A DNA stretch of 39,696 nucleotides from a virus, in the IMG/VR virus record IMGVR_UViG_3300031746_000066, positions 1-39,696 of that record; one strand, written 5' to 3'. Each line of letters begins with the position of its first letter. Position 1 is the stretch's first letter. This document shows positions 1 through 39,696 of this stretch, one piece after another. A program made the position numbers and the translations under genes. The notes under the pieces were generated by a model. The model did not search any database, was not told where the DNA came from, and saw only the letters and a list, made by a program, of their open reading frames with translations.

Positions 1-1395
1 TGCATAATTGGTTTTAGATACAAAAACCTTAGCTGTAGCGGAAGATCTTGATTTTGCTATTAAAAAACGAACTATTTGAGCGTTTTTATCTTTACCGCTG
101 GCATTTAAGGTTATGATATTAGAGGCTCTTTGTACGATATTATAGGCATCAGCTACGTCAGCCTGGTCGATCATGGAAGAACCCTCTTTAAGATTCTTGG
201 CCTTTTGGAAACCTCCACGGTTGGCCTGCAGAGGGGTTATGACGTGGAACTGTTCCTCAATAGCCATAGTAACAAACTGGTCATAAATGAAGGTCTTAAC
301 CGCATGATCTGCCAGATCTTTTCCAGTATTACGGCTAGACAATTTACCGGGATAGTCATCTATAACTAGATCATACCCTTTATTATTTGAACTATTGCCC
401 CTCATAAAGGCATTCTTTTCTTTAATCATATCGATAACATCTTCAACAAACATAGATCCAGCCTTAACCCATGGAACATAAGTTAAGTGATCATTAATGA
501 ACTTAGCGTAAGCATTAGCTCTTTCTGCTTTTAGCATTTCTGGGTCCATCAGTTGTTGTCTTGTCATTTGAAAATAACACTGATAGATCTTGTCTGCAAT
601 ATCTCTAGCGTTTTGTTCATGAGTAACCAATAAACACTTTTTACCAGAAATCATATTGGCAACCAATATACTAATAACAGCCGTAGTTTTACCACCGTTG
701 GATGGGGCAATTATCATTGTGGTGTCACCTCTAGCAAGAGACCCTTTGCTATAGTGTTTTTGATGTCTAGCTACAAACTTATTGGTAGGCAATACGGCAT
801 TGATTTTAGATCCAGGAAGTAAAAGTTCATCTAAATCTGGATGACCAAGAGTTAAACAGTCACTCATTTCCGTATTGAAACCTTCGTAAAACTTTTCTGG
901 ATTAGAAAAGTCGAAACTTTCATTGTGTAAAAATGAACACTCTTTAACTTTAGCTATGGCCCTATCTACCCAGTCTATGGTATCCAAGCTTTTCTTTGTG
1001 TTGTACATGTGAGCAGCTTCGGCCAGATAATTCCTAAACATAACCATCTTAAGCCAGCCAGTTGCGCTTTTACTAACATAGTCTCTACTTTGATTATTAG
1101 AACTGGCAATACAGTGATCTATTTTTGTATGAAGTGTTGTATAGGTAGTAAAATGAGTGCTATATACATAACCCTTTAACTCTTCAGGTGTAGGAGAAAT
1201 CTTAAACTCAGTGTGATATTTTTGAACACAGGCAAATAAAACAGACAAATTGGCATCAGTAAAGTAACCGGGCTTTAACAAAGATATCGACTTTGAAGCA
1301 AACCATCCAGCTTGAAGCATATGACCAATCATAGCTTCTTGAAAGCTATTATCAAATTTGTCCATAGTTATCGGTACTGAAAGTTCGCTAGTCAT
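1..1395 (-). CDS. DnaB/gp41-like replicative DNA helicase (3' end outside window)
   Basis: This hexameric RecA-fold helicase would unwind the fork ahead of the phage polymerase and recruit the primase. The frame is open for 465 codons from an ATG to the window edge, so the C-terminus is missing. Residues 1-150 form a helical N-terminal domain. A Walker A loop (APSNGGKT, about 230-237) follows, then a LVTHEQ motif (about 256-261) with the conserved Glu, a Walker B strand (YDLVIDDYPG), and a PLQANR segment matching the arginine/Gln motif region of DnaB-family helicases. An AAGGA Shine-Dalgarno lies four bases before the ATG. The start is one base past the end of the primase gene, which suggests a helicase-primase operon. 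The family is clear. Assignment to a T4 gp41-like branch is inference. Confidence 0.88.
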   Translation of the reverse strand, partial: MTSELSVPITMDKFDNSFQEAMIGHMLQAGWFASKSISLLKPGYFTDANLSVLFACVQKYHTEFKISPTPEELKGYVYSTHFTTYTTLHTKIDHCIASSNNQSRDYVSKSATGWLKMVMFRNYLAEAAHMYNTKKSLDTIDWVDRAIAKVKECSFLHNESFDFSNPEKFYEGFNTEMSDCLTLGHPDLDELLLPGSKINAVLPTNKFVARHQKHYSKGSLARGDTTMIIAPSNGGKTTAVISILVANMISGKKCLLVTHEQNARDIADKIYQCYFQMTRQQLMDPEMLKAERANAYAKFINDHLTYVPWVKAGSMFVEDVIDMIKEKNAFMRGNSSNNKGYDLVIDDYPGKLSSRNTGKDLADHAVKTFIYDQFVTMAIEEQFHVITPLQANRGGFQKAKNLKEGSSMIDQADVADAYNIVQRASNIITLNASGKDKNAQIVRFLIAKSRSSATAKVFVSKTNYA

Positions 1396-1396
1396 A

Positions 1397-2410
1397 CTAT
1401 CCTTTGAGATGAAAAATTAGTTCCATACCGCTATACAGCTTAGCTTCTTTCATAGCAACAACACATTCATCTTCGGTGCACTCTCCAAAATCGGCCTTTT
1501 TTGACATACCGTGACATCTGTTCTTTGCCGACTCCGGTACCTCCATAAGATACACTTTTTTCCCAGCAGAATACAAGCTTCGAGCTAAAGAATCTGTTTC
1601 TTGATAGGCATCATCATCTAGTCCCAAGAAAACTGACGATGCACTGGTGTCTATTAAAAGCTTTATTTGCTTTTCTGATAAGGTTTTGCCCATTGTTGCC
1701 ACGTAATGATGACATTTATTAAACTTTAAAGCATCAAATGGCCCCTCAGCAACAACAAAAAAGGGGGAATCTTTGATAGTGTCGTAAAACATCACCAATG
1801 AGTCTCTACGAAACCCTATATTATTTCTCATTCGGTCTTTTTGGTCTACTTTGTCAATAGCTCTTCCTTGCCAGCCATAACAAACTTCATCTATAAAGAT
1901 TGGCATAATAAGCCTGCGAGTAATCATATTGAACATAAAACCGTGATTTATGGCCAAATCCAAAGAAACGTTTCTGGACGCTAAATATAAAACTGCATCT
2001 TCAGCTATTGGATGATCCAGGCTGAACAGTCCAGCTTCAGGCCATTCTATTGATTCTATGTAGTTTTCTGGGGCAACGGTAGTGTCATCTTCATCTATAA
2101 AGTGCAAAATCAGAGGGTTATCTAGTGATACCTCTTTATTGCCATATACCACAGACCGAGCTTCAGCCAGTGGAATGTTTGCTGTCAAGGCTATCCAATC
2201 TGGCATCCATCTGCGACCATAGGTACAGCTTCCGTGGAAACACACAGAAGATCCATTAGCTTTAAGGACAAAGAATTTGTCTGATCTGCCGCACAAAGGG
2301 CATCTGGTAAGGAGGGAGCGCCGGTTTTCACCAGCAAGCTCCCCGTAAGTAGAAAGGAGGGATCGTATGAACTCCTCAGATAAATCCGAGGCTTTTTGCG
2401 TCTTTTTCAT
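1397..2410 (-). CDS. DNA primase, CHC2 zinc finger plus Toprim (DnaG-like)
   Basis: This enzyme should make RNA primers for lagging-strand synthesis. The N-terminus has a zinc-finger pattern CPLC (C37, C40) and CFHGSC (C57, H59, C62). Residues 110-210 resemble the primase core, with an RLIMPIF strand. The Toprim signature follows as AEGPFDALKF (E222, D226) and LGLDDDA (D265-D267), which bind catalytic metal. At 337 aa it is much shorter than cellular DnaG (about 600) and lacks an obvious C-terminal helicase-binding domain, as is usual in phage primases. The ATG lies inside the end of the recombinase gene (35-base overlap), and it is the only Met that keeps the zinc finger. The helicase gene follows directly. 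Confidence 0.9.
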   Translation of the reverse strand: MKKTQKASDLSEEFIRSLLSTYGELAGENRRSLLTRCPLCGRSDKFFVLKANGSSVCFHGSCTYGRRWMPDWIALTANIPLAEARSVVYGNKEVSLDNPLILHFIDEDDTTVAPENYIESIEWPEAGLFSLDHPIAEDAVLYLASRNVSLDLAINHGFMFNMITRRLIMPIFIDEVCYGWQGRAIDKVDQKDRMRNNIGFRRDSLVMFYDTIKDSPFFVVAEGPFDALKFNKCHHYVATMGKTLSEKQIKLLIDTSASSVFLGLDDDAYQETDSLARSLYSAGKKVYLMEVPESAKNRCHGMSKKADFGECTEDECVVAMKEAKLYSGMELIFHLKG

Positions 2411-3464
2411 AGATCTTGTCCAAAATCTGATTTTGTAGTTGCTGGTTGTCTCTGATTGCTATAAGGCAATTCTTAGATCCATGCCATTTTTGGTCACCAA
2501 ACTGGTACCAACTCTGGTTTGGCTTTTCAATAACTCCAAAGTTAGTTCCAAGGATAAAGATCTCTTCATACTGGTTAATGATACCTTTTTGGTAATCTAA
2601 GGTAAACTCAGCTACCCGACCATCTGGACCCATAGAGTTACCATCAACAGTGAATCGGATACGGTGGCCTGTTTTAGTGCCATGATCCAAAAAGTCCTGT
2701 AGTTCTGGGTTACTAAGGGACTCTTCAAGCAGGGTGTTTGAACCTGCTTTACCTACAACCCGCTGAACCTTACAAAAGTATTCAGCAAAGTGTTTAAGAG
2801 CAAACGCACCTGCCATTTTTTCTGTTTTACCGCGTTTCTGTTCTCCCATGTCCAGCTCGGCTCTGGCATGAGTAGTAAGGAACAAAGAGATACGGCGGCG
2901 GCGACAACCTGCCTGGATACGCTTAAGACCGTCTTGCAAAGTGGCTGCAAGGTCACCAATAAGGTGCTGGTTAACAGTGTCTGCGTTTGCCAATTTACGA
3001 CCAACAATATTGGTAACTGAATCAATGATAATCATTTTCAGTTTCAAACCTTGGTCAACTGCTGGCCACAGTTCTTTTTCAATACGGTCAAAAATCAATT
3101 CAGGCTCATTTACGTCAAAAGTGATATGACGCTCTGGATCAATCCCAAACATTACACTAGCATCATCGCTTTGCTGAAGTTCGCCGCGTAATTCCGTATT
3201 AAAGGTAACTGTATAAGCTTCCATGTCAGCTTTGTGGCATTCACCAATAAATGTATTGCACAAAATTGATTTACCGGACTTTGGAGGTCCCCACAAGATC
3301 ATTGAATAACCCAAAGGAAGTCCGTAACCTTTGTTTGCCAAAGCAATGTTAATGCTGGGGGAGTTTGTCCTAAGAACATTTGTAAAGGGATCGTAAGTTC
3401 TGTCAACTGTTCCCATAAGTTTACGTAACTTGTTGAAAACCTTACTAGTATCAACTTCTGCCAT
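2376..3464 (-). CDS. RecA/UvsX-like recombinase
   Basis: This ATP-dependent strand-exchange protein would drive recombination-dependent replication and repair. Residues 59-66 form a Walker A loop (GPPKSGKS). A Walker B strand MIIIDS lies at about 144-149. A FLTTHAR segment and a long loop rich in Gly, Lys and Arg follow, matching the L2 DNA-binding region. The length of 362 aa is typical of UvsX/RecA. It sits in an operon with the UvsY-like gene (upstream) and primase and helicase (downstream), as in T4-like recombination modules. A DnaB-related ATPase is less likely because a helicase gene with its own motifs is already present two genes away. Confidence 0.87.
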   Translation of the reverse strand: MAEVDTSKVFNKLRKLMGTVDRTYDPFTNVLRTNSPSINIALANKGYGLPLGYSMILWGPPKSGKSILCNTFIGECHKADMEAYTVTFNTELRGELQQSDDASVMFGIDPERHITFDVNEPELIFDRIEKELWPAVDQGLKLKMIIIDSVTNIVGRKLANADTVNQHLIGDLAATLQDGLKRIQAGCRRRRISLFLTTHARAELDMGEQKRGKTEKMAGAFALKHFAEYFCKVQRVVGKAGSNTLLEESLSNPELQDFLDHGTKTGHRIRFTVDGNSMGPDGRVAEFTLDYQKGIINQYEEIFILGTNFGVIEKPNQSWYQFGDQKWHGSKNCLIAIRDNQQLQNQILDKIYEKDAKSLGFI

Positions 3465-3473
3465 AAAAACTCC

Positions 3474-4073
3474 TTAAAATTTGCTTGTACCTACGGCTAT
3501 TGTTCCAATAACCGTGACTGATGGTTTTACATAAAACTCATCCTTAAAGACATTTTCTTCAACATTGCCGCTGTTGTGACTGCGGTTGTTGTTGACCTTC
3601 ATAAGGTCTTCCAGGTTAGACCTGCAGTCCCAGTATGCCCGTTCAAGTGTTTTGTTCTTAGCTTCCAAGAAAGATGTAAGAGCATCTAAGTGATTAGCTA
3701 TGGTTTGCCAATGCCTATAGTCTGGATCTCTAGCGATATAAGACTCTCGTATATCAGCATTGTCTTTCATGCCAGTTTCTTTAAGAATATCCCTAAAGTA
3801 GACCGGGTATTTATCCAATAAAGCTTCAGCTTTAGCAAACTCAAGTTGTTGCTTGGCTTGCAGGTGCTCATATCGTACTAGAGAAAGGTACCGACCAAGA
3901 TCGGCCATTCCAGCAGCAAACACAGATTTAAGGTCAGCTACGACACCGATGTTCAGCATCTTAACTTCCTGAAGTCTTGACTCTGCCTGGTCAACCTTTG
4001 TCATATCTAGACGCAACCTTGGTTGATTTGGCGTACCTCTTGGGGCTTCAATGACTTCCTGTGTAATATCCAT
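3474..4073 (-). CDS. Putative UvsY-like recombination mediator
   Basis: This 199-aa, mostly helical protein has no enzymatic motif. Its middle resembles T4 UvsY in pattern: a long amphipathic helix around residues 70-95 (HLQAKQQLEFAKAEALLDKY), then ADIRESYIARDPDY, then a helix ending in RAYWDCRSNLE, parallel to the UvsY segment with an Asp-led turn, a C-terminal helix and an Arg-Glu end. UvsY loads the recombinase onto SSB-coated DNA. The gene lies exactly between the SSB and recombinase genes, which fits that role. The C-terminal 45 residues are a low-complexity, Asn-rich linker and a short beta segment not found in T4 UvsY. The call rests on pattern and context, so it is tentative. Confidence 0.5.
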   Translation of the reverse strand: MDITQEVIEAPRGTPNQPRLRLDMTKVDQAESRLQEVKMLNIGVVADLKSVFAAGMADLGRYLSLVRYEHLQAKQQLEFAKAEALLDKYPVYFRDILKETGMKDNADIRESYIARDPDYRHWQTIANHLDALTSFLEAKNKTLERAYWDCRSNLEDLMKVNNNRSHNSGNVEENVFKDEFYVKPSVTVIGTIAVGTSKF

Positions 4074-4076
4074 TAC

Positions 4077-5099
4077 TTATCCTTCCATCAACTTAGTAAA
4101 GAAATCGTCAGACATAGAGCTTGCCGTTGGCTGTGCTGCCACTGGAGCAATAGAAGGACTTGATACCCAAGGAGGAGTTTCGGCTGGAGCTGGTGCCGTA
4201 TAGGCTGGCTTAACTACTACATCGTTAGATGTTACGACGATAGGACTAACAGCAATAACGTTTGTTCCACCAACTGTTGTTTCAACGGTAGATGTAACCT
4301 TAGTTGACCGGGAAAAGATCTTGTCACATAAAAGCTTCAAATCAGAAGGATTGTTGGCCTTGATACCAGAAACCAAAGCCTGAGCTTCATTAAAGGTAAT
4401 GTCGCTGTACAAGGTAGCTAAGTCCTTACCGCCGCCAGCCGCAACCTTGCTCAAAAGTTCTGGTGTAAGGGTATGGTTAACGTAACGTGCAGTAAACGTT
4501 CCATCTGGGTTCTGGGTTACAGCCTGGTAGAACTCCACAGAATAAGAGGTATTGCGGTCACCCTTAAACGCCTGCGTTTTCTTGAAGTTAAGGAACAGAC
4601 CATTTGTTCCGGTGGCGTCTACGCCGTTTTTGTTATAAAATTCAGTCAAAAGGCTTCTAATAGATTCAAAAAGCTTAAAGCCGACAGGTAACAATCCAGG
4701 AACGTTACCTTGGTTTACTGCGTTCATGTAAACCTTTTTGTTGGCCTGGAAAGGCTTAATTTGAGCCTCTTCAAAGGCCATCAACTGCTCTTTAGATAAA
4801 GAACCTTTAACAGATTCAAGCTTAGCTTTTGCTACCGTTTCTGCTGTGCAAAATGGACATTCTTGCAAAATATTTTTGTCACGATCTTTTTTGAGCATAC
4901 ATTGGAAATGGTATGGTCTTTTGTCGATCCAGATGGTATGAGTGGCGTAGTATTGGTTCCATTTGCCGGTACTAGCATAGCTAAACAAAGGGGGCAAAAT
5001 ACGATAAACGTTATCTTTGCCTGCTTCAATCTTAAAGTATTCAGACTTAACAAAACTACCGCTATCAAAACTAGATACACCAACTTTCATCTGTTCCAT
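4077..5099 (-). CDS. Single-stranded DNA-binding protein, T4 gp32-like
   Basis: This protein should coat ssDNA during replication and recombination. Residues 25-240 form the OB-fold core, starting with a basic/aromatic stretch (NVYRILPPLFS). A zinc site typical of gp32 is visible as H64, C67, C81 and C84 (PYHFQC, ECPFC). Many Tyr, Phe and Lys residues (for example GLFLNFKKTQAFKG) are available for base stacking. The C-terminus is a Pro/Ala/Ser-rich flexible linker ending in an acidic tail (SMSDDFFTKLMEG), the usual docking tip for replisome partners. The length of 340 aa is close to that of gp32 (301). The gene precedes the UvsY-like and recombinase genes. Confidence 0.88.
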   Translation of the reverse strand: MEQMKVGVSSFDSGSFVKSEYFKIEAGKDNVYRILPPLFSYASTGKWNQYYATHTIWIDKRPYHFQCMLKKDRDKNILQECPFCTAETVAKAKLESVKGSLSKEQLMAFEEAQIKPFQANKKVYMNAVNQGNVPGLLPVGFKLFESIRSLLTEFYNKNGVDATGTNGLFLNFKKTQAFKGDRNTSYSVEFYQAVTQNPDGTFTARYVNHTLTPELLSKVAAGGGKDLATLYSDITFNEAQALVSGIKANNPSDLKLLCDKIFSRSTKVTSTVETTVGGTNVIAVSPIVVTSNDVVVKPAYTAPAPAETPPWVSSPSIAPVAAQPTASSMSDDFFTKLMEG

Positions 5100-5102
5100 A
5101 AA

Positions 5103-5825
5103 TCACTCCTCAATGTTGCTTTCTGTTGTAGCCTTGTTTTTGATCTTTGTCAACGTTTCTGATACAAACTCTTTTGTGATCTTCTTTTTACCAATATTAA
5201 TTGGTCTTGGGTTAGGAAAAAGATTTTCATTTAGACCTAGATCACTGTCAAAATTATAGATAATAACAGGCAGACGGTTGCCATCAAATTCAACGCTAAG
5301 AGCATAGCGGCTAGCTTCGTTTCTAATAGCAATGGTATAAAGTTCATTACCATAAGCCTTAGTAAATTGTTCCCTCATAGCCTCTTTTAGAGGATGGCCA
5401 TACCAATCAGCACTAAGTTGAAGCATATAAGGCAGGCGCTGAATGCCATATAACCGCCTAATAGCATAAATATCGTCAATAGAAGCGTTGTATGCTGAAG
5501 GTGAATACACATCACCAATACGACGATCAATCACGTTTTTGGCTGTTGCATCAGGTAGGGAATAGTAGTTGATACTAAATACCCCAAATTCATTAGACGC
5601 CAATTCAGCAAACTCTTGCGCGTTTTCGCCAATCAATGGAATAGCAAACACGTTTTTGGCGATTTCATCTGTGTATTCTTTTTCAAGGACTGGCAAAAGG
5701 TTCTGGGCACTTCTGATTTGACCCTCCATGCCAGCTCTAATAGACAAAGGGAAAGACAGCAGTTCTTGCTGTGACAATTCCCTGGTTTCTTTGATTTTCT
5801 TCAATAATTCTCTAGTGCTAGACAT
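5103..5825 (-). CDS. Hypothetical protein between DnaE and SSB
   Basis: I do not recognise this 240-aa protein. It has a helical, basic N-terminus (residues 1-50), a mixed alpha/beta middle with several Tyr and Trp residues (LQLSADWYGHP), and a Lys-rich C-terminal tail. There is no signal peptide, membrane segment or catalytic motif. I chose the ATG (MSSTREL) because an AGGTG ribosome-binding site lies four bases before it. A GTG twelve bases upstream overlaps the DnaE stop and would add four residues, but it lacks its own site. The place between polymerase and SSB suggests a replication role, which is inference only. Confidence 0.7.
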   Translation of the reverse strand: MSSTRELLKKIKETRELSQQELLSFPLSIRAGMEGQIRSAQNLLPVLEKEYTDEIAKNVFAIPLIGENAQEFAELASNEFGVFSINYYSLPDATAKNVIDRRIGDVYSPSAYNASIDDIYAIRRLYGIQRLPYMLQLSADWYGHPLKEAMREQFTKAYGNELYTIAIRNEASRYALSVEFDGNRLPVIIYNFDSDLGLNENLFPNPRPINIGKKKITKEFVSETLTKIKNKATTESNIEE

Positions 5826-5833
5826 ATTACACC

Positions 5834-8800
5834 TCACTGTACATCTGGTTTTTCCGCATCTTCCGGTCGGTAAGTATGCTCTACCGAAGATACATTAAGC
5901 TTCCCTTTGCGTAAAGTAAATTCAACTACAACTACCATTTTCTTAAAGCCGGTTGGAGCCACGTTTTCTCCCCATGGCGGCCAGTAGATCAACTCCATAA
6001 GAGATCCATTGATGTCGGCTACCAGCCTTGTGAACTGCTTGGTGTTATTTTGGTACTTTTTATAAGTTTCTTCTGTGATATAGGCCAGGGCCCATATCTT
6101 TTCTTCGGCGTCTTTGTATTTGTGGGCATTAGACATAAGCTTTTCTATTTGAGGTCCGTCAACAAAAGTCATGGTTTTTTTATATTTATGACCATCACTT
6201 TCATACTCTTTGGTCCACACCCATAGGTCATTGGATAGATGTTTACCACCTCTAGGCGGCAATATTAAAGTTCTAAGGTCTTCAAAGTAAGTATGGATAA
6301 CTGCCTTTTTGGCCAAATATTTGCCAAGTGGTCTATATTCTGAATAAGAGCTGTCTTCTGGCTTTCGTTTTTCTTTCTTTACTTCAGCTTTTGTTTTTTC
6401 AAAAAGCTTGATTTTGTGTTCAATTTCCATGTCTGACTCTGGCATCAAACTGTCCAAAACGCCAGATACAATCAACTTATGAGCAATACCGGAATGTACT
6501 GCTGACTTTTCAGCTTTTTGGCCTTTAATTTTTTCCTTAAAATGGCATTCAATAAAATGTCTAAAGTCTTTATATGGCTTATTGGCTACCAGTTGATGGT
6601 AGGCCGCAGGTCCAACTCCAATGATCATTCCCAGTGGAGCTATAAGCTTGTTGTCCTTGATTACAAAATCCTCTTCGCTCAGGTTAATGTCTGGTAATGT
6701 CACGTATTTTTTGACATCTTTCCAGAATTTACTGATAATATCGTCCTTGGTACTATGGGACAGTACACTAGCCCACCATTCAATAGGGAAATGGCACTTG
6801 AGCCACATGCAAGCATAGGCTACCTGGGCATAAGAGGTAGAATGGGACTTGTTAAAGCTATAGTTTGAGCTAGCTTTGATCTGCTGGACTAGTAGATCTA
6901 CCTGGTGGTCAGACCAGCCCCTTTTCTTACAGCCGTTGTGCAAATCTTTAAGACATTCAACCATCAAAACAGGGTCTTTTTTACCAATAGCTCTTCGGGC
7001 TTTTTCGGTTTCTCCGTCACTGTATCCAACCAAAAGCTTAAAAGCTGAAAGAGTTTGCTCCTGATACAGAGCAATACCAAAAGAGTTACCTGTAATCTGT
7101 TCCATGTCTGGGTGGATATACCGGACTCTTTCCCCTTGGGCTCGAGCACAATAAACCTCAGCTAGAGTTCTGCCGTCATCATCCAAGGCGTCCAAGGTAC
7201 CTGGACGACCAAGAGCCGTGATGTTACTTAACTCTGGTATCGACATCGGCTTGGTCTTTTTGAGCAAAGGCACGACCGTAGCAGAGTCAAACTGGAACAC
7301 GCTTACCGTATTTCCTCTGCCAAACTCCTCAAACACCTTTGGGTTATAAGGTAAGTCCCAAGGATTATAGGTTTTGTTGTGCCTTTTTTTGATAAGGTTA
7401 AGACATTCTTCGATATCGTACAAGGTTTTTACACCAAGAAAGTCAAACTTAAGCAAACCTCTTTCTTCAACCCATTTTGGGTTAAATCCAGTGACAAGAC
7501 TTTCACCTTTACCGACCCGGATCAAAGGAACGTATTCCTGTATTGGCTTGTCAGCTATCACCACACCACAAGGATGCTGGGACTTTTGCCTTTGGACTCC
7601 AAGCATCTGGACCACTGTATCCCAAATGTTCTTGTTGGCTAGGTTTTCAGAGTAAGATTTTAATTCTTCATATTCATTGATAATACCTACACCCTTTTTG
7701 CCGCCAAAGACAAATTCATATTCATTTGATCCTTGAGGGGAAGTGGGCAGCTTTTTACACATATCTTCGGTAGATTTTCTGACTTCACCTAAAAGAGACC
7801 TTTCGGCATCCTTTATAGAAGACTTGATCTTAAGCATCACATCGATACTGATTGGAGCAAAATTGTCCCCATATTTTTTCCTAAGATAGTCCAAAACTTC
7901 ATCTTTCCTGCCAAAGTCCATGTCAACATCCGGCAAGACATTTTCATTGATACGGCCCAGAGTAAGGAAACGTGGCAGGGACAGCCCATAAAGTATCGGG
8001 TCAGTAGCAGACACACCAAGGACGTAAAGCATCAAGCTGCCGCCAGCAGAGCCCCTAGTGGTCATCAAAATGCCAGCTTCTCGGCAAAAGTTGGCTATAT
8101 CCTCTACCGTAAAGAAATAAGGCATTAGGTTCAGTTTACCGTTATTGGTAAATAGATCGATTTCTTCCTTTAGTCTAGCTACATATATAGGATTGTCCCA
8201 TTTCATTCTGCCGTGACGGTCGATAGCCAGCTTGAGCTTTTTCATCCAGTCTGGGTCCAATGGAGGTAAAACCCACCGGTCTTTGTTGGTCTTAAGCTTG
8301 AAGCTGTCAAACTTGCTAGCCCAATAATAGCTGTTGTCTACCCACTCTTCGATATCTCTGTCAGATACATCTAAGGTGTGCTTTAGGCATTTAGCTGCTT
8401 CTTGTGTTGTAAGTATATGATATGAGTTAGAAAACTTCCATTGCTCTAGGCCATTACCAAGTTTAGACTCTTGGACCAGTTGCTGTTCTGGGTAAGCAAA
8501 ATGGCTATCCAGGCTAATCAAAACTTTGTCGCCGTTTTGCTTAGCTAGGTCAAGCACAAACTGATTGGCCTTTTTTTGTAAGTCACCGTCCGGGAACCAA
8601 GGTGTACATTCGTTTGGCTTGAAATAGCCTTCAGTAAGCTTTTGCTTAGTGGCTTTGTCGTAAGTAGGTTTCACCCAATCTTTAACGATTTCATGGGGGA
8701 ATACTTCAACAAAAAAGTCGTCTTTACCTACTAAGTCTCTTAATAAATAATATGACTTGGTAGCTCTTTCTGGGTAAACTTTGCCAGTTACCCTGTCTAC

Positions 8801-9304
8801 CAGTAGGTACTTCTGGACTACCCCCACAAGACAGCTAGAGCACACCGTAATGTGACCAGCAGCTCCAGCTACCTCTTCTAGGGTGGCAATAGGCTTGGTT
8901 TCTCCCCACAACACCACAGCCCTTTGTTCCATTTTGGGAGTTAAGTTGGAAAAGTATTCAAAAGCCCATTCATCTTTGAAGTGAACGGTCAAATGCACAT
9001 ACATTTCACGCAACTTTTTGCGTATTTTAGGGGTATCTCCTGATGCCTGTATGTATTCTTGGGTGATTTCATCTATAAACGGTGGCTGCATATACAGCTC
9101 TATCCCAAGGATAGGCTTGATACCTGCCTTCTTAGAAGCTGAATAAAGGTGCATAAGGCTGTTCATGTTGCCATGATCAGTAAGGGCAAGGTAAGGGCAA
9201 TCGAGTTCTTTAGTTCTTTTAATGAGGCTGTCTACACTAGCCGCACCGTCCAGCGATGAGTCTGAATGCTGGTGATTGTTGACGAGTTGCCTAAATTGAG
9301 TCAT
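5834..9304 (-). CDS. dnaE: DNA polymerase III alpha subunit (DnaE family) with intact PHP domain
   Basis: This is a C-family replicative polymerase of 1156 aa, close to the E. coli length of 1160. The N-terminal PHP domain keeps metal ligands: HQH (H11, H13), D43-H44, E69, H108, C155/C158, D266-S-H268. The polymerase core has RGSAGGS (417-423), the catalytic PDVDMDF (D461, D463) and the third carboxylate in KFDFLGV. A helical fingers/HhH region follows (GRPGTLDALDDD, KSHSTSYAQ). The ATG was chosen because GGAGG lies five bases before it; a TTG eighteen bases upstream has no site. No epsilon exonuclease is seen in the window, so the PHP domain may proofread (inference). A terminator lies just upstream, so the gene seems to begin a new transcription unit. 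Confidence 0.95.
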   Translation of the reverse strand: MTQFRQLVNNHQHSDSSLDGAASVDSLIKRTKELDCPYLALTDHGNMNSLMHLYSASKKAGIKPILGIELYMQPPFIDEITQEYIQASGDTPKIRKKLREMYVHLTVHFKDEWAFEYFSNLTPKMEQRAVVLWGETKPIATLEEVAGAAGHITVCSSCLVGVVQKYLLVDRVTGKVYPERATKSYYLLRDLVGKDDFFVEVFPHEIVKDWVKPTYDKATKQKLTEGYFKPNECTPWFPDGDLQKKANQFVLDLAKQNGDKVLISLDSHFAYPEQQLVQESKLGNGLEQWKFSNSYHILTTQEAAKCLKHTLDVSDRDIEEWVDNSYYWASKFDSFKLKTNKDRWVLPPLDPDWMKKLKLAIDRHGRMKWDNPIYVARLKEEIDLFTNNGKLNLMPYFFTVEDIANFCREAGILMTTRGSAGGSLMLYVLGVSATDPILYGLSLPRFLTLGRINENVLPDVDMDFGRKDEVLDYLRKKYGDNFAPISIDVMLKIKSSIKDAERSLLGEVRKSTEDMCKKLPTSPQGSNEYEFVFGGKKGVGIINEYEELKSYSENLANKNIWDTVVQMLGVQRQKSQHPCGVVIADKPIQEYVPLIRVGKGESLVTGFNPKWVEERGLLKFDFLGVKTLYDIEECLNLIKKRHNKTYNPWDLPYNPKVFEEFGRGNTVSVFQFDSATVVPLLKKTKPMSIPELSNITALGRPGTLDALDDDGRTLAEVYCARAQGERVRYIHPDMEQITGNSFGIALYQEQTLSAFKLLVGYSDGETEKARRAIGKKDPVLMVECLKDLHNGCKKRGWSDHQVDLLVQQIKASSNYSFNKSHSTSYAQVAYACMWLKCHFPIEWWASVLSHSTKDDIISKFWKDVKKYVTLPDINLSEEDFVIKDNKLIAPLGMIIGVGPAAYHQLVANKPYKDFRHFIECHFKEKIKGQKAEKSAVHSGIAHKLIVSGVLDSLMPESDMEIEHKIKLFEKTKAEVKKEKRKPEDSSYSEYRPLGKYLAKKAVIHTYFEDLRTLILPPRGGKHLSNDLWVWTKEYESDGHKYKKTMTFVDGPQIEKLMSNAHKYKDAEEKIWALAYITEETYKKYQNNTKQFTRLVADINGSLMELIYWPPWGENVAPTGFKKMVVVVEFTLRKGKLNVSSVEHTYRPEDAEKPDVQ

Positions 9305-9334
9305 AGTTACCTCCACGGACAATATACCACCAAA

Positions 9335-9361
9335 ACGAAAAAAGGCAAGCCGAAGCTTGCC
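9335..9361 (-). terminator. Rho-independent terminator with UUCG tetraloop
   Basis: Read on the minus strand, GGCAAGC pairs perfectly with GCTTGCC around a TTCG loop closed by C-G, followed by TTTTTT. It ends the operon running from 15318 down to 9385 and separates it from DnaE, whose start is only about 30 bases farther on. A TATATT hexamer at about 9321-9326 (minus) is the only weak candidate for a new -10 box in that gap. Confidence 0.85.
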
Positions 9362-9384
9362 CGTTAACTATAACCGAAATAGAC

Positions 9385-9579
9385 TTAAAGTAGGTCACCA
9401 AACATATCTTTGATGTTTTCTAGTGCCTTTTCCATGTCTTCTTTGTTCAATTTCAGATAGTGCATGATTTTTGTATCACTTACGCCATTTTCGTTAGCCT
9501 TTAGAGCCCTACGAATGCTGTTACCATACTCTTCGGCATAAATGAAATCATGGTCGTTTTGAAGCTTTTCGTAACTCAT
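9385..9579 (-). CDS. Small hypothetical helical protein (64 aa)
   Basis: This small charged protein is mostly helical, with a pattern (GVSDTKIMHYLKLNKEDMEKAL) that could form a short helix-turn-helix-like pair. I do not recognise a family. The ATG overlaps the end of the upstream gene by 32 bases and has a weak AGAG site seven bases before it. It is the last gene before the UUCG terminator. Confidence 0.6.
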   Translation of the reverse strand: MSYEKLQNDHDFIYAEEYGNSIRRALKANENGVSDTKIMHYLKLNKEDMEKALENIKDMFGDLL

Positions 9580-9946
9580 TTGAAAACTCTATAATGACGG
9601 TTTTTGCTTTTTCTCTGGATTTTTCTAGCTCTTCGATATTCTTATACAAGTCTAAGATAACAGTAGTCAGCATGTCAACATACATTTGCATGTCAGCCTT
9701 CTTTTCTTTATAAAAGAACAAATCAGCCTTCATTTCTTGGTATTCATTCATGCTAACAGTTATGCCAGGCTTACGAATAGTTTCAAAAGCCTCTTCTATC
9801 TCTCTAATTTTTGTTTGGTAGGTATAAAAACGGAGTAAAGAGTGTGCCTTGTCGTTTTCAGTACGATTGAGTTCGTACTGTTTTTCGGCAATTTGTATTT
9901 CTATTTTAATCTGATGTTTGTTGCCCTGAGGCGTCCAAATATTCAC
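9548..9946 (-). CDS. Hypothetical coiled-coil protein
   Basis: The protein is strongly helical and charged, with heptad-like repeats through most of its length (for example KADMQMYVDMLTTVILDLY and KNIEELEKSREKAK). The frame stays open for another 57 codons upstream, but that part lies antiphase inside the zinc-ribbon gene and looks non-coding (Cys-, Lys- and Asn-rich, no order). I therefore place the start at a GTG (132 aa), overlapping the upstream gene by 41 bases. No convincing ribosome-binding site precedes it, so the start is uncertain. No function is recognised. Confidence 0.55.
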   Translation of the reverse strand: MNIWTPQGNKHQIKIEIQIAEKQYELNRTENDKAHSLLRFYTYQTKIREIEEAFETIRKPGITVSMNEYQEMKADLFFYKEKKADMQMYVDMLTTVILDLYKNIEELEKSREKAKTVIIEFSNELRKASKRP

Positions 9947-10274
9947 GGCACTTAGGTTTATCCTTGTGGCCACAGTTTTTGCAAATTTTATACACTTTAA
10001 GAATGTTTCCCTGTGGCAAGACCATTTCAGTGTGTTCCGACTCTTCACATTTTGGACAATACCATTTCTTTTCTTTTTTAATTTTCTTAGGTTTGTCCGG
10101 TTCATCATATATGGCATACAGCAATCTTTCTTCGTCTTGTCTGATAAGCTTACTGAGCCTGGAGTTTTCTTTTTCTAAACTTGATACTTTCTTTTGAAGC
10201 TGTCTAACCAGTCCCCTATAATATTCTAGGTCGTTTTTGTCACTTTTTTCCGCAGCTCGATGAGTTTTGGCCAT
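9906..10274 (-). CDS. Coiled-coil plus zinc-ribbon protein (122 aa)
   Basis: Residues 10-50 form a heptad-rich coiled coil (LVRQLQKKVSSLEKENSRL). A lysine-rich linker leads to a zinc ribbon: CPKC near residue 72 and CKNC about 20 residues later. Such small proteins often bind nucleic acid or RNA polymerase, but no specific function can be given. An AGGGG site lies five bases before the ATG. The gene directly follows the phosphoesterase gene in the same operon. Confidence 0.72.
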   Translation of the reverse strand: MAKTHRAAEKSDKNDLEYYRGLVRQLQKKVSSLEKENSRLSKLIRQDEERLLYAIYDEPDKPKKIKKEKKWYCPKCEESEHTEMVLPQGNILKVYKICKNCGHKDKPKCREYLDASGQQTSD

Positions 10275-10286
10275 GAAAACCCCTAA

Positions 10287-11009
10287 TCAGGGTACTAACC
10301 CCGTCCAAGAACCTTTTTCATTTAACATCATTGGGAACAGTTTTGGAGCACCGTTAACAATACCTCCGGTACCTATAATAGGTCTTTGTAGGTTAAGCTT
10401 GTCGTAAGCAAAAGCCAAAGCTTTAGGGTTAATCAGGCAACCAACCTGCATTGACCACAAAAGATCGTCTGGGTTACTAATATAATCAATCTTAAACTCT
10501 GTGTGAAAGTGGCCTTGTACGCAAGATACTCCACGTTGTTTTACCAGAGTGATGCCATTTTTGCAGATACCATGACACACGTAGATCTTTTCGCCTTTTG
10601 GGCCTACAAGCATTAAGTCGTCTACAAAAGACCATCCCTTGCCAACGCCGTAAAGGTCATTGTAGGGACGCAAAAAAGCTCTAGGTAGTCCACCAGCTAA
10701 AATCTTTCTAAGTGGTAAATCACCATGGTTAGAGCCAATAATGATCATCTTAGGGAATAGTTTTTCCAGTTCAGCGGCTTGGATCTGCAATTGCTGGAGT
10801 TCATGTCCAGCACCATATAGATCTGGATCGGAATCATGGAAAGAAACGTTATGAAAATCTCCTAGATCTCCCATAGATATAATGAGATCAAACTGGTACT
10901 TTTTCTTTAGGGCTTTCATAAAGGACATGAAATCTGGATGTCCATAAGGTAAATGGACATCTGAAATAAATAAAATACGTAGCTTGCGCCAATCTATTTT
11001 GAGTTTCAT
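10287..11009 (-). CDS. Calcineurin-like metallophosphoesterase
   Basis: All five metal-binding motifs of the family are present: SDVH (D17, H19), GDLGD (D48), a GSNHG box (N94-H95), CHG (H146) and GHFH (H167, H169). The protein is 240 aa, so it holds a single catalytic domain with no capping or DNA-binding extension. Since the Rad50/SbcC-like ATPase lies in the same operon, it could be the Mre11/SbcD (T4 gp47-like) nuclease partner. However, gp47 is about 340 aa and the genes are separated by five others, so a different phosphodiesterase or phosphatase role remains open. Confidence 0.82.
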   Translation of the reverse strand: MKLKIDWRKLRILFISDVHLPYGHPDFMSFMKALKKKYQFDLIISMGDLGDFHNVSFHDSDPDLYGAGHELQQLQIQAAELEKLFPKMIIIGSNHGDLPLRKILAGGLPRAFLRPYNDLYGVGKGWSFVDDLMLVGPKGEKIYVCHGICKNGITLVKQRGVSCVQGHFHTEFKIDYISNPDDLLWSMQVGCLINPKALAFAYDKLNLQRPIIGTGGIVNGAPKLFPMMLNEKGSWTGLVP

Positions 11010-11020
11010 GCCCCGCTCCC

Positions 11021-11503
11021 TTATACTGGCTTCAGAGGTTCATATACAGCTAGAATTTCAATTTCTGTGTCTGCTGATATATCGATGTTTTGGCCAACTG
11101 CTTGACCTTTAATCAAAGAGACGATTTCTGCGTCAGAATCTGGATTACTCATATATAACAAAAAATTGCTCATAAGAGTTTCACCAGATTTAGTATATTT
11201 TAGAACCACTAGACTAGTATCGGTAATGGTATCAGCAGGACCAATCATTTTAGCTTCAAGCATAGAGGCTACTCGGTCGGCATCTTTGGCATCGCCAGCG
11301 GCCCTGACTTTCGCCATAACGCTACTATTAAAATTAGGGATAGATTCCCTTAAAGTTTCAGACATTGCAGCCATAGCTTCAGCCTGAGAAACAACAGCGT
11401 AATCTAGTGCAACTATACGGTCTTTTATCATATAGAAAAGTTGACCAATCTCATTGATTTTCTTTTCCATTTCATTAAGGCGATCTAAACTAGACATATT
11501 CAA
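11021..11503 (-). CDS. Coiled-coil protein with possible GreA-like C-terminal domain
   Basis: Residues 1-60 are a helical coiled coil (LNEMEKKINEIGQLFYMIKD). From about residue 95 the pattern resembles the FKBP-like C-terminal domain of GreA/GreB: a strand pair LVVLKYTKSGE, an acidic turn (NPDSDAEI), then SLIKGQAVGQNIDI (compare 'aliGk.vGd.v' in GreA) and a final EIEILAVYEP strand. GreA factors rescue stalled RNA polymerase through their coiled-coil tip. A matching acidic pair at the tip is not obvious here. The gene is a normal operon member with a GGAGG-type site. Treat the GreA link as a hypothesis. Confidence 0.5.
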   Translation of the reverse strand: MNMSSLDRLNEMEKKINEIGQLFYMIKDRIVALDYAVVSQAEAMAAMSETLRESIPNFNSSVMAKVRAAGDAKDADRVASMLEAKMIGPADTITDTSLVVLKYTKSGETLMSNFLLYMSNPDSDAEIVSLIKGQAVGQNIDISADTEIEILAVYEPLKPV

Positions 11504-11520
11504 CCTCCTAATTTAATTGA

Positions 11521-12081
11521 TTATTTAGTTAACTGCTGCAATAAAAGACTTCCAGCTCCACCTAACCCTTGAGATTTGCTAAGATTATTGCCAGCTTCTT
11601 GTGCATTCATCTCATTCATCATCGATTGACTTGGAAATTTTTTTCTTTCTGGGTTACTAACAAAACCTTGACCAACAGGTTTAACTTCTATTTCTACTTC
11701 GTGTTGTTCATCTTGTATAGGCTTTTCTGTTTGTTTGACATTTTTCTTTATAAGAGGTTTAGAGGGGGACTTAGGCTTCATCATTTGTTGTTGACCTGCT
11801 CCAGTTAATAAAACCTTGTCTGCTAAAGCTGTTAAAGCTTCTATTTGTTCTTCGGTCCAAGGAAGCTCAGCTGACTCACGTCTAATAACCAAAGCTTCGC
11901 TTGGGCTTCTCATGCCTAATAAGCTTTCCAATCTAGCTTCAGCAAAAGCTCTGATTTCCTCAGTAACAAGTTCAACAACTTCATCATCTGAAGCCCCTTG
12001 CTCAAAAAGATCTTGGCTAAGCAAAACCTGATATAGCTTTGCTTGTTCCACTCTTAAAAAAGCTTCAGATCTGATAGTCAT
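11521..12081 (-). CDS. Hypothetical protein (186 aa), helical N-terminus and disordered C-terminus
   Basis: The first 90 residues are helical and acidic (ASDDEVVELVTEEIRAFAEA). The remainder is low-complexity, Gln-, Lys-, Pro- and Ser-rich, and ends in a Leu/Gln helix (LLLQQLTK). I do not recognise a family. It overlaps the resolvase stop by four bases (ATGA), so the two are translationally coupled. Confidence 0.65.
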   Translation of the reverse strand: MTIRSEAFLRVEQAKLYQVLLSQDLFEQGASDDEVVELVTEEIRAFAEARLESLLGMRSPSEALVIRRESAELPWTEEQIEALTALADKVLLTGAGQQQMMKPKSPSKPLIKKNVKQTEKPIQDEQHEVEIEVKPVGQGFVSNPERKKFPSQSMMNEMNAQEAGNNLSKSQGLGGAGSLLLQQLTK

Positions 12082-12668
12082 AAAAGATCCTTCATAATGT
12101 CATCTAACTGAGAAATTTTAAATCTGCCTGGTAACCATATCTTTGAAGCATACCAAGCTAGACAGATCGCATCTGCAATGTCATTGTCTTTCAATTTAAG
12201 AGATAAGTCAAACTCTTCATTTATCATAGCTACAGCAAGATGCTTTGGGGTTATTTTACCTCTAGCAACCTTTTGTTTAACTGATTTATTGTGCTTACGT
12301 TGATCTTTATCTAAACGAATGTGGAGTTTGTTTCGCCATTCGCTGGTGTCAACGTAAACTATCTTGTTTTGATAGTGCATGCGAAGTTTAGACAAAACTG
12401 AATAATGTATCCACTCAAGTCCTCTTTGGGTGGTACGCTGTTTACCCTTGTTAGTCTGCTCTATGATAATAAAGTCAGGCTGGAGAGTCATAACCAAGGT
12501 GTACATATAGTCACCAACAGCGTTGGCCCTATCCATCTGATTATAATCGTATAGTGGATGGGTGCCAGGTGGTTCTGGGGCCACTAAAAGACCATAATCT
12601 ACCAAGGATGAGCCTTCAAATAAGGCCCATCCAGTTTTATATGACAAATCCAAGCCAAGGAGTTTCAC
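12078..12668 (-). CDS. RuvC-like Holliday junction resolvase
   Basis: This RNase H-fold nuclease likely cuts recombination or replication junctions before packaging. The catalytic acids are D7 in GLDLSYKTG, E70 in FIIIEQ, and D162/D165 in KDNDIADAI, arranged as in RuvC. The length of 196 aa is close to bacterial RuvC (173). The start is a GTG sharing bases with the TGA of the preceding gene, and an AAGGA site lies five bases before it, which supports this start. Other RNase H-fold resolvases of phage give the same motif set. Confidence 0.82.
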   Translation of the reverse strand: MKLLGLDLSYKTGWALFEGSSLVDYGLLVAPEPPGTHPLYDYNQMDRANAVGDYMYTLVMTLQPDFIIIEQTNKGKQRTTQRGLEWIHYSVLSKLRMHYQNKIVYVDTSEWRNKLHIRLDKDQRKHNKSVKQKVARGKITPKHLAVAMINEEFDLSLKLKDNDIADAICLAWYASKIWLPGRFKISQLDDIMKDLL

Positions 12669-12958
12669 AGTTTTCCTTGGTCCTTGAGGATACGAACCAG
12701 CATAGTCTTTTTCAGCTTAATAGCTTTAAGTGGCTCTGTGTAAGTAAGCTTGGCCGTCTTAACTTGCTCTTCCAAAGATTTCAGGTCTTCGTCATCGGCC
12801 CGAGCCTCTTCGATTTCTTCCTGGTGACCCATAAGGCTAGCTAACTTGTCTTTGAGTTGTTCTGGATTTAAACCAACAACTTCATCTAAAAAATGTTCAT
12901 CTAGGTCTCTGATTTTATCCTCAAGCGACTTAGTTTTCTTACCTTTACCTCTACCCAT
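12665..12958 (-). CDS. Small charged helical protein (97 aa)
   Basis: The protein begins with a basic tail (GRGKGKKTKS) and continues as acidic and then basic helix with heptad character (EEARADDEDLKSLEEQVKTA). No family is recognised. A basic tail and coiled coil in a recombination operon could mean DNA or partner binding, but that is a guess. Its stop codon overlaps the GTG of the resolvase gene. Confidence 0.65.
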   Translation of the reverse strand: MGRGKGKKTKSLEDKIRDLDEHFLDEVVGLNPEQLKDKLASLMGHQEEIEEARADDEDLKSLEEQVKTAKLTYTEPLKAIKLKKTMLVRILKDQGKL

Positions 12959-12967
12959 ACCAACCTC

Positions 12968-13417
12968 CTAATTTAATTGAACAAAAGTGTTTTTTGTCCA
13001 TGTTTCAACGTCAAGTATATCTTTTTTATATTCTATCGACAACACTATTCTATGATTTTTATTACTAGTTAAAACTAAATCATTCTTAAGTACCGAATAA
13101 ACCTCATTAAAGGGAGCCGCTAAAACTATAAGACTAGATAAATTATTAAGAACTGCCATAGTTTTGCGCCAGGACTCAGCCTCTGATTTAACAAAAAAAA
13201 CTCTAGACATATCTTTGTCTATTACATCCAATGGATTAAAAAAAAGCTTTGGCGGTTTTACATTATTAACGATAACATAAACTTGTAATTTTTGATCTGG
13301 ATCACTAATAATAGCTTCAACTATAGATCTTGCATCATGAGGTACTGGAATATTAAAAATGAAAGGACGTTCAGCCCAAGGAGTAAATTCATCCAATCCA
13401 GCTTTTTTGTCCGTCAT
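12968..13417 (-). CDS. Hypothetical protein (149 aa)
   Basis: This looks like an alternating alpha/beta protein (LQVYVIVNNVKPPKLFFNP, then HRIVLSIEYKKDILDV) with no visible active-site motif. The ATG lies 29 bases inside the 3' end of the Rad50-like gene and has GGTG four bases before it. The position directly after that gene suggests a role in DNA repair, but nothing in the sequence shows one. Confidence 0.62.
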   Translation of the reverse strand: MTDKKAGLDEFTPWAERPFIFNIPVPHDARSIVEAIISDPDQKLQVYVIVNNVKPPKLFFNPLDVIDKDMSRVFFVKSEAESWRKTMAVLNNLSSLIVLAAPFNEVYSVLKNDLVLTSNKNHRIVLSIEYKKDILDVETWTKNTFVQLN

Positions 13418-15077
13418 ATTGCACCTTTATAACATTGTCGCACATTTCCTTGATTTCTGTAGCGTGGTCAATAAGGATCACTAGTCCTTTATTTTCCTTG
13501 CGCATCGTTTCAATGATAGCAGCTTTTGTGGAAGCGTCAAGTCCATCCATAGATTCATCTAGAACTAGCCACCCAAGATTGATTCCAGACCTTGATCTAA
13601 TAGTTTCAGCTAGTGCCAAATCAACCGCCAGTTCAACCGCAGCCTGTTGTCCGCCAGATAAACTCTTCTTTTTGATTGCCTGGTTTTGCTTCCAGATAAC
13701 CGTGTTAATCTTTTTGTTTACTTTGCCGCTCTTAGTAACCGATTCACTGGAAAACTCTAAGCTTAACGTGTTGATATTGGGAATATTTTCCATAAAGCGA
13801 TTAGCTCTAAGTTGGATCTCTCTCAAAACTTCATCAAAAATTACACCCAAGAACCCTTGGCGACCAAGTATCTGGAGTCCATGAGACAGTAAATGCTCTT
13901 TCAAGGCAAGTTCCTGGTCTTCTTGTTCTATTTGCTGTTTTCTGTGTATAGACATTTCAGCTTGGTCTATTTGATTTTTCAGTTGAGTGGACAGCTGACT
14001 CAGGCTGCCGATCATTGCTTGAGTTTGTTGTCCTGGAGACTGCAAATCGGCAATTTTTTGTCGCAATAAGTTTTGATTTTGTCTCAATTGGTTTATATGG
14101 ACAGGATCTTTGTACGGTTCCGCTGCGGTGATCACTGACTGGTTTGCCTGGTAAAGGTTCTTTATATGAGCCAAATGAAGCTCTCTTTGTTTGATAGCTT
14201 CTTGGTTCTGGTCCCAGTGTTGGCTACATGTTGGACATTTATGGCCTTTAAGTTCAGTCAATTCCTTAAAGATTATCTCAACCTTTGGTTTTATTTGACT
14301 ATTTTCATAAGAGGCCTGAGAAGCTTTTCTGGTTATTGTGTTGAGCTTGTCTATTTCAGTTTCATATTGGTTGATTTCCTGATTAAGCTTTGAGATTTCA
14401 ATGCCGGTCGTACTGTCGCCAATTTTTGACCTGTATTCCAAAATCTGGGATTGAGTCTGAGTCAATTTATGTTTGGTTTCTGTGATGTCTATTGATGGAA
14501 TAGAATTAAGCTGTTTTAGTAACATTGAGTTTGATGCCAATTCAATTTGAACGCTAGACAGCTGACCAGACAAAGTGTCGGCAGCCTTTTCAAATTGATC
14601 CAGACCTAAAAGACCCGTAAGCAGAACTTTTTGTTCTGAATCGGTGAGGTCTATAAACTTGTTAGAGGTTCTTTGGGGACGATAGGTAAGCAGCTGCATA
14701 ACCTCAGGGCTAACTCCCAAGATAGCCTGCAAGCGCTGTTCTGCATCTTTGGCCATAGTTTCTATGGCTACCCCATTTTGAATTAGATGCAGTTTAGGAG
14801 AGCGAACTATGTCTATGAAATCACTGTCTTTTTGTATCTTAAGTCTCACATAAATACTGCTAGAATTCCATCCCTTAAGTTCTGTTGCTGGCAAATCACA
14901 AAAACCAAAAGCAAAGGCTATAGCCTCAGGGATGGAGCTTTTGCCGATACCGCTAGTGGTGTCTTCGTTTGTGTGTTCACCTGCTATAAGAGTGATACCG
15001 CTTTGTTCAAAAGAGATAAGCTGACGATCCTGGAAAGACCGAAATCCCTCTATCTCAATTTCAATCAGCTTTATCAT
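13389..15077 (-). CDS. SbcC/Rad50-like (T4 gp46-like) recombination ATPase
   Basis: This SMC-type ATPase would hold and process DNA ends with a nuclease partner. The N-terminal lobe has a Walker A loop with a long insertion (G33 to GIGKSS at 43-48). Two antiparallel coiled-coil arms (about 165-275 and 295-390) flank a zinc hook CPTC at C281-C284, the dimerisation point. The C-terminal lobe has the ABC signature SLSGGQQAAVEL and Walker B with LVLDESMDGLD. At 562 aa it matches gp46 (560) rather than bacterial SbcC (about 1000). It overlaps both neighbours slightly. Confidence 0.92.
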   Translation of the reverse strand: MIKLIEIEIEGFRSFQDRQLISFEQSGITLIAGEHTNEDTTSGIGKSSIPEAIAFAFGFCDLPATELKGWNSSSIYVRLKIQKDSDFIDIVRSPKLHLIQNGVAIETMAKDAEQRLQAILGVSPEVMQLLTYRPQRTSNKFIDLTDSEQKVLLTGLLGLDQFEKAADTLSGQLSSVQIELASNSMLLKQLNSIPSIDITETKHKLTQTQSQILEYRSKIGDSTTGIEISKLNQEINQYETEIDKLNTITRKASQASYENSQIKPKVEIIFKELTELKGHKCPTCSQHWDQNQEAIKQRELHLAHIKNLYQANQSVITAAEPYKDPVHINQLRQNQNLLRQKIADLQSPGQQTQAMIGSLSQLSTQLKNQIDQAEMSIHRKQQIEQEDQELALKEHLLSHGLQILGRQGFLGVIFDEVLREIQLRANRFMENIPNINTLSLEFSSESVTKSGKVNKKINTVIWKQNQAIKKKSLSGGQQAAVELAVDLALAETIRSRSGINLGWLVLDESMDGLDASTKAAIIETMRKENKGLVILIDHATEIKEMCDNVIKVQYDGQKSWIG

Positions 15078-15318
15078 TGTTCATCCTTCTTTTGTGACTT
15101 TCACTACGCTCTTCCATAATTTGATCAATGTTTTCAAGGCGTTCTACGGCCCTAACCATAGCTCCATTGTCTTTTATTTCAACATTTTGAGTGGTACCGG
15201 CCTTTAAAACAGGGAAACATTTACCGCCACATACCGGGCAAATGATAAACCTTTCCCTTTTTTGTTGGGACTGTCGATGAATACCATGTATATCGCAATT
15301 ATATGTAAACCAGGCCAT
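15061..15318 (-). CDS. FmdB-like small zinc-ribbon protein
   Basis: The N-terminus has a tyrosine-leading beta start followed by C8, and then CPVCGGKC, a four-Cys ribbon like FmdB-type regulatory proteins. A helical, basic C-terminus follows (LENIDQIMEERSESHKRRM). It is the first gene after the terminator and promoter pair at 15335-15396, so it leads the operon that includes the Rad50-like gene, which it overlaps by 17 bases. The function is unknown; nucleic-acid binding is possible. Confidence 0.65.
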   Translation of the reverse strand: MAWFTYNCDIHGIHRQSQQKRERFIICPVCGGKCFPVLKAGTTQNVEIKDNGAMVRAVERLENIDQIMEERSESHKRRMNNDKAD

Positions 15319-15334
15319 ATCTACCTCTTGCCGT

Positions 15335-15362
15335 CTTATCGGATAAAACTTAAAAAAACTTT
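15335..15362 (-). promoter_or_regulatory. Candidate phage promoter, AAAGTTTT-12-CCGATAAG
   Basis: Upstream of the zinc-ribbon gene, the minus strand reads AAAGTTTT, 12 bases, CCGATAAG, followed by an AAGAGG ribosome-binding region. Both boxes recur at 31586-31627 and 33129-33170 with an 11-base spacer. It directly follows a terminator, the expected place for a new transcript to start. Confidence 0.55.
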
Positions 15363-15370
15363 AACATAAA

Positions 15371-15396
15371 ATTAAAAACCCGGCTAGTGCCGGGTT
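15371..15396 (-). terminator. Rho-independent terminator
   Basis: AACCCGGC and GCCGGGTT form a perfect eight-base stem with a four-base loop. On the minus strand the stem is followed by TTTAATTTT. It lies a few bases after the stop of the 74-aa gene and ends the chaperonin transcript. Confidence 0.85.
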
Positions 15397-15399
15397 ATC

Positions 15400-15624
15400 T
15401 TAAAAGAACTTGCTTACTTCATTGGCGCTGAGATGTTTATATATCACATCTCTAGCTGCCTCATATCCTTCCATATATTCTTCAGATTTCTTTTCATCGT
15501 ACTTAACAACAGATCTCATTTCTTGCAGAGCATCCCAGACAGCGGATATGATTTCATTAACCGCCATTGTTCTTTCAATTTGCTCTTTGTCTTCAAAACC
15601 ATCGAATTCTAAAGTTACTTTCAT
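15400..15624 (-). CDS. Small acidic hypothetical protein (74 aa)
   Basis: The protein has a short beta start (KVTLEFDGFEDK) and then helices with many Glu and Lys. The layout resembles the small phage proteins that begin 'MKVTLEFD..ED' and end in a helix, but I recognise no function. Its ATG overlaps the chaperonin stop by four bases, so translation is coupled to GroEL. Confidence 0.65.
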   Translation of the reverse strand: MKVTLEFDGFEDKEQIERTMAVNEIISAVWDALQEMRSVVKYDEKKSEEYMEGYEAARDVIYKHLSANEVSKFF

Positions 15625-17381
15625 TTGTCATCTCCTATTGCATTGTTAAATCCACGCGCAAAAGATCTTTCCTGTTCATCAGCTTCATGGTCACGGTTAA
15701 AGGAAACTATCCCACCAAGCGTACCAAGAAGGCTTGAAATGCTAATGCTATTTTCAATAGCTTGGGTGACCGCACTAGATGAGTCGAGAAGTAATAAGGG
15801 ACTAACAAAGGCTTCTTTATAAATGTCGTAAGGCTGATTACCACTTTTGATTTTAGCAATGATTTCATTCTCTTCCTCTGTTGTATGGCCAAAGTTATCA
15901 AATAATTTACGAACAGGTCGCATAAAAGCCGCTGCAAGCACACTAGCAGCATGGCAATCAGCAAAATTAGTAGACTCAAGAGCTATGTTTGTAAGATCGT
16001 CAGCCAATTTAACTAGGACGTAACCCCCTCCAGGGCAAGCCCCATCCTTAATAGCGCCCCTGATAGCCATCCAGGCATCGTCAGCCCGGTCACGGCGCTC
16101 CCTAGTTTCACCAACACTAGGACCGCAGATATACATCCTGGCAATACCAGAAGTAAGTTTGCCAATCCTTACATTTAGGTCGTTTTGCTCATATTGAGAT
16201 TCAGGAGACTTTAGAAGTTCCTTAAGCTGATCTACCCGGTACTCCAAAAGCAATGGATCTTCTTTGGAAATGATACTTGTGCGGTATCGATTCATTTCCA
16301 CAGCGGTTACCAGGTTATCCCTTACTATAGCATTTATGTCCATACCAGACAATGGCTTGTCCATTACATTAAAAACCGGGGCTCCAGTATAAGCCTGGAG
16401 ATCAAGAAGGAATTGGGTCTTCCAACCCGGAATGGGACTTTCAGGGGTCATTAAGGGTAAAATTTTGGGAGTATTAGGGTGGTTCCAATTCGCGTGCATG
16501 TCGGCCAGGAACACATCCGAAAACCCATGGGCAATTAAAAGCACATTCTTATGGGGAGTCTTGGCGGTTTCAAAATGTTCCGCCAATTTAGACAAAGCGT
16601 CCCAAACCAACATAACATCATTAATTACACCATCATACAACACAACAACCGGGTTTTCTAGTCCAATTATAGTGCCGGTTTTGTCATTAATAAACCCACT
16701 GGAGAACTTTTTTAAGGTTTCTTCGTAGCCACGGTCAATGGTGTAGCCATTGATGCGCTCAATTTTGATCTCAGTGGGGCCAGTAGTCTCTACAATAGTC
16801 AAGTTGCCCTCTTCACCTACCAAATCAAAAGACTCGACAATCTTAGTGGCCAGATCTTCGTCAGCATTAGCGGACAACTTGGCTACCTGAAAAAGAAAGG
16901 TTTCGTAATCTTCTAAGTCCACCTGGATGGTATATTTGTCTTTTACCAGCTGCTTGATGACCGGCACTAGCTTTTGCATGGACCGAACTAACAGTTGGGG
17001 AGACAATTTAGGGTTGGACTGGACCACGTCATGGGTAAGTTTGCAGATAGCAGCAGACAAAATAGTGCAACTAGTGGTGCCATCACCTGCCTCAATAGCA
17101 GTCCTTAAAGCGCCAGCTCGAGAAGACTCCAAGATAAGCTGTTTAACTGGATCGTGGTATCCAAGATGCTTAATAACGGTAACGCCATCTTTGGTAATAA
17201 TTGGATCATAGTTGATTTGAGGGTTCTCAATCAAAACCTGGCGACCACCCGGTCCAAGAGTAGCTCCAACTATCTCAGCAATGTTGTTTAGAGTCTCAAC
17301 CACCACTTTGGCCAAATCCTTCCGATTAGAAATGATCTGCTTGGAAGCTGACTTGGGTTTTGCTGTATGGAAAATGCTCAA
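15621..17381 (-). CDS. groEL: Phage-encoded group I chaperonin (GroEL/Cpn60)
   Basis: This ATP-driven folding chamber likely folds phage proteins. Equatorial motifs are intact: TLGPGG (41-46), ITKDG (63-66), GDGTTS (99-104) and RADDAW with the catalytic Asp (about 434-435), then CPGGG (449-453). The apical domain keeps DRGYEE but is otherwise far from bacterial GroEL. The C-terminus lacks the Gly-Gly-Met tail. At 586 aa it is longer than usual (about 545). I chose a TTG start because GGAG lies six to eight bases before it and it overlaps the upstream TGA; a TTG 36 bases upstream has no site. No GroES gene is in the window. Confidence 0.93.
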   Translation of the reverse strand: MSIFHTAKPKSASKQIISNRKDLAKVVVETLNNIAEIVGATLGPGGRQVLIENPQINYDPIITKDGVTVIKHLGYHDPVKQLILESSRAGALRTAIEAGDGTTSCTILSAAICKLTHDVVQSNPKLSPQLLVRSMQKLVPVIKQLVKDKYTIQVDLEDYETFLFQVAKLSANADEDLATKIVESFDLVGEEGNLTIVETTGPTEIKIERINGYTIDRGYEETLKKFSSGFINDKTGTIIGLENPVVVLYDGVINDVMLVWDALSKLAEHFETAKTPHKNVLLIAHGFSDVFLADMHANWNHPNTPKILPLMTPESPIPGWKTQFLLDLQAYTGAPVFNVMDKPLSGMDINAIVRDNLVTAVEMNRYRTSIISKEDPLLLEYRVDQLKELLKSPESQYEQNDLNVRIGKLTSGIARMYICGPSVGETRERRDRADDAWMAIRGAIKDGACPGGGYVLVKLADDLTNIALESTNFADCHAASVLAAAFMRPVRKLFDNFGHTTEEENEIIAKIKSGNQPYDIYKEAFVSPLLLLDSSSAVTQAIENSISISSLLGTLGGIVSFNRDHEADEQERSFARGFNNAIGDDK

Positions 17382-17548
17382 TTTGTTTCTCCGCCATCTT
17401 GACTTGGCTTTTCCCAAGGTTTTATTTGATCGTCTCTTATCTGTTTCATAAAGTCAAGAAATTCTTTGTGCTGGTCCAAAGTTTCCTCAACCGTCATTTC
17501 TGGTTCAGGTGGCGGCGGAACTGGAATCTCGTTTTCTTCGTCGTTCAT
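17378..17548 (-). CDS. Small acidic proline-rich ORF (56 aa) coupled to GroEL
   Basis: An ATG frame of 56 codons lies between the winged-helix gene and GroEL. The product starts with an acidic, Pro-rich stretch (MNDEENEIPVPPPPEPE), then an acidic helix (DQHKEFLDFMKQIRDDQ). Its TGA overlaps the TTG start of the chaperonin (TTGA), and it overlaps the end of the upstream gene by 44 bases. Coding is supported by the precise fit to the GroEL start; the ribosome-binding site is weak. The function is unknown. Confidence 0.55.
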   Translation of the reverse strand: MNDEENEIPVPPPPEPEMTVEETLDQHKEFLDFMKQIRDDQIKPWEKPSQDGGETN

Positions 17549-18407
17549 CTATTTTCTTACCTATCTCGGTGTTTTTCTTAGATCTTTGTTTTCTTTGTTG
17601 TATTTCTTTCCAGGTAGATGGAGCCCCAAAACGCTTGTCATTCATATAGAAAGCATAACCCATATTGAATGTTTTCCCAACAACTCTTGTTACATACAAG
17701 GTAACTTCAGGGTCCTCGCTATAACCCAAACCCTCTTCGTAATAGTTCATCCACCAATTCCGCTGTTCACGGTCTAGATAACCTTTTGACATCAAGTAGT
17801 CTTCATGGTGCCAAATGCTATATTCTTTTTTGTATAAGTCGGGTATAGGCTTAAGACCATTAGCTTTTATGTTTGCTTTGAGTTCTTTTCGGTTTTTAGC
17901 TAAACGAATGTCTTTGTGGTCATGTTTCCAAACATTCTTGGTAATCCGAAAGAAGTATTTAGCCCAAATACGTTTACATCGGATTACCCTGTTGTCATAA
18001 ACCTTACCTTTGTTATGGTAACTTTTTGACAACACAGAGATATATTTCAGTTTGGTAAGTTTAACCAGGTATCTACTAAGTGCGGCGGTAGAATAACCCG
18101 TAACTTCGCAAATTGTTTTGTTATACCAGCGAAGATCTCCGTAAAAAGCTTCTGACCTTGATTCAAGTAGATGAAGGAGTCGTCTTTCTTTATCCGAAAG
18201 ACATTTGGTATTAGGAAATTTAGTAATGATTTCATCAAATTCCAGTTGTTTTAAATAGAACTTTTGTTCAGCCTTAAGTTTCCTTAAAACCCTTTCAGGG
18301 GTTGGACCAGGAATAGATGCAATACGTTCTTTCCATTCAATAAATTCTGGAGCAAGATTTTGCTCAGATAAATCAGAAATCCCTATTTCCACTTCAGTGG
18401 TCGTCAT
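17505..18407 (-). CDS. Winged-helix DNA-binding protein, possible replication initiator or regulator
   Basis: Residues 70-135 look like a winged helix: LSDKERRLLHLLESRS, then ICEVTGYSTAALSRYLVKLT as recognition helix, then a KYISVLSK wing. This layout is shared by replication initiators and by transcription factors. The rest is basic and rich in Tyr and Trp, with a Lys/Arg tail. The frame is open for another 28 codons upstream, but that part is hydrophobic and looks like intergenic DNA. I chose the ATG (MTTTEVEIG) with TAAGGG eight bases before it, giving 300 aa. It borders the 86-bp palindrome and so could bind it. Confidence 0.72.
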   Translation of the reverse strand: MTTTEVEIGISDLSEQNLAPEFIEWKERIASIPGPTPERVLRKLKAEQKFYLKQLEFDEIITKFPNTKCLSDKERRLLHLLESRSEAFYGDLRWYNKTICEVTGYSTAALSRYLVKLTKLKYISVLSKSYHNKGKVYDNRVIRCKRIWAKYFFRITKNVWKHDHKDIRLAKNRKELKANIKANGLKPIPDLYKKEYSIWHHEDYLMSKGYLDREQRNWWMNYYEEGLGYSEDPEVTLYVTRVVGKTFNMGYAFYMNDKRFGAPSTWKEIQQRKQRSKKNTEIGKKIDERRRKRDSSSAAT

Positions 18408-18461
18408 GTATAATGCCCTTACAAACATTCCTGTAACGACATTGAACCAAAAAATCTGAAA

Positions 18462-18467
18462 TGTCAA
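18462..18467 (-). promoter_or_regulatory. Possible -35 box (TTGACA) for the winged-helix gene
   Basis: A perfect TTGACA lies on the minus strand, but a good -10 is missing at 16-18 bases (CAATGT at 17). Its mirror partner TTGACC is at 18575-18580 on the plus strand. Both sit about 54 bases from the centre of the palindrome and point outward. Confidence 0.35.
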
Positions 18468-18477
18468 TACGAGATAG

Positions 18478-18563
18478 GTGATAAACAACAACTACCTTAC
18501 TTCGTAATGATAATTCTTCTTAATAAATTATGATTACGTAGTAATTGAGATTCTGTTTATCAC
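18478..18563. repeat. 86-bp imperfect palindrome in the divergent intergenic region
   Basis: The arms are centred at about 18520.5. The inner parts (18497-18515 and 18526-18544) match at 17 of 19 positions. After 10 unmatched bases on each side, GTGATAAAC (18478-18486) pairs exactly with GTTTATCAC (18555-18563) in the same register. It lies between the minus-strand winged-helix gene and the plus-strand UvsW gene. Likely roles are an operator for both promoters or a replication origin. Confidence 0.75.
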
Positions 18564-18574
18564 GTAGTTGGAAC

Positions 18575-18601
18575 TTGACCAGAACCCAGTTAATGGATAA
18601 G
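18575..18601 (+). promoter_or_regulatory. Possible promoter for the UvsW/sigma operon
   Basis: TTGACC is followed after 15 bases by GATAAG, which is the same hexamer found at the core of the CCGATAAG elements elsewhere in the window. A strong AGGAGG ribosome-binding site follows. The spacing is short for sigma70, so an activator or the phage sigma factor may be involved. Confidence 0.4.
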
Positions 18602-18627
18602 GTGGTAGTCACCCTTAGGAGGTATGT

Positions 18628-20091
18628 ATGACTGAAATGACATATCGAGACCAAACCACCATTTATCTCCCTGTAGATGATTCCAATCTTACTAAGGTTA
18701 AAACTTTTTTGTCTTACAAAGACGAATCAATAGCTTACCTGATAAAGCAAACCCAAAAAAATGGTTACAAATGGAGACAAGATCCACAAAAAACCGCACT
18801 TAAGATCACGGAATTAAAGGAACAACTTACTAAATCTCTTTTGTATATGGACGACAAAGGTTACTACACACTTAAGGGATTGGTCTGTGATCTAGAAAAG
18901 CAATTTAATTGGGCAAAACCTTCTTTTACAAAATCTGATTTCAAACGCATCCCACTTAAGCACAAACCATTTGATATGCGTCCATACCAAAAAGATGCAT
19001 TAAATGCGTTACTTAAGTATGAACATGCCAGTATTGAAATTCCGACAGGCGGCGGTAAGAGCCTGATTATATTAAATTTATTGATTAATCAACCTGTAAA
19101 AACTTTGATCATGGCTCCTTTGTCTGAAGTAGCTGACCAGCTCTACAAACAACTTTTGCAAACTTTTGGTCCCCAGTATGTCGGTAAGTACTCGTCTACA
19201 TCAAAAAGCAAGACTAAGCTCTTTACCGTAGCCACCACTCAGGCTCTTACCCGTATCGACCAAGACCATCCTGCTTGGGATTTGTTGTCTGATGCTGAAC
19301 AAATTATATTTGACGAAAGTCATTCTTGTCCCGCCGCCACTTTCCAATCTATCTGCCTTGAGGGTGTGGGTGCCAAAGCTACGTACCGATATTTTGTATC
19401 AGCTACTCAAATGAGGTCTGATGGTAAGGACTTGCTCCTGGGTGGCATAATAGGCCCTACAGTCTATCGGACATTTATGCAAGACTTAGTCAGCCAAGGC
19501 TACTTAAAATCGATTCAAGCGGCCTTTTTGCGCGTTCCAGGGGTATCTAGTGCTAGTAGCGAACCTAAGGAAGAAACTAGACGCAACTTGTACGAGAACC
19601 CACACGTCTACAAAATGGTTTCGGACATGGTAAGCAAGATCTATGCCCAAACTGACTTACAGGTCTTGATCCTCATAGAGGAGTATAGTCAATTCGTCCT
19701 ATTAAAAAATTACTTGACAAATCCTTTCGAGTTTGCTCATGGCACAATCAGCAGTGATGCCAAAAATACGGTGCCACAGGAATACTGGAAGTGTGACTTG
19801 GCAGCAATAGTGGAAAAATTTAATCGACTTCAAACAAGAGTACTTATTGGCACATCAGCTGTGTCAACAGGTGTTGACATTCAACCTACCGGTGTGATAT
19901 TCTACATTCAAGGCGGCAAGAGTGAGATTAAAGTTAAGCAAAGTATTGGTAGAGGTACACGTCCAGTTGGTCCTAAAGTGTTGAAAGTGTTTGATTTTAT
20001 TGTATCTGGTAGCCCCACCTTAGAACGTCATGCAGCCTATCGAAAAGAAATCTATGAGTCCATCACGGAGATTCCCGTAAAGGTTTATTAA
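18628..20091 (+). CDS. UvsW-like superfamily 2 DNA helicase
   Basis: This ATP-dependent helicase likely remodels forks and recombination junctions. After an N-terminal domain of about 110 residues come motif Q/I (RPYQKDAL, IPTGGGKS at 138-145), motif II DESH (229-232), motif III SATQ, motif V (GTSAVSTGVD) and motif VI (QSIGRGTR). At 487 aa it equals T4 UvsW (about 500). AGGAGG lies four bases before the ATG; a nearby out-of-frame ATG is ignored. It opens the plus-strand operon and overlaps the sigma-factor start by one base (TAATG). Confidence 0.9.
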   Translation: MTEMTYRDQTTIYLPVDDSNLTKVKTFLSYKDESIAYLIKQTQKNGYKWRQDPQKTALKITELKEQLTKSLLYMDDKGYYTLKGLVCDLEKQFNWAKPSFTKSDFKRIPLKHKPFDMRPYQKDALNALLKYEHASIEIPTGGGKSLIILNLLINQPVKTLIMAPLSEVADQLYKQLLQTFGPQYVGKYSSTSKSKTKLFTVATTQALTRIDQDHPAWDLLSDAEQIIFDESHSCPAATFQSICLEGVGAKATYRYFVSATQMRSDGKDLLLGGIIGPTVYRTFMQDLVSQGYLKSIQAAFLRVPGVSSASSEPKEETRRNLYENPHVYKMVSDMVSKIYAQTDLQVLILIEEYSQFVLLKNYLTNPFEFAHGTISSDAKNTVPQEYWKCDLAAIVEKFNRLQTRVLIGTSAVSTGVDIQPTGVIFYIQGGKSEIKVKQSIGRGTRPVGPKVLKVFDFIVSGSPTLERHAAYRKEIYESITEIPVKVY

Positions 20092-21086
20092 TGAGTGAAC
20101 ATTTCAAAGATTTCGTAGCTTTTTGTAATAAAGAAGCTAAACGAATAGCTAAGGCTGATCCGAGGGACCAGGAAAAGCTATTAACTGATCTGTTCGTACT
20201 AGAAGATGAGTTTCGCAGAATAATTGCTACCAAGAAATGGGAAAACATCATATACCCAGCTTTTGTTGACTATATAGTTAATACAAAAGGAAACGTTCTA
20301 GCCGCTAGAGTGTATTTTCGGGAAAGACAAAGCACTTTTAGTGCTGAAATGAGTAAACTTTTTAAAAATAACCAGCTTTATACTGTACTTGGCAACTACA
20401 AAATCAATTATGAGTTTATTAACTGGGTATGTAAAAACTTCCCTTATTCAAAAGACAAGCCTAAGTACAAGAAATTACACGAAATTAAAGATGAAGTAGT
20501 TAAGATCAGGCAGATTTTGTCGATGAAAGATGTTTTTCTGGCTCTAAACCGCGCCAGACTCTTTTGGAACAAGTCCACTAATTGCAAACTGGACTACATG
20601 GACATCGTCCAGGATGCCTGCGAAGGCTACCTTAATGCAGTGGACAAGTTTACCCCTCCCTATACGACTACCTTTAGGGCTGTGGCTATTGGCCGGATGC
20701 TCCTTAAGATGCTTACCGACAACAATGCCCCAATGGTTCGACTACCACCTACTGACCAAAGGGTTTTATATCGAATCAATAATGCCAAGTATAGAGAAGG
20801 TCTTAGTTCAAATGAAGAGGTATTGGAGTTTGTTAAAGAAAGTTTTCCTAACGTATCTATGGACAGACTTTTAGCTATCGAGGCTTCTACTGAGATCTTT
20901 TACCCATTTGGTGGGGTAGGGGATGATGGAAAAGGTAAATGGAATGATGATAGCGAATTTGGTAACCCTGAAGAAAGACTTATTGAAGCTGACCTTAAGT
21001 ATCGGGTATCTTTGGTTTTTTCTACATTAACACCTTTTCAACAAAAACTTATTAAATTAAAATTTGGAGACAAAAAATGGAGTTAA
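20091..21086 (+). CDS. Phage RNA polymerase sigma factor with shortened region 4
   Basis: Residues 145-220 match sigma70 region 2: RARLFWNKS, then YMDIVQDACEGYLNAVDKF and TTTFRAVAIGRML (core-binding and -10 recognition helices). After a linker, residues 297-328 match the first helix of region 4 (LTPFQQKLIKLKFGD) and then stop, so the -35-reading helix-turn-helix is missing. T4 gp55, the late sigma, also lacks a region 4 helix-turn-helix. The 130-residue N-terminal extension is not recognised. The gene overlaps the next start by ten bases; no frameshift signal was found that would restore region 4. Confidence 0.85.
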   Translation: MSEHFKDFVAFCNKEAKRIAKADPRDQEKLLTDLFVLEDEFRRIIATKKWENIIYPAFVDYIVNTKGNVLAARVYFRERQSTFSAEMSKLFKNNQLYTVLGNYKINYEFINWVCKNFPYSKDKPKYKKLHEIKDEVVKIRQILSMKDVFLALNRARLFWNKSTNCKLDYMDIVQDACEGYLNAVDKFTPPYTTTFRAVAIGRMLLKMLTDNNAPMVRLPPTDQRVLYRINNAKYREGLSSNEEVLEFVKESFPNVSMDRLLAIEASTEIFYPFGGVGDDGKGKWNDDSEFGNPEERLIEADLKYRVSLVFSTLTPFQQKLIKLKFGDKKWS

Positions 21087-21610
21087 ATTATAAATATGTA
21101 TTGGGTGCTTGCGTTGTTGCTTTGGGGTGTGGTTATCTTGCTGGATATAGTAATCGTAAAACTGTTACGACTGTGCAGGAAAAAATTGTCGAAAAGGTTG
21201 TCACGGTCGAAATGGATACATCAGTTAAGGCTAAGGAAACTAGCAAAGCTGAAAAGTCTACAAAAACCAAAGAGACAATTAAACAAAAAGACGGTACGGT
21301 TATTACACGCGAAACGGATAGTAAAGAGACTTTAGATATTTCTAAAGAAATTGACCTGAGAGTTAAAGAAAAGCTTGCTCAAATTGAAAAAGAACAAAAC
21401 AAAAATAAAACTGTTGTTGTCACCACACCTAAAAGAGTGCATATTAGTGTTCAGGCTGGTCTTGAGTCAGATGGTCTTGGTTTTGATAATTTGACCAAAA
21501 AAGCGATATATGGCGCTCAACTGGAATACAATTTGTTTAGCGCTATTTATATAGGCGGCTGGGGTAATAGTAAAAAAGATTTTGGCGTTAGCGTGGGGAT
21601 TGATCTATGA
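21077..21610 (+). CDS. Membrane-anchored coiled-coil protein with beta-rich C-terminus
   Basis: An N-terminal hydrophobic segment (residues 7-25, LGACVVALGCGYLAGY) is followed by a long Lys/Glu/Thr-rich coiled coil (30-115) and a beta-strand C-terminus with repeated hydrophobic/aromatic strands (YGAQLEYNLFSAIYIGGWG) that resembles an outer-membrane or spanning strand set. An ALGC box is near but not a good lipobox. The layout fits an envelope-spanning protein such as a spanin-like factor, but that is only a possibility. Confidence 0.65.
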   Translation: MELNYKYVLGACVVALGCGYLAGYSNRKTVTTVQEKIVEKVVTVEMDTSVKAKETSKAEKSTKTKETIKQKDGTVITRETDSKETLDISKEIDLRVKEKLAQIEKEQNKNKTVVVTTPKRVHISVQAGLESDGLGFDNLTKKAIYGAQLEYNLFSAIYIGGWGNSKKDFGVSVGIDL

Positions 21611-22290
21611 AGGTTCTTGGGCTCAGTGGGTGGCGAAGATCAGGCAAGGATACTGCTGGCGACTTTTTACGCCAACATGGGTTTATGCGGGTGGCTTACG
21701 CCGATGCATTAAAAGCCAATGTAGCCAAGTTTTACGGTTTGTCGGATGCTCACCTGACCGACCAGAAACTTAAAGAAGAGCCTCTTCTGGAATACCCTGC
21801 TTATGTGGGTGACAAAGGTTCGCTTGGTATTGTGTCTGCTTTTATGAAAGAGCTGTGTACTGCATCAGGCAATAAGCTTGGTCAATACGACATTATGCTT
21901 TATACCGATGGCTGTGCTTATCACTCTGTTGATGGCGAAAAGCTTTATTGGACTCCAAGAGCTTTAATGATCATGGAAGGAACTTCCAAAAGAGCGGTGC
22001 ATAAAGACTACTGGGTTATGCAAGCTATTAATAAGATTGACCAAATGTCGGAAAGCTTTAAGAACTTTTACATTAGTGATGTGCGCTATAAGTCTGAAGC
22101 TGAATCTATGAAAAAAGAATACGGCAGCGATTTTGTATCTGTTCGGATTAATCGATATGATGATTGTCCATCAACTGACGCATCTGAAAGAGATATGGAT
22201 GATTATGTTTTTGACTACGTGATCGACAACAAAGGAACCTTAGCTGAGTTTGAAGCCAAGGTTAGCTCTTTGGTTTTAGAGGTGTTCTAA
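21607..22290 (+). CDS. Deoxynucleoside monophosphate kinase (T4 gp1-like)
   Basis: This enzyme should phosphorylate dNMPs to supply dNTP precursors, like T4 gp1. The P-loop is GWRRSGKDT (8-16). A substrate-binding stretch TPRALMIMEGTSKRAV and a DYWV segment match the family, and the C-terminal SERDMDDYVFDYVIDN is typical. The length of 227 aa is close to gp1 (241). It overlaps the upstream stop by four bases (ATGA). Nucleotide specificity cannot be read. Confidence 0.88.
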   Translation: MKVLGLSGWRRSGKDTAGDFLRQHGFMRVAYADALKANVAKFYGLSDAHLTDQKLKEEPLLEYPAYVGDKGSLGIVSAFMKELCTASGNKLGQYDIMLYTDGCAYHSVDGEKLYWTPRALMIMEGTSKRAVHKDYWVMQAINKIDQMSESFKNFYISDVRYKSEAESMKKEYGSDFVSVRINRYDDCPSTDASERDMDDYVFDYVIDNKGTLAEFEAKVSSLVLEVF

Positions 22291-22547
22291 TGGAAGTTAA
22301 ACATGTAATGGCTTTGGCCGCTGAAATTGGAGATACTTTTCAAAAGCTGGAAGAGGCTAGGCGAAATCTTGTTGGCTTAAGCGGTGCGGTAGTAAATAAA
22401 AACCCCGAAATGGTGGAATTTTATTACCAACGTTTCGAGGTCACTCAAAAAGACTATGATAAAACTTGTAAAAACTTCTTACACCAGATCCAGCGTTTGG
22501 CTGTGGCCAATAAGCATACCACTCAAGACAAAGATATTGGCCGCTAA
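22290..22547 (+). CDS. Small hypothetical helical protein (85 aa)
   Basis: The protein is helical throughout with no recognised motif (FYYQRFEVTQKDYDKTCKN). The ATG shares a base with the kinase stop (TAATG), so it is the last gene of this plus-strand operon. The endolysin gene comes head-on from the opposite strand, stop codons adjoining, with no terminator hairpin visible between them. Confidence 0.65.
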   Translation: MEVKHVMALAAEIGDTFQKLEEARRNLVGLSGAVVNKNPEMVEFYYQRFEVTQKDYDKTCKNFLHQIQRLAVANKHTTQDKDIGR

Positions 22548-22934
22548 TCACCTAGCTCTGAAAATTCTGCTCATACCTTTAGTCCATCCTGGATAAGGTA
22601 CGCACTGAACATGACACCAGCCAATAGTTTGAGTCGGCTCTTCGATCCAGACATCAAAATGGTCCAACCTTGATGCTATCCACTTAGCAAAATCGCCTTT
22701 ACCATCAGCTACGTCAGCTGCAAATCCAAACATATGTTTACTTGCCTTAGCTCCACCTACTGCTGCGTTGTGAATAGGGCACCTAAAGGCATTTGTAAGA
22801 CCAATAGGTTTGCCGTAAGCTTCACGGATTTGGTTAAGTTTATCAACCAGTTGTTGGGTAGGTAGCTTTTGGCAATTGCCGCAAGCTGTACCGTGACATT
22901 GGAGTTCGCTGTCTTTGAAGTATTTACTGTTCAT
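22548..22934 (-). CDS. M15 family zinc peptidase, probable endolysin
   Basis: This D-Ala-D-Ala-type peptidase would cleave peptidoglycan crosslinks at lysis. The zinc ligands are H67 and D74 (SKHMFGFAADV) and H108 (WCHVQ), in the order and spacing of VanY/M15A enzymes. The length of 128 aa is a catalytic domain only, with an unusual Cys-rich N-terminus (CHGTACGNC). No signal peptide is visible, so release would need a holin, which is not obvious in this window. The ATG lies one base after the TAA of the tail-collar continuation. Confidence 0.86.
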   Translation of the reverse strand: MNSKYFKDSELQCHGTACGNCQKLPTQQLVDKLNQIREAYGKPIGLTNAFRCPIHNAAVGGAKASKHMFGFAADVADGKGDFAKWIASRLDHFDVWIEEPTQTIGWCHVQCVPYPGWTKGMSRIFRAR

Positions 22935-22935
22935 A

Positions 22936-23256
22936 TTAAGTCTTTATAATAAAGTTGACGCCCTTGTTGTGCGGCCTGGTTTCAGAGTCACCAGTGTTAA
23001 GGGTAACGTTGGCTGTAGTTGTACCGCTAGCTAATGCAACGTTGGTAACTCCTAAAGTTTGACCGGTAGCTGTACCCGAAACGGAAGATGCAGTATTTGA
23101 TCCTGAAACAGACCCTCCGGCAGTTAGTACACTAGCTGTACCATCTACAATCCCTACTTGTCCCGGTCCTGCTGAACCTGTTACGACATAACCAGCATTA
23201 TTTATCCCTAACCTAGCACCTACGTTGTAAGTAGGATTACTAAAAGTACCTTGAGC
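22936..23256 (-). CDS. C-terminal half of the tail-collar protein, in frame after an internal TGA
   Basis: After the TGA at 23257-23259 the same frame stays open for 106 sense codons to a TAA. The product continues the Gly/Thr/Ser-rich fibre sequence (YNVGARLGINNAG, TLGVTNVALASGTTT) and ends DSETRPHNKGVNFIIK, the classic C-terminus of phage tail-collar proteins. The TAA lies one base before the endolysin start, so the packing also says this is coding. It has no start codon or ribosome-binding site of its own. Confidence 0.7.
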   Translation of the reverse strand, partial: AQGTFSNPTYNVGARLGINNAGYVVTGSAGPGQVGIVDGTASVLTAGGSVSGSNTASSVSGTATGQTLGVTNVALASGTTTANVTLNTGDSETRPHNKGVNFIIKT

Positions 23257-23694
23257 TCATGCTTGTGCAACAGCTGTACCAGTTACAGTAGAACTAGCAT
23301 GAGTATGACCTATATCTGTGGTGCCGGTAACAACACTTGCTGCATTAGTAACGGTCATACCATTTTTAGCAGTAGTGTGCGTTTGCCATCCACCTAAAGT
23401 AACTGCCGAACCTACGTAAGGAGTACCTACACCTCTAAGAACGGAAGCTCTATAGTCAGGCACCCTAAAATTACCAGCTAATGGAGCGGAATATGCTCCA
23501 TTAGTAGTTGGATTCATTTGAGTATCGTAAGTGGTTGAGATTACTGCAAACAATGAAGAATATGTAGTTTGGCTTACTGGTGATCCATCACACAAAAGCC
23601 ATCCAGCTGGAGCTGTAGCTCCAGCAAAAGGTAGAACCGCTCCACTTGGCATAAAACCGGCAGAACTTGTTAAATCTGCTAAAGAAATTGGCAT
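23257..23694 (-). CDS. Tail-collar protein, N-terminal part up to in-frame TGA
   Basis: Residues 1-90 match the phage tail-collar domain: GAVLPFAGATAPAGWLLCDG and LAGNFRVPDYR. A Gly/Thr-rich fibre region follows (DIGHTHASSTVTG) with an HTH histidine motif often used for trimer metal binding. The frame meets TGA after 145 codons and then carries on in the same frame. Whether the full 252-residue protein is made through readthrough, or the TGA is a mutation, is open. Fibre-tip function in host recognition is likely. Confidence 0.8.
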   Translation of the reverse strand: MPISLADLTSSAGFMPSGAVLPFAGATAPAGWLLCDGSPVSQTTYSSLFAVISTTYDTQMNPTTNGAYSAPLAGNFRVPDYRASVLRGVGTPYVGSAVTLGGWQTHTTAKNGMTVTNAASVVTGTTDIGHTHASSTVTGTAVAQA

Positions 23695-23703
23695 AATTTG
23701 TCC

Positions 23704-25386
23704 TTAGGTGTAGACTTTCCAGCCAGTAGTGGAATCAATATATACTAATATAAGTTGAGAATTGTTTACGTTACCAGTTAAATCTGTGGCAAGTCCATTT
23801 ATGTTGGACCCGTTGCGTAAAACGGTTAAGTTGTTGGTTGCCCAAGTACCTTTAGCATCAAAAACCCGGACATTTTGTCCTGCACTAGGGCTGGCAGGTA
23901 AGGTAATTGAAAAAGCTGCACTAGTAGTGTTGGCCATTAAAAAGTCGCCAGCAATAGCTGTATATGCACTTGTTTTTATTGGATACACTTGACTAAAAGA
24001 TCCAGTTACAGTAAGATCTCCTTGAATAGTCAAACTGCCGGTCAATTGGTTATTGAGTGGCCAATAAGCGTCTCTGGTAGCCCATCGGCTGTTGGTAGAG
24101 TCCCACAAAACTTCTACCCATGTGCCAGGCAAATTAAGGATCAAGCTGGTGTCAAGTGACCCGGCATAATAGATGTTATTTGCCCCTCCATTTAACGTTA
24201 CACTGTTTGGATTGCCCCAGGTTTGGGCCATATCGGTGAAACGAATAATGGTTCCAGGAAGTGATGCTACCGGTAAGGTAACTGTTACGGCTCCGCCTGA
24301 TGTTGACACCAAGTAAGAAGTATTGGACAAAGCGCTAAAACTGGCTGTCCTTACTGCCAGCGCCATTCCTCCGCCAATAGCCGATTCAACTCCACCAGAC
24401 GTTTGTTTGTAAACATTGCCATCAGTTTTGGTATATACCCGAGTAACTCCACTAGATGGAGCTGATGGAGTAGATGCCTGATTAGTTAAGTCAATATACT
24501 GAGTTACAGACAAAACGGTAACAGTTGGAAAATAGGCATCATCTGTTGCCCAGTAAGACCCAGACCATATAAACTCAACCCAAGTACCCTTTACGTCAAG
24601 TATTAAACTTGTATTGGTTACTCCATTGACATTTATAAGTTCTCCGCCAGTTGAAGTAACCGTAACAGGAAAGTTACCCCAATTACCGGTAGCATCACTA
24701 ACCATAACACGAGCATTGGTGGCACCAGCTGGTAGTGTTATTGTTTGACTAGCAGAAGTAATGTTTGTTAGGTATTGGGTACCAGACACAGCTGTGGTGC
24801 TGCCGGTAATCAGTGAAGTAATATATCCACTACCGCCAGATCCGCCGCCGCTACCAACGTATTGGTAAATGGACGATCCGGTAACCGTTTGAATGGTTCC
24901 GCTGATATTTTGTAAAACCACAAAACCGACAGGAATGGTGCTAGTTGGAACGGTTGGTGTACCTGCTGCGGCAATAGATGCGCCTTGTGTGCCTGCCGTT
25001 AAAACAATACTACTGGCACTATTGATAGCAATACCAACTTTAATAAAATTACCGGAAGATACTGTAATTACTAAGTTAGATCCAACGCTTGGAACTGCGT
25101 TACCGCCTGAAGCGGTTGGGAAAGTGACAGTTCCGCCAGCAAAAGTTGGGATAACCCCACTTAAAGGGGATACAGTAGAGCTAGCACCTATGGTTGCATT
25201 AACTACCGTAGTTGCACCTATGTTGACCACCTGGTCAGCAGGGCTACTGGGAGTCATAACAAAAGGAGGTGTAGCCAAGCTGTTTAAGGAGCTTAGTATT
25301 GTATCCAACCCACTGTTGGCAGCTGCCGTAATTCTAGTGAGTATGGCGTTATTTTTTACTTGACGAGCAGATACGCGAACAGCCAT
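23704..25386 (-). CDS. Modular tail-fibre/adhesin protein with three tandem beta modules
   Basis: The protein is Gly/Ser/Thr-rich and beta-stranded. Three modules of about 75-95 residues recur: one with ITLPAGATN and GTWVEFIWSGSYWATDDAY, a second with GTWVEVLWDSTNSRWATRDAYW, and a third ending in ILVYIDSTTGWKVYT. The N-terminus is a separate, Val/Ala-rich region (about 200 residues). Related modules occur in the 152-aa protein at 30788. No catalytic motif is seen. It is a fibre or baseplate-surface protein by composition and context; the exact location in the virion is unknown. Confidence 0.75.
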   Translation of the reverse strand: MAVRVSARQVKNNAILTRITAAANSGLDTILSSLNSLATPPFVMTPSSPADQVVNIGATTVVNATIGASSTVSPLSGVIPTFAGGTVTFPTASGGNAVPSVGSNLVITVSSGNFIKVGIAINSASSIVLTAGTQGASIAAAGTPTVPTSTIPVGFVVLQNISGTIQTVTGSSIYQYVGSGGGSGGSGYITSLITGSTTAVSGTQYLTNITSASQTITLPAGATNARVMVSDATGNWGNFPVTVTSTGGELINVNGVTNTSLILDVKGTWVEFIWSGSYWATDDAYFPTVTVLSVTQYIDLTNQASTPSAPSSGVTRVYTKTDGNVYKQTSGGVESAIGGGMALAVRTASFSALSNTSYLVSTSGGAVTVTLPVASLPGTIIRFTDMAQTWGNPNSVTLNGGANNIYYAGSLDTSLILNLPGTWVEVLWDSTNSRWATRDAYWPLNNQLTGSLTIQGDLTVTGSFSQVYPIKTSAYTAIAGDFLMANTTSAAFSITLPASPSAGQNVRVFDAKGTWATNNLTVLRNGSNINGLATDLTGNVNNSQLILVYIDSTTGWKVYT

Positions 25387-25389
25387 AAA

Positions 25390-25686
25390 TTAAACCTCTT
25401 TACGGAATCTAATTAAATCTGGTTCCGCACCAGCGACTAAGTCAAAAGTCATAGAAATCTGCGTTCTAGTTCCAGACCCAACATAGTTATAGTCATAAAT
25501 AACGGTCATTTTTGCGCCGTTAAAGTACACTTCTAGGTCAATCCCAGTGTAGGTACCACCATTCGGTAAAGTAATAGGGGTACCTGCAGTAATGGTGCTA
25601 GGGGTAACATATGTTGCATCATAAATAGTAGAGGCAAGGTCTACCATTCTAGGTACACCGTTTACTAATTTAAGAGCAGAAGCCAT
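25390..25686 (-). CDS. Small virion-associated beta protein (98 aa)
   Basis: The C-terminal half (DLEVYFNGAKMTVIYDYNYV, then TFDLVAGAEPDLIRFR) is a beta domain resembling a stretch of the 749-aa structural protein (LLVFLNGVQQVLGVDYYEV and DEVVFRIDL). The gene sits between two fibre genes and is likely a structural or chaperone-like partner. No other motif was seen. Confidence 0.7.
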   Translation of the reverse strand: MASALKLVNGVPRMVDLASTIYDATYVTPSTITAGTPITLPNGGTYTGIDLEVYFNGAKMTVIYDYNYVGSGTRTQISMTFDLVAGAEPDLIRFRKEV

Positions 25687-25703
25687 ATGTTACCCCTATT
25701 AAA

Positions 25704-28268
25704 TTAAGCGTTGACGCCGTTAATTTGCATGTTGCCGACCCACATTGTGGTGGTAGTAGCAACCACGCCAACTCGGTACACAGCAGCCAAGGCAGCCGTA
25801 GGAGCTGTAGTACTAAATGCACCTGCCGATGTCAAATAAACTGGCTTACCAATGTCACCGGCAGAAAAGGCTGTGTCAGAAGATCCAAGAGTATGAGTAC
25901 CAGTAGTTAAAACTTGAATTGCTCCAGCAGCAGACACTGCTGAGGCGTTCATTGTTACTCCATAAGCGTAAAATTTGTCTGAGCTAGTTGTGTCTTGATC
26001 TGCTTTATAAGCTCTACCAGCAGTTTCACCGCTTATGGCGTAACGCACAAAGAAAGAGGTATTAGCAGCTAAAGCTTCTCCTGCAACAGTTGACTGGCTA
26101 ACATTAGAGCCAGATGCCCAAGAAAGGACACCAGAACCGTCTGTAGTAAGTGTCTGACCTGGGTTGCCGTCATCCAAAGGAAGAGTCAGGGTGTAGTTGG
26201 CTGCAAGTGCGGATGGAACTTTGAGGTTAACACGGAAAGTGAAGGTACTTTCATACAGTGATAAGGCAGGCCCGGAAGAGTTGGAGTTGTATAAAAGTAA
26301 TGCACCATGGGTTGCTGAAGCGCCATTGAGTGTACTTATCGAAGAACCTACAACAAATGAAGAAATATAGTTACTAACGCTCAGCGGCGACGCTGTTGTA
26401 GATTCCAGGAGGACTTTGAGACCAATGTCTGAATTACTAACACTTGAACCGTAAATGTCGAGCCCAATTCCCGAGTCCCTGGTGTTGTCGACATAGATAG
26501 CAGCATCACCAGTGTTCGCAGAGGGGCTTACCTGAAGACCTTTTTGCGCTGTAACCGATAAGAATTCCGTACCAGCAATGACGACAGCGCCGTCTGTGGC
26601 GTTAGTGGTGATCGTTGCACCGCCGCCGTTCACATCGTTGTCGTAGGCATTTTGGAGTGTAGTATAAGAAGAAACGTTAGTCCAAGTACCATCAGCACGA
26701 AGGAAGTTAGTAGTTCCACCGCCAGAAGCAGGAGCTAAACCTTTAAGAGATGTTGTAAACTGGTTAAGTAGTGCAGTTGCTTGAGTTCCGGTTAAGTCTT
26801 CAGGAGATCCGGTTCCGGCTGTGGCGCGACCCTTAAAGGTAGCTGTGGCAACGTTTGCCAACATTGAATTAGTAACAACACCGCTTGCAATAGTGGTAGC
26901 AAAAGAGCCAGTACCAGAACCTGTAACATTACCGGTCAATGTAATGGTTTGATCGCCAGTGTTGGTGCCGGACAGGTTAGAACCAGTAACAGTGCCAGAG
27001 GCACTAATAGTAGCGGCGCTAAGTGTGCCTGTAATGGTTGGGCTAGCACTAAAGACCACATTACCGGTACCAGTAGTACCTGAAACCGTTGTTCCTTGGA
27101 TAGCTGCAACAGTAGTAGCTTTAGATTCGGACTGGGTAGCCGCAGAGGCAGTTACGTCACCGGTCAACTGGTTGATAGCATTAACTGTTACTATGCCAGT
27201 TTGGCCGTTAACTGAAGCAACAGCATTCGAGTTAACCGATTTTTGCCACACAGATCCACTATAAACAACCCAGTCACCAGCAGCGAAGGTGATGTTACCG
27301 GCACCAAAGTTAACAGTGCCTGCGTCACTTGCAACATAAACGTCACCGGCATTACCTGTTCCGTTGGCTAGTGTAGGTGTGTTGGTGGATGCTGCCCAGG
27401 TACCCAGGTATTCCATAACCGAGTTAGGCAACTGGCTAACAGGGATTTTTCCGCCGCCGTCCAAGGTAGCGATACCGTTGTTAGCGCCTAGTTGGTCAAA
27501 ACGAAGAGCATCACCGTTAGCGGAAGGAGCGCCGAGGCCAGTGACCTTGTTACCACCCATGGCAAGGTTGCCAGACATAGTGTCGCCAGCTTTAGCGACC
27601 TTGCTATCAATCTGGTCTTGAGCGTTGGATGTCAAAGAGTTGATAAATTGGAATTCCGTGCTCGTAACCGATCCATCAGCAATTTTAGTTGCATCGATAG
27701 ATCCAGCGAGCATTGCGCTGGTAATCCCGCTAGCCTTGACTCTTAGGGTGTCGGCATTGATTTCAATGGAAGAGTTGTCAACATTAACAGCAAGATCAAG
27801 AGTTTCGTCCCCACCTGGATTAGTAACCGACTTAGACAATCCTGCACCAGCAGTAATTGTGTTGTTAAGGTAGTCTGCATTTGTATCAGCCGCCGTTACC
27901 TTAACTTTACCGTTACCTGTACTTAAAGCTGAATCGATACCAGCCAAAGCTCCCTTAATGGTAGTGGTAGTAGGAGTAAAGTTTGTATATGTGTTGTCAT
28001 CGCCAATCAGATCGGAACCGGTAACACCAGTAACTGAACTGAGTTCTGTTTCGGTAAAATAGCGGCCATCGTGTGTGTGAGAATTAGTGCCAGTTGCAAA
28101 ATCTGAACCGTTTTGCAAAGCAATCAGATTTGTAACAATAGTTTTGGTTAATTCAACTGGAGTTGAAGTACCAACTTTCAAACTACCTACAATCAAGGTG
28201 TTTTGCGAAATGTCTACGTTTCGCTGAACCCCTAAAACCAAGCGACCAATTAACGACACATCTACCAT
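25704..28268 (-). CDS. Long tail-fibre protein (854 aa)
   Basis: The N-terminus (MVDVSLIGRLVLGVQRN) is followed by a fibre start with HTHDGRYFTETEL, a recurring phage-fibre junction, and a long Asn/Thr/Gly/Ser-rich shaft with repeat units (for example NLSGTNTGDQTITLTGNVTG). The C-terminal 100 residues form a compact beta domain (AIQVLTTGTHTLGSSDTAF) that may be the receptor-binding tip. The composition and position are typical of a trimeric fibre; no peptidase or lyase motif is seen. Confidence 0.82.
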   Translation of the reverse strand: MVDVSLIGRLVLGVQRNVDISQNTLIVGSLKVGTSTPVELTKTIVTNLIALQNGSDFATGTNSHTHDGRYFTETELSSVTGVTGSDLIGDDNTYTNFTPTTTTIKGALAGIDSALSTGNGKVKVTAADTNADYLNNTITAGAGLSKSVTNPGGDETLDLAVNVDNSSIEINADTLRVKASGITSAMLAGSIDATKIADGSVTSTEFQFINSLTSNAQDQIDSKVAKAGDTMSGNLAMGGNKVTGLGAPSANGDALRFDQLGANNGIATLDGGGKIPVSQLPNSVMEYLGTWAASTNTPTLANGTGNAGDVYVASDAGTVNFGAGNITFAAGDWVVYSGSVWQKSVNSNAVASVNGQTGIVTVNAINQLTGDVTASAATQSESKATTVAAIQGTTVSGTTGTGNVVFSASPTITGTLSAATISASGTVTGSNLSGTNTGDQTITLTGNVTGSGTGSFATTIASGVVTNSMLANVATATFKGRATAGTGSPEDLTGTQATALLNQFTTSLKGLAPASGGGTTNFLRADGTWTNVSSYTTLQNAYDNDVNGGGATITTNATDGAVVIAGTEFLSVTAQKGLQVSPSANTGDAAIYVDNTRDSGIGLDIYGSSVSNSDIGLKVLLESTTASPLSVSNYISSFVVGSSISTLNGASATHGALLLYNSNSSGPALSLYESTFTFRVNLKVPSALAANYTLTLPLDDGNPGQTLTTDGSGVLSWASGSNVSQSTVAGEALAANTSFFVRYAISGETAGRAYKADQDTTSSDKFYAYGVTMNASAVSAAGAIQVLTTGTHTLGSSDTAFSAGDIGKPVYLTSAGAFSTTAPTAALAAVYRVGVVATTTTMWVGNMQINGVNA

Positions 28269-28302
28269 GATACCTTCTTATTCTTTTATGTTAAGTAAAG
28301 TT

Positions 28303-28518
28303 TTAGTCTTTACCTGTTAGATTGATTTGATCTATTTGACCTACGGTTGCCTCAATGTTGATGTGCATACCATAGATATTGAGTAACTTATTGGCTTCTA
28401 GTGTAGCTTTATTAACCGCACTTAAAATTTCATTGACTTTGTCGCTGATTTGTGTTGACAAACTATCAATGTCTTCAGACCTCAAAGAATTAACGTCAAC
28501 TTTTCTAACGCGCTCCAT
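28303..28518 (-). CDS. Small helical protein between fibre genes (71 aa)
   Basis: The protein is one or two amphipathic helices (SLSTQISDKVNEILSAVNKA) with no recognised motif. A position between two fibre genes is common for fibre chaperones or small baseplate parts, but nothing here proves that. Confidence 0.65.
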   Translation of the reverse strand: MERVRKVDVNSLRSEDIDSLSTQISDKVNEILSAVNKATLEANKLLNIYGMHINIEATVGQIDQINLTGKD

Positions 28519-28527
28519 AAATACTCC

Positions 28528-30777
28528 TTATAGCTGTCCAACCAATTGAATAGTCAGGACAATATCTTTGTTTACGGGATTGGTATTATTTGCCGCTACA
28601 GATCCAAGTCTTATTACATAGTTACCAGCAACAAAACCACCAGACCCAATTTCAGGTACGGTGTTTGTCAAAGATCCGTCAATAGCTACCCACAATCGAT
28701 CACCTAGGGCAGCGCTGGTAGTAACGTTTTCTAGTCGGCCACCCAAAAGGACATATCCACTAGAACTGTTGTTAATGGCTGTCAGGGTAATTCCAATCAC
28801 TTTTTCCGAATCAGCTTGGATTGTTGGATTGGTTTTTTTGATATACCCAGAAGAATCGATACATACGCAAGACAAAGCGGAAATAGTAGAACCAGATTGA
28901 TTGGTAAAAGCAGACTTTACCATTGCAGAAGCTGGCGAATAAGCTAAAGATGTTATGACGTTAATCGGATCAGACCCATCTCCTTTAGTATAGATTAGGT
29001 CTTTTGTTGTTAAGTCTGTGTAAATACCGGCTTTATTGGATGGTAGTGGATTAGTTGAAACGGGTGTTAATTGAAGACCCGTAGGATCAATTACCCCAGT
29101 AACCTCAAGATCGCCCTGAATACTCATCAGTTTGCCACTGGCACCAGTAATTGTTACTGGCACACCGGTAGATATATTGATAGTATTGCCAGCCAAATAA
29201 GCTGACTGCAGGGTGCTTCCACCTCCACCTCCACTAAAATAAGCCTCTCCAGATAGATCAATTCTAAAAACAACTTCATCTGTTATAAGTAGATCTTGCT
29301 GGATTTGTATTTGATTGCTTTGGGCAGATGGAGCGCCAACTTCATAATAGTCAACACCTAAAACTTGTTGAACTCCGTTAAGAAAAACTAAAAGTTCGCC
29401 ACTGCCAACAATATAGGTACGGCCAGATCCAGCATTTCTTGAATCATTTGGTAGAGTAATTAATGAGCCGCTTGATATTGGACCCGTAACTTGATTGCTA
29501 TTGGCTGGAGCACCAGAAACAACAAGTTTAGCTTCATAATAGATATTCTGATTGATTGTGTCCAGGTGAGGAAAAAGAACAACTTTATTTGTGGCAGTGG
29601 CAAAACCAACAACAAACACAACCTGGCCAGTTGTTGTTGGGGCAGTGCTAGTCACACCGCCAAAAACTGTAGGAGACAAATAAACTCTAGCTCCAAGGGT
29701 AAGGCTACCGCTAGACACGGTAGCTTCACCAGCAACTTGCACTAGACCAGTGGCTCCATTGGCAATATCGGCCACTACAACACCCAAAACGGACCCGCAG
29801 TTTGCTATTGCGTCAGCTTTTGGCAGACTAAGGTATCCGGCTGTGGAAATGTTGCCACCAACAACTGTACCGGCAACTACGGTTGATCCGGTGTTGTTAA
29901 AAAGACTAAGAATAACACTACCGGTAGAACTGCCTGGACCACCAAATTTACGTATCAAGTCAATTACAGCAACCGCACCCTGACGCTTAACCCGAACAGC
30001 TCCAATTGGAATAGATGGGAGCATGGTTGGATATATAGCGCTGGTATTTACAGCATTACTGGAACCGATACTAACATTAATTGCAACTGTGGTAGATCCA
30101 TCTGCCTGAGTGGTGTCTGTAGCTAAAGAGAAAATATACCAAGCATATTCTAGGGTTGTGGGAATAGCAGTAGTAATACCAAGCATACCGGCACTGGTGG
30201 CACCAGTAATTGTACCGGCAGTAAAGTCAATAGTAGCGCCAGCAAATGTTACAACTTTACCCATCAAGGTAAAGGTAAGAGTTTCGCCTTGAAATACGTA
30301 GTCACTGCTTTGAACAGCTACTGTTGAAGTGCTAGTACTAACTAACTCTAACTGTTCCCAATAAGGGTTAGAGACTTCGTCTGGCGTTTCGCCAATAGTA
30401 AAACTTTGACCATTTTTCAGACGATATTCGTCATCAAGAATAACATCAGCACCGTCTCTACGGGCAATTACATATAGATCATTTCTTTGAGGTAAAAGGT
30501 CGGCACTAGCAACAACAACCACACTTAAGGTGGTTGGTGTATTGGTACGAATATTTGCAATAACATAAGCTACAGTGCCAGAATTCATTATCAGGCTGGC
30601 AGCAGTAATTGCGTTAGATGACAAAACCATGCCAGGGACACTGATATAGGCCCCAGACGACCAAGTCAGGGTATTGGTGCCAGAATTCCAACTCCAATTG
30701 CCGCCAGCAATTACCTCAGCGTTATTAAGCTGGTACTCGCCTGAACGGCCCGACAATATGTCTTCTAAATTAGCCAT
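28528..30777 (-). CDS. Modular virion surface protein (749 aa)
   Basis: The N-terminal 130 residues form a beta module (TWSSGAYISVPGMVLSSNAI, then VAYVIANIRTN and DLYVIARRDG) that recurs at the C-terminal end of the 1012-aa protein. The middle contains Gly/Ser-rich beta regions and a module (LLVFLNGVQQVLGVDYYEVG) shared with the 98-aa protein. The C-terminus has a Val-rich beta region (YVLLGGRLENVTTS). It is a structural protein, probably a fibre or a baseplate decoration. Confidence 0.76.
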   Translation of the reverse strand: MANLEDILSGRSGEYQLNNAEVIAGGNWSWNSGTNTLTWSSGAYISVPGMVLSSNAITAASLIMNSGTVAYVIANIRTNTPTTLSVVVVASADLLPQRNDLYVIARRDGADVILDDEYRLKNGQSFTIGETPDEVSNPYWEQLELVSTSTSTVAVQSSDYVFQGETLTFTLMGKVVTFAGATIDFTAGTITGATSAGMLGITTAIPTTLEYAWYIFSLATDTTQADGSTTVAINVSIGSSNAVNTSAIYPTMLPSIPIGAVRVKRQGAVAVIDLIRKFGGPGSSTGSVILSLFNNTGSTVVAGTVVGGNISTAGYLSLPKADAIANCGSVLGVVVADIANGATGLVQVAGEATVSSGSLTLGARVYLSPTVFGGVTSTAPTTTGQVVFVVGFATATNKVVLFPHLDTINQNIYYEAKLVVSGAPANSNQVTGPISSGSLITLPNDSRNAGSGRTYIVGSGELLVFLNGVQQVLGVDYYEVGAPSAQSNQIQIQQDLLITDEVVFRIDLSGEAYFSGGGGGSTLQSAYLAGNTINISTGVPVTITGASGKLMSIQGDLEVTGVIDPTGLQLTPVSTNPLPSNKAGIYTDLTTKDLIYTKGDGSDPINVITSLAYSPASAMVKSAFTNQSGSTISALSCVCIDSSGYIKKTNPTIQADSEKVIGITLTAINNSSSGYVLLGGRLENVTTSAALGDRLWVAIDGSLTNTVPEIGSGGFVAGNYVIRLGSVAANNTNPVNKDIVLTIQLVGQL

Positions 30778-30787
30778 TTAAGCCACC

Positions 30788-31246
30788 TTATGATAAAATT
30801 CGCCAGTCATTTAGGGTAGATGCAAAAACCAACTGCACAAATAACCCATTACGACTAAGGGCTACGCTAGATTGCCCTTGGATAGTAGCTCCACCACCTG
30901 GAGTAACAGTTAAAGCATTGGTACCAAAAGATCCCAAGCCAGATCCGCCATCTATAATAACGATACTGTCCCCTAAAACAGGGCCAGAAGGGAGAGTTAC
31001 GTTTGTGGCAGTTGTGCCGGTGTTAACTATTAGCTGTTGCCAAGAGGTAGCGTTATAAGTAGCTTGATTTGTTACTTCTATTGTAGTATAAGCAAATCGG
31101 CCAATAGGTGCCCAAGATCCAGACAGATACTGATTAAGTCCATTTGCCGAATTAAAATATACGTCCCCTGCCTGCGGGTCTGCAGGAGGGGAAGCCAATG
31201 GAGTAAAAAGAGTACCTTTTCTTATTTTCAGGAATGATTTTGACAT
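30788..31246 (-). CDS. Small virion protein with fibre module (152 aa)
   Basis: The N-terminus has a GDVYFNSANGLNQYLSGSW unit, which also occurs in the 1012-aa protein (GDIYYNTIDNRFRKWDGSGW). The rest is a Thr/Gly-rich beta module ending NGLFVQLVFASTLNDWRIL, related to the modules of the 560-aa protein. It is probably a fibre subunit or adaptor. No clear ribosome-binding site lies close to the ATG. Confidence 0.72.
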   Translation of the reverse strand: MSKSFLKIRKGTLFTPLASPPADPQAGDVYFNSANGLNQYLSGSWAPIGRFAYTTIEVTNQATYNATSWQQLIVNTGTTATNVTLPSGPVLGDSIVIIDGGSGLGSFGTNALTVTPGGGATIQGQSSVALSRNGLFVQLVFASTLNDWRILS

Positions 31247-31306
31247 GTTGCGTTATCTTCCCACGTCCGATAAGCATAAAGATCCGTGGATAAGATTAAG
31301 ATTTGC

Positions 31307-31567
31307 CTAGATCCTTTCTTCTTCAAAATCGTCATGTTCATCTTCGTCGTATTTATCTTCCCAGTTGTTCATTTCTTCCAGAGCAGCAACTTCTTCAATA
31401 TTTTCCAGATGTTTTGCATACATATGGCCAATAATTTGGTCCATAACCAAAGCAACTATTCCAATAATAGTCCATCCATTGCTTCCGGTAAGTATCATAC
31501 CAAGAATAAATAAAGCCCAAACACCGACAGACAAAATTCTAAAGTTTTTCCAGGTTGTGCTATCCAT
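31307..31567 (-). CDS. Small two-TM protein with acidic tail (86 aa)
   Basis: Two hydrophobic segments (about residues 12-28 and 33-45) are followed by a strongly acidic tail (NWEDKYDEDEHDDFEEERI). AAGGAG precedes the ATG by eight bases. It follows one of the 42-bp promoter-like elements. The layout could suit a holin or other membrane effector, but no family is recognised. Confidence 0.68.
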   Translation of the reverse strand: MDSTTWKNFRILSVGVWALFILGMILTGSNGWTIIGIVALVMDQIIGHMYAKHLENIEEVAALEEMNNWEDKYDEDEHDDFEEERI

Positions 31568-31585
31568 TTTTTAATCTCCTTGCTG

Positions 31586-31627
31586 GTTACTAAAATCTTA
31601 TCGGTTGTTTTGTGGAAAACTTTAGTT
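31586..31627 (-). promoter_or_regulatory. 42-bp promoter-like element, copy 1
   Basis: On the minus strand this reads AACTAAAGTTTTCCACAAAA, then CAACCGATAAG and a GTAAC end. It matches the plus-strand copy at 33129-33170 at 39 of 42 positions. It ends about 20 bases before the two-TM gene, so it likely drives that gene. Confidence 0.6.
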
Positions 31628-31653
31628 GATATTTGCTAAGTTTGGTGTAAAAG
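31626..31653 (+). promoter_or_regulatory. Possible sigma70-like promoter for the HODM-like gene
   Basis: TTGATA is followed after 16 bases by TAAAAG. A CGGAGG ribosome-binding site and the ATG of the HODM-like gene follow within about 20 bases. The match is moderate. Confidence 0.35.
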
Positions 31654-31671
31654 TGTTTTCGGAGGTATTTT

Positions 31672-32658
31672 ATGCCAGATCTGGAAATAAACGGATATCG
31701 GTACGTAACTTTAAAAGACAATGACCCTTTTGACTATAACCCAGCCAAAAAAAAAGTTGTACCTTCAAGTCAAGTTATACCTAAAATGGGTACAAGTAGC
31801 AGTATGAATGAGATAGAAACAGATGAAAACTATTATCGCTATACTCGTAATAAGATAGTTACTAGACTACAGTCTCCTATAGAGCTGTTTTATCAAGTTA
31901 GCGACCATTTAGATCTATCAAAAAAAAGATTTGTTACTTCTGTTCTTATGGATATGGCAGTAAAAAGTGCTCCATCTTTTTTTGACAGATTTAATAACAC
32001 CTTTGAAAACAAAAAGATTGGACTGTTCGCTTCTCAAAAGGAAGATGGAGGAGCAATTCTAAGCGATGAGCGTATTAGTGACAAGTTTGTTGATTTTTTT
32101 GATTTTGTGTGCATGCAAATACAAGAAGACGTATTACTTGTAAGTAATATTGACGGCACACCTCGCGTAAGTTTATGTCACTCTTTTGCCCCTAATGGAT
32201 GGGGAGCCAATACTGTCATAAACAAGTCTTTTGAAGAGTTGCATAGCGAAGTGGTGTTTTCTGATAGTAAACTTGTATTTCCTAGTGGCAACAAGTTGGC
32301 CGTTAAGCTTACTAAGTCTTTTTGTAAACTGGAAAGAATTGGAGCTATTGGTTTTTATACAAATCCAATCCTTAATAGGCACCCAGCTCTTAGACCACCA
32401 GATGAATACAACATATTTAATCCCAACAAACCGGAATTATATCTAAAATTTGAAAGGCAGACCATTACTGGATTACCTGAAATAGACTCTTTCCTTTTTA
32501 TAGTTAAAAATTACGTTATAGACGTTTTTGCTCCAGATAAATATATTCAAAATTTGAATATGCTTGAAAACATTGACAAAAATGCTTATTACAGAAACTG
32601 GCTACAGCTTAATGTTGAAAATGTAAAAAATGAACTTAAAAAAAGGATAACACAATGA
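31672..32658 (+). CDS. Heme-dependent oxidative N-demethylase-like protein (HODM alpha/DUF3445 family)
   Basis: The pattern recalls HODM alpha subunits (PF11927), which use heme to remove methyl groups. Seen in order: EDVLLVS (152-158); a 'CH..P.GW' region, SLCHSFAPNGW (167-177), as in the family's 'PSGW' box; a helix ending EELH (H191), where the family has an 'IHaPVP' box; and KFERQTITGLPEIDSFLFIV (259-278), close to the family's 'ERQTL.+LP....LFtI+ty'. The length (328 aa) suits the family. The N-terminal 50 residues are low-complexity. It overlaps the PDZ gene by four bases (ATGA). The substrate and whether heme is bound are unknown. Confidence 0.7.
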   Translation: MPDLEINGYRYVTLKDNDPFDYNPAKKKVVPSSQVIPKMGTSSSMNEIETDENYYRYTRNKIVTRLQSPIELFYQVSDHLDLSKKRFVTSVLMDMAVKSAPSFFDRFNNTFENKKIGLFASQKEDGGAILSDERISDKFVDFFDFVCMQIQEDVLLVSNIDGTPRVSLCHSFAPNGWGANTVINKSFEELHSEVVFSDSKLVFPSGNKLAVKLTKSFCKLERIGAIGFYTNPILNRHPALRPPDEYNIFNPNKPELYLKFERQTITGLPEIDSFLFIVKNYVIDVFAPDKYIQNLNMLENIDKNAYYRNWLQLNVENVKNELKKRITQ

Positions 32659-33134
32659 AATTCTTAGGTATTAGCCTGTTGATACATCTAGCAATAGCCT
32701 TTTTATTGATGTATCGTAAGGCGGAAACTATCAAGCAAGTTCCTAGGTTAACATCTAATAGTGTTGAACAGCCTAAATCATTTGAACCTATTAAAATAAA
32801 AATTTCAGTAGAACCACCTAAACCACAAAAATCTAAGAAAATTGTTAAATATAAAGAAGTTGTTGAGGAGCTTTCTTGTGACAGTTTTTATTATGGTATA
32901 GGTTATACTGGTAGTGTGTATGCGGATGACGAAGGAAAGTGCAACGTAGACAAATTGACCATCAATGCACCCTTATATAGAGCTGGAGTAATACCTGGAG
33001 ACATAATAGAAGGGGTTCCAGGTGAAATTTGTCCCGGTAGAGGAGCAAATGGATCATCATTAAGTGTAACCGTTCGCCACCAGGACACTATTCGGACCAT
33101 TTTATTGCAAAGAGAAAAGATCTGTGAGAACTAA
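32655..33134 (+). CDS. Membrane-anchored PDZ protein with TonB-like linker
   Basis: A hydrophobic anchor (residues 4-19, LGISLLIHLAIAFLLM) is followed by a Pro/Lys-rich spacer (PKSFEPIKIKISVEPPKPQK) like the periplasmic arm of TonB or GspC. Residues 75-155 resemble a PDZ domain: INAPLYRAGVIPGDIIEG with the carboxylate-binding-type loop, then SLSVTVRHQDTIRTILL. Four Cys residues lie in the domain and may pair. It is coupled to the HODM-like gene. Envelope sensing or protein handling is possible; no protease domain is present. Confidence 0.68.
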   Translation: MKFLGISLLIHLAIAFLLMYRKAETIKQVPRLTSNSVEQPKSFEPIKIKISVEPPKPQKSKKIVKYKEVVEELSCDSFYYGIGYTGSVYADDEGKCNVDKLTINAPLYRAGVIPGDIIEGVPGEICPGRGANGSSLSVTVRHQDTIRTILLQREKICEN

Positions 33135-33170
33135 AGTTTTCTACAAAACAACCGATAAGCTTTTGGTAAC
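33129..33170 (+). promoter_or_regulatory. 42-bp promoter-like element, copy 2
   Basis: The sequence reads AACTAAAGTTTTCTACAAAA, then CAACCGATAAG and GTAAC, followed by AAGGAG. It matches copy 1 (minus strand, 31586-31627) at 39 of 42 positions. It lies 12 bases before the start of the 49-aa membrane protein gene and partly overlaps the end of the PDZ gene. Confidence 0.6.
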
Positions 33171-33182
33171 AAGGAGAACATA

Positions 33183-33332
33183 ATGCAATATAATAAATTT
33201 TGGGTAGGTTGGGATTTTGGTGTAGGGATTATTTTTTTAGTTTTAAATCAAACAGTGCTTGGGCTTTTAATGATTGCGGTTGGCTTTGGAACGGCATGGC
33301 TGGAAGCCAAAAAAGAACAAAAAGGTGGTTAA
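33183..33332 (+). CDS. Very small membrane protein (49 aa)
   Basis: A 49-codon frame starts with MQYNKFWVGWDFGVGIIF and has two hydrophobic stretches (about 9-20 and 23-37) and a Lys/Glu-rich tail (EAKKEQKGG). AAGGAG lies six bases before the ATG, and the 42-bp element is just upstream. It is probably a membrane effector; the function is unknown. Confidence 0.68.
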   Translation: MQYNKFWVGWDFGVGIIFLVLNQTVLGLLMIAVGFGTAWLEAKKEQKGG

Positions 33333-33334
33333 TT

Positions 33335-33529
33335 ATGTATACGGCAGTTTACATTATTGACAACAAAAGAATACTTAAGAAAATCGAAAGATTTCCTTAC
33401 AAAACGGCAGCTGTTACCTGGTTATTGTTAAACCAGTTTGAGCAGCAAGAAGACAAATGGGTTAATCCTTTTTCTAACGATGTTGCCACAATATATTCTA
33501 ATTTAGAAGAGAGCGAAAATGATGATTAA
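33335..33529 (+). CDS. Hypothetical protein (64 aa)
   Basis: This frame was started at the ATG with GGTGG six bases before it (MYTAVYIIDNKRILKKIERF); the longer upstream reading lies inside the membrane-protein gene and is not credible. A short beta-alpha protein with a Gln/Glu-rich region is predicted. No function is recognised. It overlaps the next gene start. Confidence 0.65.
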   Translation: MYTAVYIIDNKRILKKIERFPYKTAAVTWLLLNQFEQQEDKWVNPFSNDVATIYSNLEESENDD

Positions 33530-33722
33530 ATCAGTTTGGGGAAACGTTACCTTTATCTCAGCTAGTTATAACTGGCCAATCCCAGTTAAACACTATTGCC
33601 ACACATGCCAAAAACGTACACTACAGCTTGAAGGTAAGCCATACTGGCTTGATATGAAGCCTGTGCAAGACTTTGAATGCGCTAAGTGTGGTGACAAGGT
33701 CACAAAAAGAGCTACAATATGA
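33519..33722 (+). CDS. Small zinc-ribbon protein (67 aa)
   Basis: Two CxxC knuckles (CHTC near 27-30 and CAKC near 54-57) are spaced to form a zinc ribbon. A basic, aromatic chain surrounds them. It might bind nucleic acid or a protein partner. Its stop overlaps the lipoprotein start by four bases (ATGA). Confidence 0.68.
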   Translation: MMIKSVWGNVTFISASYNWPIPVKHYCHTCQKRTLQLEGKPYWLDMKPVQDFECAKCGDKVTKRATI

Positions 33723-34006
33723 AAAAGGTTTTTGTTTTAGTATTTTTGCTTGGATGTGGCAAAAGCGAAGATGCTATGATGGAAAGAATGTCTGATATAG
33801 ACTATCGGCATAATCTTATGCAAAACCGCATTATAGAGCAAGAAAGAAAGTTAAACCAACTTGGTGCTCAAATAAGAGATACCGAGCAACAATTAGATCA
33901 AATTAGAGGTTTATTGGAAGTTTACATAGAAAAAGCGGAAAAAGCTTTTAATTCTATTGAGTTAAAGATTGAAAAAGAATCTAAACCTAAAAGGAAAAAG
34001 AAATGA
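33719..34006 (+). CDS. Predicted lipoprotein with coiled coil (95 aa)
   Basis: A very short signal sequence ends in a lipobox FLLGC, which places the lipid anchor on C13. A coiled coil (about 25-80) and a basic Lys-rich end follow. Such proteins often act in the envelope, for example as outer-membrane spanins or exclusion factors. The function is unproven. It lies in a string of genes with four-base overlaps. Confidence 0.72.
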   Translation: MKKVFVLVFLLGCGKSEDAMMERMSDIDYRHNLMQNRIIEQERKLNQLGAQIRDTEQQLDQIRGLLEVYIEKAEKAFNSIELKIEKESKPKRKKK

Positions 34007-34248
34007 AAGAAAGGTTTGTTGGATTATATCTAATGAAAGATGCCATGGAATGGAAAGAGTATACCCACAAAAGTAAAGAAAGTGAGGTGGCTACCGAGCT
34101 TTTACTTAGGTGTTCAGAAATGAACAACTATAATGACGAATCTTGGCATCTAAAAGCGGCCAAAATTGTACGTCAAGGCTTAAGGCCGGATGGAGTATGG
34201 GTAAATCGTGACGTGGTTTTGTATCGAGAGTTCAGTAAACGTAAGTAG
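34003..34248 (+). CDS. Hypothetical protein (81 aa)
   Basis: The protein is small and soluble-looking with a beta start (RFVGLYLMKDAMEWKEY) and a basic end. No motif is recognised. It is the last plus-strand gene of the island and its 3' end overlaps the converging minus-strand gene by 17 bases. Confidence 0.6.
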   Translation: MKERFVGLYLMKDAMEWKEYTHKSKESEVATELLLRCSEMNNYNDESWHLKAAKIVRQGLRPDGVWVNRDVVLYREFSKRK

Positions 34249-34429
34249 CTGTGTATCTCATTACAGCGTCCTCTACACTGTTACCCTTTACAGCTGGAAG
34301 CCAGTTTCCAGCTACAAAAGCGTGATATATCTTGCTTTTAGGGTTATATGCCACATAAACAACATATGACCATATTTTTGTTTGATGGACTACTATACCG
34401 TAAACTTTACTATCCGTTGTGGGCTTCAC
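34232..34429 (-). CDS. Small HicB-like domain protein (65 aa)
   Basis: The core YHAFVAGNWLPAVKGNSVED resembles the HicB-type fold, in which a tyrosine/aromatic strand, a W turn and a G-(N/D)-(S/T)-x-E helix start recur. No HicA partner was seen next to it. The start is a GTG without a clear ribosome-binding site, overlapping the end of the oxygenase gene by 20 bases. The call is tentative. Confidence 0.5.
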   Translation of the reverse strand: MKPTTDSKVYGIVVHQTKIWSYVVYVAYNPKSKIYHAFVAGNWLPAVKGNSVEDAVMRYTATYVY

Positions 34430-35114
34430 TGAAAAACCATCCCGTCATTATATATTTAATCCCCTTTTCTAGGGGATATCCAGAGTGTACATGTGTCCAA
34501 TACGGTGGGAACAAGACAAGTCTACCCGCTTTAGGTTGAACTTTTAGTTTTTGATAAAGAAAACCGGTAGATCCGCCATGGTCTTCAGGTACGTCATTAA
34601 GGTATATAATATACGTCAACGTCCTGGCAGCTGACCCAGTTTTAAAACAGTCTATAGATTGAGCGTTTTCAATATGCCAAACATACCTGCCACCAGGTTG
34701 AGTCTTTTGAAGCTGATATCCTGTGTCATGATTAAACAGGTAATCTGGAGCCCAACCTATTGAACATGGATGATTTGTAAGTTCCGATACCACCCTAAGG
34801 GTGCTATCATGTAGACATTGATAAAACTCAAGATCTATTTCTTTAGACTCATTACTTTGAAGCTGATATAAGTGTATATCTTTGCTATCTTTTATTTCTT
34901 TATTAATGCCTGAGCCGGTTGACCCATCCATTTGATGAGATTTGCTTTTTTCAAAAACTCCTAACACTTTTTCACAAAAATCTACAGATAATACATTATC
35001 CAATATCCAAATATTATCACCCAAATTAACAGGTGAATTAAAAACTATATGATTAGGAACAGTAACCATTCCGTCTGGATCGTAAAATTTAGTTTGTTTT
35101 TGCGCGTATTCCAT
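34410..35114 (-). CDS. 2-oxoglutarate/Fe(II) oxygenase, prolyl-4-hydroxylase-like
   Basis: The double-stranded beta-helix oxygenase signature is present: WHIEN with H147 and E149, LTYIIYLND, GGSTGF, PKAGRLVLFPPYWTHVHSGYP with H208/H210, then KGIKYIMTGW (K220). The usual second ligand is Asp, and here Glu takes its place. The length of 234 aa is that of small phage and bacterial 2OG oxygenases. An AGGAC site lies six bases before the ATG. The substrate could be a protein or a modified base; the neighbours do not decide it. Confidence 0.85.
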   Translation of the reverse strand: MEYAQKQTKFYDPDGMVTVPNHIVFNSPVNLGDNIWILDNVLSVDFCEKVLGVFEKSKSHQMDGSTGSGINKEIKDSKDIHLYQLQSNESKEIDLEFYQCLHDSTLRVVSELTNHPCSIGWAPDYLFNHDTGYQLQKTQPGGRYVWHIENAQSIDCFKTGSAARTLTYIIYLNDVPEDHGGSTGFLYQKLKVQPKAGRLVLFPPYWTHVHSGYPLEKGIKYIMTGWFFSEAHNG

Positions 35115-35122
35115 ATTTTTGT

Positions 35123-35160
35123 CCTAAAATAAACCCCGGAAAGGCAGTCCTAACCGGGGT
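35123..35160 (-). terminator. Rho-independent terminator after the 1012-aa fibre gene
   Basis: On the minus strand ACCCCGG and CCGGGGT form the outer stem, with a shorter AGG/CCT inner stem and a four-base loop inside, followed by TTTATTTT. It lies between the fibre gene stop and the oxygenase ribosome-binding site. Confidence 0.75.
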
Positions 35161-35186
35161 AACAGCAGGGCTCACCAGGGATTTTA

Positions 35187-38100
35187 TTAGTAATCCCAAT
35201 TTTCAAACACGAATTTCATAGTACCATTAAACCCGGTATTAGTGGTAGTATATTGTAACAAAAGATTTGGCCCAGACACAACAGCACTAAAATCCGTTCC
35301 AACATCCCCAGATGTGGCGCTAGTACCAGCTATTCCTGGTGTAGCTCCACCTGTAACCCACAATGTACCTGTTTCCAAAAGTGAGTTTCTGACAACTGAA
35401 TAATCAATCTTAACTGACTGAACTGTACTTGGCACTGTAAGGAAAGTTCCGTTTGTGGTGTTGTCGATTAGTGTAACTTTGGTCATAGCTTTACGGTTAC
35501 CAAAGAACACCTTGTTGTCAAGTTTTTGAGCTATAACGTAGATCAGATCGCTGCCAGCTCCAGTATACAAAAGACTGGATAGATTGCCTGTAAGTACACT
35601 TAAGCTTACTGGACCTGTACCTGTTCGATTAATAACAACATAAGCTACGTCGCCTTCAGATGCCAAGGTAACTGATCCGGCTGCAACTGTGTTATGGTTT
35701 TGAGCAACCCCTGGGACATTTACATAAGCTGGAGCCGACCAGTCAAGAGTTGTACCGGTATAAGTTAGTGTGCCGCCACCAGACATCAACATGTTTTGGT
35801 TTTGGTTTATGACGCCTATCTGAGATAAAACGCTATTACCAAGAGCTAACGTATCAAAAAGGCATTCAGCCAAAACTATTATAGATTTTGCACCGTTCGT
35901 ATAAGTTGAGTCATGTCGATAAGTTATGCGATAAAGTGGCTCTAGTTCTGTTTTGTCAAAACCTGGCACCAAAACGTTTGTCCAATTTTCGGCAAATGCT
36001 CCATATGGATCAGCATATTGAGCTTGACCTGCAATAGATACAACTTGATTTGCTTGTGACCTTAAAGCTACAACCCAGTAATTATAATAATAACCGCTAG
36101 TTACTGGTTGAAGCGACCATGTCCCACTTAACTGGTTCCATTGAGGAATACTGGAAGATAAAATAACCGGAGAAGTTGTCGCAGGATTAAGAATATAGTC
36201 AGATGTGGCTAGATTGTTTGCTGTATAAACCTGACTAGAGGCAACACTAGCGCTAGATACACTATATGTTCTATCTGGAGTTCTAAGAGATCCTGAGGCA
36301 ATGGTAAACTGATAGTCAGTGTTACTTGTACCGTTTGGAGTCAAGTTAGACAAAGTTAAGCTAAATCCAAATGGAGCTAACGTGTTAACTTGACGAACGT
36401 ATTCCCTATTTGCCCAGTCAATCGTTACTAAGTTTCTAGCATCAATAGATGTAGATTGCGCTGGAGTGGCGCTATCATAATACACAACAGCCACAAGAGC
36501 ATTGTCGCTAATTAATGTTTTAGGATTGTAAACTGAAGTTTGTTGAAGTGCTCCAGACACATCCATATAAACATAATATAAACCAGACCCAGAAGGTAAA
36601 ACCAATACGGCATTGGCAATAAGATCTATTTGTTGACCTTTGATGTAGTATGTTGCCAAAGATGGCACTACCAGAGTAAGCTCACGAGTTCCTGTGGTAA
36701 AAGTGACACTTGACTGACTTAAATCTGAAAAGCCGGTAATTTCGCCATTCACATCAGCTGAATCTAGTCTATGGTATTCAATCCCATTTGAACCATATAG
36801 GCCACTAGACAGTGGGTCATCATGCCACAAAATTCGACCCTGGCCAGCAGCTGGAAAAACTGGATTGCTTGGAGCTTCTACAAAAAGTCCGTTTAAAAAT
36901 ATAGCTCCACCTGTACCACCTACACTTGATCCAGCGGCAACATATACATCTCCACCGTTACCAGTTCCGGCAGTTTTATTAGAAGCAATAAGGGTTAAGT
37001 TAGATGCAGAATTAGAATCATTTACTGAATCATCTCTTAAATAGATAGACCCAGTTCCATTAACACTGGTAAGATTATCAACAACCCAGCTGGTACCATT
37101 ATATCTTAAAATGTTGTCAGCATTTACCCCTTGTGGCAAACCCATTGATTGCCATATGGTTAGGCTATTGTTGTAAAAATACGAATTACCTGCATTAGTT
37201 ATACCAGATAAAATATATACTTGGTCTCCACCGTAAGGTAAACCGCTGGCGTTAGCTCCTAGTGCAATTACGGTCCATGTAATGTTTATTCCAACAACAG
37301 AAGCTTTTTGAAGTTGGTTTGATACTTGAGGTATCAAAACTATCATTCCATCTGTTATGGTTATTCCATCAACAGGTGTAGCTGTAGTTACAGGTAAAGA
37401 TCCAATTATGCTATCATAAAGATCTATAGCTACAGTTGGGATATTATGGCCGTTTACATCCCACCAATACCACCCAGATCCATCCCATTTACGGAATCGA
37501 TTGTCTATGGTGTTATAATAAATATCTCCAACAAACAGGCCTGTTGGGTCTGTTGTATCTATAGCATTCAGTCCAATAGAACCAGACATCAGTTTAATAT
37601 AGTTGCCGGAGATATAAGCATTGGCAATAGCAGTAAAATCTATATTATTGGCAGCTGTTCCAGTAATATCATAGCCGGTCAATAAAATATCACCAGAACT
37701 CAATGGACCCGAACCAGCACCAAGGTTTAAATCTCCACCTGATTGACCTGCGGCGGTCGTGGTACCTGCATTAATATTTAAAATAGACCCAGGTCCAACA
37801 GACACTGGTTCTGGGGTTACAGCTAAAACATCAACATAAAGAGATCCTGTACCTGCAAGTCCAGAACCTCCCTTTATTTTGACTGATCCACCAAATTCAC
37901 CTATACCTGTTGAATTTCCAGGAAACAAATTAAGATTTGTTGGAATAACTGATATGGGAGTATAGACAGTAGAGCCACTTAACAACAAAAGAACGTTTTC
38001 TTTCCAGCTATATGAAACTTGATCCCATGCCAAAGAGGCATCTTGCACTGTACCTGGCTGAATAAAAAGGTCGTACCATGTTACAGGAGATTCATCTATG

Positions 38101-38225
38101 CAAATACGTAAATTATTTTTTATGGTGTTGTAGTAAATTTCACCCAATTTGCCAGTAATAGGATCAGAGGATAAGCCGGGAGCTATCCTTAGTCCTGTGT
38201 CGAACGCACGAAAATTAATAGACAT
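35187..38225 (-). CDS. Modular fibre/adhesin protein (1012 aa)
   Basis: The protein is Gly/Ser/Thr-rich with several short modules: GEIYYNTIKNNLRI near the N-terminus and GDIYYNTIDNRFRKWDGSGW in the middle, and a C-terminal module (APAYVNVPGVAQNHNTVA, then VAYVVINRTG and DLIYVIAQKL) matching the N-terminus of the 749-aa protein. No enzymatic motif is seen. AGGAG lies six to eight bases before the ATG. It is likely a fibre or virion surface protein with host-binding function. Confidence 0.78.
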   Translation of the reverse strand: MSINFRAFDTGLRIAPGLSSDPITGKLGEIYYNTIKNNLRICIDESPVTWYDLFIQPGTVQDASLAWDQVSYSWKENVLLLLSGSTVYTPISVIPTNLNLFPGNSTGIGEFGGSVKIKGGSGLAGTGSLYVDVLAVTPEPVSVGPGSILNINAGTTTAAGQSGGDLNLGAGSGPLSSGDILLTGYDITGTAANNIDFTAIANAYISGNYIKLMSGSIGLNAIDTTDPTGLFVGDIYYNTIDNRFRKWDGSGWYWWDVNGHNIPTVAIDLYDSIIGSLPVTTATPVDGITITDGMIVLIPQVSNQLQKASVVGINITWTVIALGANASGLPYGGDQVYILSGITNAGNSYFYNNSLTIWQSMGLPQGVNADNILRYNGTSWVVDNLTSVNGTGSIYLRDDSVNDSNSASNLTLIASNKTAGTGNGGDVYVAAGSSVGGTGGAIFLNGLFVEAPSNPVFPAAGQGRILWHDDPLSSGLYGSNGIEYHRLDSADVNGEITGFSDLSQSSVTFTTGTRELTLVVPSLATYYIKGQQIDLIANAVLVLPSGSGLYYVYMDVSGALQQTSVYNPKTLISDNALVAVVYYDSATPAQSTSIDARNLVTIDWANREYVRQVNTLAPFGFSLTLSNLTPNGTSNTDYQFTIASGSLRTPDRTYSVSSASVASSQVYTANNLATSDYILNPATTSPVILSSSIPQWNQLSGTWSLQPVTSGYYYNYWVVALRSQANQVVSIAGQAQYADPYGAFAENWTNVLVPGFDKTELEPLYRITYRHDSTYTNGAKSIIVLAECLFDTLALGNSVLSQIGVINQNQNMLMSGGGTLTYTGTTLDWSAPAYVNVPGVAQNHNTVAAGSVTLASEGDVAYVVINRTGTGPVSLSVLTGNLSSLLYTGAGSDLIYVIAQKLDNKVFFGNRKAMTKVTLIDNTTNGTFLTVPSTVQSVKIDYSVVRNSLLETGTLWVTGGATPGIAGTSATSGDVGTDFSAVVSGPNLLLQYTTTNTGFNGTMKFVFENWDY

Positions 38226-38240
38226 TTTTTAACTCCTAAA

Positions 38241-38262
38241 AAGGCTTTCCCGTTCCAGCCTT
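38241..38262 (-). terminator. Weak candidate terminator after the collar gene
   Basis: AAGGCT and AGCCTT form a short stem around a ten-base loop, followed by TTT on the minus strand. It lies between two fibre genes. The stem is short, so confidence is modest. Confidence 0.45.
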
Positions 38263-38264
38263 AA

Positions 38265-39696
38265 TTATTTTATTCTCATTATGTATATAACTGATAAATA
38301 AGAAGGGAATACACTGTTAATAGTGTGAGTGTGGTTTCCTTGAGCAGAATTTAAAGAAGATGTATTTATGTTTTGTCCAGATACAAAAGCGTTTCCGGTT
38401 GTACTGGTATTACCTGTATTATTTTTTTGTCCAGCGTTAGACACAGGAGATCCTGTATATAAATTCCCATTTGGAGATACAGTTCCACCAGCTGTATTGC
38501 CCGCATGTAAAAAAACTGAATTTTGATTGGTTCTACCAAAAGGAATACCCGGTTGAGCTGTTTCAAAATTCTGAGGAAACCACCAGTTTGCAATATTGGT
38601 GGACACTTTAGGGCTACTGCCAATAATGTAATTGCCAGCTACATCTGATGACATGCCGCTTGAAATATTAAAATGAGTTGTTACTTTTCTAGCTGAATCA
38701 CCGGCTGCATTGCCAGAGTTTGCATAAGATCCTGTGCTCCAAGCGTGAACATGTTTCATATCATGGCTGTGTGCATCAACCGTTACTGCAGCATTAACCG
38801 CATTAACTCCAACCGCAACACCATTAAATGAGGCCGTAGTTCCTGTGCTGGTATAGGTATTATTCCCACCACTACCGCCAAAAGTGCTTGATCCAAGCAA
38901 ATAAAGGTCGGTCAAATTAGGTGTAAAGGTATTTCCACCTATATTTAAAACTGAATCAGTAGGTAAGGATCTACCATCACAAATAACCCAGCCATCACCC
39001 AAATAGGTGGTTAAATTGGCCACACCAGATCCACCGACCAAATAAGATGGGCTGCCGTTGGAACCGTTAATATAGCTGGCTCCAAGCCAAGGAATAATGG
39101 ACCCAACTGGAACCATTCCATAGTCAGATCTGGTTCCAACCGATCTGCCTCTATCTTGGTAGGCGTTTTCGGTTATATTGCTGACCCGAGTAAAAGTTAC
39201 CAAGTTATTGGTAAAGCCGGTAGTAAAGTAGATTGCCGTAGCGCCAGCGACACTAGAAGTAAAGAAGTTTTCCTGGACCTTACAGTAACTTGCATTAATT
39301 GTTACGCATCTGGTATTACCAAGGTTTAGTGGAGTGGTAGACAAAAGACTGAATTCACAATTTGATACCGAACTTCCACTAGCTGACAAGCTAACCACGT
39401 TAGCCACGCCACTGGACCCAAAAGCCGCCTGAACTATGATTGGCAAGTTAGTTAAACTAGCGTTAGACTGAAGAACAAACCCAGATCCATTAGTCACAGT
39501 TATCTTGGCATTATTAATACCGTTATATTTACTGGATCTACCCATAATAGTTACGTTTGGTGGCACAGTTATTGCGCCAGTAATACTGAAACTTTGGGTA
39601 GGGACAATAATCCCACCATCAGAACTAAGTGCCGTAAGTGCTTGAGTTAATTCAAGTTCTGACCGAACAAAATAGTTAGGCAAAGCTTCAAAGCCG
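38265..39696 (-). CDS. Beta-helix/tail-collar host-recognition protein (5' end outside window)
   Basis: The frame is open to the right window edge (GFEALPNYFVRSE), so the start lies beyond it. Residues from about 15 to 150 read like a right-handed beta-helix of pectate-lyase type (ITVPPNVTIMGRSS, then LQSNASLTNLPIIVQ). A tail-collar domain follows (VGSIIPWLGASYI, DGWVICDGRSLP). The C-terminus is a Gly/Ser/Asn-rich region with HSH and HTH motifs (NHTHTINSVFPS). The order fits a fibre with a polysaccharide-binding part and a collar-type tip. No hydrolase residues were recognised. Confidence 0.78.
   Translation of the reverse strand, partial: GFEALPNYFVRSELELTQALTALSSDGGIIVPTQSFSITGAITVPPNVTIMGRSSKYNGINNAKITVTNGSGFVLQSNASLTNLPIIVQAAFGSSGVANVVSLSASGSSVSNCEFSLLSTTPLNLGNTRCVTINASYCKVQENFFTSSVAGATAIYFTTGFTNNLVTFTRVSNITENAYQDRGRSVGTRSDYGMVPVGSIIPWLGASYINGSNGSPSYLVGGSGVANLTTYLGDGWVICDGRSLPTDSVLNIGGNTFTPNLTDLYLLGSSTFGGSGGNNTYTSTGTTASFNGVAVGVNAVNAAVTVDAHSHDMKHVHAWSTGSYANSGNAAGDSARKVTTHFNISSGMSSDVAGNYIIGSSPKVSTNIANWWFPQNFETAQPGIPFGRTNQNSVFLHAGNTAGGTVSPNGNLYTGSPVSNAGQKNNTGNTSTTGNAFVSGQNINTSSLNSAQGNHTHTINSVFPSYLSVIYIMRIK

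Follow-up and report, generated by a model that had tools for sequence, protein, structure and literature searches.

A distant phage member of the HODM alpha-like family PF11927 and its place in an orphan branch

What would a phage do with a relative of heme-dependent oxidative N-demethylase (HODM)? HODM is the known case in which a PAS fold has become an oxidative enzyme that uses heme, and phage genes are often linked to defence, repair or host take-over. The question is raised by a gene in a 39.7 kb stretch of viral DNA (hereafter the window), which was originally predicted to encode a protein of this kind. We ask whether the protein truly belongs to the family and the gene to a phage, which branch of the family it represents, and what its pocket, relatives and neighbours suggest about its work.

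Family, fold and genomic setting

The predicted ORF is real: it is intact from ATG to stop and carries a ribosome-binding site (table 1). The window, itself a virus record, aligns at 99.95% identity with a section of a 136.8-kb contig in IMG/VR (IMGVR_UViG_3300031952_000002), and the genes around the HODM-like gene encode DNA polymerase III alpha, a RecA/UvsX-like recombinase, a primase, a helicase, GroEL and tail proteins. Since these neighbours are phage genes, the HODM-like gene is truly phage-borne. The GroEL-type chaperonin itself (window positions 15621-17417, - strand) has a 39% homologue in the phage of contig L073.

The 328-aa protein matches PF11927 (HODM_asu-like) in Pfam-A with E=2.9e-11 and 43.7 bits, against a curated gathering cut-off of 25 bits; the match spans protein residues 46-285 and profile positions 9-235. 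Ten viral relatives tested in Pfam also score above the cut-off. The window protein is strongly diverged, with 15-16% identity to HODM and 30% to its L073 relative. NCBIfam gave no match, nor did a phmmer search of PDB sequences, so that HODM was reached through profile and fold only.

An AlphaFold2 (AF2) model, built with 23 relatives, is of moderate confidence (pLDDT 68, pTM 0.72). Its sole significant PDB matches in Foldseek are both HODM alpha, namely 5LTH (E=2.8e-10) and 5LTE (E=1.7e-9); like the Pfam match, this goes far past what chance would give. A second aligner superimposes the model on these structures over 291 residues (Z 21.1, rmsd 3.6), and the next-best fold scores Z 7.8. The model shows the HODM alpha fold, in which a PAS core is extended at both the N- and the C-terminus; a search of the viral structures in BFVD returned no significant match. 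Profile, structure and active-site conservation (see below) thus bear out the proposed membership, and the window protein belongs to PF11927 as a genuine, if distant, member. It has the HODM alpha fold and is most likely a heme-PAS protein of one domain, for which heme binding is predicted.

PAS folds are usually sensors, and the heme-PAS protein EcDOS (PDB 1VB6) is among the lower structural matches of the model. Both points favour the main rival reading, in which the heme would sense O2, NO or CO and the protein would signal via a partner, for example the membrane-anchored PDZ-like protein encoded by the next, coupled gene. The likeness to EcDOS lies in the PAS core fold, but it reaches only Z 7.2 over 99 residues and the EcDOS pocket is not of the HODM type. 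Moreover, the phage protein has no fused effector domain. We regard a sensor as unlikely.

Table 1. Features at and around the HODM-like gene, in window coordinates
Feature	Position	Strand	Basis or remark
Small membrane-type protein	31307..31567	-	3' of promoter copy 1; divergent from HODM-like gene
Sigma28/FliA-type promoter element, copy 1, TAAAGTTT-N11-ACCGATAA	31598..31625	-	Faces left to 31307-31567
Ribosome-binding site GGAGG	31661..31665	+	Sequence; 6 nt 5' of ATG
HODM_asu-like (PF11927) protein, 328 aa, E-R-Q branch	31672..32658	+	ATG 31672 to stop 32658; Pfam, fold match, tree
Codon of H191, HODM H194 equivalent, predicted heme ligand	32242..32244	+	Invariant in 94 sequences
Codon of R222, HODM R224 equivalent	32335..32337	+	Invariant in 94 sequences (L-INS-i)
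Codons E261-R262-Q263	32452..32460	+	E261 = HODM E266; R/K at 262 marks E-R-Q branch
159-aa protein, N-terminal anchor, PDZ-like C-terminus	32655..33134	+	ATG overlaps HODM-like stop
Sigma28/FliA-type promoter element, copy 2	33131..33158	+	Faces right to ATG at 33183
49-aa membrane-type ORF	33183..33332	+	Immediately after promoter copy 2
2OG-Fe(II) oxygenase	34410..35114	-	Sole PF13640 match in 136.8-kb contig; about 1.75 kb from HODM-like gene

The active-site pocket and the E-R-Q branch

The motifs on which the original prediction was built (ERQTITGLPE...LFIV, PNGW and H191) do follow the order seen in HODM and can be aligned with those of the family. When 94 proteins (43 viral, 25 E-R-Q and 26 E-L-Q) are aligned with L-INS-i, residues D153, H191, R222, E261, Q263 and F276 are invariant, with the exception of one shortened viral row that lacks the C-terminus. 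H191, R222 and E261 are the equivalents of HODM H194, R224 and E266 (numbered along the 5LTE sequence), which we take to be the heme ligand and distal-pocket residues; the conserved His, Arg and Glu of HODM reportedly have these roles. The placement of R222 is the least certain and depends on the method, as a default alignment displaces it by one. Its context, ERIGAIGF, reappears as ERVGAISF or ERLAAISF in the nearest phage relatives and aligns with ERFVWS in the remaining proteins.

By these residues the phage protein has an intact HODM-type pocket, with H191 as predicted heme ligand and with R222 and E261 predicted to lie distally. From this pocket we infer heme binding, O2 use and demethylation. 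The conservation also weighs against a sensor: the whole HODM distal pocket (R222, E261 and Q263) is invariant in the 94 proteins, which is more than heme binding by itself would need.

HODM alpha (PDB 5LTE, 5LTH, 5LTI) is the DUF3445 protein of dmmDABC, a dimethylamine monooxygenase. In Ruegeria, dmmABC is the dimethylamine (DMA) monooxygenase, and the same genes break down DMA in E. coli (PMC5520151). We surveyed 299 Pseudomonadota genomes, of which 47 contain PF11927, and found that the proteins fall cleanly into E-L-Q and E-R/K-Q sets, named after the active-site motif. Genes of the first set are adjoined by dmmA and dmmB in 26 of 26 sampled loci (near-copies included), as against none of the 25 bacterial E-R/K-Q loci, in seven of which the flanks span only about 1.4 kb. 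HODM alpha (5LTE) carries E-L-Q. The window phage protein has E-R-Q instead, and among the viral proteins of the 94-protein alignment all those that extend across the motif have R or K at this position. In the tree, the E-L-Q, dmm-linked set forms one separate 100/100 clade with the phage protein outside it.

Searches for the partner subunits were negative as well. The domains PF00175 and PF00111 are absent from the 18 viral records searched and DmmA from the 16 searched for it; the window phage's own 136.8-kb contig, which may be incomplete, matches none of PF00175, PF00111 and NF041259. Because of the E-R-Q motif, the position outside the dmm-linked clade and the lack of a DmmA or reductase partner in these searches, we rejected an identity as dimethylamine monooxygenase. 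The original prediction, which had named HODM alpha and an oxidative demethylase, is thus partly supported: it was right for family and fold, and too narrow for the enzyme.

For the same reasons it is very unlikely that the gene is an auxiliary metabolic gene for a dimethylamine or methylamine demethylase that feeds host C1 and N metabolism. Fold and pocket are as in HODM, and the activity of dmmABC in E. coli makes such a role conceivable, but the motif, the tree and the absence of dmmA, dmmB or dmmD neighbours and of any reductase in the phage contigs searched speak against it. What the window protein has in common with HODM alpha is the fold and the six pocket residues; it differs in sequence identity, in motif and clade, and in lacking DmmA, reductase and DmmD partners.

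It also resembles the orphan E-R-Q proteins of Pseudomonadota (for example L015, L016, L032, L042 and L044), with which it shares the invariant pocket, R/K at 262 and the lack of dmm neighbours. These differ from the window protein, which sits on a long branch in a phage clade and has phage-type PNGW and ERIGAIGFYTN...NRHP segments. By these sequence features the window gene represents the orphan E-R-Q branch of PF11927 in a phage, and its product may work like HODM, yet not as a dimethylamine monooxygenase. To our knowledge the E-R-Q part of the family has no known substrate, and we found no biochemical studies of its proteins in the literature. A soil DUF3445 gene raised the osmotolerance (salt tolerance) of E. 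coli alone, with no cloned partners (PMC5809485), so a partner-free function is possible in PF11927; the finding is also a lead on what members of the family do.

We consider it somewhat better than an even bet that the phage protein is a stand-alone heme-PAS oxygenase which uses host electrons and acts on an N-methyl-type substrate, though not on free dimethylamine. O2 would be bound at the heme and an N-methyl group (or a similar C-H next to N) would be oxidised, with formaldehyde as the likely by-product. Electrons would come from the host, through ferredoxin, a flavin reductase or another reductant; we propose a host donor because no phage-encoded reductase was found. That no reductase partner is encoded in the viral records searched is also a point in favour of a sensor. 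Given the strong divergence from HODM and even from the L073 relative, the substrate, or indeed the activity, may have changed.

Relatives in large phages and their gene neighbours

The original prediction described the family as one not usually linked to phages. This did not hold, as 42 further IMG/VR contigs, some of them near-copies of each other, encode PF11927 relatives. Motif scans were needed to find them: single-protein and few-sequence scans of IMG/VR recovered only the window phage itself, and the A4 scan recovered nothing. From one motif scan, 11 of 16 contigs were discarded as chance matches, mostly to an unrelated FSVERQHIQKLP family. The viral relatives comprise at least three phage lineages. 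One is of the window type (the window phage, L073, L126/L128 and L127); a second is a 250-aa group with a shorter N-terminus (L099, L104, L103 and others, on contigs of 31-381 kb); the third is T4-like (L095 and others), its HODM-like gene adjoining gp59 (helicase loader) and gp32. L072/L078 fall outside all three. In the tree the window protein groups with L073 (100/97) within a viral clade, where branches are long. These relatives share its pocket and, where tested, score above the PF11927 cut-off; they differ from it in their gene neighbours.

Other collections were silent. The best PHROGs match of the window protein has E=0.21, and ten viral relatives have none. Among the isolate phages of INPHARED, tblastn gave no match for any of four proteins tried (the window protein and three viral relatives), and a literature search found no paper on a phage HODM. 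The relatives in uncultivated large phages hence appear undescribed. It is this, together with an orphan branch of no known substrate, that makes the window protein of real interest.

The viral relatives are under purifying selection (dN/dS 0.08-0.44 in viral pairs). About 45 proteins are common to the L073 and window phages, yet the L073 phage has the HODM-like gene at a different position, an argument that the gene is kept for its function. That identity to every relative is low might point to a degenerate passenger without function. We find this hardly credible, as the ORF is intact with a ribosome-binding site, the pocket is invariant, the gene is kept in the L073 phage and its viral relatives are under purifying selection. 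E-R-Q conservation and purifying selection in several large-phage lineages offer a new route to the role of the orphan branch, and a small phage protein that stands alone is readily expressed. If the oxygenase reading is true, a heme oxygenase class would be added to the enzymes known from phages.

Directly 3' of the HODM-like gene in the window, the stop codon and the next ATG share four bases (32655-32658), which makes translational coupling plausible. The original prediction spoke of coupling to an envelope-anchored PDZ protein. The overlap stands, and so does the N-terminal hydrophobic membrane anchor of the 159-aa product; its PDZ domain is only weakly supported (Pfam PDZ_6, E=0.14), the best PDB matches include CtpB (E=0.55) and HtrA2 (E=1.5), each in its PDZ region, and the single-sequence model is poor (pLDDT 48). 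Coupling to a membrane protein gene would suit a sensor, but at the other viral loci examined no PDZ-like neighbour was seen.

Neighbours at these other loci are diverse. A UvdE-type UV endonuclease lies directly 3' of the gene in L082, L084, L086, L091 and L103 (called by Pfam on L082, and by sequence likeness on the other four). In L070 (5222-6546), a gene for a protein-L-isoaspartate methyltransferase (PCMT) overlaps the HODM-like start by four bases, and several apparent 2OG-type oxygenases follow 3-7 kb 3'. In the T4-like L095, L083 and L101 the HODM-like gene has gp59, followed by gp32, on one side and on the other an anchored protein whose match is endolysin-like; the PHROG calls are for L095 only. 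The NAD salvage genes NMNAT(-Nudix) and NAMPT are found a few kb away in L073 (contig 3300023202_000068, about 67-72 kb), with NAMPT near the gene in L127 also; NMNAT-Nudix and NAMPT are absent from the window phage contig. Directly 5' of the gene in L091 is a TnpB/Cas12f-like transposase gene (6616-7866, - strand), and patatin and other genes occur among the neighbours too. A 2OG-Fe(II) oxygenase is present in the window, L104 and L070; as a constant partner it was dropped, since only about 4 of 16 records have one above the cut-off.

These neighbours hint at repair or nucleic-acid work, or at NAD salvage. They vary by lineage, however, and so prove nothing. UvdE, the overlapping PCMT gene, gp59 with gp32, and the 2OG-Fe(II) oxygenases would all fit the oxidation of a modified macromolecule (methylated nucleic acid or protein) in repair or counter-defence, the protein being a heme counterpart of AlkB-type demethylases. 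With NAD salvage, patatin and other genes occurring as well, and 2OG oxygenases in so few records, we hold this to be improbable. Its wider form, in which several large-phage lineages carry such an AlkB counterpart, a heme oxidative demethylase for methylated nucleic acid, protein or cofactor that serves repair or counter-defence with host electron carriers, we think rather improbable too.

The inverted promoter-like elements

The gene had also been placed between two inverted copies of a promoter-like element. The copies are real (45 nt, 91% complementary, with arms at 31583-31627 and 33129-33173), but neither faces the HODM-like gene. Both point outward, so neither drives it, and a role of the elements as its promoters was rejected on orientation. 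Each contains a sigma28/FliA-type element (table 1). The L073 phage has no promoter of this type as good as those in the window phage.

The 136.8-kb contig contains about nine near-perfect copies of TAAAGTTT-N11-GCCGATAA, five exact and four that deviate at a single position. For those copies with an identified downstream start, the element faces it from some 24-31 nt upstream. This layout matches FliA (sigma28) promoters of E. coli, for example that of tar, TAAAGTTTCCCCCCTCCTTGCCGATAAC (PMC4183435). Judging by these copies, the window phage may employ the flagellar sigma factor or a mimic of it. A sigma-factor-like protein is encoded at window positions 20091-21083 (+ strand; phrog_351 E=6e-6, Sigma70_r2 E=0.002) and is a candidate for recognising the sigma28/FliA-type promoters.
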